Shown one piece after another: positions 1-64,000 of a stretch of 64,000 bases of DNA (position 1 is the stretch's first letter; each line of letters opens with the position of its first letter). The notes beneath the pieces are model-generated. The model did no database searches, had not been told where the DNA came from, and saw only the letters and a list, made by a program, of their open reading frames with translations. The position numbers and the translations under genes are program-made. This stretch comes from Lachnospiraceae bacterium. Its GTDB lineage: Bacteria; Bacillota; Clostridia; Lachnospirales; Lachnospiraceae. The stretch lies in contig JAFRXH010000023.1 of NCBI GenBank assembly GCA_017437785.1, forward strand, positions 1-64,000. The letters run 5' to 3'.

Positions 1-81
1 CAAAAAGCCTTTCACAAAACGTTCCTGGTAGAACTCGTCAGCCTGCCCCATAAGCAGCGCTATCCTCTTTCTTTCTGCCAT
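1..81 (-). CDS. Partial sensor protein, N-terminus only (periplasmic-binding-protein-like)
   Basis: An open frame begins at an ATG whose first base is 81 and runs off the left edge after 27 codons (MAERKRIALLMGQADEFYQE...). A strong GGAGGA ribosome binding site lies seven bases upstream. The start resembles the first beta strand and helix of LacI/PBP-type ligand-binding domains that lack a DNA-binding head (compare the protein at 10436-11248). In this group of bacteria such a start often leads into a sensor with an attached output domain, but that part is outside the window, so the function is open. It is transcribed divergently from the operon at 206, from its own promoter. Confidence 0.6.
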   Translation of the reverse strand, partial: MAERKRIALLMGQADEFYQERFVKGFL

Positions 82-115
82 AGAATGCTCCTCCGAAGCC
101 AATAATACAAATAAT

Positions 116-144
116 ATTTTACCCCATAAGCATGATTTGCGCAA
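116..144 (-). promoter_or_regulatory. Promoter for the left-edge minus-strand gene
   Basis: Read on the minus strand: -35 TTGCGC (139-144), 17-nt spacer, -10 TAAAAT (116-121). It lies back to back with the plus-strand promoter at 152-180. The two -35 boxes sit inside an inverted repeat CGCAAG-AATAA-CTTGCG (140-156). Confidence 0.6.
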
Positions 145-151
145 GAATAAC

Positions 152-180
152 TTGCGATTATAGTAATAGCGTGATAAAAT
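152..180 (+). promoter_or_regulatory. Promoter of the FKBP-ABC transporter operon
   Basis: -35 TTGCGA (152-157), 17-nt spacer, -10 TAAAAT (175-180). The start codon is at 206, preceded by a TTGGAGGT ribosome binding site. The expected transcript start is near 187, giving a leader of about 20 nt, so there is no room for a riboswitch. Confidence 0.65.
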
Positions 181-205
181 ATCGCTTTATTGGAGGTAGA
201 ATACT

Positions 206-1612
206 ATGAAAAAGGAAGACATTGAAAAAATGGACACCGGGGAGCTCGATGTGTCCGCCGGCAACGCTGCCGAAGGTACGGATAACGATACCGCAGATAT
301 TGATAAAGACAGCGATACCGAAGGATCTGAAGAAACAGATATAAGTGCAGATACACCGGATGACGATGAAGAAGAAAGCAAGAGCACGTCAGCTCCAAAA
401 AAGACGGTTGCCGTAAACGATAAAACTCTTGCTTCCAACAAAAAGAAGATCATTATCGAGCTTGCACTGGCCGTCATAGCTATAGCAGCTATCGTGATAG
501 CTATTGTTATCAAGAAGCGAAACGACGATAAACCTGCGGAAGAGCCTGTCGTTACAGAGACTCCCGGCATGATCAACATTGATAACTCTGCTCTGTTCGA
601 AAACCCTCCCGCTGTAAGCCCCATGGTCCAGAACGAGGATCTTGATTATGAAGCACTTGTAAGTGAAGGCAAGATGTTAAAGCTCAAGGGCAACAACGGC
701 CAGGATATCTACGTGCATAATTACACCAACAGTTCTTACTTTAATGAAGAAACGAAATATGACGAGGCAGAACTCAACGATACGATAACAAAAACGGTAC
801 TTGTTAATTTCCTTGAAAAAACCGAGACAGACCGCGATACTGCGCAGATGTACGATACCGTAAGCGTCAATTATGCCGGTACTATGGACGGGGTTGCCTT
901 TGACGGCGGAACTGCCAACGACCAGGAATTAACGATCGGCGTCAGCGCTTATATCGACGGGTTTACGGAAGGGATCGTCGGAATGAAGGTCGGCGAAACA
1001 AAAGATGTTCATGTCACTTTCCCCGAGGATTACAGCAATACCGATCTGGCAGGTAAGCCGGCCGTCTTCGCAATAACCTTAAACAAGATAATAGCAGCCA
1101 ATAAAGTCCCCGAACTGACCGATGAGATCGCAAGCAGCTATACCGGCGGCGAGCTTACTACCGCTGCCGCACTTAAGGAGCACTTTAAAAATAACCTGCT
1201 TTCTACATCGATATGGAAATTCATCGATACAGATTTTTACGTAAGCGATCTGCCCGAGGATACAGTGATCGCATATTACAACAAACTCTTAGAAACACTC
1301 GATAAGAGTTCAAAGCAATACCAGATGAGCGCAGAAAGCCTTATCGGTATGTATTACGGCACTGATGTTGAGGAATACAAAAAACAGATGATGACCGAAG
1401 CGGTTGAATCCATGAGACACGCCGTATTATATAATGCCATAGCCGCAAAAGAAAATGTGACTGTCAGCGATGATGATATACTCAAGCTGGCTACCGATTA
1501 CGGTTATGCCGACAAAGTCGACGATTTCAAGCAGGAATACGGCGAAGAGATAATCCATGACTATATCCTGCAGTCAAATCTTATGGATTTCTTCATCACA
1601 TTACATGATTAA
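206..1612 (+). CDS. Membrane-anchored FKBP-type peptidyl-prolyl isomerase, trigger-factor-like
   Basis: The 468-aa protein begins with about 60 acidic, low-complexity residues, then a lysine-rich stretch and one hydrophobic segment (about 82-102, IELALAVIAIAAIVIAIVI). Topology is probably cytoplasmic N-terminus and external C-terminus. Residues about 217-295 form an FKBP domain (VSVNYAGTMDGVAFDGG... VGMKVGETKDVHVTFPEDY), which catalyses prolyl cis-trans isomerisation. The remaining helical C-terminus resembles the substrate-binding arm of trigger factor. Inferred role: folding of exported proteins at the outer face of the membrane. It is the first gene of an operon, only 17 nt ahead of the transporter binding protein, so it may help fold that lipoprotein. 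The family assignment is firm; the export role is inference. Confidence 0.8.
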   Translation: MKKEDIEKMDTGELDVSAGNAAEGTDNDTADIDKDSDTEGSEETDISADTPDDDEEESKSTSAPKKTVAVNDKTLASNKKKIIIELALAVIAIAAIVIAIVIKKRNDDKPAEEPVVTETPGMINIDNSALFENPPAVSPMVQNEDLDYEALVSEGKMLKLKGNNGQDIYVHNYTNSSYFNEETKYDEAELNDTITKTVLVNFLEKTETDRDTAQMYDTVSVNYAGTMDGVAFDGGTANDQELTIGVSAYIDGFTEGIVGMKVGETKDVHVTFPEDYSNTDLAGKPAVFAITLNKIIAANKVPELTDEIASSYTGGELTTAAALKEHFKNNLLSTSIWKFIDTDFYVSDLPEDTVIAYYNKLLETLDKSSKQYQMSAESLIGMYYGTDVEEYKKQMMTEAVESMRHAVLYNAIAAKENVTVSDDDILKLATDYGYADKVDDFKQEYGEEIIHDYILQSNLMDFFITLHD

Positions 1613-1629
1613 TACAGAGGATAGATATA

Positions 1630-2466
1630 ATGAAAAAGAAGATTTTAACAGCGCTTGCACTTACAGGTATTTTCGCATTCAGCGCCTGCACAAAAACCGA
1701 AGCTCCCGCTCCCGCTGCAGCTTCAAATACCCGGTCCGAAAGCGATTTTGAGGATATCAGTGCCAAAGGCAAAATGGTCATAGGTATCACTATCTACGAA
1801 CCCATGAATTATTATGGTGAAAATCATGTCCTGACAGGCTTTGACACCGAATTTGCAGGTGAAGTATGTCAGCGCCTGGGAGTTGAGCCCGAATTCCAGG
1901 TGATCGACTGGGATATGAAGGAGACAGAGCTTAAATCAAAGAATATCGACTGTATTTGGAACGGACTTACCGTAACCGAAGAACGCCGCGCCAATATGGA
2001 CTTCACTACCACCTATCTCGTCAATAAGCAGTGTGTAGTTATCAACAGCGCAAATGCCTCAACATATACCGATAAAGCATCTCTGGCATCCGCCATGCTT
2101 TCTGCCGAAAGCGGTTCAGCCGGCGAAAGCGCCATCACAGGTGATGACACTCTCTCATCAGCAAGCTACACAGCATCCAATTCACAGCAGGATGCACTGG
2201 TCGCTTTAAATGCAGGCAATTACGATGCCATCGTTATCGACTACACCATGGCCAAGGCTTCTGTCGGTTCAGGTGATTTTGCATCGCTTCAGATCGTAGA
2301 CGGTATAGAGCTGGCTAATGAGGAATATGCCATCGGCTTCCGTGTAGGCTCTGATACTACCGCAAAAGTCAATTCTATCATATCAGATATGATAAAAGAC
2401 GGCAGCTTAGCTGAACTTGCCGACAAGTATGATATGAAGGAACTCTACGAACAGGCTGTTAAATGA
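1630..2466 (+). CDS. Amino-acid ABC transporter substrate-binding lipoprotein
   Basis: This 278-aa member of the family 3 solute-binding proteins captures polar amino acids outside the cell and delivers them to the permease encoded next. A lipoprotein signal peptide is clear: MKKK, hydrophobic core, and lipobox FSAC with the acylated cysteine at residue 20, followed by a short Ala/Pro linker. The mature part shows family features: GKMVIGITIYEPMNYYGE at the start, GFDTEFAGEVCQRLG, then a WNGLTVTEERRANMDFT segment typical of glutamine/cystine/arginine binders. The exact ligand cannot be read from sequence. The order binding protein, permease, ATPase is the usual one. Confidence 0.9.
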   Translation: MKKKILTALALTGIFAFSACTKTEAPAPAAASNTRSESDFEDISAKGKMVIGITIYEPMNYYGENHVLTGFDTEFAGEVCQRLGVEPEFQVIDWDMKETELKSKNIDCIWNGLTVTEERRANMDFTTTYLVNKQCVVINSANASTYTDKASLASAMLSAESGSAGESAITGDDTLSSASYTASNSQQDALVALNAGNYDAIVIDYTMAKASVGSGDFASLQIVDGIELANEEYAIGFRVGSDTTAKVNSIISDMIKDGSLAELADKYDMKELYEQAVK

Positions 2467-2491
2467 TCAGACAGATATAAAGGAGCAGGCA

Positions 2492-3175
2492 TTGGAAACT
2501 TTTCTTTCCGTTAGCGGAAAACTGGCACAGGGATTTGGTACTACACTCTCACTGTTTTTTCTGACCCTGCTCTTTGCTATTCCCTTAGGGCTTTTGTTTG
2601 CCTGCATCTCGCGCGTGCGCCTGAAAGCGCTGCGTTTTCTGATGCGGGCTTTTATTTACATCATACGTGGCACTCCTCTGTTACTGCAGCTGATGATCGT
2701 CGTATATCTTCCGGGTATCGTCTTTAACAATCCTCTTACCAAATGGCCTGTATTTAAAGGCAATGTTCCGCTCTCGTATTTCTGCGGCGCTCTGTTTGCC
2801 TTTGTCATCAACTATGCCTGCTATTTTGCTGAGATATTCCGCGGCGGTATAGAAAACATCCCCAAAGGCCAGTACGAAGCCTGTGAAGTACTTGGTATGA
2901 GCCACAGCCAGACTTTCTTCAGAGTCATTCTGCTGCAGGTCATCAGAAATATCGTGGCTCCCATGAGCAACGAGGTGGTTACCTTAGTAAAGGATACCGC
3001 GCTGGCACGTACCGTGTCGGTAGTAGAGATCTATTTTGCAGCCAGTGAGATATTAAGACTGCAGTTTATCATATGGCCTCTGTTTTATACAGGCGCCTTT
3101 TACCTGGGCTTCAGCGCACTGCTTACGCTTCTGTTTGGCATGATCGAAAAGCGCCTTTCAAGATATTGGAGATAG
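2492..3175 (+). CDS. Amino-acid ABC transporter permease
   Basis: This inner-membrane subunit (227 aa, usual length for HisM/GlnP-type permeases) forms the translocation channel as a dimer. Several hydrophobic segments are visible (around 17-38, 45-65, 95-115 and 185-215). The cytoplasmic EAA loop that contacts the ATPase is present (GQYEACEVLGMSHSQTFFRV). The start is TTG at 2492: AGGAG at 2481-2485 lies six bases upstream and no better ATG exists in frame. It sits 25 nt after the binding protein and 6 nt before the ATPase gene, so all are co-translated from one message. Confidence 0.9.
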   Translation: METFLSVSGKLAQGFGTTLSLFFLTLLFAIPLGLLFACISRVRLKALRFLMRAFIYIIRGTPLLLQLMIVVYLPGIVFNNPLTKWPVFKGNVPLSYFCGALFAFVINYACYFAEIFRGGIENIPKGQYEACEVLGMSHSQTFFRVILLQVIRNIVAPMSNEVVTLVKDTALARTVSVVEIYFAASEILRLQFIIWPLFYTGAFYLGFSALLTLLFGMIEKRLSRYWR

Positions 3176-3181
3176 TTATAT

Positions 3182-3958
3182 ATGGCATTTCTGGAAGTAA
3201 AGAATCTTACAAAGTCCTTTGGTGATACCCGTGTTTTAAAGGGTATAGATTTTGATCTTAACAGCGGGGAAGTCCTTTCCATCATAGGATCTTCCGGCAG
3301 CGGCAAGACCACCCTTCTGCGCTGTCTGAACTTTCTCGAAACAGCCGATGGCGGAAGCATAAGCGTAGACGGCAAAGCTGTATTTGACGCCGGTGATCCC
3401 CTTCTTTCATCTCACAAAGCCATAAGACACAACCGCATCAATTTCGGACTGGTCTTTCAGTCATTTAATCTCTTTCCGCAGTACAGCGTGTTAAGAAATC
3501 TTACTCTTGCTGCAGCATTAAAGGCAAGCGAGGAAAACCCGGATTATAAAAAAAGGAAAAAAGAGATCAATGCAGAGCTGGATGAAAGAGCACTCAGGCT
3601 TTTAGACCGTATAGGTCTTAAAGAAAAAAAGGATTCCTTCCCCTGCGAACTTTCAGGTGGTCAGCAGCAGCGTGTTGCTATCGCACGTGCTCTGATGCTG
3701 ACACCCAGGATACTCTGCTTTGATGAACCCACCAGTGCGCTCGATCCCGAACTCACCAAAGAAGTACTGCGCGTGATTAAGGACCTCAGAACAGAAGGCA
3801 ATACCATGATCGTTGTTACCCACGAAATGGATTTCGCCCGCGACGCATCCGATAAGGTCATATTTATGGCTAACGGGATAATAGAAGAAAGCGGCACTCC
3901 CGATAAGATCTTTGGATCTCCCGAAAGCCCGCTTTTGACATCTTTCTTAAATCAGTAA
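3182..3958 (+). CDS. Amino-acid ABC transporter ATP-binding protein
   Basis: This 258-aa cytoplasmic ATPase powers the transporter (GlnQ/HisP family). Visible motifs: Walker A GSSGSGKTT (36-44), Q-loop in GLVFQSFNLFPQYSV, signature LSGGQQQRVAIARAL, Walker B ILCFDEPTSALDP and the switch histidine in VVTHEMDFA. It is about 15 residues longer than the usual 240-245 aa, from an insertion between Q-loop and signature containing NPDYKKRKKEINAE. It is the last gene of the operon; its stop lies only 5 nt from the stop of the convergent SH3 gene, so no separate terminator fits between them. Confidence 0.93.
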   Translation: MAFLEVKNLTKSFGDTRVLKGIDFDLNSGEVLSIIGSSGSGKTTLLRCLNFLETADGGSISVDGKAVFDAGDPLLSSHKAIRHNRINFGLVFQSFNLFPQYSVLRNLTLAAALKASEENPDYKKRKKEINAELDERALRLLDRIGLKEKKDSFPCELSGGQQQRVAIARALMLTPRILCFDEPTSALDPELTKEVLRVIKDLRTEGNTMIVVTHEMDFARDASDKVIFMANGIIEESGTPDKIFGSPESPLLTSFLNQ

Positions 3959-3963
3959 ATCTC

Positions 3964-5526
3964 TTACTGTACTTCCAGATATTCTGACTTGATGAACGCC
4001 TTCTTTCCATTGTATACGATCTGCGTCCATCCGTCTTTTTCATCCTCTATCATATCATAGGTGGTACCGGCATATGCCACGCCCAGAAGATCTGAATTGA
4101 TATCGGCCTCTGCACGTATATTAACGGTCGATATGACATTGACTTTGCCTTTTACCTTAAGTTCCTCTCCTACAACCGTAAGATATTCGGATTTGATATA
4201 AGCATCGTTTCCCTCATAGATAACATGGCTCCATCCGTTGGCCAGCTGTTCCTTGCAAGTCAGCTTAGTTCCGGGTCCGACGCTGCCAACCCTGTCTGCC
4301 TGTTCACTGTCAGATGCACGGACGTTAACATACGTAGTGGCTTCTACTTCAAATTCAACAGGTTTTACCGGCTCTGCCTGCTGCTGGCTCACACTCCCCT
4401 GCTGATCTTCTTCTTCACTATCCGTATTCTGTCCGGCTTCGTCTCCGGATACAGTATCTTCTTCACCGCTCTTATCATCCGCAACAGCCGCCAGACGCAC
4501 ACCTACGCCATCCCTGATCAGCTGCTTAAGCGATGCCATATACTCCTCATAGTCAGGATCTGCATCCATTATCTCCTGATACTCCGAATCAACCCTCTTA
4601 AACAGATCGACAACATCATCCTGAGCCGTAACATTCTGAATATAATCTACCACTTCGTCATCGAAACTGCCGCTGTATACGAACAATCTGCCCGGAACAT
4701 CTTCTGCTGTACCTTCCTCACGGCAAACGACAAGCGTTTCAAGCGCCGGAACAGTCTGATCCCAATCCTTGAGTTTCAGATCATAAGAAACATATACCAT
4801 ATACGAATTATCATACGGGCCCTTCTTGGTATAACATTTGATATTACGATAGCCCTCTATATATTCGCTTTTAGCTTCCAGCTTGGCCTGCTCAAGACTG
4901 TCTGTGTAACTGCGAAGGCTGGAGTAAGTATCTATATCCTGCTCCTGTCTTGCTTTAAAATAGGAATTGATCAGTGTGTTCAGATCTTCTTCCTCATTCA
5001 GCACGAGCGGATCCTCTTCGGCAGCGGCTGTATTGGCAGAAGCAACACCGTTAGCTGAAGCGTTATCCAGAGATACAGCCCCTCCCTTAGGATTAATCTG
5101 GGAGTTTCTGGCATTAAGCCACACCGCAAAAAGTACTCCGACCAGAACGATCGTAAAGAGGCCGACAGTCAGACAGGCTGCGCGATGTGTTTCTATCCAC
5201 GCCCTCAGTCCTTTACTGCTTTTCTTTTCATCTTTTTTAAGAAGGGAAGCGATCTCTTCGGATGAATCTTCGATCTCAGGCTTTTCTTCTTCCTGCACCG
5301 CTATGATATCATCCATATAAAATGCATTACCTAAAACATCAGCTTTATGGGTATAAGTAGCCTTCGGGAGAGTTCCCTCCGGATTGATCTCACTTCTTAC
5401 CTGCTCCATTATATCGGCTTTATTTGCCGAAAGACTACCCTCTTCATATTCCGGCAGAGGCGGCATAGCGCTCTGAGGCATTCTGTCCGCCATATCCTGG
5501 GGTATATCGTTATTATTGTTAGCCAT
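3964..5526 (-). CDS. Membrane protein with two C-terminal SH3 (SH3b) domains
   Basis: The 520-aa protein starts at the ATG at 5526 (MANNNNDIPQ), which has a GGAGAG ribosome binding site; a longer open frame reads back into the tRNA and is not real. It has an acidic cytoplasmic N-terminus of about 110 residues, one membrane segment (about 114-135), a conserved external domain (about 165-330) and a Glu/Gln-rich linker. Two bacterial SH3 repeats end the protein (YVNVRASDSEQADRVG... and VNIRAEADINSDLLG..., each closing with AYIKSEYL or AFIKSEYL). Such domains usually bind peptidoglycan or other wall components. The middle domain is not one I recognise. It is probably expressed in part by read-through from tRNA-Arg. 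Confidence 0.75.
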   Translation of the reverse strand: MANNNNDIPQDMADRMPQSAMPPLPEYEEGSLSANKADIMEQVRSEINPEGTLPKATYTHKADVLGNAFYMDDIIAVQEEEKPEIEDSSEEIASLLKKDEKKSSKGLRAWIETHRAACLTVGLFTIVLVGVLFAVWLNARNSQINPKGGAVSLDNASANGVASANTAAAEEDPLVLNEEEDLNTLINSYFKARQEQDIDTYSSLRSYTDSLEQAKLEAKSEYIEGYRNIKCYTKKGPYDNSYMVYVSYDLKLKDWDQTVPALETLVVCREEGTAEDVPGRLFVYSGSFDDEVVDYIQNVTAQDDVVDLFKRVDSEYQEIMDADPDYEEYMASLKQLIRDGVGVRLAAVADDKSGEEDTVSGDEAGQNTDSEEEDQQGSVSQQQAEPVKPVEFEVEATTYVNVRASDSEQADRVGSVGPGTKLTCKEQLANGWSHVIYEGNDAYIKSEYLTVVGEELKVKGKVNVISTVNIRAEADINSDLLGVAYAGTTYDMIEDEKDGWTQIVYNGKKAFIKSEYLEVQ

Positions 5527-5550
5527 TATCTTCTCTCCATAAAAAAACAG

Positions 5551-5622
5551 CGCACCCGGCAGGGATCGAACCTGCATCAACGGCGTCGGAGGCCATCATT
5601 CTATCCATTAGACTACGGGTGC
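5551..5622 (-). tRNA. tRNA-Arg (anticodon CCG)
   Basis: A full cloverleaf can be folded: acceptor stem GCACCCG/CGGGTGC, D arm with AATGGAT loop, anticodon stem ATGGC/GCCGT with loop CTCCGAC (anticodon CCG at 5587-5589, reads CGG codons), and T arm GCAGG-TTCGATC-CCTGC. The 3' CCA is not encoded. A run of seven T (minus strand, 5541-5547) follows three bases after the discriminator base and may act as a weak terminator. The ribosome binding site of the SH3 gene comes right after this run. Confidence 0.93.
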
Positions 5623-5631
5623 ATCCGTAGT

Positions 5632-5660
5632 ATATTACCACAAAATGCACCCCTTGTCCA
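5632..5660 (-). promoter_or_regulatory. Promoter of tRNA-Arg
   Basis: Minus strand: -35 TGGACA (5655-5660), 17-nt spacer, -10 TAATAT (5632-5637). Transcription would start a few bases before the mature tRNA 5' end at 5622. Confidence 0.65.
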
Positions 5661-5688
5661 GTTATAGTATTATCATTGAACGTATTTA

Positions 5689-6705
5689 CTACTCGGCTGC
5701 CGCCAGCGGGCATGCACGCATATCAGCCTTTACAGCAGGCTGCGCTATACTTATCTCATCCTTTTCCCAGTCATAATAATAGACCGAATCGGAAAGCACC
5801 TCTTCAAGGGTAAGCTGTGTATCATTTACTTCGCTGACCATACGTCTGAGCCCCGCCGCATCTTCGATCCCTATATCGGGCAGCAATATAACTTCGTGTA
5901 TGGATGAAGGCAGGATGAACATATTTGCCCCCAGCTTCTGCGAGAATTTCTGCAGCAGTTCAGGATAGATCATACACCCCGCTCCATGATAATTGTTCGT
6001 ATTTGTCAATACATACATACACATCTCTCTGCGCTCTCCTATTATCTGATCCAGCAGCTCATCAGCTGTTTCTCTTATCAATCCTTCCCCAAATACGCTC
6101 TTATCCTTTTCCGCCCTGTGCATCAGGTCGTTTCTGATGACGGTACAGATAAGTTCTTCCATATCCTTTATACATGCCGGGAGCAGGACCGGAGTATTTA
6201 ACTTTGCCCTGGAATACAGTTCTTCTGCACCTATCCCCCAGCATTTAAGATGCTCATTATATATGAGTATCGAGGCGTTTCCAAAGTTGGCTCCCTCCAT
6301 AAAATAATAGAATACTATGGACATATCCATCAGATCTATATGCGGTATATCCGATAACAGCTCTTTATTCTTCGCTGAATTTATCAGCCTGAAAGCTATA
6401 TGCTTCTGTGCTCTTTCCCATTCGGAAAAAAAGCGTATATCAACCTCTTCTTTCACCTGATGCTTTTCAAGCATATCGATTATCTCGTTCATGATCGCGC
6501 CAAAAGCCATTCCTTTGTTATAGAGTTTTAAGTATTCGTCAATATAAATAGTGGGCGTGATCACGGTATCTTTATTTAATACAGAAACCCCTGTCAGCAA
6601 TATACCGTTATTTTTTCTTATCCTGCTGATCCTGATCTCACTCTTTCCCCCGCTATACTCCTTAAGTGCACTTTCAACCTTTTTTTCAAATTCGTCCATC
6701 TTCAT
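5689..6705 (-). CDS. DUF5688-like protein of unknown function
   Basis: A cytoplasmic protein of 338 aa. The start is the ATG at 6705 (MKMDEFEKKVESALKEY), five bases after GGAGGAA; a second ATG two codons on is possible. There is no signal peptide or membrane segment. Features are a helical start, a central region with many aromatic residues (MSIVFYYFMEGANFGNASIL), a stretch ILPSSIHEVILLPD and an end YYYDWEKDEISI. This pattern matches a family common in Lachnospiraceae, often present in several copies per genome and labelled DUF5688; I assign it by general resemblance and no activity is known. An unusual structured leader RNA precedes it. Confidence 0.6.
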   Translation of the reverse strand: MKMDEFEKKVESALKEYSGGKSEIRISRIRKNNGILLTGVSVLNKDTVITPTIYIDEYLKLYNKGMAFGAIMNEIIDMLEKHQVKEEVDIRFFSEWERAQKHIAFRLINSAKNKELLSDIPHIDLMDMSIVFYYFMEGANFGNASILIYNEHLKCWGIGAEELYSRAKLNTPVLLPACIKDMEELICTVIRNDLMHRAEKDKSVFGEGLIRETADELLDQIIGERREMCMYVLTNTNNYHGAGCMIYPELLQKFSQKLGANMFILPSSIHEVILLPDIGIEDAAGLRRMVSEVNDTQLTLEEVLSDSVYYYDWEKDEISIAQPAVKADMRACPLAAAE

Positions 6706-6749
6706 ATATATTCCTCCATATAAGTAAAAAAACATGATTTATATATCCC

Positions 6750-6852
6750 GCACAGCCCCGGCGAATCGAGTAGGGAAGACGAAGTCGCACCCTGCTCGTG
6801 CGCGGGTCGCCGGTTGCCGTCAGGCAACGTTTTCCTTTCGGCGACCCTGTGC
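6750..6852 (-). ncRNA. Unclassified structured leader RNA upstream of the DUF5688-like gene
   Basis: On the minus strand a GC-rich stretch of about 100 nt folds on paper into a closed multi-branch form. Closing stem: GCACAG with CTGTGC (6847-6852 with 6750-6755). One long arm: GGGTCGCC with GGCGACCC (6840-6847 with 6804-6811). This arm contains an asymmetric purine-rich loop (GAAAGGAAAAC) and an apical hairpin GTTGCC-TGAC-GGCAAC (6813-6828). The 3' side holds a second hairpin with CGCAC/GTGCG. It lies between the efp terminator and the next ribosome binding site. I could not match it to a riboswitch class that I know. Confidence 0.5.
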
Positions 6853-6853
6853 A

Positions 6854-6896
6854 TAAAAAAAGACAACTCAGACTGCAAAAGCAGTCTTTGTTGTCT
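6854..6896 (-). terminator. Rho-independent terminator after efp
   Basis: Minus strand hairpin with outer stem AGACAAC/GTTGTCT (6890-6896 with 6861-6867), inner stem GACTGC-TTTT-GCAGTC, then seven T. It ends the efp transcript just before the structured leader of the next gene. Confidence 0.9.
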
Positions 6897-6942
6897 TACG
6901 CTCATAATTACAGCGCTATGCGCCTTTCAAACAAAAACCGTA

Positions 6943-7500
6943 TTAAACGCGGCTTAAGTATTCTCCGGTCCTGGTATCGATCTTGATCTTTTCACCGATC
7001 TCTACAAAGAGAGGTACGGCTACCTGGGCACCTGTCTCTACGGTTGCAGGCTTTGATGCGCCTGTAGCGGTATCGCCCTTGAATCCGGGCTCTGTATCTG
7101 TAACTTCAAGCTCTACAAACAGAGGAGGCTCGATAGCAAATACATTGCCGTTATGTGAGCAAACCTTAACCATCTCATTTTCCTTAACGAACTTAAGAGC
7201 ATCGCCGATAGTCTCTGCATTAAGAGCTACCTGCTCGTAGTTCTCGGTATCCATGAAGTTGAACAGATCTCCGTCTGAATAGAGATACTGCATTTCCTTC
7301 CTGTCGATACGTGCCTGGGGGCATTTTTCGGTAGGTCTGAATGTACGCTCTACCACGCCGCCGTTTTTGATATCCTTAAGCTTGGTCCTGACAAAAGCTG
7401 CGCCTTTACCGGGTTTTACGTGCTGAAACTCAACTATCTGATATACGCTGTTGTCCAGCTCAATAGTCATACCGTTTCTGAAATCACCTGCAGAAATCAT
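6943..7500 (-). CDS. efp: Translation elongation factor P
   Basis: EF-P (185 aa, standard length) binds between the P and E sites of the ribosome and rescues stalling at polyproline stretches. The three beta-barrel domains are complete. The tip of domain I reads [12 protein letters not shown], with lysine 32 at the position that is modified in B. subtilis and many Firmicutes, whereas arginine occupies it in some other bacteria. The C-terminal signature SGEYLSRV-type ending ([11 protein letters not shown]) is intact. The start ATG at 7500 has AGGAGGAAGG upstream. It has its own promoter at 7550-7578 and its own terminator, so it is a single-gene unit. Confidence 0.97.
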
Positions 7501-7549
7501 TATTCCTTCCTCCTGGATTTGTCTTGACTTTTTGCGATAACACTCGCCT

Positions 7550-7578
7550 AGTATAACCTAAGGCAGATTATTTTTCAA
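7550..7578 (-). promoter_or_regulatory. efp promoter
   Basis: Minus strand: -35 TTGAAA (7573-7578), 17-nt spacer, -10 TATACT (7550-7555). It lies between the hairpin region after pnp and the efp start. Confidence 0.75.
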
Positions 7579-7611
7579 CTGTTTTTTTATCTACATATCT
7601 AAGCCTGTACA

Positions 7612-7746
7612 TCGCAAGGAATCCCCCCATGTTCATGGGTCCCCCTTGCGAATATCTTAAGGCATCTTTTATGTCTCAAGGAATCCACCGGCATCGGCCG
7701 GTACCCCTTGAGACTAACCCACGCTTCACGCGGGCCCCTCCTTAAG
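7612..7746. repeat. Twin related imperfect hairpins between pnp and efp
   Basis: Two elements 62 bp apart share the arms CAAGGAATCC ... CCCCTTG. Element 1: TCGCAAGG (7612-7619) with CCTTGCGA (7644-7651), inner stem CCCATG/CATGGG. Element 2: GTCTCAAGG (7673-7681) with CCTTGAGAC (7706-7714), inner stem ACCGGC/GCCGGT. Both have an asymmetric internal loop (AATCC side against ACC/TCCC side). A third weaker hairpin (7720-7736) follows, and CTTAAGG/CCTTAAG (7656-7662 with 7740-7746) could enclose elements 2 and 3. There is no T-tract, so they are not classical terminators. Confidence 0.6.
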
Positions 7747-7747
7747 A

Positions 7748-9841
7748 TTATTGCTCTACATCCTTCATTGAGAACGTATATCTTCCCGGATTCTTGGGAT
7801 CCTTTCCAAGACAGATTACCTTAACCTCATCTCCTATCGCAAGCACATCCTCAACCTTGTCGATCCTGCGGTTGGCGATACGTGAAATATGTACCATGCC
7901 TTCCTTGCCGGGAGCGAACTCTACGAAAGCGCCGAAGTCCTTGATGCTTACAACCTTGCCGGTGAAGATCTGGCCTTCTTCAAACTCGGTAACGATGGTC
8001 TGGATCATCTTAACCGCATCATCCATAGCCTTGGGATCGGTGCCGCATACGCTGACTGCGCCGTCATCGGTGATATCGACCTTAACACCTGTACGTGCGA
8101 TGATCTCGTTGATGGTCTTTCCTCTCTGGCCAACAACCTCACCGATCTTTTCGGGATCGATGGTGATCTGGATGATCTTGGGAGCATACTCGTTAACAGT
8201 AGCTCTGGGAGCTGCTATAGCGGGCTTCATGCAGTTCTCCATTATGAAGAGTCTTGCATCACGGCAGCGTGCGATAGCGCCCTCTACGATAGGTCTTGTA
8301 AGACCGTGAATCTTGATATCCATCTGTATAGCGGTGATACCGTCCTTAGTACCGGTAACCTTGAAGTCCATATCTCCGAAGAAGTCCTCAAGACCCTGGA
8401 TATCGGTAAGCAGTACAAAGTCATCATCGGTCTCGCCTGTTACCAGACCGCAGGAGATACCTGCTACCATCTTCTTGATGGGTACGCCGGCAGCCATAAG
8501 TGACATACAGGATGCACAGGTACTTGCCATTGAAGTGGATCCGTTGGATTCAAAGGTTTCACTTACGGTACGTATTGCATAAGGGAATTCCTCTTCACTG
8601 GGGATAACGGGGAGCAGTGCACGCTCAGCCAGAGCGCCGTGTCCTATCTCACGTCTTCCGGGTCCGCGGCTAACTTTGGTCTCACCAACGGAGTATGAAG
8701 GGAAATTATAATGATGTATATATCTCTTAGCCTTTACATTGTCATCAAGTCCGTCAACCTTCTGCGCCTCAGAAAGCGGTGCCAGAGTACATACGTTGCA
8801 GATCTGGGTCTGTCCACGGGTAAACATTGCAGAACCGTGTACACGGGGAATGATATCAACCTCAGCAGCAAGTTTTCTGATCTGGGTGATCTCACGGCCG
8901 TCGGGACGCTTGTGATCTTTAAGGATCATCTTACGTACTGTCTTCTTCTCATACTGGTAAAGAGCCTCGCCTAGAATAGCAAGCCACTCTTCATTATCAG
9001 CAAAAGCTTCCTCAAGACGCTTCTGGATATTGGAGATATTCTCCTCACGAACCTGCTTCTCATCAGTAAATACTGCAGTTTCCATCTCAGCGGGAGGAAC
9101 GATCTCCTTCATCTTTGCAAAGAGTTCCTCGGGAACTGCACAGCTCACATACTCATGCTTGGGCTTGCCAACCTCTGCAACGATCTGGTTGATCCAGCTG
9201 ATGATCTTCTGGTTTACATCATGAGCGGTATAGATAGCCTCGAGCATCTTGGACTCGGGTATCTCGTTTGCACCTGCCTCGATCATGATAACTTTCTGTG
9301 CTGTAGATGCAACAGTAAGCTTAAGATCTCCGGCTGCCCACTGCTCCTGGGTAGGGTTGATTATGAGTTCGCCATTGATCATACCCATCTGCGTCATAGC
9401 GCAGGGACCGTCAAAAGGAATATCGGAAATGCAGGTTGCGATCGCACTGCCCAGCATAGCTACAAGCTCGGGGCGGCATGCGGGATCAACGCTCATTACC
9501 AGATTATCAAGTGTAACATCATTTCTGTAATCCTTGGGGAATAAGGGACGCATGGGTCTGTCGATAACGCGGCTGGTAAGAATAGCGTTCTCTGATGCCT
9601 TTCCCTCTCTCTTGTTAAAGCCTCCGGGGATCTTTCCTACTGCATACATCTTCTCCTCATATTCAACCGAAAGGGGGAAGAAATCGATGCCGTCCCTGGG
9701 TTTTTCGGATGCTGTAGCGGTCGCGAGCACGGTGGTGTCACCGTAATGCATAAATGCTGCGCCGTTTGCCTGTGCGGATACTCTTCCGATATCTACGGAA
9801 AGGGTTCTGCCGCCGACTTCAATACTGTAAGTCTTGTACAT
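7748..9841 (-). CDS. pnp: Polyribonucleotide nucleotidyltransferase (PNPase)
   Basis: PNPase (697 aa, typical length) degrades RNA 3' to 5' with phosphate, releasing nucleoside diphosphates; it forms a trimer. Domain order is complete: first RNase PH domain (about 10-140), helical linker, second and catalytic RNase PH domain (about 320-540, FTRGQTQICNVCTLAP and TSVSE-type FESNGSTSMASTC), KH domain (about 550-610, IGEVVGQRGKTINEIIARTG) and S1 domain (about 620-690, GKVVSIKDFGAFVEF). The start at 9841 has a GAGG site four bases upstream. It follows rpsO, the classic gene order, with a terminator and a structured leader between the two. Confidence 0.97.
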   Translation of the reverse strand: MYKTYSIEVGGRTLSVDIGRVSAQANGAAFMHYGDTTVLATATASEKPRDGIDFFPLSVEYEEKMYAVGKIPGGFNKREGKASENAILTSRVIDRPMRPLFPKDYRNDVTLDNLVMSVDPACRPELVAMLGSAIATCISDIPFDGPCAMTQMGMINGELIINPTQEQWAAGDLKLTVASTAQKVIMIEAGANEIPESKMLEAIYTAHDVNQKIISWINQIVAEVGKPKHEYVSCAVPEELFAKMKEIVPPAEMETAVFTDEKQVREENISNIQKRLEEAFADNEEWLAILGEALYQYEKKTVRKMILKDHKRPDGREITQIRKLAAEVDIIPRVHGSAMFTRGQTQICNVCTLAPLSEAQKVDGLDDNVKAKRYIHHYNFPSYSVGETKVSRGPGRREIGHGALAERALLPVIPSEEEFPYAIRTVSETFESNGSTSMASTCASCMSLMAAGVPIKKMVAGISCGLVTGETDDDFVLLTDIQGLEDFFGDMDFKVTGTKDGITAIQMDIKIHGLTRPIVEGAIARCRDARLFIMENCMKPAIAAPRATVNEYAPKIIQITIDPEKIGEVVGQRGKTINEIIARTGVKVDITDDGAVSVCGTDPKAMDDAVKMIQTIVTEFEEGQIFTGKVVSIKDFGAFVEFAPGKEGMVHISRIANRRIDKVEDVLAIGDEVKVICLGKDPKNPGRYTFSMKDVEQ

Positions 9842-9856
9842 ATTTCCTCTCTTTCC

Positions 9857-9967
9857 GGCTCTTTCGAGCCAATCTAACGGTCATAAGACCGGGTTTTGGT
9901 TACACCCGGGAGAGGATCGCCTCGAAAACACTGAACAATGTTCAAAAGCTTTGAGCACTCTTCAGTG
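9857..9967 (-). promoter_or_regulatory. Structured 5' leader of pnp
   Basis: Minus-strand hairpins before the pnp ribosome binding site: GGCTC-GAAA-GAGCC (9857-9870), CGGTC/GACCG (9878-9891), CCGGGT/ACCCGG (9889-9909) and CACTGAA/TTCAGTG (9929-9967). The second and third share three bases (9889-9891), so they cannot form together. PNPase is autoregulated through its leader in enterobacteria; whether this leader does so is inference. Confidence 0.45.
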
Positions 9968-10000
9968 ATCTCGTCGGCTGTTCCGTCCCGGGAAATAAAG

Positions 10001-10038
10001 ATAAAACGGACACGGAGCTTTAATGTTCCGTATCCGTT
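10001..10038 (-). terminator. Terminator after rpsO
   Basis: Minus strand: stem AACGGATACGGA with TCCGTGTCCGTT (10027-10038 with 10005-10016, one mismatch), followed by TTTTATCTTTATTT. The weak T-tract suggests partial read-through into pnp. Confidence 0.75.
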
Positions 10039-10051
10039 ATTCTTTTCAGGA

Positions 10052-10318
10052 TTACTTACGAAGGCCGAGCTTATCGATCAGTGCACGATATCTCTCGATA
10101 TCCTTCTCCATCAGGTAGTTCAGAAGACCACGGCGCTTACCGATAAGCATATACATACCGCGGCGTGAGTGATGGTCAAGAGGGTGATCCTTAAGATGAG
10201 CGGTAAGCTCCTCTATTCTTGCGCTAAGTACGGCTACCTGTACCTCAGGTGAACCGGTATCTCCCTCTGTACGCGCATACTCCTTCATGATTGCCTGCTT
10301 CTTCTCTGCTGAGATCAT
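10052..10318 (-). CDS. rpsO: 30S ribosomal protein S15
   Basis: S15 (88 aa, standard length) binds the central domain of 16S rRNA early in 30S assembly. The sequence is full-length and typical: [49 protein letters not shown], given here in pieces: [29 protein letters not shown] and [10 protein letters not shown]. An AGGAGGAC site precedes the start at 10318. It has its own promoter (10411-10439) and a leader with two hairpins, which may be an autoregulatory site. Confidence 0.97.
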
Positions 10319-10339
10319 TTAATTGTCCTCCTTATTATT

Positions 10340-10376
10340 ATTCGGCCGAATCCGGGATGTGGGTCGGAGTGTCCCG
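10340..10376 (-). promoter_or_regulatory. Possible S15-binding leader of rpsO
   Basis: Minus strand: hairpin CGGGA...TCCCG (10372-10376 with 10353-10357) followed at once by the perfect palindrome ATTCGG-CCGAAT (10340-10351), just before the ribosome binding site. S15 mRNAs in many bacteria carry such leaders, which S15 binds to shut off its own synthesis, but the shapes differ between groups. Assignment here rests on position and foldability only. Confidence 0.4.
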
Positions 10377-10410
10377 CTTCTCAGATACGGTTAATCACAC
10401 AACATTCGAT

Positions 10411-10439
10411 ATTCTAACATAATGATTTTTTTCTGTCAA
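10411..10439 (-). promoter_or_regulatory. rpsO promoter
   Basis: Minus strand: perfect -35 TTGACA (10434-10439), 17-nt spacer, -10 TAGAAT (10411-10416). The -35 box overlaps the last codons of the upstream gene. Confidence 0.8.
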
Positions 10440-11248
10440 CCGTTCTCCACGAGATAGCCATTGACGATTATATTACCATGTCTGTATCCGGGATCCTCGC
10501 ACCGCCTTGAGACAATATACACACACTGGCGCACCATCTCATCCGTATTGACATGCCATGTAGCAAATTTAACACCTTCCACTACATGCTCGGCATAATC
10601 ATCATAACCGGCTACTTCGATATTCTCCGGGACTTTATACCCGTATTTCTGCAGGCTCTCTATAAGTCTGTACGCCGTTTCGTCGCTGCAGCACACAAAA
10701 GCTTCCGGCATTTCAACGGGCAGATGCTGTTCGATCAGATAACCGTTCTTGTCACGGTCGGGCAATATCCACCTGTTATTGATCTCGATATCAGCAGCCA
10801 TATGGTATTTAAGGTAGCCCATAAAGCGGTCCAGTATCGACCCGGTAGCCTTGTAACTGCCTACGAAGGCGATCTTCCTGTATCCTTTTTCGGCCAGATA
10901 TCTGGTAAGCGAATAGCCCCCATGGATATTGTCCCCCGTTATCGAATCAACCTCAAATTCTTCATTTGCAAAATCAAAGAAGATAAGTCTGCTTCCCGTT
11001 TCCAGGATCTTTGTTATAAACGCGGGACGCATCTCACCGATCATCACACACTGCAAGCCGCTGTCTTCACACAGTTCATCAGGTATAACCCCGATCTCCT
11101 CATCTTCACGGCTCACTATCTTCAGGACGGGATCGAATCCGGCTTTTCCGAACTCAGCGGCCATCTTTTCGTAGATCCTGTTGTAAAACGATCTTTCGGA
11201 ATAAAACTTTTCCGGTATCATCACAAATACTTTATGGCTATTATCCAT
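10436..11248 (-). CDS. LacI-type ligand-binding domain protein without DNA-binding domain
   Basis: This 270-aa protein looks like the effector-binding half of LacI/GalR regulators (periplasmic-binding-protein fold). Seen: TGDNIHGGYSLTRYLAEKGY, then YRKIAFVGSYKATGSILDR, a central AFVCCSDETAYRLIESLQKYG and NIEVAGYDDYAE, all in the family order. The usual 60-residue helix-turn-helix head is absent: the start (MDNSHKVFVMIPEKFYSER) falls at the first strand of the sensor domain, and only 43 nt separate it from glyS. No signal peptide is present, so it is cytoplasmic. It may bind a small molecule and act through a partner; the ligand is unknown. No terminator is seen, and the rpsO promoter begins in its stop region. 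Confidence 0.7.
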   Translation of the reverse strand: MDNSHKVFVMIPEKFYSERSFYNRIYEKMAAEFGKAGFDPVLKIVSREDEEIGVIPDELCEDSGLQCVMIGEMRPAFITKILETGSRLIFFDFANEEFEVDSITGDNIHGGYSLTRYLAEKGYRKIAFVGSYKATGSILDRFMGYLKYHMAADIEINNRWILPDRDKNGYLIEQHLPVEMPEAFVCCSDETAYRLIESLQKYGYKVPENIEVAGYDDYAEHVVEGVKFATWHVNTDEMVRQCVYIVSRRCEDPGYRHGNIIVNGYLVENG

Positions 11249-11291
11249 ATGTAACCCCCAATCATTTCCGCATGATCAGTTTCCCGCTGCC

Positions 11292-12692
11292 TCAGAAAGT
11301 AAATTTATCCGCGAAGAATGCCTCCAGTTCATCAATGGCAACTCTCTCCTGTTCCATCGAATCACGGAAACGTATCGTAACTTTCTTATCTTCTTCGGAG
11401 TCAAAATCATAAGTGATGCAGAAAGGCGTACCTATCTCATCCTGGCGGCGGTAACGCTTTCCTATGGTTCCCCTGTCATCAAACTCGCAGTAATACTTCT
11501 TTGAAAGCTGAGCAAATATCTTCTCAGCACCTTCATTTAATTTCTTTGATAAAGGCAGTACCGCGATCTTTACGGGTGCTATAGCAGGATGGAAATGAAG
11601 CACCGTACGGACATCGGGCTTTTCGGGCGTTCCCAGTTCCTCTTCATCGTAAGCCGCGCAGAGGAATGCGAGCACCATACGGTCAGCTCCCAGTGAAGGC
11701 TCTATAACATAAGGAATATACTTTTCATTCCTGCTCTCATCAAAATAGGTCATATCCTGCTTGGATACATTCTGATGCTGGGTCAGATCATAATCGGTAC
11801 GGTCTGCTATACCCCAGAGCTCGCCCCAGCCAATGGTAGGGAACAGATACTCTATATCCTGGGTACCCTTAGAATAGAATGCCAGCTCTTCAGGATCATG
11901 CTCACGGAAACGAAGTTCCTCTTCCTTCATGCCCAGTGAAAGCAGCCAGTCTTTGCAGAATTTCTTCCAGTATTCATACCACTCAAGATCGGTGCCGGGC
12001 TCGCAGAAGAATTCGAGTTCCATCTGTTCAAACTCACGTGTACGGAAAGTAAAGTTACCGGGCGTGATCTCGTTACGGAAGCTCTTACCGATCTGTCCGA
12101 TACCGAAAGGAATGCTCTTTCTTGATGTACGCTGGACATTCTTGAAGTTTACGAATATACCCTGTGCAGTTTCGGGACGAAGATAAACGGTAGCCGACGC
12201 ATCCTCGGTAACCCCCTGGAATGTCTTAAACATCAGATTAAACTGTCTGATATCGGTAAAATTGTGCTTTCCGCAGTTGGGGCAGGCAATGGAATTCTCC
12301 TTTATGAAGTTCATCATCTTATCAGCATCCCAGCCGTCAACACTGCTCTCGAGCGTCACATTATTATCATGAGCCCAGTCATCAATGACCTTATCTGCGC
12401 GGAAACGCTCATGGCACTCCTTGCAATCCATAAGAGGATCGGAAAAGCTGCTCAGATGCCCGCTGGCGATCCAGGTCTGCGGATTCATAAGTATGGCGCA
12501 GTCCACACCAACATTGTAAGGATTCTCCTGTATAAATTTCTGCCACCATGCGCGCTTTACATTATTCTTAAGCTCCACTCCCAGATTTCCGTAATCCCAG
12601 GTATTTGCAAGGCCTCCGTATATTTCCGATCCGGGATAGATAAAGCCCCTTCCTTTGCAAAGGTTTTTGATCTTGTCAAGTGTCTTTTCCAT
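11292..12692 (-). CDS. glyS: Glycyl-tRNA synthetase, single-chain type
   Basis: This class II synthetase (466 aa) charges tRNA-Gly; it is the homodimeric type, distinct from the two-subunit GlyQ/GlyS form. It begins with [24 protein letters not shown], whose key part [14 protein letters not shown] is typical. Motif 2 is in [21 protein letters not shown] and motif 3 in [17 protein letters not shown]-terminal anticodon-binding domain follows ([15 protein letters not shown] ... [20 protein letters not shown]). AGGAGGAGT precedes the ATG at 12692. It lies only 15 nt after a lipoprotein gene and behind a secreted protease, an odd operon partner, and there is no T-box leader in that gap. Confidence 0.96.
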
Positions 12693-12707
12693 GTTACTCC
12701 TCCTGTT

Positions 12708-13316
12708 TCAATAAATTATTATATATGTCCCGTCCTCTGAAGCCTCAACCGTCTTTGCTCCGGTCTGCTTCATGCTCTGGGTATAATACCTTATCTCTGA
12801 CGGCACACTTATACTGCCGCGCCCGGTAAATACCAGCATCTTCTTATCAGCCATGTTCATCAGATCGTTCTTGCCTATAACATGCTCCGGCTGGTCCGCA
12901 AATGATAAAGCCGAGGCAAAATCATATCCCTTATCATAAGCCTCCTGCACCGTTCCTGTAAAGAGCCTGTATGGCATATATTCGTCATAATCCGCAGCAG
13001 ACTTGAATCTCAGTTTCACGACCATCTTGTCGTCCCTGCGGGCATGGCTTACCAGACTGATACTCTCCGCTCCGTGGGATGCATTATAATTAAGCAGTTC
13101 TTTATTGATATACTCCGTCAGTTCACTCTCATTATAAAGGCTGTCGGCAAAATCATCAATCAAAAGTGCATCTATGCTCCCGTCACGGGCTATCGTAAAA
13201 CCTCCGAGCTGTTCGTCGGCCTGTTCGTAACTGCTCCCGCACCCGCAAATGAGCATTGCGGAAAACAAAGCAGAATACACCATCTTTATAAATTTTCCAG
13301 ATCCCGTTTTCCTCAC
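12708..13316 (-). CDS. Predicted lipoprotein of unknown function
   Basis: The 202-aa protein has a basic start, a hydrophobic core (MVYSALFSAMLI) and a lipobox-like ICGC, so it should be lipid-anchored outside the membrane. The mature part is acidic (FTIARDGSIDALLIDDFAD...) with no domain I recognise; a stretch GKNDLMNMADKKMLVFTGRG and a C-terminal AKTVEASEDGTYIIIY are visible. The start is GTG at 13316, overlapping the stop of the protease gene as GTGA, which points to coupled translation; an internal ATG at codon 12 is the alternative. The tight link suggests a role with the protease, such as a partner or immunity-like factor, but this is inference. Confidence 0.65.
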   Translation of the reverse strand: MRKTGSGKFIKMVYSALFSAMLICGCGSSYEQADEQLGGFTIARDGSIDALLIDDFADSLYNESELTEYINKELLNYNASHGAESISLVSHARRDDKMVVKLRFKSAADYDEYMPYRLFTGTVQEAYDKGYDFASALSFADQPEHVIGKNDLMNMADKKMLVFTGRGSISVPSEIRYYTQSMKQTGAKTVEASEDGTYIIIY

Positions 13317-16216
13317 CTTACATTCACCCTGATCTTTAATTTTTTTTCACCGATCCTGCCAACAAGCACGGTGCTTCCACGGTTTAAGCCATGCACAACG
13401 CCGTTTTCATCGGCATATGCGCATAAAGCATTTGAGCTTTTATATACAGGCGGCTCAAATACCCTATTCCGTTCATCTTCTTTATATGACAGAAGATATT
13501 CTTCCCCCTTTTTTAACACAAGACTATAAGTGTATGTTCCTTTACGGCTTATATCTCCGTATATATCAAGCGACGGTTCCTCAACATATACCTTATATCT
13601 GAATCTAAAGCCCGCGCCTTCGATCTGATACGGATCATAAAAACACTCAAGCTCATCCGTTCCGGCATTGAGCGCTTTGACCGTACCTTTTTTACTCACG
13701 CTTATCACATTATCGCTAAGGCTCTTCCACCCCGCAACGGAATTCTTAACGCCTTTTATCCTGATCTTTTTTGATCCGCCGGGGCTTATATGTATCTCAC
13801 GCTCCTTTGGCTGCATGACATTTAGCTTTATCTTAACACCGTTGCTGCATCGCAGCTGTGTAGTTCCCGCACCGATCGCCGTAAGCTTTCCGGCAGGACT
13901 TATACAGGCTACGCTGTCCGCATAAGCACCCGATCCCATTTTTTTCATACCCAGATCCGAATTCCAGGCCATATTTTTAAACTTATAGCCATCAAGTCTG
14001 AGTTTGATACTCTGCATGGGCATAAGTGTTATTTCTTCTTCCGCAGCGGACAAATGTATACCGCTTTTTTCATCCGAAACCTTAAGCCTTATGCTGAAGC
14101 TTTTGGATGCCACCACCGCATAGATGAGTGCATCTCCGGCGCAAAGGGCTGTCGCTTTACCGTCTTCTATCCTTACAACATCCGGTGATGTGCTGTAGTA
14201 ATATACAGGGTAATGTTCTCTCATATCGCTGCCGTTTACACAGACAAAAAACCTGTTATCAAGATCTATGCTCTCTCCGGATGTGAGCGTGATCTTTTTC
14301 TGCGAAAAATGAGGCTTCGAAACATAGATCCCGTAGCTTTCCCCGTCAGCGCTCTTTATCAGCGTATGCCCCTCGGACTTAGCGACAAGCTGATGCTTTC
14401 TGTTTATATTAACGATACCCGTATCATCGCTTCTCCAGTCCTTGGCGGGATCGATATCAAACCGCTGCCCCCTGATCAGATACAGCGCTTCACCGCTCAT
14501 ATCCGGAACAGGCGAAAAAGCCGATCCCACGCTTACCGGGGCAGGATCCGGATCCTTGCGTTCAGAATAATCTGTAAGAGCATTGATAACAAAATTACTT
14601 CTTTTGCTGCTCGCAGATGAACCCAGTACATCCGTCCATTCGATACCGTCTTCGGAGAAGAAGCTCTGTCCGGCGCTGCATCCCACATCATATACGATAC
14701 CGTTAGATCTGGAGTATGCCCTCTCATAACATATGGTCTTATCATCAGAGCGTTTTACGACTACGGCAAAGTACTCTCCTTTCTTTACCGTAACCGGCTC
14801 TTTCAGTTCGATGGTATATTTACCATCCAGATAAATGCGCCCGGCTGTCGTTGCATTTTCTGCCTTAACTCCAGACGCAGGCCCCTTTGCGGGATTAACA
14901 CCTGTATATATACTGATCTCATAAGCGGTACCGTCGCCTTCCAGCCCAAGAGCATCAAAGCTGACAGCTTTTATATCCTCGTAATCGGCGCCGCTGTTTG
15001 CCTTAAATACATTGGCACAATAAGGCTTTAAGATATAGCTTTTCGAATGTATCTGCGATGTGTAAAAATAATTATTCTTCGGCATATCCGAAGGCAATGC
15101 TATATCAAAAGTCCAGGCGGATTTTTCGCTGCTGCCATTCGGTTTGGTGAGAGAACTGTCCTCATAGGATAACCAAAAATAGGTATAATAGCTCAGTACG
15201 CCGCTGTTACCGTAATTCCAGCTGTTCCTTACCAGCCATGCTCCGTTTGCTTCAGGTCCCGCTCCGCCTGATGCCTTAAAATTCTGTGCCGGGAAATCAT
15301 CATCCCATCCCACCAGGCAAACGGCATGATTGGTCTTTACCTGGGTAGCGCAGTAATAACTGTTAAATTCAGCATTATAACAGCTGTCCATTGAATAGAT
15401 GGATACACCCACAGCCCCGTTTGTGCGGATGCACTGTTTTATCAGCTCTTTATTCTCTATGTTTATCTCTCTTGAATTGCGCAGAATCGCTACCGAAGAA
15501 TACTCCGGAGCTTCCGGTACATACTCACCGGCGTTCATCCTGCCGGCATTTATATAAGGCGCTCCGTTCTCGGATACGGCACCGCGCCCGTTCATTAATG
15601 TCTGTGAAGCAAAATCCAGATTTCCGCCGGCATTCAGGATACCGCCTGCGCCGCTGAAACTTACGGTATCTCCGGTGTCTCCGGCTATGGATGGAGTCCC
15701 CTGATTGTAGCAATAATAGCACATATGCAGCTCGGAAAGGTCTATATCAACGCCATAGTCTGTCAGGCCATGATTGATCATATAGAATTCAGTGAGGGCC
15801 ATAGCAGAATGAGCCCAGCAGCTGCCATAAGGATTCTGGTTCCGGTTTATTGGATACTTCTCTGTAAAATATGAAGCTATCTGCTCGCTTTCCTCATACG
15901 GATAAGGGAAAGCCGATGTGAGCTCTTCATTCTCCAGCGCAGAAAATGCAGAAGAAGCATACGTTTCTTCCCCCTCAACCATATCGGTATCTATCTGTTC
16001 AAAGCTGATCCCGTCATCAACAAGACTCACGGAGCCTTTACCGGGTATCTCAAAATATCCGCTGTATTCTTCATCATCCGCGCTTTCAGCTGTATCATCC
16101 ACACATACAAAGGGATCCTGCCCACCATCCAGGGCATAGGCCGGAAAGACGGTATTTACCGTCAGGATGATGCACAGAAGGATCATTAAAGTTTTTGCAC
16201 CGAATCTGTCTGTCAT
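13313..16216 (-). CDS. Secreted papain-family (C1) cysteine protease with Ig-like surface domains
   Basis: The 967-aa protein has a Sec signal peptide (hydrophobic 10-22, cleavage near AYA at about 27-29). The peptidase domain (about 105-360) keeps the full papain active site: Gln127, Cys133 in YGSCWAHSAM, His297 in NHAVCLVGWDD and Asn331 in WLVRNSWNYG. A lectin-like beta domain follows (about 365-545), as in other clostridial C1 surface proteases. The last 390 residues are repeated Ig-like (BIG2-type) modules. There is no LPXTG motif or SLH domain, so anchoring is unexplained. The C-terminal modules match those of the giant protein at 25699-32451. It has its own promoter (16250-16278) and heads an operon with the lipoprotein gene and glyS. 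Confidence 0.85.
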   Translation of the reverse strand: MTDRFGAKTLMILLCIILTVNTVFPAYALDGGQDPFVCVDDTAESADDEEYSGYFEIPGKGSVSLVDDGISFEQIDTDMVEGEETYASSAFSALENEELTSAFPYPYEESEQIASYFTEKYPINRNQNPYGSCWAHSAMALTEFYMINHGLTDYGVDIDLSELHMCYYCYNQGTPSIAGDTGDTVSFSGAGGILNAGGNLDFASQTLMNGRGAVSENGAPYINAGRMNAGEYVPEAPEYSSVAILRNSREINIENKELIKQCIRTNGAVGVSIYSMDSCYNAEFNSYYCATQVKTNHAVCLVGWDDDFPAQNFKASGGAGPEANGAWLVRNSWNYGNSGVLSYYTYFWLSYEDSSLTKPNGSSEKSAWTFDIALPSDMPKNNYFYTSQIHSKSYILKPYCANVFKANSGADYEDIKAVSFDALGLEGDGTAYEISIYTGVNPAKGPASGVKAENATTAGRIYLDGKYTIELKEPVTVKKGEYFAVVVKRSDDKTICYERAYSRSNGIVYDVGCSAGQSFFSEDGIEWTDVLGSSASSKRSNFVINALTDYSERKDPDPAPVSVGSAFSPVPDMSGEALYLIRGQRFDIDPAKDWRSDDTGIVNINRKHQLVAKSEGHTLIKSADGESYGIYVSKPHFSQKKITLTSGESIDLDNRFFVCVNGSDMREHYPVYYYSTSPDVVRIEDGKATALCAGDALIYAVVASKSFSIRLKVSDEKSGIHLSAAEEEITLMPMQSIKLRLDGYKFKNMAWNSDLGMKKMGSGAYADSVACISPAGKLTAIGAGTTQLRCSNGVKIKLNVMQPKEREIHISPGGSKKIRIKGVKNSVAGWKSLSDNVISVSKKGTVKALNAGTDELECFYDPYQIEGAGFRFRYKVYVEEPSLDIYGDISRKGTYTYSLVLKKGEEYLLSYKEDERNRVFEPPVYKSSNALCAYADENGVVHGLNRGSTVLVGRIGEKKLKIRVNVR

Positions 16217-16249
16217 AAATCTTTTTTTCCTAAAAAAAGTAATGCTAAT

Positions 16250-16278
16250 ATTATAATGTTACATATCCCATTTAGCAA
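16250..16278 (-). promoter_or_regulatory. Promoter of the protease-lipoprotein-glyS unit
   Basis: Minus strand: -35 TTGCTA (16273-16278, inside the end of the rluA-type gene), 17-nt spacer, perfect -10 TATAAT (16250-16255). The protease start is at 16216. Confidence 0.7.
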
Positions 16279-17188
16279 TAAATTCTTTTCCCGACAGATG
16301 TTCAAAATCCCCTTTTAGTATCGGGAAAACCAGTTTATATGCCTTAAGGCGCTGCGTCGCCACCCCTTTATACGGATGAGCGCCGTATTTGATATCACCG
16401 GCCAGCGGATGACCTATTGATGAAAGATGCGCCCTGATCTGATGCGACCTGCCGGTAAAAAGCTCTACTTCAAGCAGTGTATATCCCTCTCTTTGTTCCA
16501 GTACACGATAAGCAGTTTTTACATAATGCTCTTTATCGTCATTCATTTTGCCGCCTTTGGGCAGTGGCGTTATCCTCACCGTATTGTTCTTTGTGTCTTT
16601 ATGCCATATCCCTTCCAAAACCGCACTGCCTTCCATTCTTCCTTCAGCCAGCGCCACATAGTACTTTTTCAGTTTGTGGTCCTTAATGATATCCGAAAGG
16701 AAACGGCTGCCGCGATATGTTCTGGCGCACAGCAAAAGCCCCGTGGTGTTGGTATCAAGCCTGTTACACACCGACGGCCTGAATGCAGACGAATCATCCG
16801 CCTCATTGCCGCAGTAGATCTTCAACCAGTCGTTAACACTGGGCTTCCCGCTCTGATCCCCCTGGCTCATAAGTCCCGAAGGCTTATCAACAATGATGAT
16901 ATCCGCATCCTCATAAATGATCTGCGGTTCTGCCCCCTCCCATTTTTCCTTCGAACGATCCGGGGCTTTTCCTCTCATTTTTTCATAGGTTTCTTCGGAA
17001 AAAAAGAAGCTTATAACATCATCCGTATTCAGTATGTCACTGCCGTCCGATCTGGATGAATTCAGTGTGATATTCTTTTTTCTGAGCATTTTATAGATAA
17101 AGCCGCCTGTAGCCGCCGATAAGTACTTTTTGAGATACTTATCGAGTCTCTGGCCGGCTTCTTCTTTTTTTATCCTAATTTGTTGCAT
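16259..17188 (-). CDS. RluA-family 23S rRNA pseudouridine synthase
   Basis: This enzyme isomerises specific uridines in rRNA to pseudouridine. The N-terminal S4 RNA-binding domain is seen (AGQRLDKYLKKYLSAATGGF) and the catalytic domain contains CNRLDTNTTGLLLCAR, whose Asp in RLD is the nucleophile. HQIRAHLSSIGHPLAGDIKYG near the end is diagnostic, seen as RSHQIRAHLSSIGHPL. Length of about 309 aa fits RluC/RluD types; the target position cannot be told. The start is either the ATG at 17188 or a TTG at 17194 overlapping the previous stop; neither has a strong ribosome binding site, so coupling to the upstream gene is likely. Confidence 0.9.
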   Translation of the reverse strand: MQQIRIKKEEAGQRLDKYLKKYLSAATGGFIYKMLRKKNITLNSSRSDGSDILNTDDVISFFFSEETYEKMRGKAPDRSKEKWEGAEPQIIYEDADIIIVDKPSGLMSQGDQSGKPSVNDWLKIYCGNEADDSSAFRPSVCNRLDTNTTGLLLCARTYRGSRFLSDIIKDHKLKKYYVALAEGRMEGSAVLEGIWHKDTKNNTVRITPLPKGGKMNDDKEHYVKTAYRVLEQREGYTLLEVELFTGRSHQIRAHLSSIGHPLAGDIKYGAHPYKGVATQRLKAYKLVFPILKGDFEHLSGKEFIAKWDM

Positions 17189-17190
17189 GA

Positions 17191-17718
17191 TCAAATAGAA
17201 ATCTGACAGATGATGATCAGGAGTTCATCGCTCTTTTCTGTAGCTTCGGGTGTCTTGCTTATCCTGTCGATAAATGCTTTTTCATCCGTATACAGCTTGA
17301 CAACGACATTACTCTTTGCTTCTTTTTTTAACACGGTTTTGATATGTTCTTCTCCGCGCGATGCCTTTTTTTCGTCTCCGGCTGTAAGTCCCAGTACTTC
17401 GTTATCCGTGCACACACACGCATACAGCGGGAATTCTTCCTTATATGCGGTAAGGAAGAACTCAAAGCCTGCCGAAGCTTTGCAGACATCGCATACCTTT
17501 TTATACAAAGCCTCAGGGCAGCTGTATTTTTTTGCCCTTTCAAACATTATAGCCGAAATAAGCGACCGGGCAGCGGGCAGTACACCCAAAACAGCTGCAA
17601 CGGTCAGCAGATTATTACGGCTTTTGGCCCAGGTGATATCCGGATTCTGATGCTTCGTGATCACCATTCCAAGGATCAGCATTCCCAGTGATAAGCAAAA
17701 AAGCAGGAGCGTCTTCAT
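17191..17718 (-). CDS. Small membrane protein of unknown function
   Basis: The 175-aa protein has a hydrophobic N-terminus (MKTLLLFCLSLGMLILGMVI), which is a membrane segment or uncleaved signal, a second hydrophobic stretch (about 37-58, NNLLTVAAVLGVLPAARSLI) and a soluble C-terminal domain of about 110 residues. The latter includes YSCPEALYKKVCDVCKASAGF and ends DELLIIICQISI. No family is recognised. It overlaps or abuts the pseudouridine synthase gene and sits in the parE-parC-rsmD-coaD gene run, so it is probably a conserved housekeeping neighbour of this group. Confidence 0.6.
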   Translation of the reverse strand: MKTLLLFCLSLGMLILGMVITKHQNPDITWAKSRNNLLTVAAVLGVLPAARSLISAIMFERAKKYSCPEALYKKVCDVCKASAGFEFFLTAYKEEFPLYACVCTDNEVLGLTAGDEKKASRGEEHIKTVLKKEAKSNVVVKLYTDEKAFIDRISKTPEATEKSDELLIIICQISI

Positions 17719-17777
17719 CCACTCCCGCTTTCCCTGGGCTTAAATATATCCGTAACTGCCTTTAAGTATGCGTTTTA

Positions 17778-18419
17778 TCACTGCAGGCCACCATCTTCGG
17801 GATTTTCAAAGATACTGGGCGGCTCAGCTTCCTGCATCATCGGCGCAGCTTCTTCCTGAGGAGGCATCTCGGGCTGTGCATTAAGCTCAGCAAGATTATC
17901 CTGTACAGTCTGGCTGACCACACTCAGGGAATCAAGGAATCTGTTGGTATTACGTGTAGTGCTGTCAAGACAGTCGGCAATGATACCGTTCAGATTTAAA
18001 AGCATATCGTTAAGATAAGCCTGTGCCGAAGCAAGATATCCGTCTGCCTCATATCGTGCCTGAGCAATTATGCGCTCTGCTTCTGCTGCAGCAGCTTCAA
18101 CTATATCATCAGCCTGCTTATTTGCACGGCTTGTTATCTCGGATTCGCTGATAAGCTCGCTTGCCTGCTGGTGCACCTTACTGATGAGCCTGTCCGCCTT
18201 ATCCCTGGCATCCTGCTCAACTTTATCCGCATTGGCCAGAAGTCTTCTGTACTTGTCGATCTCTTCCGGAAGATTGCTCTTAAACTGTTTTACCAGATCG
18301 TCTATCCTCTCCCTGTCAACCGAGATATTGGTACTGCTAAGGAATACCGGCTTGCTCTGCTCAATAAGCTGCTCCATCTGTTCAATGATGCTCTCAAGCT
18401 TGCTGTTGACCCTGTCCAT
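17778..18419 (-). CDS. Coiled-coil protein, DivIVA/ATPase-subunit-like
   Basis: The 213-aa cytoplasmic protein is mainly one long charged coiled coil (about 60-150), rich in Ala, Glu and Lys (ADKVEQDARDKADRLISKVH, DDIVEAAAAEAERIIAQA). It ends in a Pro/Glu-rich tail (PEMPPQEEAAPMM). The pattern resembles V-type ATPase subunit H and DivIVA-like proteins, which is a matter of heptad composition and not evidence of ATPase function. It lies 20 nt after coaD in the same orientation and is likely a structural or cell-pole protein; the role is not known. Confidence 0.55.
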   Translation of the reverse strand: MDRVNSKLESIIEQMEQLIEQSKPVFLSSTNISVDRERIDDLVKQFKSNLPEEIDKYRRLLANADKVEQDARDKADRLISKVHQQASELISESEITSRANKQADDIVEAAAAEAERIIAQARYEADGYLASAQAYLNDMLLNLNGIIADCLDSTTRNTNRFLDSLSVVSQTVQDNLAELNAQPEMPPQEEAAPMMQEAEPPSIFENPEDGGLQ

Positions 18420-18439
18420 TTTATTCTCCCTTCGAATAT

Positions 18440-18928
18440 CTATTTGCGTCCGCCGAATTTATCGTATATCCGCTGTACCAGAAATTCCGGCACACATTGA
18501 CTGATATCGCCGCCAAAGCTTGCGATCTCTTTAACGGATGAAGAGCTTAAGTATGCATACTCAAGGCTGGTGGTCAAAAACACCGTATCCACTTCTCCGT
18601 GAGACAGTTTCCTGTTTGTCTGAGCCATCTGAAGCTCATACTCAAAATCGGTGATAGCGCGCAGACCGCGGATCACGACATGAACACCTTTTTCATGGCA
18701 ATAGTCAATGACCAGTCCGCTGAAAGAATCAACCTGCACATTATCAAGATGTGAAGTCGCTTCCCACAATATTTTAACTCGTTCTTCCGTGGAAAACAAC
18801 GGAGATTTTGCTTTATTATTAAGAACCGAGACTGTGAGCGTATCGAACATTTCTGCCGCCCGCTCTATCACATCGAGGTGTCCTAATGTCATCGGATCAA
18901 AACTTCCCGGGTAGATCGCATGCTTCAT
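18440..18928 (-). CDS. coaD: Phosphopantetheine adenylyltransferase
   Basis: CoaD (162 aa, standard length) transfers AMP from ATP to 4'-phosphopantetheine, the penultimate step of coenzyme A synthesis. It is a Rossmann-fold nucleotidyltransferase: [18 protein letters not shown] carries the (H/T)xGH motif, [16 protein letters not shown] the substrate loop, and [16 protein letters not shown] the ISSSxV(R/K) signature. Its start overlaps the end of rsmD by 4 nt (ATGA), the usual pairing of the two genes in Firmicutes. Confidence 0.97.
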
Positions 18929-19485
18929 TTTTCTGTTCTCCTGAGAAAGATATGCTTATTAGTTTTATAGACCTTTTCCTTGATAATGTCAAATCCGTTG
19001 GCAGAAGCTATCTCATCAAGCTCCCGATCTTTCTTCTCTTCGATCACTATTATCGTATCTTCGCTTACTGCTTTGGAACGCTGCGCAGATATCAGCACCT
19101 GCTCGTCGAGCCCCTGTCCGTACGGAGCATCGACAAATACTATATCCGCGACTTCTCTCACTCCGTAATTAAGCGCCGTAGCGGCATCCTGCCTGAAAAC
19201 GATCGCCCGCTCAAACAGACGGGTATGCTTAAGGTTCGCCTCTATACAGCCGATAGCCGTCTTATCGGTTTCAAAAAAATACGCCTTTTTAGCTCCGCGG
19301 CTTAAAGCCTCTATGCCTATCGCGCCACTGCCCGAAAACAGATCCACAAAAATACAATCAGGTACATCCGACTGCAGCACGTTAAAGAGCGTCTCCTTAA
19401 CCCTGTCGGTAGTGGGCCTGGTATTATCTCCCTCGGGAGTCATAAGCTGTAACGAACGGGCGCTCCCCGCTATAACACGCATCAT
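18925..19485 (-). CDS. rsmD: 16S rRNA (guanine-N2)-methyltransferase RsmD
   Basis: RsmD (186 aa) methylates G966 of 16S rRNA using S-adenosylmethionine. The SAM-binding motif [19 protein letters not shown] is clear. The catalytic motif, normally DPPY, reads DAPY here ([11 protein letters not shown]); the aromatic tyrosine and the preceding aspartate are kept. The N-terminus [13 protein letters not shown] is typical. Overlaps of 4 nt join it to the topoisomerase gene before it and to coaD after it. Confidence 0.93.
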
Positions 19486-21725
19486 TTAAGTTTTGTCCCC
19501 TTTGCATCACGCTTCTGCGCTCTTATAAGAGCCAGATCTATCTTCTTTTCGTGGAATTCCACAAGGTTTCTCTCATTGTGGGCACTGCCTACGACTACCA
19601 TCTCGACATAATCATCTTTCTCAAGCTTCATTCCCCTCACACCCACTGCAGCTTTTTTCTTCATGGGAACTTCTATGGCATCGATCTTTAACAGATACCC
19701 CTTATGTGTGAACATTGCCAGATATGACTGGTCGTAGAGTACATCCACGCTGACAACCTCATCATCATCCGCCAGCTTTGTTGCTGCCACCATACGCTTG
19801 GCCACATCGAATTCATCACCGGTAACATATTTTATCATAGCCTGCTTTGTTACAAACAAAAGCCTTAAAGTGCTGACCTCCGCCTGATCCAGTACGCAGA
19901 TTATATCTTCCTGCTGCGAATCGAAATTACTTACATTATCGAAAGGTATACCCTTGTCCCTGAAGCGGCCGTGCGGCAGATCGGCAACTTTTATCGTATG
20001 CAGATTGCCTTTGTTCGTAAACGCACAGAGCTTCCCTGTATTCTTGCAGGCAACTATCCATGCATTCTCAGTCTCTATCGCCTCCCTGTTACGCTCCAAG
20101 GTTGCGGTATCAACAGTCTTGCAGTATCCGAAGCGGTCCATAAGGAAGACAACATCCATCTCTTCCATCTTCTTTTCTTCATAAACCACTTCTTCGGCAT
20201 TTTCTATAAGTGTCTTTCTGGGCGAAGCATAGGCTTTCTTCATTGCCTGAAGATCTTCCACGATAACATTCGCCATAGACTCCCTACGGTCTAATATATC
20301 CTCATAACGATAGATATTTGCGGTTGTCTGCTCGTATTCGCGGTTAAGTGCTTCTATCTCCAGACCGATCAGTCTGTATAAACGCAGCTCCAATATAGCA
20401 TCTGCCTGCCGCTCGGTAAAGTGCAGCATACCGGCCATGATCTTTGATTCCTTGCTCTTAAAATTGATACCGTCGGTAACGCCTTCGACCAGACACGCCT
20501 TTGCCTGCGGACGGTCTTTGGAACCGCGGAGTATCTCTATGATCAGGTCGATAACATTGCAGGCTTTTATAAGGCCTTCCTGAACCTCTTTCTTTTCACG
20601 CTCTTTAGCCAGGAGGTTGGTATACTTCCTGCGGTTTAATTCGAACTGGAAGTTCACATTATGCCTTATGATATCCTTAAGGCTCATGGTCTCGGGTCTG
20701 CCGTCGGCTATGGCCAGCATATTCATGCCGAAGGTATCCTCAAGCTTTGTCTTCTTATAGAGCATATTGGTAAAGTTCTCAACATCAGCATCCTTCTTAA
20801 GCTCTATCACTATACGGATGCCTTCCTTCGAAGACTGGTTTGAAATATCGACCACATCGGTGGTCTTACGGCTTTCGGCCAGCGAAGCCACATCACTTAA
20901 GAACTTTGAAATACCCGCACCTATCATGGTAAACGGTATCTCGTTTATCACCAGAAGCACATGACCGCCTTTGGCATTTTCTGTCGTGACCTTGCCGCGT
21001 ATCTTTACCTTTCCGCTGCCGCTCTCGTATATCTGCAGCAGTTCATCCTTATTTGTTACTATGCCTCCGGTAGGGAAATCCGGACCTTTGACATATTTCA
21101 TAAGACCTGCTGTAGTTATGTTCTCATCTTTTATATATGCTATAGTAGCATCGATCACCTCTCCTACATTATGCGGAGGGATCTTGGTCGCCATACCTAC
21201 GGCTATACCTTCACTGCCGTTTACCAGCAGATTGGGAAAACGTGCAGGCAGGACCGACGGCTCTTTTTCGGTCTCGTCAAAATTCGGGATAAAGTCTACA
21301 ACATCCTTATCAAGATCAGCCAGCAGTCCTTCCTGAGATATCCTCGCCAGTCTGGCTTCGGTATAACGCATTGCTGCAGCAGGATCACCCTCGATATTAC
21401 CGAAGTTACCGTGACCGTCTACCAGGGGGATCCCCTTCTTAAAATCCTGGGTCATCACGACCAGGGCATCGTATATCGAAGAGTCGCCATGCGGATGATA
21501 CTTACCCATTGTATCACCTACTATACGCGCGCTCTTACGGTGTGGCCTGTCGTAACGCACCCCCAGCTCGTGCATATCATAAAGCACCCTGCGCTGTACC
21601 GGCTTTAATCCGTCACGCACATCGGGTAATGCACGGGATACGATAACGCTCATAGCATAATCGATGTAATTTTTCTGCATTACCTCGCTGTACTCTGTTT
21701 TTAATATTCTGTCATTGGATTCCAT
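19482..21725 (-). CDS. parC: Type IIA topoisomerase subunit A (ParC-like)
   Basis: The DNA-breakage subunit of a gyrase/topoisomerase IV-type enzyme (747 aa). The catalytic tyrosine is Tyr121 (AAMRYTEARL). The quinolone-pocket residues are the sensitive type: Ser82 and Asp86 in HPHGDSSIYDAL. I favour topoisomerase IV over gyrase because the C-terminal beta-pinwheel shows no GyrA box (QRRGGRG-like) and the pair is not next to dnaA or recF. However, parts of the N-terminus are gyrase-like (ARIVGDTMGKYHPHG), so the label is provisional. It follows the B subunit by 58 nt and overlaps rsmD by 4 nt. Confidence 0.85.
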   Translation of the reverse strand: MESNDRILKTEYSEVMQKNYIDYAMSVIVSRALPDVRDGLKPVQRRVLYDMHELGVRYDRPHRKSARIVGDTMGKYHPHGDSSIYDALVVMTQDFKKGIPLVDGHGNFGNIEGDPAAAMRYTEARLARISQEGLLADLDKDVVDFIPNFDETEKEPSVLPARFPNLLVNGSEGIAVGMATKIPPHNVGEVIDATIAYIKDENITTAGLMKYVKGPDFPTGGIVTNKDELLQIYESGSGKVKIRGKVTTENAKGGHVLLVINEIPFTMIGAGISKFLSDVASLAESRKTTDVVDISNQSSKEGIRIVIELKKDADVENFTNMLYKKTKLEDTFGMNMLAIADGRPETMSLKDIIRHNVNFQFELNRRKYTNLLAKEREKKEVQEGLIKACNVIDLIIEILRGSKDRPQAKACLVEGVTDGINFKSKESKIMAGMLHFTERQADAILELRLYRLIGLEIEALNREYEQTTANIYRYEDILDRRESMANVIVEDLQAMKKAYASPRKTLIENAEEVVYEEKKMEEMDVVFLMDRFGYCKTVDTATLERNREAIETENAWIVACKNTGKLCAFTNKGNLHTIKVADLPHGRFRDKGIPFDNVSNFDSQQEDIICVLDQAEVSTLRLLFVTKQAMIKYVTGDEFDVAKRMVAATKLADDDEVVSVDVLYDQSYLAMFTHKGYLLKIDAIEVPMKKKAAVGVRGMKLEKDDYVEMVVVGSAHNERNLVEFHEKKIDLALIRAQKRDAKGTKLK

Positions 21726-21783
21726 TAATATCTACTCCTTAAAACGCCGTGGGTCTTTGCGGCCATGGCTCATTCTTGATCAT

Positions 21784-23715
21784 TTATATATCCAGTACCG
21801 CATCCGTGGCATTTTCATGGATGAAGCTGCGGCGCGGTGCGACCTCACTGCCCATCAAAAGCTCCGTAGTGTCAGATGCAAGGATGGGATCTTCAATATC
21901 GACGCGCTTTAAAAGACGGCGTTCGGGATCGAGCGTAGTCTCCCACAGCTGCTCGGGATCCATCTCACCAAGTCCCTTATATCGCTGCAGTGTAAAGCTG
22001 CCCTTATGCGTCTTTCTGTATTTTGCCAGTGCAGCATCATCATAAAGGTATTCTTCTTTCCCCTTTGAAGGCACTGCCTTGTACAGGGGCGGCATTGCTA
22101 TATATACATGGCCTTCCTGTATGAGTTCCGGCATAAAGCGGTAAAACAGGGTAAGCAGCAGCGTACAGATATGCGCGCCGTCCACATCGGCATCGGCCAT
22201 TATTATTATCTTATCGTATCTTAGTTTACTGATATCAAAATCATTACCGTAGCCTTCTGAAAAACCACAGCCGAAAGCATTTATCATGGTCTTTATCTCG
22301 GCATTGGCCAGTACCTTGTCTATGCTTGCCTTCTCTACGTTAAGTGTCTTACCTCTTATAGGCAGTATCGCCTGGAATTCGCGGTTACGGGCAGTTTTTG
22401 CGCTGCCGCCTGCGGAATCACCCTCTACTATGAATATCTCGCATTTGGATGCATCCCTGGATCCGCAGTTGGCGAGCTTGCCGTTTGAATCAAAGGAATA
22501 CTTCTGCTTGGTAAGCAGATTGGTCTTTGCCTTCTCCTCGCTCTTACGTATCTTGGCCGCTTTCTCCGCACAGCCTATTACATTCTTTAAGACCTCAAGA
22601 TTTCTGTCAAAATAATGAACTGTTTCATCGCCGGTGACCTTGCTCACGGCTTTTGCCGCATCCTGGTTATCCAGCTTGGTCTTGGTCTGGCCTTCAAAAC
22701 GGGGATCCCTGTGCTTGATGGAGACAACAGCGGTCATACCGTTACGAACATCGGAACCCGTAAAATTCGGATCCTTTTCTTTTAATACGCCCAGCTGTCT
22801 TGCATAACTGTTGATGACAGTCGTGAACATAGTCTTAAAGCCTGTGATATGCGTACCGCCTTCGGCGTTATAGATATTATTACAAAAGCCCAGGACTATC
22901 TCATGAAATTCATTCACAAACTGGAAAGCGCATTCCACTTCTATATCTTCCTGCTCGCCTTTAAAATAAACCACATCATGTACGGCTTCCTTGCCCTTAT
23001 TAAGTGCAGCAACAAAGCCTTTGATGCCTTCAGGCTCATGGAATTCCACTTCGTCGGGCTCTGCTCCGCGCAGATCCTTAAAGTAGATCGTAAGCTGGGG
23101 ATTCAGATAAGCAGTCTCGTGAAGACGCGATTTGATATCTTCGGCTTTAAACCAGGTTTTGTCAAAGATCGTATCATCCGGCGTAAAATTAACCTTGGTA
23201 CCGGTCTTTTTCGAATTGCCTATCACAGGTAAAAGTCCGGCTTCAAGTTCCGTGACCGGATTACCTCTTTCGTATTCATCTTCATAGATATGACCGTTAC
23301 GTTTGATCGTCACCTTAAGATGACTTGAAAGAGCGTTTACGACCGATGAACCCACACCATGCAGACCGCCGCTGGTCTTATAAGCACTGTCATCAAATTT
23401 ACCGCCCGCATGCAGAGTGGTGAATACCAGACGCTCGGCGCTGATACCCTTTGCATGCATCTCAACAGGCATACCTCGGCCGTCATCTTCGACAGTCGCA
23501 GATCCGTCCTTTTCAAGCGTGACCCAGATATGATCACAATGCCCCGCAAGATGCTCATCCACGGAGTTATCGACTATCTCATATACCAGATGGTTCAGAC
23601 CTTTCGTAGAGACCGAACCTATATACATACCCGGGCGTACACGTACCGCCTCAAGGCCTTCCAGCACGACTATATTTTCCGCGCCGTAATTATCATTCTT
23701 AATATCTGATGCCAT
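21784..23715 (-). CDS. parE: Type IIA topoisomerase subunit B (ParE-like)
   Basis: The ATPase subunit partner of the preceding entry (643 aa). GHKL ATPase motifs are present: EIVDNSVDEHLAG (catalytic Glu/Asn), DDGRGMPVEMH and GGLHGVGSSVVNALS. The Toprim domain has EGDSAGGSAKTARNR and the metal-binding DADVDGAH, and RYKGLGEMDPEQLWETT ends the family core. The length fits both GyrB and ParE; it is called ParE together with its A subunit. A start at 23715 is supported by GAGGAAG. A strong promoter lies at 23760-23788, heading the unit parE-parC-rsmD-coaD. Confidence 0.87.
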   Translation of the reverse strand: MASDIKNDNYGAENIVVLEGLEAVRVRPGMYIGSVSTKGLNHLVYEIVDNSVDEHLAGHCDHIWVTLEKDGSATVEDDGRGMPVEMHAKGISAERLVFTTLHAGGKFDDSAYKTSGGLHGVGSSVVNALSSHLKVTIKRNGHIYEDEYERGNPVTELEAGLLPVIGNSKKTGTKVNFTPDDTIFDKTWFKAEDIKSRLHETAYLNPQLTIYFKDLRGAEPDEVEFHEPEGIKGFVAALNKGKEAVHDVVYFKGEQEDIEVECAFQFVNEFHEIVLGFCNNIYNAEGGTHITGFKTMFTTVINSYARQLGVLKEKDPNFTGSDVRNGMTAVVSIKHRDPRFEGQTKTKLDNQDAAKAVSKVTGDETVHYFDRNLEVLKNVIGCAEKAAKIRKSEEKAKTNLLTKQKYSFDSNGKLANCGSRDASKCEIFIVEGDSAGGSAKTARNREFQAILPIRGKTLNVEKASIDKVLANAEIKTMINAFGCGFSEGYGNDFDISKLRYDKIIIMADADVDGAHICTLLLTLFYRFMPELIQEGHVYIAMPPLYKAVPSKGKEEYLYDDAALAKYRKTHKGSFTLQRYKGLGEMDPEQLWETTLDPERRLLKRVDIEDPILASDTTELLMGSEVAPRRSFIHENATDAVLDI

Positions 23716-23759
23716 ATCTTCCTCACTACATCTTGTATATTTTTTTGCACACAGGCGCT

Positions 23760-23788
23760 ATTTTAACAAAAAGGTCGACATAAGTCAA
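23760..23788 (-). promoter_or_regulatory. Promoter of the parE-parC-rsmD-coaD unit
   Basis: Minus strand: -35 TTGACT (23783-23788), 17-nt spacer, -10 TAAAAT (23760-23765). Confidence 0.75.
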
Positions 23789-23823
23789 CAGGCAGCCGAA
23801 CTTTTGTTCGCCCATTTTTTTTC

Positions 23824-23911
23824 AAATAAAAAGATCCTTCTTTTCCGTCCGGGATGATCTGTAAACCTTCCGTCAAAACAATTTGCCATCCCGGCCGGAT
23901 ATCAGGATCTT
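23824..23911 (-). terminator. Probable terminator after the unknown gene at 23910
   Basis: Minus strand: outer stem AAGATCC/GGATCTT (23905-23911 with 23831-23837) enclosing CCGGGATG/CATCCCGG, followed by TTTTTATTTG. The left arm includes the stop codon of the gene. The long internal distance makes it less certain than a simple hairpin. Confidence 0.45.
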
Positions 23912-25640
23912 ACATTAACATATTTCCGTAATAAGGCATTTTATTCTCTGCGGTTTTCATCTCCGCATACTCAGGATTTAAGATATCCTGGGAATCTTCA
24001 TAGTGTATCTTGGTTTCGCTGATCCAGGGCTCCCTCTTCTCGTCAAGATCACACTGGAAATTGATGCTCATACTATCGGCGTTCATTTCAAAGCCCATGC
24101 CGCCCAGTGTCTCAGGCATGGTAAGGCGTTTTCTTAAGATCTCACGGTATTCCGGACTCACCAGCTTATCATGCATGGGTCCATGAGAATATCTGCCGGA
24201 AAGCTTCTTTATCAGCAGATCGATAAGCTTTTCCGTATCCGTATAGAATTCTGCCACACTCATCTGATGACCGTCTTTTGTACTGAAACAGTAAGTCTTG
24301 TGATCTCCGTAAGGATCCGCATTTTGAAGCCCGCCTTCTATTGGCACATAATAGACCTCACCTCTGAGCATCAAAAACCAGAAAAAGCCCTTTCCGTACT
24401 TTGCCCGGAAATCACCCAGCAGGCGGGCTGCGTGGCACATACCCGTTCTTTTATCTTCCGGGACCTTTGCCATTGCGTCATAAAGCCACAGTCCCCTGGC
24501 CTTCTCTTCTTTATTGACCTGTTCCATCCAGAGATCCAGGCTGTTTTTCAGCGCCTCCGGCACCTCACCGAAGGTTTTCCATCTGCCGGCGGGATATTCC
24601 ACATCATAATCATACACTTCCCCTTTAAGGGTGACGGTTTCCTTATCCCCACCTTCCTGGCTCAGATAAATACCGTAAGCATCATTATCTCTTTTTGAAA
24701 CTATACGCAGCATAGGCTTTGTACTGTGAAATTCCATCCTGCCATAGTCAAGTCCCGCCTTTACCAGAAGGTTTAAGATAAACAGATGAAGTTTATATCC
24801 ATCCTTTTTCCACTCCTTTGGAACAAAGATATGATTTGCTCTCGCATGATACGATTCTTTATAAAACTGTATTGAAAGATCGAAGCTCTCCGCAGCCGCA
24901 GGTACACCGTCCTGCCATGCATCAAGGCCGTTTAACTGATCCAGTTTTCCGTTGGCTATACAAAGAGCCAGCTTGTTCATGTCTTCAGGGCTTATCTCTA
25001 CATCCGGAACCTTAAAGCCCCGCTGCTGCATCCCGGCCATCATCATCATCATACCGCCGGACATATTGGTATCTAAGGAACCGGGTGCACATCCCCCCTT
25101 ATCCATCACAGCTTTTATGATACCGCCGCCGTCTTGTGTCCTCTCTATATCAAAGGTATAATACCCATTATAAGGCGGCATCGGCGCCATCATGCCGCTG
25201 CTCTCCTTAAACGGTACCTGGACTTTTAAACAAAGTTTTCTTACGCGGTAATCCTGAAACCACTTGATCGCTTTTTCATTTGTATTGATATGCACCTCAC
25301 CGTATTTGGGAGCTTCATAAGGTTCTCTCTCAAAACACCTCGGGCTGTAATGCATATCATAGACTACCATGTTCATCCTGGTCGTCAGATGGCAATACTC
25401 GGGATTGACCGACGTATGATATACAAATGTGGTAAAAGAATCGGGAATATCATTTACGCACAGGATCCAGTCCGACTTACTGTCCGGATCCTGCATAAGA
25501 GCATACGAAGCCGTCTTCTTTTCCCCGTACTTTTCATATATCAGAGTTCTTTCTTCAACTGTAAGCACGGCACCGTTTTCGCACTGCTCATACCACTTCC
25601 CCAGCAGCTTTTCCTTTACCGTTTTCTGATCCGCTTCCAT
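23910..25640 (-). CDS. Large cytoplasmic protein of unknown function
   Basis: The 576-aa protein has no signal peptide or membrane segment and no domain I recognise. The first third looks like a beta-rich domain (LLGKWYEQCENGAVLTVEER, then a run about how a value is compared, NPEYCHLTTRMNMVVYDM). A methionine-rich stretch SGGMMMMMAGMQQ lies near residue 200. The middle contains YHARANHIFVPKEWKKDG, the C-terminal third HAARLLGDFRAKYGKGFFWF. The ATG at 25640 has GGAGG upstream. It lies 58 nt after the giant surface-protein gene with no terminator between them, so it may share that transcript. Confidence 0.55.
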   Translation of the reverse strand: MEADQKTVKEKLLGKWYEQCENGAVLTVEERTLIYEKYGEKKTASYALMQDPDSKSDWILCVNDIPDSFTTFVYHTSVNPEYCHLTTRMNMVVYDMHYSPRCFEREPYEAPKYGEVHINTNEKAIKWFQDYRVRKLCLKVQVPFKESSGMMAPMPPYNGYYTFDIERTQDGGGIIKAVMDKGGCAPGSLDTNMSGGMMMMMAGMQQRGFKVPDVEISPEDMNKLALCIANGKLDQLNGLDAWQDGVPAAAESFDLSIQFYKESYHARANHIFVPKEWKKDGYKLHLFILNLLVKAGLDYGRMEFHSTKPMLRIVSKRDNDAYGIYLSQEGGDKETVTLKGEVYDYDVEYPAGRWKTFGEVPEALKNSLDLWMEQVNKEEKARGLWLYDAMAKVPEDKRTGMCHAARLLGDFRAKYGKGFFWFLMLRGEVYYVPIEGGLQNADPYGDHKTYCFSTKDGHQMSVAEFYTDTEKLIDLLIKKLSGRYSHGPMHDKLVSPEYREILRKRLTMPETLGGMGFEMNADSMSINFQCDLDEKREPWISETKIHYEDSQDILNPEYAEMKTAENKMPYYGNMLM

Positions 25641-25698
25641 AACATCCCTCCGCCGCCTTCAGTCATTCTCTCCGGCGTTCCCGCTTTGCAGCACGTTT

Positions 25699-28600
25699 TC
25701 ACTCAGCGGTCTTTTCGACCACCACATTTACTGTGATCGTCTTTCCATTTATCTTTGTGGTAAACTTTGCCTTTCCGGCTTTTCTTGCCACTATATGTCC
25801 GAACTCATCTATAAATGCGATATCAGGCTTGCTGCTCTTAAAGACTACTGTCCGCTCAAGGCTCTCAAACTCCAGATCATAGTCTTCTCCTTCATCCATG
25901 CTAAGCTTGTACTTATTCTTGCCTCCGTCGAGCCCGGTGATACCGCTCTTCTCAACAATGACATTAACCTTTATGCCATTATCAGCGGTAAGGACAGCAG
26001 TTCCGGTACTTCTGGCAAGGATCTTGCCGTTAATGACCATAGCCACACTATCCGAAGAACTGCTCCAGAGTGCTCCCTTCATGCCCTTCAAGGACAGCTT
26101 CTTTGATGTTCCGGCGTCTATATGGATGCTGCGGTTATCCGCTGCCACCTTTTCCTTAACGCTGACAGTACAGTTATATGCGCTGCCGTTTATATAGGCA
26201 GTGATCTTGGCCTTGCCCTGTGCCACAGCTGTCACATAACCGTTCTGATCCACGGTCGCAACATCGGGTGCTGCGCTGTACCAGAGAACATCCAGTCCGT
26301 CTTCGTTGACGATCTCTATCTGTGCTCCGGGTGTTTCGCCTGCTTCCGCAAAGGTCAGCTTCAATGACTTTGTCACGGAAGGTTTACTGATATGTACGGT
26401 AACGATATGATCTCCGTAGCTTATCTGTGCCTCACCGGTCTTCTTTGTCTTTAATGCACCTTTCTTACTGATGCTTAAATATTTCTTATCAGCCTTATTT
26501 ACGACCCAGCCTGCACCGATGTTAAAATGCTGGCCTTTGACAAGATACAGATCAGTGGTCGACGCATCCAGCGAAGGATAAGGATCGAGCGGTGAAAGCC
26601 CGCCCTCAATAGGATCGGGGCCCGGTTCAGGTCCGGGCTCGGGTTCTTCAGACTCCTCACTCCAGAATGCATAAAGCGTGATATCCGCTTTTACAGGACT
26701 GCTAAAATCATAAAGAGCCGTGCAAGCTGCCTCTTTAAACCAGCCGCCGAAGACATATCCGTCTGCCGAAGGATCCGCGGGCTTAACAGCCTTTGCCCCA
26801 TACTTAACTTCCTGATTTGCAGGCGCAATCCCATGTCCGTTGGCATCAAAAGTCACAGTTAATATAAGTTCATTCCACTTCGCGTACAGGGTTATGTCTT
26901 TGGTCACTGCCGTGCTGAAATCATATTTCTCAGTACCGTTCTTATCTGTATACCAGCCTTCAAACGAATAGCCTTCAGCTGAAGGTGCGGCAGGAGCCAC
27001 TGCGGTCTTGCCTTTTTCTATCGTCTGCTGCGGAGGTACATTGCCGCTCTTTCCGTTAAGGCTGAAGCTTACGGTAAAGTATTCGATATCCGCCTTCTTC
27101 TCATCCCACTTCGCATAAAGCGTTATATTCGCGGTGATAGCGGTATCAAAGTCAAAACGCCTGCTGCATTCTTTTTCCGTATACCACCCTCCAAAGATAT
27201 AACCTTTCTCCGAAAGTGCCGAAGGCTCTTTGGCTTTTTCTCCCTTTACCACCTTCTGTGCATCGGGCTTCTTTCCGTGTCCGTTATTATCAAAAGTTAC
27301 GGTAAGGATCTCTGTCCACTTTGCATACAGGGATAGGTCTTCTTTTACCAGGGTATCAAAATCATATTCTTTTTTATAATCCCTGTCTGTATACCAGCCG
27401 GCAAACTTATATCCGTCCTTCTTGGGATCGTCAGGCCTGCTTACCTTCGTGCCCCACTTGACCATGACTGCGGAAGGCGCACTGTCATCGCTGTTGATAT
27501 AAAATGTCACGATAAGCTCTATCTGCGTCCACTTTGCATACAGGGTGATATTACTCTTAACAGCGGTATTGAAATCATATGCATTCTTGCAGGATGATTC
27601 CGTATACCAGCCACCGAAGGTATAGCCGTCTGCCTTGGGATCTTCGGGTTTAGTCACCTTCTCTCCCCAGTTGACGGATACCGATGCCGGCGCGCTTCCG
27701 TGTCCGTTGGCATTAAATGTTACGACATATCTGATCTGTGTCCACTTAGCATATAAAGTGAAGCTCGATTTTACGAGATTATTGAAATTATATGCAGAAG
27801 TACACTTGCTGTCCGTATACCAGCCGCCGAATGTATAGCCATCCGCTTTAAGGTCTGCAGGCTTAGAGATCTTCTCTCCCCAGTTGACAGTAACCGCAGA
27901 AGGTGCCGTGCCGTGTCCGTTTGCATTAAACGTAACGGTAAACTGTATAACTGTCCACTTGGCATACAGGGTGATATCCTTAGTCACCGCACTGCTGAAA
28001 TCATATGCATTGACGCAGGATGATTCCGTATACCAGCCACCGAAGGTATAGCCATCTTCCGTAGGATTTGTGGGTTTTGTCACTGTCTTTCCGCTCTCAA
28101 CGGTCTGGGCAGTGATCGCACTTCCGTGGTCGTTCATATCAAAGGTCACAGTATAATAAACCTTTTCCGGCTCCTTCTGAGTCCACTTTGCATAAAGAGT
28201 GAAAGAAGATTTCACCGCCGAATTAAAATCATAAGAATTTGTACATGCAGCTTCCTTATACCAGCCGCCGAAGATATATCCGTCCGCAGCGGGATCAGTA
28301 GGCTTTGATACCTTTGCTCCCCAGTTGACCTTTACAGCAGAGGGAGCCGTTCCGTGCCCGTTAGCATTAAAGGTTACCGTATACTGTATCACAGTCCACT
28401 TTGCATACAGCGTGATATTCTTAGTCACCGCACTGCTGAAATCATATGCATTGACGCAGGACGATTCCGTATACCAGCCACCAAAGGTATAGCCGTCAGC
28501 CGTGGGATCTGTGGGTTTGCTTACTTTCGCGCCATAATTCACCTTAACTGCAGAGGGAGCCGTTCCGTGTCCGTTAGTGCTAAACGTTACGGTATACTGG

Positions 28601-31600
28601 TTGATCGTCCACTTTGCATAAAGCGTAATATCAGATGTTACCGCAGAATTAAAATTGTATTGATTGGTGCAGCCTGCTTCTTTATACCAGCCGCCGAAGG
28701 TATAGCCTGTAGCGGTAGGATCAGTAGGCTTGCTTACCTTTGCACCATAGTTTACCTTAACTGCAGAGGGAGCCGTTCCGTGTCCGTTAGCATTAAAGGT
28801 CACGGTGTACTGGTTGATCGTCCACTTTGCATACAGTGTGATATTCTTTGTTATCGCAGTGCTGAAATTGAATTTATTGGTACATGAACTCTCCGTATAC
28901 CAGCCGCCGAAAGTATATCCCGTTGCCGTGGGTGCTGTGGGCTCTGTTGCAGTCTTTCCGCTCTCTACCGTCTGGGCGGAAGGTGCGGTTCCGCGGCCGT
29001 TTGAATTGAAGGTTACCGTATAGTATACCTTTGCATTTTCCGTCCACTTGGCGTACAGCGTGATATTAGCAGTTACCGCAGTATTGAAGTTATATGCATT
29101 GGTACAGGATGCTTCTTTATACCAGCCGCCGAAGGTATAGCCGGTTGCGGTAGGTGCAGTGGGCTGGGTCGCTGTCTTTCCGCTCTCAACCTGCTGGGCA
29201 GCAGGCGCCGTGCCGTGACCGTTTGCATTGAAGGTTACGGTATAATATACCTTATCGGGCTCTACAGCAGTCCACTTTGCATACAGTGTGAAACTGCCGG
29301 TCACTAAAGTATCAAAGTCGTAAGCATTTCTGCAGGCAGCTTCCTTGTACCAGCCGCCGAAGGTATAACCGTCTGCGCTGAGATCGGCAGGTTTGCTTAC
29401 TTTCTCACCGTAGTTTACTTTTACGGATGACGGCGCCGTACCATGGCCGTTGGCATTAAAGTAAATGGTATACTGCAGCGGTGTCCACTTGGCATAAAGT
29501 GTGATGTTTGCTTTTACGGCTGTACTGAAGTTATATTTCGTAGTACAGCTTTTTTCCGTATACCAGCCGCCAAACGTATAGCCTGTAGCCGAAGGATTAG
29601 AAGGCTGGGTCGCAGTCTTTCCGCTCTCAATGCTCTGGGAAGCTATCTGCGATCCATGCCCGTTCATATCAAAGCTTACCGTATAGTAAACCTTTGCTTT
29701 TTCGGTCCACTTTGCATACAGGGTATAATCTTTCTTAATGGCTGTTGTAAAACTGAATTTATTACTGCAGGATGATTCCGTATACCAGCCGCCGAAATCA
29801 TATCCGTCTGCCACGGGCGCTGTGGGTTCGCTTGCATACTTCCCATCTTCGATATACTGTGTAGCGGGTGTTGAACTGCCCTTCCCGTTCAGATCAAATT
29901 TCACCTCATGCATGCTGGTAAAGCCGGTAACCACCTCCGCTGCGGGCTTACCCGAAGAATCTGCTATAAACCTGCGCGCAGCATCGTTTCCGCCGCCGTC
30001 GACATTTCCGCCTTCGGGCTTTAATAACATTACACCGTTTGCGAGCGATATCGCAGACTTAACGTTCAAAACGCTGTCTCCTGCAGACATGGCCCTTGTA
30101 TTGACAGCATTAGATTTGGCAGCAGCATGGAATTTACCGCCGATCACTATCTTATTATTACCGTCACAGTCAAAATCGCCGAAAAGACCGTTGTCATTGG
30201 CCTCGTAGGACGCACCGCCTCCGGCGCAGTCAACTTCACCGTTCTTACCCAGTACAAATGACTTTGTACAGCTTATACCACGGCTTGAATTAGCTCCTTT
30301 TCCCGCATAAGCGGTAAGTTTTCCTCCTGTGACAGTTATATCCACAGCTTCCAGCGAAGACAGATTATTGTAATTCCTGATACCGCTCTTTTTTAAAGCT
30401 TCGATCAGGACATCACCGCCGCTCTGTTCGTAAGTTACTGCAGATATGCCGCGTGCGGTACCGGCCGGGAGTGTAGTGATATCGATATCTCCGCCGGTAA
30501 CACTGACAGTCCCGTCACTTCTTATGCAATAAGCCAGATAGGTCGTAAGGTTATCGGTAATATCAAGGCTAAGACTGCCCCCGCTATTTTCCTCTATAGT
30601 AAGATTACCACTGCAGTATATCGCATAGCCGTTTGATACTTTACCGCTTCCGCTGCCGTCGCAATACATATCCAGATCAAGGCTAGCGTTCTTTCCTGAT
30701 ACATTACGAATGGTAAGATTGCCTTTTGCAGCTATACCGTACTGATTCGTAACAGTATCGTTTGTCACCATTGGCAGTTCCGAATCCGATTCAAGCTCTA
30801 TTATCAGATCGTCATTTGCATAGATAAGCGCCTGATCGCCTGCGGCAGGATTGAACGCACCGCTTATGGTTTTCACTCCTTTAAGAGTAAGGGTTTTAGT
30901 CTGCGGGTCATAAGAAGCACTGCCGCTGTCTACCGAAGGTATAGCGTTTTTATTGCTGTCGGTAAGTCTGATCCCGCCGACCCATATGGGATATCCCTCT
31001 TCTTTATCGGTCTGGACTTCCTTTGCCACATTTCCCGATTTATCAAATACACTGAAATACGTTCTGCCGTTTTCACTTAGTGCCGTTTTTACGGTTGCAG
31101 GTGAAGGTTTAACATAACAATAACCTATATTATCGATCTTGGATACCAATATAGCGTAATCACCGGCTTTTATCGTGCTCTTGCAAAGCAGTGAGAAAAC
31201 GCCGTTATTTGCTTCGGAAAAAACACCGACACTCCTGCCGCCATCCGTACTTCCTGCTATGATCTGCGCTTCACTTAAGAATTTGATATCACTCTGGCAA
31301 TAAACACCGTAGCTTATACCGCCTGAAGCAGCCGTTGCATTATTTGCGGTACAATCAAGGCTGCCGCCGGTTACTTCCACGCCAGAAGTTGCAAATATTC
31401 CTATAGTCTGCTTAGTTGAATTTCCGGTAGTCTGCGCAGGCTTGACCGTCACATTACCACCTGTCTGGAAATAATACTGACCGCTTATACCCTTGGTGCT
31501 CCGGTTTCCGGCAACGGTATAGATCGAGATATCTCCTCCCTTGATATAAACATTAGAGCCTTCCGATCTGATACCTAATGCTTCCATATTGTCTACTGTA

Positions 31601-32451
31601 TTAGATTTAGCCACATTACCGTATACATAGACATCAAGGCTTCCGCCCTTTTGCTCCTCAATTGTCAGATTACCCAAAGCCGCATATGCCCCGCAGGTAG
31701 TCGGTGCATTTCCGCTTCCGCCTTTTCCGTTAAGATCTATCTTAAGGCTGCCATCCTTGCCGCTTACATTTCTGATCGTCAGTGATCCCTTGGCATATAT
31801 ACCGTACTGTGCTGTCGTTTCGGAACTAAGGCCCAGATCAAATACATTTTCTCCTTCAACTTCGATGATCAGATCACCGTCTGCATATATTCCGTAATAA
31901 GGATTTCCGGTAACTTCTCCGCCCTGATATATAGGTGTATATCCGCCGGAATTGTCATATACCTGATAGTTTTTAAGAGTAAGTATTCCGTTAGAAAAAG
32001 AGGCATTACCGTTAGAGTCTCCGGAACGCAGAGTTACGTGGGAGCCTCTTGTGACCACATTTACCCATGTAGCTGCAGCATGATCGATATCCTCTTCTTC
32101 AACAGGATGGTCGATCATCGCATCTTCCACATCCGTATCAAAGTCGTCAACGATGACATCTTCATCAGACACAGGCTCCTGCGCCGGCATATCCTCATCG
32201 GCCGCTTCCGCGATCTCTCCGGATATCTCCGCTTCATCTCCCGCCTGCTCCTCACCGAGATCGGCTTTCACAATATCACCTTCCGCAGCATCCTCATCAG
32301 AGCCGGCGATCAGTGCATCATCCTCATCCGCTAAAACACCTTCATCACCGGCAAATACCGTCATGCCGCCCGAATAGAATTCTCCGAACAGCATTACAAA
32401 TGACAGGATCATCGATGCCAGTCTTTTTCTGATCATTTTACTTTTTTTCAT
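25699..32451 (-). CDS. Giant secreted surface protein with 15 InlB-type repeats and Ig-like C-terminus
   Basis: The 2250-aa protein has a Sec signal peptide (about 1-34, hydrophobic ASMILSFVMLFGEF), then about 80 very acidic residues. Residues about 110-845 contain repeated phrases such as GIYADGDLIIEVEG and LTIRNVSGKDGSL with beta-helix character, which suggests an adhesin-like stalk. Fifteen copies of a 67-75-residue repeat (about 847-1932) match the Listeria-Bacteroides (InlB B) repeat: GYTFGGWYTE...TLYAKWT. A Pro/Glu/Gly linker follows (about 1935-1950), then Ig-like modules to the end that match the protease at 13313-16216. No LPXTG, SLH or other anchor is visible. Likely role: attachment to host, plant fibre or other cells; this is inferred from architecture. 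Confidence 0.8.
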   Translation of the reverse strand: MKKSKMIRKRLASMILSFVMLFGEFYSGGMTVFAGDEGVLADEDDALIAGSDEDAAEGDIVKADLGEEQAGDEAEISGEIAEAADEDMPAQEPVSDEDVIVDDFDTDVEDAMIDHPVEEEDIDHAAATWVNVVTRGSHVTLRSGDSNGNASFSNGILTLKNYQVYDNSGGYTPIYQGGEVTGNPYYGIYADGDLIIEVEGENVFDLGLSSETTAQYGIYAKGSLTIRNVSGKDGSLKIDLNGKGGSGNAPTTCGAYAALGNLTIEEQKGGSLDVYVYGNVAKSNTVDNMEALGIRSEGSNVYIKGGDISIYTVAGNRSTKGISGQYYFQTGGNVTVKPAQTTGNSTKQTIGIFATSGVEVTGGSLDCTANNATAASGGISYGVYCQSDIKFLSEAQIIAGSTDGGRSVGVFSEANNGVFSLLCKSTIKAGDYAILVSKIDNIGYCYVKPSPATVKTALSENGRTYFSVFDKSGNVAKEVQTDKEEGYPIWVGGIRLTDSNKNAIPSVDSGSASYDPQTKTLTLKGVKTISGAFNPAAGDQALIYANDDLIIELESDSELPMVTNDTVTNQYGIAAKGNLTIRNVSGKNASLDLDMYCDGSGSGKVSNGYAIYCSGNLTIEENSGGSLSLDITDNLTTYLAYCIRSDGTVSVTGGDIDITTLPAGTARGISAVTYEQSGGDVLIEALKKSGIRNYNNLSSLEAVDITVTGGKLTAYAGKGANSSRGISCTKSFVLGKNGEVDCAGGGASYEANDNGLFGDFDCDGNNKIVIGGKFHAAAKSNAVNTRAMSAGDSVLNVKSAISLANGVMLLKPEGGNVDGGGNDAARRFIADSSGKPAAEVVTGFTSMHEVKFDLNGKGSSTPATQYIEDGKYASEPTAPVADGYDFGGWYTESSCSNKFSFTTAIKKDYTLYAKWTEKAKVYYTVSFDMNGHGSQIASQSIESGKTATQPSNPSATGYTFGGWYTEKSCTTKYNFSTAVKANITLYAKWTPLQYTIYFNANGHGTAPSSVKVNYGEKVSKPADLSADGYTFGGWYKEAACRNAYDFDTLVTGSFTLYAKWTAVEPDKVYYTVTFNANGHGTAPAAQQVESGKTATQPTAPTATGYTFGGWYKEASCTNAYNFNTAVTANITLYAKWTENAKVYYTVTFNSNGRGTAPSAQTVESGKTATEPTAPTATGYTFGGWYTESSCTNKFNFSTAITKNITLYAKWTINQYTVTFNANGHGTAPSAVKVNYGAKVSKPTDPTATGYTFGGWYKEAGCTNQYNFNSAVTSDITLYAKWTINQYTVTFSTNGHGTAPSAVKVNYGAKVSKPTDPTADGYTFGGWYTESSCVNAYDFSSAVTKNITLYAKWTVIQYTVTFNANGHGTAPSAVKVNWGAKVSKPTDPAADGYIFGGWYKEAACTNSYDFNSAVKSSFTLYAKWTQKEPEKVYYTVTFDMNDHGSAITAQTVESGKTVTKPTNPTEDGYTFGGWYTESSCVNAYDFSSAVTKDITLYAKWTVIQFTVTFNANGHGTAPSAVTVNWGEKISKPADLKADGYTFGGWYTDSKCTSAYNFNNLVKSSFTLYAKWTQIRYVVTFNANGHGSAPASVSVNWGEKVTKPEDPKADGYTFGGWYTESSCKNAYDFNTAVKSNITLYAKWTQIELIVTFYINSDDSAPSAVMVKWGTKVSRPDDPKKDGYKFAGWYTDRDYKKEYDFDTLVKEDLSLYAKWTEILTVTFDNNGHGKKPDAQKVVKGEKAKEPSALSEKGYIFGGWYTEKECSRRFDFDTAITANITLYAKWDEKKADIEYFTVSFSLNGKSGNVPPQQTIEKGKTAVAPAAPSAEGYSFEGWYTDKNGTEKYDFSTAVTKDITLYAKWNELILTVTFDANGHGIAPANQEVKYGAKAVKPADPSADGYVFGGWFKEAACTALYDFSSPVKADITLYAFWSEESEEPEPGPEPGPDPIEGGLSPLDPYPSLDASTTDLYLVKGQHFNIGAGWVVNKADKKYLSISKKGALKTKKTGEAQISYGDHIVTVHISKPSVTKSLKLTFAEAGETPGAQIEIVNEDGLDVLWYSAAPDVATVDQNGYVTAVAQGKAKITAYINGSAYNCTVSVKEKVAADNRSIHIDAGTSKKLSLKGMKGALWSSSSDSVAMVINGKILARSTGTAVLTADNGIKVNVIVEKSGITGLDGGKNKYKLSMDEGEDYDLEFESLERTVVFKSSKPDIAFIDEFGHIVARKAGKAKFTTKINGKTITVNVVVEKTAE
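26655..29911 (-). repeat. Tandem InlB-type coding repeats (15 copies, about 215 bp each)
   Basis: Within the giant surface protein, each unit starts with YTVTFNANGHG-like and ends with ITLYAKWT-like residues. Central copies (around 27950-29300) are nearly identical at the DNA level (for example CAGCCGCCGAAGGTATAGCC recurs), while the outer copies nearest the Ig-like end have drifted. Identical stretches favour recombination, so the number of copies may vary between strains and may be misassembled with short reads. Confidence 0.9.
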
Positions 32452-32516
32452 TACTTACTCCTTTTTTATTGCTTTTTACTCTTTATAAGATCCTTCGCAC
32501 CGCTTTGGATGACTAT

Positions 32517-35500
32517 TTATCTGTTCTGTTCCTTCTTTAAGTTCTTATTGGCTGTCGAAAGCATAAGCTTGATACGGTTCAGCTGATTGACTTCGCTGGC
32601 CCCGGGATCATAATCGATAGCCACGATATTTGACTGCGGATAATGCTTACGCAGCATCTTTATGACGCCCTTACCCACAACATGGTTCGGCAGACAGCCG
32701 AAAGGCTGTGTACATACTATATTGGGCGTACCCGAATGAATCAGTTCCAGCATCTCACCGGTCAAAAACCACCCCTCACCTGTCTGGTTACCGATGGATA
32801 CTATATCCTTTGCATATTCCACGAGCTTGAATATACTTACCGGCGCATCAAAATGCTTGCTCTTTTTGAAAGCTTCCGTAGGCGCTTTACGCACAAAATC
32901 CATACCTTTGATGCCCCACAAGGAATTACGCGCGGTCTTCTTGCTCATACCCAGATGTTCTGCCTTATATATCTGGTTATAGAAGCAGTAATACATAAAG
33001 TCTATAAGATCGGGCACCACTGCCTCGGCTCCTTCATGTTCGAGCAGATCTACCAGATGGTTATTGGCAGTAGGCGCGAACTTAACCAGTATCTCTCCTA
33101 CGATACCGACCCTTGGCTTACGATTTTCATTGATAGGTATATTATCAAATTCCTCTATCATTTGGCGGCACATCTTCTTATATGTTCCGAACGAAGGATG
33201 TGAAGAAGTTATGAATGCGTTGCATCTCTTAAGCCACTTCTGGTGAACCTCCTCCACACTGCCCGGTGTCAGCTCATAAGGTCTCATACGGTAGATACAG
33301 CGCATGAAGATATCTCCGAAAAGCGCAGCGTACAGCACTCTTACGCCCAGCTTAAGGCTCAGCTTAAAGCCCGGGTTGGCCTCCAGGCCGCTCAGATTAA
33401 GCGATATAACGGGTATATGCCCGTATCCTGCCTTCTCCAGTGCACGTCTTATGAATCCCACATAATTAGTTGCCCTGCATCCGCCGCCTGTCTGGGTCAT
33501 CATAAGCGCCAGATAATCCGTATCGTATTCACCGGACAGAACAGCTTCCATCAGCTGCCCCACGACACAAAGCGAAGGATAGCAGGCGTCATTGTTGACA
33601 TACTTAAGACCTACATCCACGGAATGCTTATTATCATTTGTCAGTATCTTCAGATTATATCCGCAGGCGCCAAAGGCTGCCGCAAACATATCAAAATGCA
33701 GCGGCGACATCTGCGGTGCCAGTATGGTATAACCTGCCTTCTGCATATCCTCCGTATAGAGCACCCTCTCAAAATTCGTAGGCGCTATCTTTCGCTCCTT
33801 CTGTCTTTTTTCCTTTACTTCAAGAGCGGCTATAAGTGAACGTATACGTATGCGTGCCGCTCCCAGATTGTTGACCTCATCGATCTTTAAGCAGGTATAT
33901 ATCTTATCCGAACCGGAAAGAATATCATTAACCTGATCCGTGGTAACGGCATCCAGTCCGCATCCAAAGGAATTCAGCTGCACCAGATCAAGGTCATCAC
34001 GGAGACGTACAAAACTTGCCGCTGCATAAAGCCTTGAATGATACATCCACTGGTCGGAAACGATCAGCGGCCTGTCCGGATTGCCAAGATGCGCTACCGA
34101 ATCCTCGGTCAGCACAGCGATATCATAAGAATTGATAAGCTCCGGGATACCATGGTTGATCTCGGGATCTATATGATAAGGCCTTCCCGCGAGTACTATT
34201 CCTCTCTTTTTATTCTCAGCCATATACTTAAGGACTTCTTCTCCGGCTTTATGCATATCTTCATGCGCGGCAGCCAGCTCATCCCATGCCTTTTCAATGG
34301 CTGCAGCCACCTCTTTGCGGTCCAGCTCGGAAAACTCCTCCACAAGTGATGCCGTGATCGTTTCAACCGAAGAAAAACTCATAAAAGGATGGCGGAATAT
34401 AACATCCCCCCTGCTGATCTCCTCCACATTATTTTTAATATTCTCCGGATAAGAAGTTACTATAGGGCAGTTATAATGATTTCCTGCTCCTTCCGTTTCT
34501 TTTCTCACATAGAAAAGGCAGGGATAGAAAATGAAGTCGGGCTTCTGCTCTATCAGCCACTGTATATGTCCGTGTGCCAGCTTTGCCGGATAGCACTCGG
34601 ATTCACTGGGTATGGACTCTATTCCCAGTTCATAGATCTGCCTGGTGGATACAGGGGATAAGATCACTCTGTATTTCAGCTCTTTAAAGAAAGTAGCCCA
34701 GAAAGGATAGTTCTCGTAAATATTAAGTACTCTGGGAATACCTACAGTACCTCTGTATGCCTGATCCGCAGGCAGAGGCTCATAGTCAAAGAAACGCTTT
34801 AACTTATATTCAAACAGATTGGGGATATTATTGGCATTCTTCGGCTTCCCTATTCCCCTTTCACAGCGGTTACCCGAAACGTATTTCCTGCCTCCCGAGA
34901 AATTATTGATAGTCAAGCGGCAATTATTGGTGCAGCCTCTGCACTTTGCCATGCTCGTTGTAAACTCAAGACCGTCAATATCATCAAAAGAGAGCATCGT
35001 GCTCTGATATCCCTCTTCATACTTTTCCCTGGCTATCAATGCCGCACCGAAAGCTCCCATGATACCCGCGATGTCAGGCCTTATAGCCTCACAGCCTGCT
35101 ATCTTTTCGAAGCTCCTCAGCACCGCATCGTTATAAAAAGTTCCGCCCTGCACCACTATGTTACGTCCCAGTTCGGATGCATCGGATACTTTAATAACCT
35201 TAAACAAAGCATTCTTGATAACAGAATAAGCCAGACCTGCGGATATATCAGCTACGGAAGCACCTTCTTTCTGCGCCTGTTTTACTTTTGAGTTCATAAA
35301 AACAGTGCAGCGCGTTCCCAGATCTATGGGATGCGGTGCAAAGAGAGCTTCCTTCGCAAAATCTTCCACGCTGTAGTTCAGCGACTTTGCAAAAGTCTCG
35401 ATAAAGGATCCGCAGCCTGATGAACACGCTTCATTAAGCTGTACGGAATCAACTGTCTGCTTTTTGATCTTTATACATTTCATATCCTGGCCGCCTATAT

Positions 35501-36761
35501 CCAGGATGCAGTCGACATCCGGGTCAAAGAATGCGGCCGCATAATAATGGGCAACGGTCTCAACCTGTCCGTCATCAAGAAGGAACGCCGCTTTCATAAG
35601 CTGTTCCCCGTATCCCGTAGAACATGAACGGTATATACGCGCGCCCTCCGGAAGCTTCTGTCTCATCTCCCTGAAGGCTTTGATCGCCGTCTCCAAAGGT
35701 GATCCGTTATTGTTGCTGTAGAAGGAATATAAGAGCTTTCCGTCCTTATCGACAAGCGCCATCTTGGTCGTGGTCGACCCGGCATCGATACCTAAAAAGC
35801 ACGGTCCGTCAAGCTTGCCTATATCCGCCGTTTCAACGCAGTGCGAATCATGTCTCTTAAGAAAAGCTTCATGCTCAGCATGAGTCGCAAATAAAGGTTC
35901 CATACGTTCCACTTCAAATTCCATGTGGATGTCGGAATTAAGACGTCCGCACATTTCTTTTAATGTGCACTCTCCCTCCTGCGTAGCATTAAGCGCCGAT
36001 CCCATTGCGGCAAACAGATGGGATTTTTCGGTATCTATTATGTGTTCGTCATCAAGTTTTAATGTTCTTATGAAAGCTGTTTTAAGCTCTGATAAGAAAT
36101 GCAGCGGTCCGCCCAGAAACGCCACGTGGCCGCGTATAGGTTTACCGCAGGCCAGGCCGGATATTGTCTGGTTTACGACGGCCTGAAATATGGATGCCGC
36201 TAGATCTTCCCTGGTAGCTCCGTCGTTGATGAGCGGCTGTATGTCCGTCTTGGCGAAAACGCCGCAGCGTGCAGCGATCGTATAGAGTGATTTGTAACTC
36301 TTTGCATATTCATTAAGACCTGCCGCATCCGTCTGGATAAGCGACGCCATCTGGTCTATGAACGATCCGGTACCGCCCGCACATATACCGTTCATCCTCT
36401 GCTCTACAGAGCCGTTTTCAAAATATATGATCTTTGCATCTTCCCCGCCCAGCTCTATTGCCACATCCGTCTTGGGCGCAAAAGTCTCCAGTGAAGTACT
36501 TACCGCAAGTACCTCCTGTACAAAGTTTACTTTTAAATGCTTAGCAAGTGTCAGACCGCCCGATCCCGTGATGACCGGCCAGATCGTCATATCTCCCAGT
36601 TCATCCAGTGCCTTAGAGATAAGTCCTTTCAGGCATTCTCTTATATTTGCAAAATGTCTTTCATAATCCGAAAACAGAACTTCATTTGCCTCATTAAGTA
36701 TCGCTATCTTTACCGTTGTGGATCCGATATCTATACCCAGACGGTATATCCCTTCTCTCAT
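32517..36761 (-). CDS. Giant acyl-CoA dehydratase activase-type protein (double BadF/BcrA ATPase plus DUF2229)
   Basis: The protein (1414 aa) starts at the ATG at 36761 with GGAGG five bases before it. It contains two ASKHA ATPase domains of the 2-hydroxyglutaryl/benzoyl-CoA activase type: [15 protein letters not shown] at the start and [16 protein letters not shown] at about 325. Each has two conserved cysteines that could bind a 4Fe-4S cluster between monomers ([10 protein letters not shown] and [15 protein letters not shown] and TRCTVF). A cysteine motif KCRGCTNNC (about 604) starts a long C-terminal part of the DUF2229/HgdB-like type. Activases pass single electrons to a dehydratase at the cost of ATP; here no dehydratase gene is nearby, and the substrate of this fused form is unknown. 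A radical SAM gene is 20 nt upstream. Confidence 0.88.
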
Positions 36762-36781
36762 TACATCCTCCAAAAACTTAT

Positions 36782-37849
36782 TTAAAACAGTATCCCTTTA
36801 AAACATATCTTGGGTTCTTCTTTCTCATAATCCCAGCTGTGGTAAGCCCCTCCCCTGCACCATCCGGCTTCAGGGCAGGATGAGCATTTCTCATTTCTTT
36901 CCGAAAGCGGTGTACGGTATATCTCAAACCGTTCATTCCATATATCTGTGAACCTGTCCTTAAAGACATTTCCCTGAATGGTCTTTTTATTCCGTGGTAT
37001 ATCAAGGCAGGCAGTCACATCACCGTTTTCAAGTATCCCGGCAACATATACACCTGCATTGCACAGGAAATACCAGTCACGCACTTCGGCCTCATATTCG
37101 ATCCCTATAAAGTGCGTGCATGAATATTCTACCGGGAAGCCTTTTTTTCGCTTATCCCGGATGAATTCCATCATGTATCTGTTATCATCCGCTGTAAGAT
37201 GCATATCGACCGCTTTTTCGGCCCGTCCTATCGGTTCGAGCCCGGTCAGTCGCCATTCGTTGATATCCATCCTGTCAAATATCTCAAACAGATCGTCAAG
37301 TTCTTTTATATTTTCGTGGTTTACCACGGTAGTGACCATGATGTTGAAACAGTTCTGATCGATCAGATTTTGTATTCCGCGCATGCCAAGTTCATAGGCA
37401 TCTTTCATGCCCCTGTATCTGTCATGCGTTTCCTTAACGCCGTCGATGCTAAGCGATATGCTTCGCATTCCGTACTTCTTTAATTCTGCCGCTGTTTCTT
37501 TGGTGATAAGGGTACCGTTACTGGTGATCCCCCAGGGAAAACCCAGCTTCTGAATATAAGCTGTAAGCTCAAAAAAATCTTTATACAGCAGAGGCTCGCC
37601 GCCTGTAAGGGCTATAAATACGCCTGTGCCGAAATTCTCCTTTACCTCATCCAGTATCTCTTTATATTTATCAAGTTCTAGGCCGTCCGGCATATTTTCC
37701 GCACAGCTGCTCCCGCAATGAAAACAATGTTCGTTACACTTAAGCGTGAGTTCAAAAAACAGCTGACGCAGCTGCGGCTTGTGCCTTAATGTCTCATGAT
37801 ACTGTGCGAGCGTATCCAGATTAGATCTCTTTATCTGTTCCCGCGTCAC
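36782..37849 (-). CDS. Radical SAM protein with SPASM-type C-terminus
   Basis: A PqqE/SkfB-like protein (355 aa). The radical SAM cluster motif is CNEHCFHC (Cys38, 42, 45); [16 protein letters not shown] follows, and ITSNGTLI and [18 protein letters not shown] are typical. C-terminal cysteines ([20 protein letters not shown], cut here to CNAGVYVAG and [18 protein letters not shown]) bind auxiliary 4Fe-4S clusters. Such proteins usually modify peptides, but no precursor peptide gene was seen nearby. The start GTG at 37849 has GGAG eight bases upstream and is preferred over a longer frame; it overlaps the upstream gene by 29 nt. The 20-nt distance to the activase suggests a shared job. Confidence 0.85.
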
Positions 37850-38204
37850 GTTTATTTCTCCATTCGTTATATTTCTTAAGCTCCGCCCCCACACCTTTGT
37901 CCATCAAAAAACCTACTACCAGGATATCATCCAGAAAAGCCGGCAGTAAGTCTATGGGGCTCAATACATACAAAAGCGCTCCCAGTATCGCTGCCAGAAA
38001 GCGCTTTGGAATAGCTGTGTACTTTCCATCGGCATAATCATTTACAAGATCTATCATATCCATCAGATCCTGCGCCGTTGAACCTGCAAGCGGAACATCC
38101 TTAAATCTGACCAGCCATGACTTAGCCCCCTCGGAAAAGCGTTTAAGCTTCCCTTTATCATTCATAAGCATTTCCGCTTTACGTTTATATATCCCTGTCT
38201 TCAC
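37821..38204 (-). CDS. YkvA-like protein (DUF1232)
   Basis: The 127-aa protein contains the DUF1232 core: AIPKRFLAAILGALLYVLSPIDLLPAFLDDILVVG, cited in part as LLYVLSPIDLLPAFLDD, near residues 65-100. This short membrane-associated motif with SPIDLIP is found in many bacterial proteins of unknown role. The N-terminus is basic and helical, the C-terminus is charged. Its 3' end overlaps the radical SAM gene by 29 nt. Confidence 0.85.
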   Translation of the reverse strand: MKTGIYKRKAEMLMNDKGKLKRFSEGAKSWLVRFKDVPLAGSTAQDLMDMIDLVNDYADGKYTAIPKRFLAAILGALLYVLSPIDLLPAFLDDILVVGFLMDKGVGAELKKYNEWRNKRDAGTDKEI

Positions 38205-38246
38205 TGTATCATCTCCGTACGCTTCGCAGATCTCGGCTGTAATACA

Positions 38247-38636
38247 TCAGCCGAAATTCGAAGCTGCGATCTCCTTTGCCGCTTCAATCTCTGCGAGTTT
38301 TTTGGCTTCATCGGCGGCCGCTTCGGCCTGCAGACGGTTAAATATCTCCATAGCCGCAGCAGCGGCTTCCTGATCCATTCCAGCCTCTTTTGAAAAAGCC
38401 CGCTGAGGATCGGGCAGATCCAGATCACCGCCCAATGCATCGGCAAGAAGTTCCTCAGCCATGGCATCGGCATCATATCCGTCCCGCTCCTGATCAAACA
38501 GATCATCGGGATCATCCCCGTCTTCCTTAAGCTCCTTAGCCTCCACCATGGTAAATGACCACCATTTTACCAGATTGGAATGCATAGCAGCGTAGAAATT
38601 GATCTTATCAAGTTTATCCATACGGTCTATGCGCAT
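38247..38636 (-). CDS. Small acidic protein of unknown function
   Basis: A cytoplasmic protein of 129 aa (MRIDRMDKLDKINFYAAMHSN...) with a very acidic centre (KEDGDDPDDLFDQERDGYDAD) and an Ala/Glu-rich helical end (AAAAAMEIFNRLQAEAAADEA). No family is recognised. The ATG at 38636 shares a base with the stop of the GGDEF gene (TGATG), so translation is coupled; a GTG two codons earlier is the alternative. A competing open frame on the same strand (38201-38515) has an unnatural composition and is a shadow. Confidence 0.6.
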   Translation of the reverse strand: MRIDRMDKLDKINFYAAMHSNLVKWWSFTMVEAKELKEDGDDPDDLFDQERDGYDADAMAEELLADALGGDLDLPDPQRAFSKEAGMDQEAAAAAMEIFNRLQAEAAADEAKKLAEIEAAKEIAASNFG

Positions 38637-39562
38637 CAGCACTTTACTTCCAGATCTTTCTTCATGACCACTTCGTTACAATACATCTCCGTATCGGCAT
38701 GCCTGTATATATCATTCACATCAAGCTCACCTTCACCATAGGCGCCGCCCCAGGACAGGCACACCTCAAAATTATCCGATCCCCTGTTAAGACGTCCCAC
38801 ACGTTTAACCCAGTGTTCAACAAAGGCAACGGCATCTTCTTCCGAATAGCCTACCAGTACCATCAGGAAATGATCGTCCACTATACGGTAAGTATGGATC
38901 TTGTCCGAAGTGATGCGTCTTAATTCCCTTGCGACCTTGGTAAGTATACTGTCACCGGCCTCCACGCCAAGTCTCTCATTCACTACATGAAGGTTTATAA
39001 CATTCATACTCGCTATATAGAGCTTATCCACATACGGATATACATCTTCCGCACGCTTATCAAACTTATCCTTATTATCCAGCATGGTCATCACATCGTG
39101 TTCCTGTTCCCAGCTGCCTTTACGGATATCCAGCAGGTATTCCGATGTATCCACCTGGAATTTCTGTATCGCGCGATAAAGTTCCTCTATCTCATCTCCC
39201 GAGTCGATCCCTAAGTTCTTAAGCGCCAGACGGCTCTGTTTGCTGTCGCGCTCATCATAATCCTCGGCCTTTCCGTATTCAATGGATTGTATTGCTTTTG
39301 TCAGACGTCTGATCGGTTTTGAAACAAACATCTCCATTATAACGGTCCCTAAGATCGCGAGCAAAACAGCCGCAGCTGCCTGCGCCCCTATCACAACTAC
39401 AAAGAAAACCTTTCTGTCGGTTTCGGGATCACCGCTGCCACCTGTAAGGGCGATGTTTGAGTAAAAAATATAGCTTATTATCGCAGAAAAAACCACTAAA
39501 ACAAAAAAGGCTGACGACATCAGAAACAAGGTCTTACGTCTTATACTGGTCCGCATTTTCAT
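38636..39562 (-). CDS. Membrane HAMP protein with degenerate GGDEF domain
   Basis: The 308-aa protein has two membrane segments (about 11-33 and 51-74) framing a short outer loop, a HAMP linker (about 76-125) and a C-terminal GGDEF-like domain (about 165-300). The domain order is that of a diguanylate cyclase, yet the signature loop reads VDDHF (228-232, in YRIVDDHFLMVL) where active enzymes have GGDEF. The catalytic glycine pair is lost, so it probably cannot make c-di-GMP and may instead bind nucleotide or a partner. It overlaps the upstream gene by 4 nt and the downstream one by 1 nt. Confidence 0.72.
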   Translation of the reverse strand: MKMRTSIRRKTLFLMSSAFFVLVVFSAIISYIFYSNIALTGGSGDPETDRKVFFVVVIGAQAAAAVLLAILGTVIMEMFVSKPIRRLTKAIQSIEYGKAEDYDERDSKQSRLALKNLGIDSGDEIEELYRAIQKFQVDTSEYLLDIRKGSWEQEHDVMTMLDNKDKFDKRAEDVYPYVDKLYIASMNVINLHVVNERLGVEAGDSILTKVARELRRITSDKIHTYRIVDDHFLMVLVGYSEEDAVAFVEHWVKRVGRLNRGSDNFEVCLSWGGAYGEGELDVNDIYRHADTEMYCNEVVMKKDLEVKC

Positions 39563-39840
39563 TGCTTACTCTCCTGCAAATCCATAAGGAAACTTACCGC
39601 CATGTCCAAACCTTCCTGAGAAAAATCATATTCCTTCAATTCTTTCTTTTCTTCAGCTGTCTTTTCAAAGCATAACGGCCCCGGCCATAACCACAAACGG
39701 AGTTTAGGAGGCACTTCATCCGACTCCGAAAACTTCTCAACTTTAAAACGCTGTTCACCCATACTGCCGGTATACGGCTCTTTCTTCACATAATTAAAGC
39801 TTATCTTGTATAATGCCTCATTAAGATCAACAGCCATCAT
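39559..39840 (-). CDS. Small protein of unknown function in a J-domain operon
   Basis: The 93-aa soluble protein (MMAVDLNEALYKISFNYVKK...) shows no recognised domain. It has a phrase LRLWLWPGPLCFEKTAEEKK and a helical end. Overlaps of 4 nt on both sides bind it to the J-domain gene and the GGDEF gene, so its product is likely needed with theirs. Confidence 0.6.
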   Translation of the reverse strand: MMAVDLNEALYKISFNYVKKEPYTGSMGEQRFKVEKFSESDEVPPKLRLWLWPGPLCFEKTAEEKKELKEYDFSQEGLDMAVSFLMDLQESKQ

Positions 39841-40325
39841 TCAGCCTCCCCGCTTTTAGAGCCGTAACCCGACATTGCAAGTCTGATCGCCTGCGCCAGA
39901 CGTATCATACGGATCTCATTCAATATCTCACGCTCTTTTTTAGACCTTGCCAGATCCTCCTGGCGCTTTAGCAGTTCCTGCTTTGCTTCTTCTTTATGCT
40001 GTCTCTGCCTGCGGCGATACTCCTCATCGAAGCGTTTCTTCTTCAGTGCACTCTCAGCTGTGGATACATGAGCTCCCAGCGGACTGCCAAGTATTCGCCC
40101 TGTATTTTGCATGCTTGCGTCACCGCTTTTGGCTATATGTTCCTCTATATATGCATAGGCCTCGTTGACCAAAAGAAAAGCATCCCTGATCATCTCCGTC
40201 TGTGTCGGATGTGCATCAGGATGAAGCTGTTTCGATAAGCTTCTGTATGCTTTTTTTATCTCTTCCTTAGATGCTTCGGTACTTACGCCCAGTACCGCGC
40301 AGGCCTGTGCATAATCTTTTATCAT
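39837..40325 (-). CDS. J-domain (DnaJ-like) co-chaperone
   Basis: The 162-aa protein starts with a J domain (about 4-65): YAQACAVLGVSTEASKEEIK, then KAYRSLSKQLHPDAHPTQ with the essential HPD at residues 35-37, followed by NEAYAYIEEHI. The rest is a charged coiled region with no zinc-finger or substrate-binding domain of full DnaJ. J domains stimulate ATP hydrolysis by Hsp70 (DnaK). It is the first gene of a closely packed run that continues to 23910 with no clear terminator, and it diverges from metA. Confidence 0.85.
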   Translation of the reverse strand: MIKDYAQACAVLGVSTEASKEEIKKAYRSLSKQLHPDAHPTQTEMIRDAFLLVNEAYAYIEEHIAKSGDASMQNTGRILGSPLGAHVSTAESALKKKRFDEEYRRRQRQHKEEAKQELLKRQEDLARSKKEREILNEIRMIRLAQAIRLAMSGYGSKSGEAE

Positions 40326-40355
40326 AGGCTATATTCTCTCATTTTTCCTACTTCT

Positions 40356-40384
40356 TTGCAAGAGTTTTTATATTGTGATATACT
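40356..40384 (+). promoter_or_regulatory. metA promoter
   Basis: -35 TTGCAA (40356-40361), 17-nt spacer, -10 TATACT (40379-40384). The start codon is at 40410, so the leader is about 20 nt and cannot hold a SAM riboswitch or T-box. Confidence 0.75.
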
Positions 40385-40409
40385 AGTGCTTCGAAAGGAG
40401 TTAACAACT

Positions 40410-41327
40410 ATGCCTATACGTGTACAAAGCGATCTTCCCGCAAAAGAACAGCTTGAAAATGAAAATATATTCGTTATGGACGAGAACCGTGCTATGCACC
40501 AGGATATCCGTCCCCTTAAAGTATGTGTACTGAATCTTATGCCCATCAAACAGGACACAGAGCTTCAGTTATTGCGTGCATTTTCAAATACGCCCCTTCA
40601 GGTCGACGTAACATTTCTCATGGTCAAAAGCCATGTTTCGCAGAATACTTCCGTAAATCATTTAAACAGCTTTTATACCACCTTCCCGGAGATAAAAAAG
40701 CACAAATACGACGGTCTTATCATCACCGGCGCCCCCGTAGAGCAGATGCCCTTTGAGGAAGTGGATTACTGGGACGAGATGAAGGAGATAATGGCCTGGT
40801 CAAAGACCAATGTCACTTCCACCCTGCATATATGCTGGGGAGCACAGGCTGCGCTCTACTATCATTTTGGCATACAAAAGATCGCTCTTGATGAGAAGCT
40901 TTTCGGTATTTACCATCACAGGGTAGCACACAGACGCACGCCTTTGGTCCGCGGCTTTGACGATATATTCTGCGCTCCGCATTCAAGGCACACCACAGTG
41001 TCGCCTGCAGACATCCACGCCAATGAGCAGCTCACAGTACTGGCCGAATCCGATGACGCCGGTATACTCCTGTGCATGACTCTTGACGGCAGGCAGATAT
41101 TCCTTATGGGGCATCCCGAATATGACCGTTACACCCTCGACACTGAATACAAGCGCGATCTTTCAAAGGGTCTGCCGATACATATCCCGGTTAACTATTA
41201 CCCGGGTGACGATCCCGCCAACAAACCCGTGCTTTCGTGGCGTTCTCACTGCAATATGCTCTACAGTAACTGGCTTAATTACTATGTGTACCAGGTAACA
41301 CCTTACGATCTGGAGGAACTCAGCTGA
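40410..41327 (+). CDS. metA: Homoserine O-acetyltransferase, MetA family
   Basis: MetA activates homoserine for methionine synthesis. The 305-aa protein starts at the ATG at 40410 (MPIRVQSDLPAKEQL), after AAGGAG. Catalytic residues of the family are all at their usual numbers: Cys142 (HICWGAQ), Lys163, and His235 and Glu237 (GHPEYD). Residue 111 is glutamate (TGAPVEQM); in this family Glu111 marks acetyl-CoA users and Gly111 succinyl-CoA users, so acetylation is predicted despite the old succinyltransferase name. Its stop overlaps the end of the convergent ligA gene by 8 nt. Confidence 0.95.
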   Translation: MPIRVQSDLPAKEQLENENIFVMDENRAMHQDIRPLKVCVLNLMPIKQDTELQLLRAFSNTPLQVDVTFLMVKSHVSQNTSVNHLNSFYTTFPEIKKHKYDGLIITGAPVEQMPFEEVDYWDEMKEIMAWSKTNVTSTLHICWGAQAALYYHFGIQKIALDEKLFGIYHHRVAHRRTPLVRGFDDIFCAPHSRHTTVSPADIHANEQLTVLAESDDAGILLCMTLDGRQIFLMGHPEYDRYTLDTEYKRDLSKGLPIHIPVNYYPGDDPANKPVLSWRSHCNMLYSNWLNYYVYQVTPYDLEELS

Positions 41328-43275
41328 GGTACTCCTTTATAAAATCATCTTCAGTAATGATCCTTATCCCTATAGCCTTGGCGTCCTTATTCTTACCGGA
41401 TGTCGAGGCTATATCATTATTGATCAGGCATTCCGTCTTCTTGCTCACCGAACCTGCGACTTTCCCGCCCAGTTCTTCTATCCGTGCCTTAAGTTCATTT
41501 CTGTTTTCGAAATGTACTAACGAACCGGTGATAACAAAAGTCTTTCCGCTCAGAGTCTGTGATGCCTCATCCTTTACTGTCTTTTCGATCACAAGTTCAT
41601 GCAGCAGATCATCAAAGATCCTTAACTTATCGGGATCATGCATATATCCGTAAAAAGCTTCCGCCATCACGCTCCCGACGCCTTCTATCGCCGACAGTTC
41701 ATCAACCTCCGCTGCCTTAAGCGCGTCCGCATCATCATCAAAGTGTGATGCGATGAGCTTCGCGTTGGCCAAACCTATCCCCGGTATGCCCACAGCATTA
41801 AGAAGACGCGCCATTGTAGTATTCCGGCTTTTTTCAACAGCAGCTATGAGTTTATCGGCTGCTTTATCCTTAAACCCTTCCAGCTGAAGAACAGCTTCTT
41901 TCTTGTCCTTAAGTCCATACACATCCGCAAATTCATGTATAAGACCCGCTGCGATCAGTTTTTCTATGGTCGCCTCCGACAGACCTTCAATATTCATCGC
42001 ATCACGTTCCACAAAATGTACATATGCCTTTATATGTTTTGCCGGGCAATCCTGTGATGTGCATCTTAATACTTCAGAATCATTATCCTTTTCGATCTTT
42101 GCTGCACCGCCGCATACAGGGCAGGTCTGCGGTATCTGAAGATCATCGCTGAGTGTAAGATTTTCGGAGATCTGCGGGATTATCATGTTGGCTTTGTACA
42201 CCTTTATCTGATCGCCGATTCCCAGCTTCAGCTGTTTAATGATGCTGATATTATGCAGGCTGGCTCTGGAGACTTCGGTCCCTTCAAGCTCCACCGTATC
42301 AAAAACGGCCACAGGATTGATCAGGCCTGTCCTGGATGTATTCCATTCCACAGCTCTGAGAGTAGTCTGCGCCATCTCATCCGCCCATTTAAAAGCTATA
42401 GCACCGCGCGGAAACTTTGCGGTACGGCCAAGTGAGGCTGCATATGCCAGATCATCATAAGCCAGCACCAGTCCGTCCGACGGAATATCATTTGACGCGA
42501 TGCGTTTCTCAAACCTGCCCACTGCCTCAACCACGTTTCCCGCATTCACCCGTTCATGTTCAACCACGGTAAAGCCCAGTTCTTTAAGAAATTCAAACTG
42601 CTTTTCCATTGAATTGCCGAAATCCATACCCTCTGCACTGACAAGCGAAAATGCGATCACCTGTACACGCCTCTGCGCCGTGACTGCACTGTCTAACTGC
42701 CTTACGGATCCGCTGCACAGATTCCTGGGATTCTTATATTTAGCCCCTTCCTCAGGAATAGCCTCATTTATCTTTTCAAAGTCCTTATAGCTGATTACCG
42801 CCTCTCCTCTTATAACCAATTCGTTTTTGAAAGAAATATGTAAAGGAAGATTGATAAACGTTCTGGCATTGGCAGTGACCACTTCACCCACCTCTCCGTT
42901 TCCTCTGGTAACACATTGAGTCAGTTCCCCGCCGTTATATGTCAGCACAACGGTCAGTCCGTCTTCCTTCCAGGATAATAATCCCTCCTGATCACCCAGC
43001 CATCCTGCTAATTCTTCACGGCTCTTTGTCTTAGCCAGTGAAAGCATCGGAGAATCATGCCGCTGCTTGGGCAGAAAATCAACAGCTTCATATCCTACTT
43101 TATGTGTAGGACTTGATGCCAGAACGATCCCTGTCTTTTCTTCCAGCGCCACCAGTTCGTCATAAAGTGCGTCGTAAGTAACATTGGGCATTATCTCAGT
43201 ATCTTTTGCATAATAAGCTTCTGCTGCTTCATTCAAAAGACTTACCAGCTCTTCCATGCGTTTCTTATCGTCCAT
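41320..43275 (-). CDS. ligA: NAD-dependent DNA ligase
   Basis: LigA (651 aa) joins nicks in DNA using NAD+. Domains are complete: N-terminal NMN-binding helices, adenylation domain, OB fold, Cys4 zinc finger (CPVCGGAAKIEKD...RCTSQDCPA), helix-hairpin-helix repeats (GIPGIGLANAKLIASHF) and a C-terminal BRCT domain (LSGKTFVITGSLVHF). The adenylated lysine is Lys103 in SWKEDGLTVVL; the motif reads KEDG where most relatives have a hydrophobic residue at the second position. It converges on metA with overlapping 3' ends. GGAGTG precedes the start at 43275. Confidence 0.93.
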   Translation of the reverse strand: MDDKKRMEELVSLLNEAAEAYYAKDTEIMPNVTYDALYDELVALEEKTGIVLASSPTHKVGYEAVDFLPKQRHDSPMLSLAKTKSREELAGWLGDQEGLLSWKEDGLTVVLTYNGGELTQCVTRGNGEVGEVVTANARTFINLPLHISFKNELVIRGEAVISYKDFEKINEAIPEEGAKYKNPRNLCSGSVRQLDSAVTAQRRVQVIAFSLVSAEGMDFGNSMEKQFEFLKELGFTVVEHERVNAGNVVEAVGRFEKRIASNDIPSDGLVLAYDDLAYAASLGRTAKFPRGAIAFKWADEMAQTTLRAVEWNTSRTGLINPVAVFDTVELEGTEVSRASLHNISIIKQLKLGIGDQIKVYKANMIIPQISENLTLSDDLQIPQTCPVCGGAAKIEKDNDSEVLRCTSQDCPAKHIKAYVHFVERDAMNIEGLSEATIEKLIAAGLIHEFADVYGLKDKKEAVLQLEGFKDKAADKLIAAVEKSRNTTMARLLNAVGIPGIGLANAKLIASHFDDDADALKAAEVDELSAIEGVGSVMAEAFYGYMHDPDKLRIFDDLLHELVIEKTVKDEASQTLSGKTFVITGSLVHFENRNELKARIEELGGKVAGSVSKKTECLINNDIASTSGKNKDAKAIGIRIITEDDFIKEYLS

Positions 43276-43320
43276 AACAATACACTCCTTCGTTATTCCT
43301 TTCGTATGCTCTGCGATAAT

Positions 43321-43346
43321 AAAAAGGGGCGCACGCGGCCCCCTTT
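43321..43346 (-). terminator. Terminator after the CarD-like gene
   Basis: Minus strand: AAAGGGG...CCCCTTT stem with GC-rich tip (43340-43346 with 43323-43330 region), followed by TTTTTATT. It separates this gene from ligA. Confidence 0.85.
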
Positions 43347-43367
43347 AGAACAGATACGTATTTAAGC

Positions 43368-43856
43368 TTATCCAAGTGCGGCATTAAGCATTGCAGATGA
43401 TTCCTCCATGCTTATCGAGAGAGACACAGCCAGTTCACTCATGACAATTCTCTCCGCATAAGTAAGGTATTTTGCATCTGTGATATTCAGACTCTTATGA
43501 TTCTTTTTGTTGATGGCACGTACATTCCTCAGATGTCTGATAAGATTAGCCACCTCCACACTGTCGGCATTTCGGAGTATCACATCACAGGTCTCCCGGT
43601 CAGGCATCTGTCCGACCATCTTACTCTGCTCGATCTCCTTTACTGTCTCCTGAGCTTTTTTCTTACCCATAACTTTTCTGGATATTTCATCTTCCCTGGT
43701 AACAGGAACGTAAATAGTATCCCTTGAATCGTACACAGGCTTTAGAGAATAGTAGATCTTGTCAGGGCCGCCAAAAGCCAGCGGTCCTATCTCAACAATC
43801 TGACATGCTCCGGAAACACCATACATCACATGATCTCCTATATTATACTTCTGCAT
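43368..43856 (-). CDS. CarD/TRCF-type RNA polymerase-interacting regulator
   Basis: The 162-aa protein has the CarD N-terminal Tudor-like fold that binds the RNA polymerase beta subunit: YNIGDHVMYGVSGACQIVEI and YYSLKPVYDSRDTIYVPV. The helical C-terminal domain (about 75-160) contacts promoter DNA in well-studied members. CarD proteins stabilise open promoter complexes and thereby tune rRNA and stress genes. The start at 43856 is preceded by GGAGGA. It is expressed alone, with its own terminator. Confidence 0.88.
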   Translation of the reverse strand: MQKYNIGDHVMYGVSGACQIVEIGPLAFGGPDKIYYSLKPVYDSRDTIYVPVTREDEISRKVMGKKKAQETVKEIEQSKMVGQMPDRETCDVILRNADSVEVANLIRHLRNVRAINKKNHKSLNITDAKYLTYAERIVMSELAVSLSISMEESSAMLNAALG

Positions 43857-43981
43857 AAGTCCTCCATTTCCGGTAATGAACAGAAAATCACAGACTTATT
43901 TTATCAAATCATGCAGAATAATGCCAGTGAACAATTTGTGAACAAATGGCAATTTATGTAAACTAATAAGCAAAATCATAC

Positions 43982-44012
43982 AAAAAGGCGCTACATTTAC
44001 AGCAGCGCCTTT
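43982..44012 (-). terminator. Terminator after the HU gene
   Basis: Minus strand: AAAGGCGCT...AGCGCCTTT (44004-44012 with 43984-43992), 11-nt loop, then TTTTTG. Confidence 0.9.
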
Positions 44013-44036
44013 CACTCAAACATTTTTTTACAAAGA

Positions 44037-44336
44037 TTATTTAGACTTCTTAGCTCCGTTAACAGCATCCTTGAAAGCCTTACCAGCTTTGAATCTAGGT
44101 GCCTTGGAAGCCTTGATCTTGATGGTCTCGCCGGTGGAAGGATTACGGCCGGTGCGTGCCTTTCTCTCAGCTACTTCGAATGTACCGAAGCCAACAAGCT
44201 GAACCTTGCGATCGCCCTTCTTGTTAGCCAGTTCCTTCTTAACAACATCAACAAATGCGTTAAGTCCGGCTTCAGCATCCTTCTTGGAAAGCTTAGTCTG
44301 CTTTACGATAGCTTCTACTAATTCTGCCTTGTTCAT
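44037..44336 (-). CDS. hup: HU-family DNA-binding protein
   Basis: HU (99 aa) is an abundant histone-like dimer that bends DNA. All signatures are visible: MNKAELVEAIVKQTKLSKKD at the start, VQLVGFGTFEVAERKARTGRNP with the signature GFGTFE, and PSTGETIKIKASKAPRFKAGKAF. It is slightly longer at the end (AVNGAKKSK) than the 90-aa norm. A GGAGAGAG site precedes the ATG at 44336, and a consensus-like promoter is at 44392-44420. It is a single-gene unit. Confidence 0.96.
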   Translation of the reverse strand: MNKAELVEAIVKQTKLSKKDAEAGLNAFVDVVKKELANKKGDRKVQLVGFGTFEVAERKARTGRNPSTGETIKIKASKAPRFKAGKAFKDAVNGAKKSK

Positions 44337-44391
44337 CTCTCTCTCCTCTCAAAATGTTTGATTTACGGCACTTTTACTACTGCCAATTGAA

Positions 44392-44420
44392 AGAATACCA
44401 CTATTTTCAGTCATTTTCAA
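44392..44420 (-). promoter_or_regulatory. HU gene promoter
   Basis: Minus strand: -35 TTGAAA (44415-44420), 17-nt spacer, -10 TATTCT (44392-44397). Confidence 0.7.
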
Positions 44421-44467
44421 GAGTAAAACACTACTTTTTTCAAAAAAATCACTATATCTTGTGGTTG

Positions 44468-45202
44468 TCAGTCGGTAATGCCGCTCATCTTCTTGAGCTT
44501 CTCCCGCTCCCATTCGAAGATGAAACGGACAAATTCTTCTCTTGCCTCCTGCTTCATATCAACAAACTTCATGCAATGCTCATAACGGCCTCTCTGATTA
44601 TTCAAAAGGCCTGTCCTGATGAGTTTTCCAAGAAATATATAATTCTTTTTCTGACCGGATGACGATTCCGCGACAAGATGCGTGATAACCATAGCCTCGG
44701 TGGCTATCTCATTCTTGGATGTAAAACGGATCCCGCCGCCGGATATATCCAACGTAGTGCCTTCAACAAAGCCCGCCATGCGCAAAAGCGTACCGTTCTT
44801 TGTAGCTTCTTTAAAATCATTGGCATTCTCAGCCGTCAGCACCAGATACCGCACAGGTATCGATGTCTCCAGTCTGAAAAAGGCCCGTCGCTCATACTTT
44901 TCAATATCAGCGGTCAGCTTAAGATCTACAACACGTATATTTCCCTCACTCCTGCTTTTTACTACTTCTACAGGTGCTGTGTAGATCTTATTTGTATAGA
45001 AATAAGCATTATAACGCTCACCCGAGTGAAGCGGTATCAATCGGGACTTGATCATAGGATTGGTGATAGTCAGTTTATGCTCACTTTCGATATCGTGAAT
45101 AGAACTGGCCATCTTCTTCTCCTGAGCTTCAGGATCATCCAATTTGTATTTTCGCCCTACAAGTGAAAGCTGCATGCCGGGCTTTAATACTTTCTCTGCC
45201 AT
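44468..45202 (-). CDS. PilZ-domain c-di-GMP receptor, YcgR-like
   Basis: The 244-aa cytoplasmic protein has an N-terminal beta-barrel of the YcgR type (about 1-95) and a C-terminal PilZ domain (about 100-230). Both c-di-GMP contact motifs are intact: RRAFFR (RxxxR in EKYERRAFFRLETSIPVRY) and DISGGGIRF ((D/N)xSxxG). In related bacteria such proteins act as a brake on flagella or steer surface behaviour when c-di-GMP is high. It lies 12 nt after the aminotransferase gene, probably co-transcribed by chance of spacing. AAGGA stands before the ATG at 45202. Confidence 0.88.
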   Translation of the reverse strand: MAEKVLKPGMQLSLVGRKYKLDDPEAQEKKMASSIHDIESEHKLTITNPMIKSRLIPLHSGERYNAYFYTNKIYTAPVEVVKSRSEGNIRVVDLKLTADIEKYERRAFFRLETSIPVRYLVLTAENANDFKEATKNGTLLRMAGFVEGTTLDISGGGIRFTSKNEIATEAMVITHLVAESSSGQKKNYIFLGKLIRTGLLNNQRGRYEHCMKFVDMKQEAREEFVRFIFEWEREKLKKMSGITD

Positions 45203-45214
45203 CAGTCCTTTCTA

Positions 45215-46498
45215 TCACTCTCCCAGCAGTTTTTCAGCGCTTACTATCTTAACGCACAGAACAAAGAGCTCTGCTGCTTTTTTCAGATCCTCAACCGGAG
45301 GAAGTGTAGGAGCTATACGGATATTACTGTCTTTAGGATCTTTACCGTACGGCCAGGTAGCTCCTGCACCGGTCATTACCACGCCGGCTTTCTTTGCCTT
45401 CATTACTATCGCCTTAGCACATCCCTCAAGAGCATCAAAGCTGATAAAATAGCCGCCCTTGGGTTTGGTCCAGGTACCCACTTCAAGTCCGCCGAGATTA
45501 TCCTCAAGTACCTTCTCCACAATCTCAAATTTGGGTCTGATGATATCGGCATGTTTCTTCATATGTTCAGTCATGCCGTGAATATCTCCGAAGAAACGCG
45601 CATGGCGCAGCTGGTTAACCTTATCGTGGCCTATTGTCTGATTCTTCAGCTGTTTCTTGATATCTTCCAGATTGTTTAAGGAAGTTGCCAGTGCAGCGAT
45701 ACCGCTTCCCGGGAAGGTTATCTTTGAAGTTGAAGCAAATTTGTATACCATATCCGGATTACCGGCTTTCTTGCATTCAGCCAGTATCTCTACGAGATAA
45801 TCCTGGTCATCTTCATACAGATGGTGGATGCAGTATGCATTATCCCAGAATATCCTGAAGTCCTTAGCAGCGGGCTTCAGTCTTGCAAAGCGCCTTACTG
45901 TCGCGTCAGAATAAGAATATCCCTGGGGATTTGAATACTTGGGAACACACCATATGCCTTTGACAGCCGCATCCTCAGATACCAGCTTCTCTACCATATC
46001 CATATCAGGGCCTTCAGGGCTCATGGGTACAGGTATCATCTCTATCCCGAAATATTCGGTAATAGCAAAATGCCTGTCATAGCCGGGTACAGGGCACAAA
46101 AACTTAACCTTATCAAGTTTGCACCAGGGGGTATTGCCCATTATTCCGTGGGTCATAGCCCTTGCAACCGTATCATACATAACATTAAGTGAAGAATTTC
46201 CATAGATTATAATATTATCGGGATGATTCTCCATCATATCGCCCATAAGCTGCTTAGCCTCGGGGATACCGTCCAGGCAGCCGTAATTGCGGCAATCGGT
46301 ACCATCCTCGCAACGCAGATCAACTTTTGAATTAAGAACATCCATCATTCCCATGGATATATCCAGCTGTTCCTTACAGGGCTTACCCCTGCTCATATCC
46401 AAAGTCAGATTCATAGCCAGATACTTCTGATATTCGGCATTAAGGCTTTCCAGCTCAGCGCTTAATTCTTCCTTTGACATTTCCTTGTACGACTTCAT
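45215..46498 (-). CDS. Aspartate aminotransferase-like PLP enzyme (MocR-type subgroup)
   Basis: A fold type I aminotransferase (427 aa) of the aspartate aminotransferase subgroup that resembles the C-terminal part of MocR regulators (Pfam Aminotran_MocR type). Seen: NLTLDMSRGKPCKEQLD near the start, NYGCLDGIPEAKQLM, a substrate loop CPVPGYDRHF, cofactor residues in FWDNAYCIHHLYED and the PLP lysine in FASTSKITFPGSG. It probably converts aspartate and 2-oxoglutarate to oxaloacetate and glutamate, though other amino acids are possible. The promoter is at 46567-46595. AGGAGG precedes the start. Confidence 0.87.
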   Translation of the reverse strand: MKSYKEMSKEELSAELESLNAEYQKYLAMNLTLDMSRGKPCKEQLDISMGMMDVLNSKVDLRCEDGTDCRNYGCLDGIPEAKQLMGDMMENHPDNIIIYGNSSLNVMYDTVARAMTHGIMGNTPWCKLDKVKFLCPVPGYDRHFAITEYFGIEMIPVPMSPEGPDMDMVEKLVSEDAAVKGIWCVPKYSNPQGYSYSDATVRRFARLKPAAKDFRIFWDNAYCIHHLYEDDQDYLVEILAECKKAGNPDMVYKFASTSKITFPGSGIAALATSLNNLEDIKKQLKNQTIGHDKVNQLRHARFFGDIHGMTEHMKKHADIIRPKFEIVEKVLEDNLGGLEVGTWTKPKGGYFISFDALEGCAKAIVMKAKKAGVVMTGAGATWPYGKDPKDSNIRIAPTLPPVEDLKKAAELFVLCVKIVSAEKLLGE

Positions 46499-46566
46499 TA
46501 TCCTTTTCCTCCTGAAAAATGCACCCGCTCATCCGGGATATTTTTCCCCCATAAACATAATATATA

Positions 46567-46595
46567 ATAATACACTTTTACTAAGCTTTTGTAAA
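46567..46595 (-). promoter_or_regulatory. Aminotransferase promoter
   Basis: Minus strand: -35 TTTACA (46590-46595), 17-nt spacer, -10 TATTAT (46567-46572). Confidence 0.65.
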
Positions 46596-46618
46596 ACTGT
46601 TTTTTACGTCCGGGCAAA

Positions 46619-46656
46619 CAAAAAAAGAAGAGACCGGGCCCGATCGGTCTCTTCTT
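46619..46656 (-). terminator. Terminator after tpiA
   Basis: Minus strand: perfect 12-bp stem AAGAAGAGACCG/CGGTCTCTTCTT (46645-46656 with 46625-46636), 8-nt loop, then a run of T. Confidence 0.95.
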
Positions 46657-46682
46657 TGAGATTCAATAAATTCTTTGTTTGA

Positions 46683-47429
46683 TTATGCGTTTACTATCTG
46701 GCCAAAATCAGCCTTAAGTGAAGCACCGCCGATAAGTCCTCCGTCAATGTCCGGCTTAGCTAAAAGCTCTGCAGCATTTCCGGCATTCATAGATCCACCG
46801 TACTGGATACGTACTGCCTCAGCAGTATCGGTATCATACAGCTCAGCGATCAGATCACGGATGAGCTTGCAAACTTCCTGCGCCTGGTCTGCGGTAGCGG
46901 TCTCGCCGGTACCGATAGCCCAGATAGGCTCATATGCGATGACAAGGTTCTTAACCTGGTCTGCGGTCACGCCGGAAAGATCCCAGCTGATCTGTCTCTT
47001 GATCCACTCCTGATAAGTACCTGCCTTGCGGAGTGCAAGTGACTCACCGCAGCAGAGGATAGGCTTAAGACCGCTTGCGAAAGCTTTCTTAACCTTTGCA
47101 TTGATCAGAACATCGTTCTCACCAAAGATATCTCTTCTCTCGGAGTGACCGATGATGATATACTCAACACCTGCATCCTTGAGCATGGGAGCACTGATCT
47201 CACCTGTGAATGCGCCCTTGTCTTCAATGTAGAAGTTCTCGGCACCTACGTGTACGTTGGTACCCTTTACTGCTTCTGCAACAGGTACGATGTCGATCGC
47301 AGGTACACAGTAAACTACATCTACGTTATCATTCTTTACCAGATCCTTTAATTCTGCACAAAGTGCAACTGCCTCGCTGGGAGTCTTGTTCATCTTCCAG
47401 TTACCGGCAATAATTCTTCTTCTTGCCAT
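46683..47429 (-). CDS. tpiA: Triosephosphate isomerase
   Basis: TIM (248 aa) interconverts dihydroxyacetone phosphate and glyceraldehyde 3-phosphate. The start is the ATG at 47429 ([15 protein letters not shown]) after AGGAGAG; a longer frame upstream lacks support. Catalytic residues are Lys12 (NWKMNK), His in IIIGHSERR and Glu in [13 protein letters not shown]; the phosphate loop is [15 protein letters not shown] and GGLIGGASL. It belongs to the gapA-pgk-tpiA lower glycolysis set, but here a zinc-ribbon gene and a non-coding array intervene. A long hairpin lies just before its ribosome binding site. Confidence 0.97.
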
Positions 47430-47451
47430 TTTTTCTCTCCTTTTTATTATA

Positions 47452-47492
47452 GTATCACACCCCGGATGTGAACACATCACAGAGTGTGATAC
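47452..47492 (-). promoter_or_regulatory. Stem-loop before tpiA
   Basis: Perfect 9-bp outer stem GTATCACAC/GTGTGATAC (47452-47460 with 47484-47492) around an inner 6-bp hairpin GATGTG-AA-CACATC (47465-47478). Read on the minus strand it is followed by TATAATAAAAAGGAG, so it has no T-tract of terminator length. It may act in mRNA processing, stability or partial attenuation after the zinc-ribbon gene. Confidence 0.55.
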
Positions 47493-47502
47493 GTTTGATA
47501 CT

Positions 47503-48312
47503 TTACTCTAACTTGCTGCCGCAATTTCCGCAAAATGCTCCCGACTGCCCTGTAGCACCGCATATGCTGCAGGTCTTGCCTTCGCTTTCTGCGGTCTTTT
47601 CAGGCTCTGATGCTGTTTCAGCTTCTTCCTTTTTTTCAACATCTTCTGCCTTATCAGTTTCAGATGCATTTTCAGCCTTATCTTCTTTCTTATCTTCAGG
47701 AGCTTCATCCTGCTTGATAGGAACTACGATCGGCTGCATAGGCGTATTCATGCCCTGGTTCATTGGCTGACCCATACCCTGGTTCATCGGCTGCCCCATC
47801 ATAGGCTGACCCATGCCCTGGTTCATCGGCTGACCCATCATAGGCTGGCCCATGCCCTGGTTCATCGGCTGACCCATCATAGGCTGGCCCATACCCTGGT
47901 TCATCGGCTGACCCATCATAGGCTGGCCCATGCCCTGATTCATTGGCTGACCCATCATAGGCTGGCCCATGCCCTGGTTCATTGGCTGCCCCATAGGCTG
48001 CTGATACATCCCCTGCTGCGCATAATTAGGCTGGCCGATAGCGGCAGTCTCTGCCTTCTTGGCAGCAAGATCACTCTTAAGCTTATTCAGCTCAGCCTCT
48101 TTGTTGATAAGAAGCTGGACAAGGTTTCTGCACGCATCATCAGGATCATTCTTATGAATGGAGTAATATGCCATTCCAAGCTGTGCATAGAGATTATTCA
48201 TCTCTTTTTCTTTAGAGCTGACCTGGGAATTAATGCTCATAGCATCAACATTTCCGGATACTTTAGCTCCAAGATTGTCTGCGGCATTTACAATACTGTC
48301 AAAGAACCCCAT
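47503..48312 (-). CDS. Zinc-ribbon protein with MGQPMNQG repeats
   Basis: The 269-aa protein has a helical N-terminal domain (about 1-95, [20 protein letters not shown], with coiled coil [18 protein letters not shown]), then six tandem 13-residue repeats of [13 protein letters not shown] (about 107-184). A Lys/Glu-rich helix follows and a C-terminal zinc ribbon with four cysteines ([18 protein letters not shown]). The N-terminal part resembles bacterial proteins with a similar helical start and terminal zinc ribbon; the role is unknown. AGGAGGAC precedes the ATG at 48312. It lies in the glycolytic gene cluster. Confidence 0.75.
47761..47994 (-). repeat. Six 39-bp coding tandem repeats
   Basis: Each 39-bp unit encodes [13 protein letters not shown]; copies differ only at a few third positions (for example GCCCTGGTTCAT against ACCCTGGTTCAT). 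The near-identity suggests recent expansion and probable copy-number variation. Confidence 0.95.
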
Positions 48313-48332
48313 AAGAAAAGTCCTCCTTTGGT

Positions 48333-48784
48333 AAATTCACGCTTCACTTCGTTCGCGTTCGCATTTTAGTCTTTCTAACGCTACCCGACATCGCTAAACT
48401 CATGCTGCGCTTCGCTTGCATTCGTTACCGATTAGGTAAGTTCGTACTAAATTCGGCTTTGCCTCATTAAGTACTCACTTAAGCTCCTCGGGTAAGTTCG
48501 CACTAAATTCGCGCTGCCCCTTCGGCTTGCGCTCATATTTTAGTCTTTCTAACGCTACCCGACATCGCTAAATTCGCACTGCGCCTTCGGCTTGTGCTCA
48601 TTAAGCTCCTCGGGTAAGTTCGCACTAAATTCGCACTGCGCCTTCGGCTTGCGTTCATATTTTAGTCTTTCTAACGCTACCCGACATCGCTAAACTCATG
48701 CTGCGCTTCGCTTGCATTCGTTAAGCTCCTCGGGTAAGTTCGAACTAAACTCAAGCTACGCTATCGCTTGCTTTCGTTAAGTTC
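48333..48784. repeat. Non-coding array of alternating hairpin elements between pgk and the zinc-ribbon gene
   Basis: This 450-bp stretch has no gene. It contains three related composite elements of about 90 bp (48365-48451, 48539-48629, 48661-48749), the last two spaced 122 bp apart. Each has an outer stem TTTAGT/ACTAAA, a middle stem TACCCGA/TCGGGTA and an apical hairpin. The same kind of hairpin also fills the space between elements. Apical stems differ but stay paired: GCAC/GTGC (48576-48579 with 48594-48597), ATGC/GCAT (48698-48701 with 48714-48717, and again at 48402-48421), AAGC/GCTT near 48753. The first element has a decayed middle stem (TTAGGTA). A lone right half lies at 48481-48507. 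Confidence 0.85.
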
Positions 48785-50017
48785 TCACTTATCATCAGCT
48801 GCAACTACGCCGGGAAGCTCTTTGCCCTCAAGGAACTCAAGGGAAGCGCCGCCGCCAGTAGAGATGTGGCTCATCTTATCAGCGAAACCAAGCTGGTTAA
48901 CTGCAGCTGCACTGTCACCGCCACCGATGATCGTGGTAGCTTCGGTCTCAGCCAGAGCCTTTGCAACAGCGATGGTACCCTTTGCAAGGGTAGGATTCTC
49001 AAATACGCCCATAGGTCCGTTCCATACAACGGTCTTCGCGCTCTTAACAGCCTCCGCGAACAGCTCCTGGGTCTTAGGTCCTATATCAAGGCCTTCCTTA
49101 TCTGCAGGGATCTTGTCAGCATCAACGAAGGAAACTTCGATGGGAGCATCGATAGGATCCGGGAAACCGTCAGCGATGGTGGTATCAACGGGCAGAAGAA
49201 GCTTCTTTCCAAGTGACTCTGCCTTAGCCATCATCTCCTTGCAGTAATCGATCTTCTCATCATCAACCAGTGACTTACCGATCTCATAGCCCTTAGCCTT
49301 AAGGAAGGTGAAAGCCATACCGCCGCCGATGATAAGTGTATCGCACTTCTCAAGCAGGTTATTGATAACGTTGAGCTTATCTGCTACCTTAGCACCGCCA
49401 AGGATTGCTACGAAAGGACGAACAGGATTCTCAACAGCGTTGCCCAGGAAATCGATCTCTTTCTTCATCAGGTAACCAACTGCACAGTTGCCGCCCTTAG
49501 CACGTACCTTCTCGGTAACAACTGCTACGGAAGCATGTGCACGGTGAGCAGAACCAAATGCGTCACATACATAATCATCGCACAGATCAGCCAGCTCGCT
49601 TGCGAACTTATCTCCTGCCTTTGCAGGCTTGGTCTCTTCCTCACCACGGAAACGGGTATTCTGAAGAAGGATAACATCACCCTCTGCCATAGCTGCTACT
49701 GCAGCAGTAGCATCAGAACCGGTTACGTTATAATCAGCGATAAACTTAACATCCTTACCAAGCTTCTCGGAAAGACGCTTTGCAACGGGTGCTAAAGACT
49801 CTTTCTCATTGGGGCCTTCCTTAACCTTACCAAGGTGTGAGCAAAGGATAACCTTGCCGCCGTCTGCAATAAGCTTCTTAATTGTAGGAAGTGCAGCTAC
49901 GATACGAGTCTCATCAGTGATCTCGCCGTTCTTTAAAGGAACATTAAAGTCACAACGTACCAGAACTCTTCTTCCCTTTGCGCTGAAATCATCAACGGAT
50001 TTCTTATTAAGTGCCAT
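48785..50017 (-). CDS. pgk: Phosphoglycerate kinase
   Basis: PGK (410 aa) makes ATP and 3-phosphoglycerate from 1,3-bisphosphoglycerate. Typical segments: [20 protein letters not shown] at the start, [12 protein letters not shown], the [17 protein letters not shown] nucleotide-site strand, [17 protein letters not shown] (as [13 protein letters not shown]) and the closing [25 protein letters not shown] precedes the start at 50017. It follows gapA with a GC-rich hairpin between the genes; the non-coding hairpin array begins directly after its stop codon. Confidence 0.98.
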
Positions 50018-50057
50018 TTTATATTCCTCCTAAAATAATTATTATCTTTAACAAATA

Positions 50058-50088
50058 AGGTCCGGCCGGCATATACCGGACCGGACCT
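50058..50088 (-). other. GC-rich hairpin in the gapA-pgk spacer
   Basis: Stem AGGTCCGG/CCGGACCT (50058-50065 with 50081-50088) with an inner CCGG/CCGG pairing. On the minus strand it is followed by TATTTGTTAAAG, a poor T-tract, so it may attenuate transcription or stop nucleases between gapA and pgk. Confidence 0.55.
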
Positions 50089-50188
50089 CTATCGTGCTTC
50101 ATAGTCTCAACCCATCACGCGGTATGGTAGCACATACATTTGTGATATGTTTCAACTGATGAATCGCCTGATCTTTCCTGGATTATAC

Positions 50189-51190
50189 TCAGCCCAGCTC
50201 TGCGAAGTACTTAATGGTACGAACCATCTGAGAGGTGTAGCTGTTCTCATTGTCATACCAGGAAACAACCTGAACCAGGTTATCCTGACCAACCATGGTC
50301 TGGGTAGCATCGAAGATCGAACCATAGGTGCTTCCTACGATATCGGAAGAAACGATCTCATCCTCGTTGTAGCCGAAGCTCTCGGATGCAGCAGCCTTCA
50401 TAGCAGCGTTGATCTCTTCCTTGGTAACGCTCTTCTCTACGGTAGCAACCAGAATGGTGGTAGAACCGGTAGGGGTAGGAACACGCTGTGCAGAACCGAT
50501 CAGCTTGCCGTTCAGCTCAGGGATAACAAGGCCGATTGCCTTTGCAGCACCGGTAGAGTTGGGAACGATGTTGATAGCGCCTGCACGGCTTCTTCTGAGG
50601 TCACCCTTTCTCTGAGGACCATCGAGGATCATCTGATCACCGGTGTAAGCGTGGATGGTGCTCATGATACCGCTCTTGATACCAGCCAGGTCGTTAAGAG
50701 CCTTAGCCATAGGTGCAAGGCAGTTGGTGGTGCAGCTTGCAGCAGAGATGAACTTGTCATCCTTGGTAAGGGTGGTGTGGTTTACATTGTATACGATAGT
50801 AGGCAGATCATTGCCTGCGGGTGCGGAGATAACAACCTTCTTAGCACCAGCATTGATGTGTGCCTGAGCCTTCTCCTTAGAGGTGTAGAAACCGGAGCAC
50901 TCAAGAACAACGTCTACGCCCAGCTCACCCCAAGGGCAATTGTTTGCATCGGGCTCTTTGTAGATCTTAAGGGTCTTGCCGTTAACGGTGATGGAATCCT
51001 CACCTGCGCTAACGGTATCAGCCAGAGCATACTTGCCCTGAGAAGAATCATACTTAAGAAGATGAGCAAGCATCTTGGGAGAAGTAAGATCGTTGATAGC
51101 TACTACTTCGTATCCCTCTGCTCCGAACATCTGACGGAATGCAAGACGACCGATACGGCCAAAACCATTGATTGCAACTTTTACTGCCAT
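50189..51190 (-). CDS. gapA: Glyceraldehyde-3-phosphate dehydrogenase
   Basis: GAPDH (333 aa) oxidises glyceraldehyde 3-phosphate to 1,3-bisphosphoglycerate with NAD+. The start is the ATG at 51190 ([20 protein letters not shown]), after GGAGGAA; the longer frame reads into the promoter. The NAD-binding GFGRIGR, the catalytic Cys153 in [12 protein letters not shown] and the NAD-type INDLTSPKM after strand 2 are all seen. The C-terminal [16 protein letters not shown] is typical. A consensus promoter with a palindrome just downstream of the -10 box controls the gene. Confidence 0.98.
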
Positions 51191-51217
51191 TGTTAATTCC
51201 TCCATAAAAGATATTAG

Positions 51218-51271
51218 TTGTGAACTATTCACATCGCTCACAATTCTAATACAAACGTTGCCAAAATTCAA
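51218..51271 (-). promoter_or_regulatory. gapA promoter with downstream palindrome (possible operator)
   Basis: Minus strand: -35 TTGAAT (51266-51271), 17-nt spacer, -10 TAGAAT (51243-51248). Just downstream lies the palindrome ATGTGAA-TAG-TTCACAA (51218-51234), well placed for a repressor. It resembles the redox regulator Rex site TTGTGAA-N4-TTCACAA, but has a 3-base centre and one arm mismatch. Confidence 0.6.
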
Positions 51272-51354
51272 GCAGATTTTTAATATTATTACTCCCCGAA
51301 GCACTATCGTGTTATTATGTAAACACGTTCCCGGCCCGTCCGCTTATCTCCTGT

Positions 51355-53364
51355 TCAAACCGTATACTTAGACAGATCAGAATTGATCTCATCCGAGTAT
51401 TGATTCAGGCTCTCGGAAATACTGGTGATATTCTCGGTTTCCTCACGGAGCTTATTGCTCTCCGTGACTATCGTATTGCTGAGTCCCAGCACCTCGTTGA
51501 TCCCCGCAGCCTGCTGCTGCGTAGTAGCAGCATTGTTCGAAGCCACGTCATTGATCCTTTCAACACCTGCAGCTATATCTCCGATTCCCTTTGTTGCCTT
51601 TGCAACGTCGCTGTAGATCTGTTCAAAGGATCTGTTGGCCCCGTTCACACCGCCCAGCGTTGCTTCCATATCCTTTAAGCATATCTCTGCCTTTTTGTTG
51701 ATATCCGCTATATTATTTGTTACGCCTTCTATCAGATTTCTGATAGTCACCGTAGCTTCGGATGACTGATTTGCCAGAGAACCCACTTCGGCAGCTACCA
51801 CAGCAAAGCCCCGCCCCATCTCTCCTGCCCTGGCAGCCTCGATCGAAGCATTCAGGGAAAGCAGGTTTGTCTGTTCCGAAATAGCGTTGATTGTATCGGT
51901 TATGCCGGTTATTTCTTCTATAGAGTGGGCAGTATCACGTATCAGAGCCGTAAGCTCGGATATAGTATCATTGAGTGTAGTCACGTTCTGCGTCATGGTC
52001 TGCATCTCATCCCTGCCTTTAGCCGAGGTATCGAGCATCTCCCTGCACAGGCTGCTTACCTCTTCCGCATTTTCTGCCAGCTGTCCGGATGTTCCCGCCA
52101 GATCGGTAGCCGCGCGCGCCACCTCATCTATGGAGGCATTCATGTCATTTAAGGTCGAATTAAGCTTTTCTATGGATTCACCCTGATTGCTGTTGGCATC
52201 AGATAATGTCCTCGAAATGTTATAGCACTCCCCTGCGCTGCTGTTCATTTTTCCCGATATATCCGCCAGGCTGTTTAAGGTCGAGCGCATATTATCGATA
52301 TACTCATTCAGGCTTTCGGAGAGGGTTGTGATCTCGTTATTGCCTTCCGGCGTGATCCTGACCGTAAAATCTCCCCTGCTGATATCCGTGATCCTCTTTG
52401 TCACGGTAGTCACAGGATTGATGGCTTTACTGATTATGATATAGATCAGCACGGAAATAACGCCTATAAGCAGGATCCCGCTTATAAATGTTATGATCAT
52501 GACCTTAAGTATCGCATTACCAAGCAGGGAACTGGGCGCAGCGCTTACGACCGTCCACGAAGTACCTTCTATATCCGTAGCAGTATACATGTACGCCCCG
52601 GCTTCACCTTTTTGAGTGACCACCTTGGCATTTGCCCGCGAATTGCTTTTATCCATTCCGTCAAATATCTTGCCCAGAGCAGCCGCCACAGGCTCGGAAG
52701 TACTGTCCAGGGTTTCGCCCACACAGGAAAGCTCACTGCTTATCAGGATATCTTTTGACTGTTTGTTTACGATGTAATACTTTGTTTCATCAGAGATGGA
52801 TGAAAAGGCGCTTACCTTTTCAACAACCTTGTCAAAATTTATATCACTCGAAAGCACTACATTATCACGTATCATTACCGCGCAGGCCAGACAGGTCTTA
52901 CCTGTCGATGCATCCACATAAGGCTCTGAAGAAAAGATATCCCCTTTAGCCGCCAGCGCCCCCTGATACCAGGGTCTGTCGGTGAATACAAAAGTATCAT
53001 CGGGTATCCAGCCCGATCCGTCCAGAAAAGTCATCGTATCTCCGTAGGCCATATAAATATCCTGGGAATCCGGATCCAGCTCCGTCAGCTTGAGCAGCAT
53101 ATTACGTGCATCGTCATAAGACAGCTCCGGTGTATTTCTTATCACATCGGCCGTCTGTGCAACCCTGTCCTTAATACCGTTCCACCAGTTGCATATCTCA
53201 CCGGCATATGCCGATGACTCTCTGATAAGTATCCCGTTTGTAAGCGACTGTATATTATCCACAGCAAGCTTGATACTTATCTGGGTGATGATCACGATAA
53301 CGACCGCTACATAAACAATGATCTGTGTCAGCAGGCTTTTCTTAAGAGACTTCCTTTTCTTCAT
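51355..53364 (-). CDS. Methyl-accepting chemotaxis protein
   Basis: This 669-aa membrane receptor has a basic N-terminus, a first membrane helix (about 12-35), an external dCache-type sensor (about 40-275, with [15 protein letters not shown] and [17 protein letters not shown]), a second helix (about 283-308), a HAMP domain (about 309-360) and a long cytoplasmic signalling coiled coil. The conserved tip that binds CheA/CheW is [20 protein letters not shown]. The ligand is unknown; Cache domains often sense amino or organic acids. No chemotaxis kinase gene is in the window. It has its own promoter and diverges from the PHP phosphatase gene. Confidence 0.93.
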
Positions 53365-53402
53365 ATAAATGATACCTCCTGTTTATCGGGTTATATACGT
53401 GT

Positions 53403-53431
53403 ATAATATCACAGATTTTCAATGATGTTAA
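53403..53431 (-). promoter_or_regulatory. Promoter of the chemotaxis receptor gene
   Basis: Minus strand: -35 TTAACA (53426-53431), 17-nt spacer, -10 TATTAT (53403-53408). AGGAGGTAT lies before the ATG at 53364. Confidence 0.6.
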
Positions 53432-53496
53432 ATAAAACCTTTTCGTCAGATAATTTCTTCTTAACAAGAAGGCAGCTGATGCGGATTGACACAGTA

Positions 53497-53505
53497 TGGT
53501 ATAAT
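53497..53505 (+). promoter_or_regulatory. Extended -10 promoter of the PHP phosphatase gene
   Basis: TGGTATAAT: perfect -10 TATAAT (53500-53505) with an upstream TG. The TTGACA at 53486-53491 is only 8 nt away and cannot serve as its -35 box. The start codon is at 53531. Confidence 0.55.
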
Positions 53506-53530
53506 ACCCTCAAAAAAAGGAGGAAATATC

Positions 53531-54352
53531 ATGCCCATTACAGCGGATTGCCATCTGCATTCTTCAAATTCAAAAGATTCGGAAACTCCCATGAAGGATA
53601 TGGTCGAAAAAGCCATATCACATGGATTTACCGAAATGTGCTTTACCGAACACATGGATTTTGATTTTATTTATATGCCGGACGAGGAACCCGGAAGCTG
53701 GGAAGTGAATACCGATGCTTATCTGTACGATCTGCTCCGTTTGAGATCGGAGTACGAAGGAAAGATCAAGATACTTTTCGGCATAGAATTGGGAATGCAG
53801 ACGACCTGTTCCAGAAAGAATCTCATGTACTGCAAGCAGCACGAATTTGACTTCATCATCGCCTCATCACACCTCTGCAACGGAAAAGATCCTTATATTA
53901 AAGAGTCCTTCTTTGAAGGACGTGACGAAAAAGATGCATACCACGAATACTTCCGTTATATAGTCGATTGCATAAAGGGATTTCAGAACTTTGACGTATA
54001 CGGACATCTTGATTATGTCTTAAGATACGGTCCCAATAAAAATGCAGAATTCTCCATGGCAGAATACGGCGAGGATATCGATAATATACTTAAGCTGCTT
54101 ATCGAAAACGAGAAAGGTATCGAGGCCAATACCAGCGGTTACGCCTACGGTATGGGTGGCCCGCATCCTTCGCGCGATATATTGTCCCGCTACAAAGAAC
54201 TGGGCGGCGAGATCATAACGATAGGCTCTGATGCACACGACTGTGAACATATGGGCCAGCACTTTAATGAAGTTACCGAAATGCTAAAAGACATCGGATT
54301 TAAATACTATTGCATATTTGAAAACCGTATCCCAGAATACAGAAGACTGTAA
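53531..54352 (+). CDS. PHP-domain histidinol-phosphatase-like protein
   Basis: The 273-aa protein starts at the ATG at 53531 (MPITADCHLHSSNSKDSE) with AAGGAGGAAA upstream. It is of the HisK/HisJ type of PHP phosphatase, with metal ligands visible in order: HLH (near residues 7-9), EHMDFDF, GIELGMQT, SSHLCNG, GHLDYVLRYG and GSDAHDCEHMG. In B. subtilis the relative removes phosphate from L-histidinol phosphate in histidine synthesis. No other his genes are nearby, so another phosphate ester as substrate is possible. A bidirectional terminator follows. Confidence 0.88.
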   Translation: MPITADCHLHSSNSKDSETPMKDMVEKAISHGFTEMCFTEHMDFDFIYMPDEEPGSWEVNTDAYLYDLLRLRSEYEGKIKILFGIELGMQTTCSRKNLMYCKQHEFDFIIASSHLCNGKDPYIKESFFEGRDEKDAYHEYFRYIVDCIKGFQNFDVYGHLDYVLRYGPNKNAEFSMAEYGEDIDNILKLLIENEKGIEANTSGYAYGMGGPHPSRDILSRYKELGGEIITIGSDAHDCEHMGQHFNEVTEMLKDIGFKYYCIFENRIPEYRRL

Positions 54353-54356
54353 CATA

Positions 54357-54392
54357 AAAACCGGCAGGCTCTTAAGCCTGCCGGTCTTGTTT
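54357..54392. terminator. Bidirectional terminator between convergent genes
   Basis: Perfect 10-bp stem CCGGCAGGCT/AGCCTGCCGG (54361-54370 with 54375-54384), 4-nt loop, with an A-run on the left and TCTTGTTTTTATT on the right. It serves the PHP gene (plus) and the secreted protein gene (minus). Confidence 0.92.
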
Positions 54393-56591
54393 TTATTCGA
54401 CTGTTATCTGCGGTCCGGTATAAGTAAATTTACCCGTCTTGATCTTTCCCGCCACTTTCTCATTCTTCTTGTTGAGCTTATAAAGCTTTGTGCTGTCGCT
54501 TATCGTCAGATCACCTGTGAGTGTTATATCGCCCGTGAAGCTTAAGCTGTGTTTCTTTGCAGTGATCGTCATAGCTTTGTAGCCTTTCTTAGGCAGCAGG
54601 AATTTGCCCATCATATTCACATCGCCCTTAATAGCCACTTCAAAGCTTATCTCGGTCTTATTCTTCTTCGCTTCTTTGAGCAGGCTGTTCATTTCTGCAA
54701 CAGCATCCTTCCAGACACCGTATTTATGGCCGTTAAATTCTATAACTTCTCCAAATATGCAAACCTTTGAGCCGCTGAGATAATACAGGTAGGTTGAATG
54801 AGTGTTAGCCGTAAGATCCGAGCAGTCAAAAACTTTCTTTAAAGTTTCCGGAGAGATCTTTTTTGCGCTGCAGGACAATATCTGTGTTCCGTCGGGCAGT
54901 TTTTCATCGGCGTGAAATTTTATACTTCCTGATACGCTTCCTTTAAGCGCTATAGGCTTAAAGCCCTTGTAAAGATTAAGCTGTGTATCCCCTTCACCCG
55001 ACAGTTCTTTTTTGACAGTCATTTTACATCCGCTGCATAATGTAAGTGATGAGTCGGATTCAAGTTTAAATGTATCGGTGGTAAGATTGTTTACTGATAT
55101 CGATCCAAGGAGACGCAGCTCGTTCTTAACCGTACACTTTGTTGAGAGTGCATCAAATACTACGCCTTTAGCTACTGTAAAACCTTTCTTTGCATTAATG
55201 TTAAGTTTAACGCTCACGCCTTCCTTCTTTGCATGAACCGCCTTGATGGTCAGATTCTGAAGTCTTAAAGGGCACTTAGCCGTAAGCTTGCTTCCCTTGA
55301 TCACTATGCTGTGTCCATGTCCCATGATCATGACCGACTTGGCTTTTTTAGGGAATGTAAGCGGCTTTTCTCCTATCATATCGCTCTGAAGATCGATAAC
55401 ATAGTCCGTCTCTTCAGTCATATTCGCTATCGCTTCCCTGACCGAATTGTATTCTTTACCGTTCATGGTAAGCTTACCGGTGGCAGGATATTGTTCTTTA
55501 GCAGGTTTAGAACTTCCGCCGGGAGCTTTTATCTTAAACTCATACTCGCAATCAGCAACCCCCCTGATCTTTAGATAATACTTTCCTGGGGCAAGCTTTT
55601 TGCTGATGACGGTCGCACCTTTATTACTCAAATAGCTTTGTGCGATCTTATTTTCAAACTTATCATCCGAATATAATTCGGCCCAATCTCCTATCGATCC
55701 GCCTTTTTCATAAATCTTGACCGTACCTGCTTTAGTTACTTCAAATGAATAAAAGTCCGCATAATTTGATGCTTTATAATCTAAGGTTCCGTAGTATGTT
55801 GTATTGTTAGATATTGTCTTGTAGGATTCTTCGGAATCAAGTTCCTCTTCCCAGTATTCACTTTCCTTAAAATCGATCTGAAAAGCTCCTTTTTGCACAC
55901 CTTCCGAAGCCTTAATGTTATTCATGCCCACCTGTACGATATACGTGGTTCCCGGTCTCAGCCCGGCCTTTTTTGCCAGTACTTTCTTTTCGCCGGCCTC
56001 TCCTTTGACAACTCCTACATTGTGAATATCCCGCGGATTATCTCCTTGATGTACTACAACCGTAAGATCATGATCCTTATTGCCCTGGACATATAACTCA
56101 ATATAGCCTTTCTGCTCCGGAGTAAATATATACCACTGATATTCCAGTGATTTAGATATTGAAACAGCAACTTCCTTACCAAATTCGAGCTTTTCGGGCT
56201 TATCAAGGGTTCCGGTCACATCAGCGGACTCTCCCTCTTCCGGATCTGCTTTGTCAGATTCTGCATCATCCCCCGCTGTTTCATCTTCTGTTACAGCTTC
56301 TTCATCTGCTGCATTTTCCGATACAGCTTCTTCATCTGCTGCATCTTCAGATACGGCTTCTTTATCAGCCTCATCCTCAGAAACAGTTTCGTTTTCGGAA
56401 ACGGCTTCATCTTCCGGTAAAACTTCGTTTTCCGATATAGCTTCGTTTTCGGATACAGCTTCATCTTCGGAAACAGCTACCACCTCTGTATCGGCACCAT
56501 CAGACGCCAGTACAGCTGAATAGTTTCCAAGAAGCATCGTTGCAGTCATTAAGCCGGCAATACCTTTTTTCAAAACTTCCCTGATCTTCAT
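54393..56591 (-). CDS. Secreted protein with acidic repeats and pre-peptidase-type domains
   Basis: The 732-aa protein starts at the ATG at 56591 (MKIREVLKKGIAGLMTATML) after AGGAGGAAT. A Sec signal peptide with likely cleavage near VLASDG is followed by about 90 residues of short acidic repeats (EDEAVSENEA, DEEAVSENAA). Two beta domains of PPC type come next (about 135-235 and 245-340; QWYIFTPEQKGYIELYVQG, YSFEVTKAGTVKIYEKG). The remaining half resembles a right-handed beta-helix (VMIMGHGHSIVIKGSKL, LTISDSTKL). No LPXTG or other anchor is seen. It is probably a surface or matrix protein; its target is unknown. Confidence 0.75.
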   Translation of the reverse strand: MKIREVLKKGIAGLMTATMLLGNYSAVLASDGADTEVVAVSEDEAVSENEAISENEVLPEDEAVSENETVSEDEADKEAVSEDAADEEAVSENAADEEAVTEDETAGDDAESDKADPEEGESADVTGTLDKPEKLEFGKEVAVSISKSLEYQWYIFTPEQKGYIELYVQGNKDHDLTVVVHQGDNPRDIHNVGVVKGEAGEKKVLAKKAGLRPGTTYIVQVGMNNIKASEGVQKGAFQIDFKESEYWEEELDSEESYKTISNNTTYYGTLDYKASNYADFYSFEVTKAGTVKIYEKGGSIGDWAELYSDDKFENKIAQSYLSNKGATVISKKLAPGKYYLKIRGVADCEYEFKIKAPGGSSKPAKEQYPATGKLTMNGKEYNSVREAIANMTEETDYVIDLQSDMIGEKPLTFPKKAKSVMIMGHGHSIVIKGSKLTAKCPLRLQNLTIKAVHAKKEGVSVKLNINAKKGFTVAKGVVFDALSTKCTVKNELRLLGSISVNNLTTDTFKLESDSSLTLCSGCKMTVKKELSGEGDTQLNLYKGFKPIALKGSVSGSIKFHADEKLPDGTQILSCSAKKISPETLKKVFDCSDLTANTHSTYLYYLSGSKVCIFGEVIEFNGHKYGVWKDAVAEMNSLLKEAKKNKTEISFEVAIKGDVNMMGKFLLPKKGYKAMTITAKKHSLSFTGDITLTGDLTISDSTKLYKLNKKNEKVAGKIKTGKFTYTGPQITVE

Positions 56592-56788
56592 CTTTATTCC
56601 TCCTTTTCTTTTTATGGTAAATACCATCATAGATCAGACTGCCTTGACTTTCTACCACGCCGTCTTTGCATTTACGCCACTCTATGTAGCATTATGATCC
56701 GGACTATCCATGAATAAAGAAGCTGATGAATTACAAAGAGCATGATTTCAATTTTATAATTTTATCATCATATCCGTGCAGCGGCAAC

Positions 56789-56818
56789 AAAAAAGGACCT
56801 GCTAAATTGCAGGCCCTT
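56789..56818 (-). terminator. Terminator after secDF
   Basis: Minus strand: AAGGGCCTGC/GCAGGTCCTT stem (one G-T pair), 6-nt loop AATTTA, then six T. Confidence 0.93.
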
Positions 56819-56831
56819 CCATGAATAATTA

Positions 56832-59159
56832 TCATTCTTCATCTTCCGAAGGCGGGAATTTCTCACGCAGTACAAACCACAGTGCGCCGGTCACACATAC
56901 GGACGAATAAGTACCGCATACGATACCAATGATCAGAGGAAGTGCGAATTCCCTGATGGAACTTACGCCCAGTATAAAGAGCATGATTACCATTATGACC
57001 GTGGTCAGTGAAGTGAATATCGACCTCGAAAGTGTCTGCGTGATAGACTGGTTGACCACTTCGGTAAGAGTAAGTTTTTTCTTCTTTCTATTCTCGTTTT
57101 CAGTCAGATTCTCACGAACACGGTCGAATATAACTATGGTCGCGTTGATGGAATAACCTACTATCGTAAGCATACATGCTATGAATGTTGAGCTTACCGA
57201 ATACCTTACCAAAGCGTAGAAGGTCAGGGTTACAAGCACGTCATGCACAAGTGCCGCAACGGCGCTGGCGCCGAAACGTATATCGCTGAACCTGAACCAG
57301 ATGTAGATCAGCATACATACCACAGCAACCAGTATAGCCTTGATAGCCTCACTCTTCATTTCTCCGGAAATGGTAGAACCTATGGTCTCTGTAGTGATCT
57401 TATCTTCGGGCACCGCAAACTTGGAAAGCAATACGTTATTCAGCTGCTGTCTTTCGTCTACATTCAGTACGCGGGTCTTGAAAACAACCTGATTGGTATC
57501 ATTTACGGTCTGCCACTGAACATTTGCATCATGTGTGATAGCTTCAAATTCAGGTATAACATCAGCTTCTATCTGCTCGCGGCTCATAAGCTCGTTGAAG
57601 GCAACAGTTGATGCGGTACCGCCCTTGAACTCAAGGCTGTAATTAAGGGCATCGCCTGTGGTAGCCTTAAACACGATCATGGCAATGATACCTATCACGA
57701 TCACGCCTATCGAAATACCAAAGTAGAGCTTCTTCCTTCCAAGGAAGTTGATGGTCTTTTCCTTTTCATCGCCAAGCTTCTCCTTCTCCTTACTGCTAAG
57801 ACCATAAAGACCGGGAGCTTTAAGACCAATGGCATAGAATGAACTGACTAAAAGTCTGGTAACAGCCAGTGCCGTGAACATCGAAAGCACGATACCTACA
57901 GTCAGTGTATAAGCAAAACCTTTGATCGAACCGCTGCCCATTATCATCAGCACTATAGCTGCGATAAGAGTTGTGATGTTACCGTCGATTATAGCCGACA
58001 GAGCCTTTGAGAAACCTTCCTTTATAGAAGCCTTAACATCACTTCCGGCTTTAAGTTCTTCCTTGATACGGGCGAATATGATAACGTTAGCATCCACCGC
58101 CATACCTACAGACAGGATGATACCTGCGATACCGGGCAGTGTCAGCGTCATCTCAAAGAGGTTCATTACCAGGATCACGAGCAAACAGTACAGGCACAGT
58201 GCCAGTGAGCTTGCAAAACCGGGCAGACGGTATACAACACACATAAGCAGGACCACAAGGATGAGTCCGATAAGACCTGCGATAAGCGAAGTCTTGATCG
58301 CATCAGATCCAAGCTGCGCACCTACAACGTTTGAACGCAGTTCCTGCAGCTCCAGCTTAAGACCACCTATACGGATGTTCTGAGCCAGGTTCTGCGCTTC
58401 ATTAAAGTCCCTCATACCGGTTATCTGAGCCTGGCCTCCGGATATACGCTCGGTAACATTGGGAACACTTAATATCTCATTATCATAGTAGATAGCGATC
58501 GTTTTCTTCATACCGCTCTGGGTGGTAGCTGCTCCGGTAGCTTCGGCAAACTTGACAGCTCCTTCTGCGTTAAAAGTAAGGCTTACTATATTCTGGGTCT
58601 GATTGTACTCATCGGTATAAGCCTTAGCCTCCGAACTGGAAACATCAGTACCGGAAAGAATGGCACTTCCGTCTGCCACTATCTCATTTATGGGACGTGT
58701 CAGCTCATATACAGCCTTGCCTTCTTCCGTATAAACCTGCATACCGTTCTCATCAAGCTTTGCCTGATAGTTCATGCTGCCATCGGCACCGGTAGCCTTT
58801 ATAAAATACAATGATCCCGGGCTTCCCAGATCCTTAAGTATAGCATTTGCATCCGTAACACCGGGGATCTCTATACTGATACGATTGCTTCCCTCGGAAT
58901 ATACGTTAGCTTCTGTAGAATACTGGTCGATACGCTTCTTTAATTTGAACACCGTATCATCCAGATCCTCTTTTGAAGGATTCTCCTCACCGACAACTTC
59001 GTAAGTGATGGAAACACCTCCGGCCAGATCCAGACCAAGCTTGGTCTTTGCTGCCGATCCGACTCCCGTCTCATCCACACCATACATAACGAGATAAGCA
59101 CATCCCGCTACAGCTGCGATAAAGATGAGAAGGCTTAAGAAACCCTGCCACTTTTTCAT
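56832..59159 (-). CDS. secDF: Protein-export membrane protein SecDF (fusion)
   Basis: SecD and SecF are fused in one 775-aa, 12-helix membrane protein that uses proton flow to pull preproteins outwards after SecA/SecYEG transport. The SecD half has LGLDLAGGVSITYEV near residue 40, a P1 domain (about 50-270) and GIILSVGMAVDANVIIFARI. The SecF half starts near residue 465 with YSLEFKGGTASTVAF and ends with ATIVIFDRVRENLTENE. The fused form is common in Firmicutes. GAGGAAAG stands before the ATG at 59159. Its location next to exported-protein genes is coincidental. Confidence 0.96.
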   Translation of the reverse strand: MKKWQGFLSLLIFIAAVAGCAYLVMYGVDETGVGSAAKTKLGLDLAGGVSITYEVVGEENPSKEDLDDTVFKLKKRIDQYSTEANVYSEGSNRISIEIPGVTDANAILKDLGSPGSLYFIKATGADGSMNYQAKLDENGMQVYTEEGKAVYELTRPINEIVADGSAILSGTDVSSSEAKAYTDEYNQTQNIVSLTFNAEGAVKFAEATGAATTQSGMKKTIAIYYDNEILSVPNVTERISGGQAQITGMRDFNEAQNLAQNIRIGGLKLELQELRSNVVGAQLGSDAIKTSLIAGLIGLILVVLLMCVVYRLPGFASSLALCLYCLLVILVMNLFEMTLTLPGIAGIILSVGMAVDANVIIFARIKEELKAGSDVKASIKEGFSKALSAIIDGNITTLIAAIVLMIMGSGSIKGFAYTLTVGIVLSMFTALAVTRLLVSSFYAIGLKAPGLYGLSSKEKEKLGDEKEKTINFLGRKKLYFGISIGVIVIGIIAMIVFKATTGDALNYSLEFKGGTASTVAFNELMSREQIEADVIPEFEAITHDANVQWQTVNDTNQVVFKTRVLNVDERQQLNNVLLSKFAVPEDKITTETIGSTISGEMKSEAIKAILVAVVCMLIYIWFRFSDIRFGASAVAALVHDVLVTLTFYALVRYSVSSTFIACMLTIVGYSINATIVIFDRVRENLTENENRKKKKLTLTEVVNQSITQTLSRSIFTSLTTVIMVIMLFILGVSSIREFALPLIIGIVCGTYSSVCVTGALWFVLREKFPPSEDEE

Positions 59160-59261
59160 TATCTTTCCTCCGTATAACTTTATAAGATCCCCGCGAAGAA
59201 AAATCCGACTACGCTGATCACAGACCGCTGCTTCACTTTTTTCTCCGCTCAGGATAACCTA

Positions 59262-60635
59262 CTATTCTTCCATGGCCTGCGCCACTTTAAGCATTATCGC
59301 ACATTCAATACGCTTGCGCTGTAATTCGCACCCTATCTCGTATGCGCCGTAAATGTCACCGGTAAAATGCTTCGAATTCGCCATGCATCCGCCGCTGCAA
59401 TAATACTTTGCAAAGCAGTCCTTACATGCAGGCTTTGAATATACATTACAATTATGGAACTTGTCCCTCAGCTTAGTATTAACGATACCGTCAGTAACAT
59501 TCCCCAGCTTATAATCTTCCTCCCCGACAAACTGATGACAGGGATAGATATCGCCCCAGGGCGTAACGGAAACATACTCACATCCGGCGCCGCAGCCCGA
59601 AAGTCTCTTATAAACACAGGGGCCGCATTCAAGATCAATCATGAAATGGAAGAAATTAAAGGGATTACCTTCTTTTCTTCTCTTTAACATTTCATCTGCC
59701 AGAATATCATACTGCTCTAAAAGCTTAGGCACATCCTCCTGCGTGATCGCATAATCCATCTCCGGAGGTGCGACCACAGGTTCAACCGAAATCTGCTTAA
59801 AGCCCAGATCAGCCATATGTTTTACATCTTCGGCAAAATCCGTATTAAAATGCGTATACGTGCCGCGTACATAATAATTCATCTGATCACGGCTTTCGGC
59901 TGCCTTTATATACTTGGGAACGATCTCATCATAGCTTCCGCCGCCCTTTCTGTAGGGGCGCATACGGTCATGCACTTCTTTACGTCCGTCTATGGAAAGC
60001 ACCAGATTACTCATTTCCTTATTGGCAAATTCAAGTATGTCATCCGTAAGGAGCGTACCGTTGGTCGTAAGAGTAAAGCGGAAATTCTTACCACGCTCTT
60101 TTTCTATCGAGCGCCCGTACTCAACCAGCTGTTTTACCACATCCCAGTTCATAAGCGGTTCGCCGCCGAAGAAATCAACTTCCAGATTCTTTCTGCTTCC
60201 CGAATGAGCTACCAGGTAATCGAGCGCCTGTTTTCCGACTTCAAACGACATAAGACCGCAGGGGCCGTAATACTCACCCTCTCCGGCGAAACAATACTTG
60301 CATGCCAGATTACATGCATGCGCAATATGCAGACACATTGCCTTTACGACAGTCTCTCTGCCCGTGTATGCCTCTATCTGCTTCTCATAATCATCTTCAG
60401 CGAAGAGTCTGCCGGCATTTTTCAGTTCCAGTATCTCCGCTAAAGCTTCTTTTCTTTCGATATCGGCGAGTCCTCCCCCAAGCTTTGATGCAATAGCATC
60501 ATCGGAAAGCCCTTCTTTAAGTGCTTCCTCAACCTGCGGGATCAGATCATAAACAACATCATCCACAACATGGACACTTCCGCTGTCTACATCCAGGACT
60601 ATATTATAACCATGACTTTTATATCTGTGTACCAT
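59262..60635 (-). CDS. scfB: SCIFF thioether maturase, radical SAM/SPASM
   Basis: The 457-aa enzyme forms thioether (sactionine-type) links in the SCIFF peptide encoded just upstream. The N-terminal part (about 1-90, HGYNIVLDVDSGSVHVVDD) is the precursor-recognition domain. The radical SAM motif is CNLACKYC (Cys108, 112, 115) and FFGGEPLMNWDVVKQL follows. SPASM cysteines lie in CGPCVYKRLSGCGAGCEY, YPCHQF and KPACKDCFAKYYCSGGC. The family is a nearly universal marker of Clostridia. It follows the peptide gene by 78 nt, with a hairpin terminator in between that should make the peptide mRNA more abundant than the enzyme mRNA. Confidence 0.95.
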   Translation of the reverse strand: MVHRYKSHGYNIVLDVDSGSVHVVDDVVYDLIPQVEEALKEGLSDDAIASKLGGGLADIERKEALAEILELKNAGRLFAEDDYEKQIEAYTGRETVVKAMCLHIAHACNLACKYCFAGEGEYYGPCGLMSFEVGKQALDYLVAHSGSRKNLEVDFFGGEPLMNWDVVKQLVEYGRSIEKERGKNFRFTLTTNGTLLTDDILEFANKEMSNLVLSIDGRKEVHDRMRPYRKGGGSYDEIVPKYIKAAESRDQMNYYVRGTYTHFNTDFAEDVKHMADLGFKQISVEPVVAPPEMDYAITQEDVPKLLEQYDILADEMLKRRKEGNPFNFFHFMIDLECGPCVYKRLSGCGAGCEYVSVTPWGDIYPCHQFVGEEDYKLGNVTDGIVNTKLRDKFHNCNVYSKPACKDCFAKYYCSGGCMANSKHFTGDIYGAYEIGCELQRKRIECAIMLKVAQAMEE

Positions 60636-60646
60636 ATTTTTTCACA

Positions 60647-60684
60647 ACAAAACACGGGAACAGTGGCATTCCACCGCTGTTCCC
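60647..60684 (-). terminator. Hairpin terminator/attenuator between scfA and scfB
   Basis: Minus strand: GGGAACAG/CTGTTCCC (60677-60684 with 60656-60663) with inner TGG-AATG-CCA, followed by GTGTTTTGTTG. Read-through is needed for scfB unless it has another promoter. Confidence 0.75.
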
Positions 60685-60713
60685 CGCTTTATAACTCTCC
60701 TGAAAGCGCCTTC

Positions 60714-60869
60714 TTACTTAGAGCTCTTAACCTGCTCGCAGCTCTGGTTGCCTACTGTGCAGCTGGTCTTGCATGCGCTCTGGCATGAAGTCTGGCACTC
60801 ACCGCAGCCGCCCTTATTAAGGCTCTTCTTAAAATCTCTGGTATCAAGACTCTTGATATGTTTCATCAT
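60714..60869 (-). CDS. scfA: SCIFF ribosomal peptide precursor (six Cys in forty-five)
   Basis: A 51-aa peptide: MMKHIKSLDTRDFKKSLNK, then GGCGECQTSCQSACKTSC, then TVGNQSCEQVKSSK. It has exactly six cysteines in the C-terminal half with the typical spacing C-x2-C-x3-C-x3-C-x3-C. The conserved leader phrase IKSL and the GGCGECQTSCQSACKTSCT core are the SCIFF signature. GGAGGAAAAA precedes the ATG at 60869 (a second ATG follows directly). ScfB cross-links a cysteine to a downstream threonine in studied cases; the mature product and its function are unknown. The gene is shorter than many ORF cut-offs. Confidence 0.97.
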   Translation of the reverse strand: MMKHIKSLDTRDFKKSLNKGGCGECQTSCQSACKTSCTVGNQSCEQVKSSK

Positions 60870-60980
60870 TTTTTCCTCCGTATAAATAAGTACTTGTTGT
60901 CAAACAACGCACACTATAACATATTTCATTTCATTATGCAAGCTTGCATATCATCAAGATATCTGATAATATTATCTTCC

Positions 60981-62273
60981 ATGGAAACACCGCAATTGAT
61001 AAAACTCATAATACTGGTAATACTTCTGCTTTTGTCTGCTTTTTTTTCGTCCGCTGAAACGGCCTTTACCACAGTAAAAAAGGTACGACTCAATGTTTTA
61101 AAGGAAGAAGGCAGCAAACGTGCCGCCCTGGTACTTAAGATACTCGAAAATCCGGGCAAGATGCTCTCCACTATCCTGATAGGCAATAATGTTGTTAACA
61201 TTTCCGCTTCCGCCCTGTCCACTATGCTGGCCACAGAGCTTTTCGGAAACATGGCTGTAGGTATCGCCACCGGCGTACTTACGCTTCTGGTACTTCTTTT
61301 TGGTGAAATCCTCCCTAAGACTCTTGCTCTTCGCAGCAATGAGCGTTGTGCTTTGGGCTATGCTCCTTTTATCAGGGCTTTGTCCGTCGTACTCACCCCG
61401 ATCATCTTTCTTATAGATAAGCTCTCCAACGGCATCCTGCGCCTTTTGGGCGTAGATCCCAACCAAAAAGTCATACGTATAACCGAAAGCGAGCTTCTTG
61501 GTTATGTGGATGTGGGCCACCAGGACGGTGTCATCGAAAGCGAAGAACGCGAGATGATCCATAATATGTTTGAATTCTCCGACGCTGTAGCCAGGGATAT
61601 CATGATCCCCAGGGTTAATATGGTCATGGCCGATCTGCACGATTCATATGACGATATCCGCACTCTTTTTAAGGAGCATATGTACACCCGTCTTCCAATA
61701 TATAAAGACGAACCCGATAATATCGTGGGTGTTATCAATATCAAGGATTTTCTCTTTCTCGAGGATCCCGAGCACTTTCATATAAACAAGATCATGCGCG
61801 AGCCTTACTATACTTATGAGTCAAAAAAGATCGCCGATCTGTTAAACGAAATGCGCAAAAAGAACCAATCTGTCTGTATAGTACTCAATGAGTACGGTAC
61901 TGCCGAAGGAATGATAAGCATGGAGGATATGGTCGAAGAAATAATAGGCCAGATAAGGGACGAATACGATGCCGATGAAGCCGAACTTTTAAAGCCGCTT
62001 TCCGACAGAGAATATCTTGTGGATGGCACAATGAACCTGGATGATATTAACGAGCAGCTTGGTACTTCTTACGAAAGTGAAGATTACGATTCGATCAGCG
62101 GTATCATCATAGAACAGCTTGATGACCGTCTGCCTGTTGAAGGCGAGACTGTCTCTCTGCCTGACGGCACCGTACTCAAGGTCGAAAAACTGGATAATCA
62201 GCGCATCGAGACTGTAAGGCTTACACTGCCGGAGGAAAAAGATACCGATAGCAGCGAAAACGAAGAATCTTGA
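60981..62273 (+). CDS. CNNM/CorC-type membrane transporter-like protein (hemolysin family)
   Basis: A 430-aa membrane protein starting at the ATG at 60981 (METPQLIKLIILVILLLLSA). The CNNM (DUF21) domain spans about 5-185 with three to four helices and SSAETAFTTVKKVRL and FGEILPKTLALRSNE. A CBS pair follows (about 200-325: ARDIMIPRVNMVMADLHD, LPIYKDEPDNIVGVINIKDFL) and a CorC_HlyC domain (about 340-420). Relatives affect Mg2+ or Co2+ export; the hemolysin label is historical. No clear ribosome binding site precedes this start, and an upstream ATG at 60936 is weaker still. It diverges from scfA. Confidence 0.87.
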   Translation: METPQLIKLIILVILLLLSAFFSSAETAFTTVKKVRLNVLKEEGSKRAALVLKILENPGKMLSTILIGNNVVNISASALSTMLATELFGNMAVGIATGVLTLLVLLFGEILPKTLALRSNERCALGYAPFIRALSVVLTPIIFLIDKLSNGILRLLGVDPNQKVIRITESELLGYVDVGHQDGVIESEEREMIHNMFEFSDAVARDIMIPRVNMVMADLHDSYDDIRTLFKEHMYTRLPIYKDEPDNIVGVINIKDFLFLEDPEHFHINKIMREPYYTYESKKIADLLNEMRKKNQSVCIVLNEYGTAEGMISMEDMVEEIIGQIRDEYDADEAELLKPLSDREYLVDGTMNLDDINEQLGTSYESEDYDSISGIIIEQLDDRLPVEGETVSLPDGTVLKVEKLDNQRIETVRLTLPEEKDTDSSENEES

Positions 62274-62312
62274 AAGAGGTATAGCCTTCCACAGAAGCAC
62301 ATGCCTGTTTTC

Positions 62313-62924
62313 TCACGACAGCGCCACTACCAGCTTAACCCGATCATGTATCCCGGTCTTGTCATAGATCGAAGAAATATAATTCTTGACTGTCCCCTCT
62401 GAAATAAAAAGTTTATCGGCTATCTGCTTATTGCTCAGACCTTCCACGAGCAAAGAAGCTATCTCCCGCTCCCTGTCCGTCAATTCCTCATACAGGGACT
62501 TATTATTATTCTTACTCATCATTGCGGTAAGGCGCTGCATGACCTTGGGATCGAGCACGCTTACACCGTTCATAAGCTGGGATATAGCGCCAAGTATGGC
62601 ATCTTTCCCCGAGTCCTTTAAAAGATATCCGTCAGCGCCGTTGCTGATCGCCTCGGTGATATTTCCGTCATCATAAAATGTGGTAAGCACCAGTATGCGG
62701 ATACCGGGATATTTCTTTTTAAGATGCCCTATCAGTTCGATCCCTCCCATACCTTTCATGTTCAGGTCCACCAGGGCGATATCACACGATACATCTTTAA
62801 GCAGCTTAAGGCATTCATTACCGTCGTGAGCTTTCCCCACTATCTCCATGTCATTTAAAGACAGTATTATCTCCAGACTGTCAAGGAGCATTTCTTCATC
62901 ATCTACAAGTAAAACCCTGTACAT
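62313..62924 (-). CDS. NarL/LuxR-family response regulator
   Basis: The 203-aa protein has a receiver domain (about 1-120) with the acidic pocket DDEE, the phosphorylated Asp in IALVDLNMKGMGG and the conserved Lys in YLLKDSGKD. A LuxR-type helix-turn-helix follows: ELTDREREIASLLVEGLSNKQIADKLFISEGTVKNYIS, with GLSNKQIADKLFISEGTVKN as the DNA-binding part. The start ATG at 62924 has AAAGGA seven bases before it; an ATG at 62945 overlapping the kinase stop is the alternative. It is controlled by the histidine kinase gene upstream, in the same transcript. Confidence 0.92.
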   Translation of the reverse strand: MYRVLLVDDEEMLLDSLEIILSLNDMEIVGKAHDGNECLKLLKDVSCDIALVDLNMKGMGGIELIGHLKKKYPGIRILVLTTFYDDGNITEAISNGADGYLLKDSGKDAILGAISQLMNGVSVLDPKVMQRLTAMMSKNNNKSLYEELTDREREIASLLVEGLSNKQIADKLFISEGTVKNYISSIYDKTGIHDRVKLVVALS

Positions 62925-62941
62925 AAGCTTTTCCTTTTCTT

Positions 62942-63994
62942 TCATTTTATCTGCATAGGCAGTTCTATCATCGAACAGAATCCGTTTTCATTCTTAAACT
63001 CTGTATTTCCGCCGCAGCGCTGTGCGTAGGACGCAAGCTTCTTAAGTCCGAATCCGTTTCTGATCAGTTCATCAGCATTCTCTTTGTTAAAAACACTGTG
63101 CCCGTTATCCTTAACTTCCATCCGGATGTGAGTCGAATCCGCCGTTATCTTTACGATAAACTGTGTTGCTTTGCCATGTTTTACCCCGTTGGTAAGCATT
63201 TCGCTGAGCGCCCCGCTTAAGAATTCCGCATGTTCCTTCGGGAGCATCAGACTCTCCGAGTACAGATCCTTTATCAGGTCGCAGTTTATCTGCGTATCCA
63301 TGGTAAATTCATTTATGATATTGTCAGTATAGCATAAGAGGTCTTTGATGGAAACATCCTCATCCTCCGTATCCAATGCCCTGACAGCGCTGCGTATCGC
63401 TTCCAGGCTGCCGCGTATGCGTCCCGCGGCATCATTCATGCGCTTATGTGCCTCCTGCGGATCCTTCTCAAAGAGCATGTCCGCGGCATCCAGTGTCATT
63501 ATAGCGGCCGTGATCGAATGCCCCACGCTGTTATGGATATTACGGCTTATATTCTCACGTTCCATCAGCCGCGCGTTTTTGTTCTCATAAAAGCTCTGCC
63601 TGACCATTTCATTATTCCTTTTTATTTCATGCATTTCCGATAAGCTGGCACGCTGAAGTCGTTCCCTGTCGGTTCTTCTTCTCTTTTCTTCCTTCTGCCA
63701 TGCTGTTTGAATAAGCAGGATAATGACAGCAGCTGCTGTCAGCATCATGATCTCTGCCAGCTTATGTGCCAGAAAGTTTGCAATGTCAATATCAATGCTC
63801 ATATGCATCATCAGTCTTACGGCAGCCGAACATATAAAGGCTGCTTCGGCAAGCGCCGGATCGATCCATCTGCGCTTTAGAGGCAGCAGCATAAATATAA
63901 GGCAGCTATACCACTGTCCAAGCGCAAAAGCAAAAGACAATACCATCTGCAGGATAATGACACTCTTATCCTCATCATCCTTCATATATGACAT
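62942..63994 (-). CDS. NarX-type sensor histidine kinase (start uncertain, near window edge)
   Basis: This 350-aa membrane kinase has about three visible membrane helices (about 13-38, 50-66, 78-98), a coiled linker and a HisKA_3 dimerisation domain with the phosphorylated His154 in ISRNIHNSVGHSITAAIM. The ATPase domain has LSEMLTNGVKHGKATQF and VKDNGHSV and ends with the family's GFCSMIELPMQ. It phosphorylates the adjacent response regulator. No ribosome binding site can be checked before the ATG at 63994, only 6 bases from the edge, and the few helices suggest the true start may lie further upstream, outside the window. Confidence 0.88.
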   Translation of the reverse strand: MSYMKDDEDKSVIILQMVLSFAFALGQWYSCLIFMLLPLKRRWIDPALAEAAFICSAAVRLMMHMSIDIDIANFLAHKLAEIMMLTAAAVIILLIQTAWQKEEKRRRTDRERLQRASLSEMHEIKRNNEMVRQSFYENKNARLMERENISRNIHNSVGHSITAAIMTLDAADMLFEKDPQEAHKRMNDAAGRIRGSLEAIRSAVRALDTEDEDVSIKDLLCYTDNIINEFTMDTQINCDLIKDLYSESLMLPKEHAEFLSGALSEMLTNGVKHGKATQFIVKITADSTHIRMEVKDNGHSVFNKENADELIRNGFGLKKLASYAQRCGGNTEFKNENGFCSMIELPMQIK

Positions 63995-64000
63995 CGTGGC

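Follow-up and report, generated by a model that had tools for sequence, protein, structure and literature searches.

A mobile two-stem-loop repeat of Lachnospiraceae, tandemly multiplied behind pgk and possibly serving as a transcript-end clamp

The window, the whole stretch of 64,000 nucleotides of Lachnospiraceae DNA that was analysed, contains an array of hairpin repeats between pgk and a gene for a protein with MGQPM repeats. The genes around the array, two of which look by eye like tpi and gap, are all co-directional, and in several relatives a tpi-like gene directly follows pgk in place of the MGQPM-repeat/CxxC gene at 47503-48312. On the minus strand, which is the sense strand of pgk, 48333-48791 was resolved into four tandem units, the later ones damaged. 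Unit coordinates were taken by eye from the sequence and are backed by matches of model R1, which was built from six copies of the same genome. The features are as follows.

48785..50017, minus strand: pgk, the upstream gene, whose stop codon adjoins the array (C-terminal part among 77 proteins scanned, 10 of them matching PGK)
48679-48791, minus strand: unit 1, complete (R1 match 48676-48786, E 1.4e-25)
48735..48791, minus strand: hairpin A of unit 1, basal stem TAAGT/ACTTA extending into the last pgk codons and the stop codon TGA (48785-48787)
48679..48734, minus strand: hairpin B of unit 1, closing stem CCCGA/TCGGG (sequence, model match and covariation)
48557-48667, minus strand: unit 2 (R1 match 48554-48661, E 9.6e-20)
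48615..48667, minus strand: hairpin A of unit 2, 5′ arm altered, with ACTAAAAT replacing GCACTTAAT
48557..48614, minus strand: hairpin B of unit 2 (sequence and model match)
48479-48545, minus strand: unit 3, hairpin B cut (weak R1 match 48483-48539, E 0.19)
48493..48545, minus strand: hairpin A of unit 3, altered 5′ arm (sequence)
48479..48492, minus strand: remnant of unit 3, the 5′ arm of hairpin B merging into unit 4 (sequence)
48383-48482, minus strand: unit 4 (R1 match 48380-48476, E 3.7e-16)
48437..48482, minus strand: hairpin A of unit 4, shortened (sequence and model match)
48383..48436, minus strand: hairpin B of unit 4, 5′ outer arm changed (sequence and model match)
48333..48371, minus strand: partial tail hairpin directly ahead of the AAGGAGG of the next gene (by eye)
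47503..48312, minus strand: downstream gene, MGQPM repeats and a C-terminal CxxC zinc-ribbon-like motif (motif by eye)

The unit architecture was recognised by comparison with relatives: a full unit of about 115 nt consists of two stem-loops without a gap, hairpin A closed by TAAGT...ACTTA and then hairpin B closed by CCCGA...TCGGG, each on its own stem. The initial annotation had correctly placed hairpin repeats with stems in 48333-48784, and its middle stem TACCCGA/TCGGGTA corresponds to the outer part of hairpin B and its apical stems to the inner part. Its three nested composites of about 90 bp have to be replaced by the four units given above. The arms of its outer stem TTTAGT/ACTAAA come from neighbouring A hairpins, and the nesting arises from the tandem arrangement; where relatives carry a single copy, the partner of the TTTAGT arm is ACTTAA. 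Within the array, direct repeats 57-106 nt long are spaced 120-174 nt apart. On the minus strand the 452-nt array folded at -152.5 kcal/mol (z -6.4 vs shuffles), far better than shuffled sequence, and on the plus strand more weakly at -117.7 kcal/mol (z -3.3); the relevant strand of the pgk array is the minus strand, co-directional with pgk. An intrinsic terminator was ruled out, as proposed earlier, by the finding of 0 terminator-like sites (GC-rich stem plus T-run) within 48250-48900, and the CRISPR and coding readings were likewise ruled out from the sequence.

Single units were folded in the same way. The copy behind atpD folded into the two consecutive stem-loops A and B at -41.8 kcal/mol (z -6.5), and its opposite strand at -31.3 kcal/mol. 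Six further single units gave z-scores of -4.2 to -5.3 in four cases and weak values of -1.65 and -1.82 in two; for locus L152, the optimal fold differed from the consensus fold. Both hairpins follow the same module order, namely a U·U position, three pairs, GA facing GA, four pairs, RA facing GMA, a stem of 2-3 bp and a small loop.

The earlier proposal that paired changes keep the folded form held far above shuffle and slide controls once relatives were added, in an alignment of 118 copies (117 distinct) that was fitted to the structure model and whose loci were picked by model score. Among the 117 distinct copies, 33/33 pairs had changed on both sides, the covariation count was 1033 cells vs 305 in shuffles, 94.2% of cells were paired vs 70.1%, and the covariation score was 0.645 vs 0.203, falling to 0.088 or less when the alignment was slid by 1-3 columns; 0/500 shuffles reached any of five covariation measures. 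The 66 paired columns averaged 67.3% one letter, vs 96.4% in 18 chosen motif columns (U·U, GA/GA and RA/GMA). The folded shape is thus preserved while the letters change, and letters that are free where paired and fixed where mismatched look like a recognised fold. G·U occupied 73 cells and A·C 35 (454 and 410 expected under column independence), and this excess of G·U over A·C points to the sense strand, RNA and single-stranded DNA not being told apart by it.

G·U nevertheless made up just 2% of cells, which is low for an RNA maintained by point mutations, and part of the paired changes may come from hairpin copying or gene conversion. Taken further, paired changes could be made without any structural selection, by template-switching correction of quasi-palindromes in drifting repeats; the very small number of G·U intermediates and the partial copies in arrays would agree with this process, which should, however, remove the U·U, GA/GA and RA/GMA mismatches as well. 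As these columns are about 96% constant, simple palindrome correction is argued against and is regarded as highly improbable.

A search of the genome and of related Lachnospiraceae, suggested in the initial annotation, found further copies at each level. BLAST of the array against its own genome gave nine matches, and R1 found 11 places at E≤1. The pgk array accounts for four of these and atpD is followed by two; another lies behind an ORF in contig C65, and C56, C71, C79 and C81 contain the remaining four, which are near-identical. In C39, a yajC-like gene is followed by a truncated copy. Within the genus, 13/35 genomes had a match at E≤0.01, weak in two of them and in some cases in tandem, with at most 11 matches per genome among the 35. 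The element was present in at least 124/397 genomes of the family, in at least 56/392 of the order sample (model R2), all within the same family, and model matches occurred in at least 18/391 of the class sample; these counts are lower bounds, because about nine candidates per genome were scored in the family, order and class searches. Eight of the 18 class genomes lie outside Lachnospiraceae, with weaker matches (best E 1.8e-9), several of which share a GA-NNNN-RA core by eye; no homology is claimed for them. At L325, L333, L334 and L335, from other Clostridia families, a GA-NNNN-RA...GMA-NNNN-GA core was seen by eye, possibly a wider module.

An exact pattern matched 30 stretches in named genomes, including Blautia schinkii DSM 10518, Frisingicoccus caecimuris DSM 28559, Cuneatibacter caecimuris DSM 29486 and Butyrivibrio MAGs; judged by title, we take 20 of the 30 to be Lachnospiraceae. 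In Blautia schinkii the element (L312) is located behind an rpsN-like gene. By eye, the second arm is missing from the match in Elusimicrobia, which looks fortuitous. Carriage by phages or plasmids was not supported: phage and plasmid collections held no match for the atpD copy, and viral contigs no exact match to one degenerate pattern. In agreement with the earlier statement that the array belongs to no named family, neither the array nor seven element loci matched Rfam; Rfam 15 gave one tRNA only in the whole 64-kb window and, at the seven loci with E up to 10, only LSU rRNA and tRNA above the gathering score. No description of the two-hairpin element was found in the open literature, in which subscription journals are sparse, or in passages of PMC8040213 other than its 3161 candidates.

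Mobility is shown by empty pgk sites, nested insertions and dispersed near-identical copies. The pgk end was found in 24 genus genomes, and by eye the element pair was present in 7 and absent in 17, one of the latter (G018) having a single related hairpin in the pgk spacer; genome G023, 89% identical in the pgk stretch, has an empty site with just TAAGGAGGAAACAAAAATG. A dispersed 26-nt palindromic repeat, GTCATYCTGAGCGNAGCGAAGRATCT, occurred 51 times in G000, 11 times in G028 and 268 times in G032 (≤2 mismatches; 0 for the reversed-pattern control), the nearest in the window being at 32488-32513 on the minus strand with 3 mismatches; a literature search for its letters returned unrelated papers only. 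At L096 (G028) and L107 (G032), the element splits this repeat between GAGCG (GGGCG in L107) and an AGCGAA part. Four copies in G000 carry the left half of the 26-nt repeat at the left and GCGAA or GCAAA at the right, stay alike for about 60 nt beyond the right edge, up to GGGGATCTT, and then have unrelated flanks; with one copy in G028 they form the near-identical dispersed set. Judged by the edges of the nested copies, the mobile unit opens with the first base of stem A and closes with the final base of stem B; as far as these copies show, the mobile element consists of two stem-loops and nothing else.

Copies were also compared for likeness, using the loci of a set locus-to-genome list and leaving out near tandem pairs. 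Across genera, likeness was highest within the same genome (0.712, n=42), while copies sharing a site (0.632, n=232) were little more alike than those at different sites (0.602, n=2958); either sites were struck repeatedly or homogenisation takes place within genomes. Within the genus, it was copies at one site in different species that resembled each other most (0.748, n=21), ahead of copies of the same genome (0.709, n=69) and the others (0.702, n=566), as would fit copies inherited in place; there, inheritance outweighs movement.

These properties would also fit a selfish pair of DNA hairpins of the PATE or REPIN kind, whose ends are recognised as single-stranded DNA by an HUH (Y1) transposase acting in trans; placement at stop codons would then come from the choice of target or from tolerance, and the element would have no role as RNA. 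PATEs derived from IS200/IS605 have hairpins at both element ends and share these ends with a partner IS in the genome; at L096 and L107 the limits of the nested copies match the two stem-loops by eye. Terminal hairpins, nested insertions, dispersal and copies in coding or probably untranscribed places all speak for such a pair. The conserved mismatches are as in REPs, where, according to PMC3733652, cleavage by RAYT needed the AA/GC loop edge. Y1 transposases were found in 15/35 genus genomes, but neither R1 nor a hairpin pattern found the element at 10 Y1 loci of the genus; in the family, Y1_Tnp was no commoner in element genomes (73/124 vs 146/273 others, Fisher p 0.33) and was absent from 9/32 strong element genomes, picked by best E-value from the family search. 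Mobilisation by Y1/RAYT is thus supported neither by the loci of the genus nor by co-occurrence across the family, and a selfish pair does not predict sense orientation or stop-codon precision. This explanation is considered somewhat unlikely.

Placement was examined at fetched loci, mostly the best-scoring ones: removal of 5 duplicates from 138 aligned matches left 133, among which 112 were first copies with 200 nt or more of sequence to their left; a sense ORF was 60 aa or more, and stop positions are given relative to model position 1. The sense stop codon started 1-9 nt before the element in 76/112 first copies, mostly at -8 (26), -7 (23) and -1 (10), compared with 142/5600 random positions in the same loci (2.5%, sense stop at -9..-1) and 5/112 in the opposite-strand control from the right end of the element. 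No sense ORF stop lay between -40 and +10 in 26/112. The right side is loose, with a median of 88 nt to the next ORF in 71/76 and no ORF within 450 nt in 5, so that tight operon packing does not account for the left edge. Pairing at the foot of hairpin A tends to run through the stop codon: the left flank, including the stop codon, paired with the linker behind hairpin A over at least 4 bp in 71/116 (permuted flanks: mean 31.9, maximum 46 in 500). Examples are TAAGT/ACTTA, GGC/GCC behind TA, and GAC/GTC or GACC/GGTC behind T; with GGC behind TA and GAC(C) behind T, the first letters of the element remake TAG or TGA.

A scan of upstream proteins covered 77 ORFs, one more than the 76 of the placement test, whose search range was wider, and gave, among the families listed (25 of 43), S8 19 times, S14 12, PGK 10, S13 5, YajC 3 and the rest 1-2 each. 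Stable RNAs were met in the same position: a sense tRNA ended 2-7 nt before the element in 8/12 loci (ARAGORN), a 23S rRNA 4 nt before it at L156, and a tmRNA 5 nt before it at L276. One copy (L114) lies antisense at a tRNA 5′ end, and by eye the copies at L145, L318 and L328 lie behind terminator-like T-runs.

Copies at L118, L154, L184, L207 and L216 begin about 2 nt downstream of a TATAAT box; several of them repeat a similar box at the right end, as if the ends carried a duplicated promoter piece. In G084, five copies (L183, L262-L265) occupy one and the same position within paralogous genes that by eye resemble AAA-ATPase genes, and they seem to keep the reading frame.

A stop codon in or beside the basal stem in 76/112 copies might suggest a device of translation termination, in which the stop-codon-rooted hairpin delays the ribosome at termination and either reduces expression or couples it. 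PMC12306157 offers an E. coli precedent, reporting that REPs less than 16 nt from the stop codon stall ribosomes. Such a device is quite unlikely, since many hosts (S8, S14, PGK, S13) need high output and no ribosome is present at copies behind tRNA, 23S and tmRNA.

That the repeats form an apparently undescribed family of mobile structured elements in Lachnospiraceae, folded on the sense strand, is well supported. As to function, a transcript-end clamp best fits the sense bias, the constancy of the non-canonical positions and the anchoring at a stop codon or RNA 3′ end. Judging from sequence evidence, the element is probably an intercistronic RNA clamp, its effect and its mobilising enzyme being inferred; that the pgk array is a tandemly multiplied copy of this small element, acting as such a clamp after spread in trans, has about an even chance of being correct. 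An enzyme acting in trans and recognising the folded strand would spread the copies. Once transcribed in an operon, the element would serve as a compact clamp, located at the stop codon or the 3′ end of the RNA, and block 3′-to-5′ exonucleases, and a stable end of the upstream message (pgk, ribosomal-protein and atp mRNAs) would thereby be set. The regular U·U, GA/GA and RA/GMA positions would limit each helix to about 2-6 pairs, and such short helices would escape cleavage of the RNase III type and stay openable by the terminating ribosome. The earlier idea of an RNA that protects the end of the pgk mRNA would fit the placement at stop codons.

Some copies are hardly transcript ends (the coding copies of G084, the antisense copy of L114, and those at T-runs and TATAAT boxes), and these count against a clamp, as do the G·U content of only 2%, the weak z-scores of two of the seven single units and the within-genus pattern of inheritance. 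A wider reading, considered unlikely, is genome-wide RNA punctuation, in which a mobile cassette is delivered to RNA 3′ ends (stop codons, tRNA, rRNA and tmRNA), remakes the stop codon and is read by a dedicated protein recognising the fixed GA/GA and RA/GMA positions. Delivery in that case could be RNA-based, by reverse transcription or template switching, giving a bacterial counterpart of SINEs.

The best-known mobile hairpin repeats are those of Proteobacteria and streptococci. ERIC/IRU is similar in size to the two-hairpin element and, compared by description, forms one long hairpin instead of two. Both are folded repeats in transcribed spacers, and in Enterobacteria ERIC can alter mRNA fate (PMC3049150). 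The BOX elements of Streptococcus pneumoniae are likewise modular structured repeats with variable expansion, are co-transcribed and have been proposed to impede 3′-5′ exonucleases; as described in PMC3049150, however, BOX has a boxA/boxB/boxC build and is overrepresented between convergent genes, whereas the present element has two like hairpin domains and lies mostly at stop codons ahead of a co-directional gene. Rickettsia palindromic elements can sit inside genes that stay open, according to the same source, as the G084 copies seem to, but most copies of the present element lie outside genes, at gene 3′ ends.

The initial annotation had considered a BIME-like mobile repeat. The dispersed, non-autonomous-looking and mobile character was borne out, and strict REP/BIME membership was not, as the GTAG tag, the RAYT association and the high copy number are lacking. 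With REP/BIME/REPIN of Enterobacteria and Pseudomonas, the element shares the small, imperfect hairpins dispersed as pairs and arrays, some of which lie no more than 15 nt from a stop codon (PMC12306157), and an AA/GC-type mismatch close to the loop (PMC3733652). Unlike these, its hairpin foot has no constant GTAG (or CGTC), the flanks varying among TAAGTAGAG, TGACATTGAG, TAGGCATTGAG, TGACCGAAAG and others; no RAYT link was found; its copy number of at most 11 per genome, among the 35 genus genomes, compares with over 100 per genome for REP/BIME according to PMC2817692; and its unit, in Lachnospiraceae, is two same-strand hairpins, A then B, strongly sense-oriented.

A distinct mobile hairpin repeat is thus widespread in a major gut family, where it is placed at core-gene ends almost to the codon, shows strand bias and has the stop codon at or in its stem. 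This placement raises the question of which enzyme or selection puts the element there. Relatives with occupied and empty pgk sites provide a natural experiment on how a 3′-abutting structure relates to the expression of glycolytic, ribosomal and stable-RNA operons.
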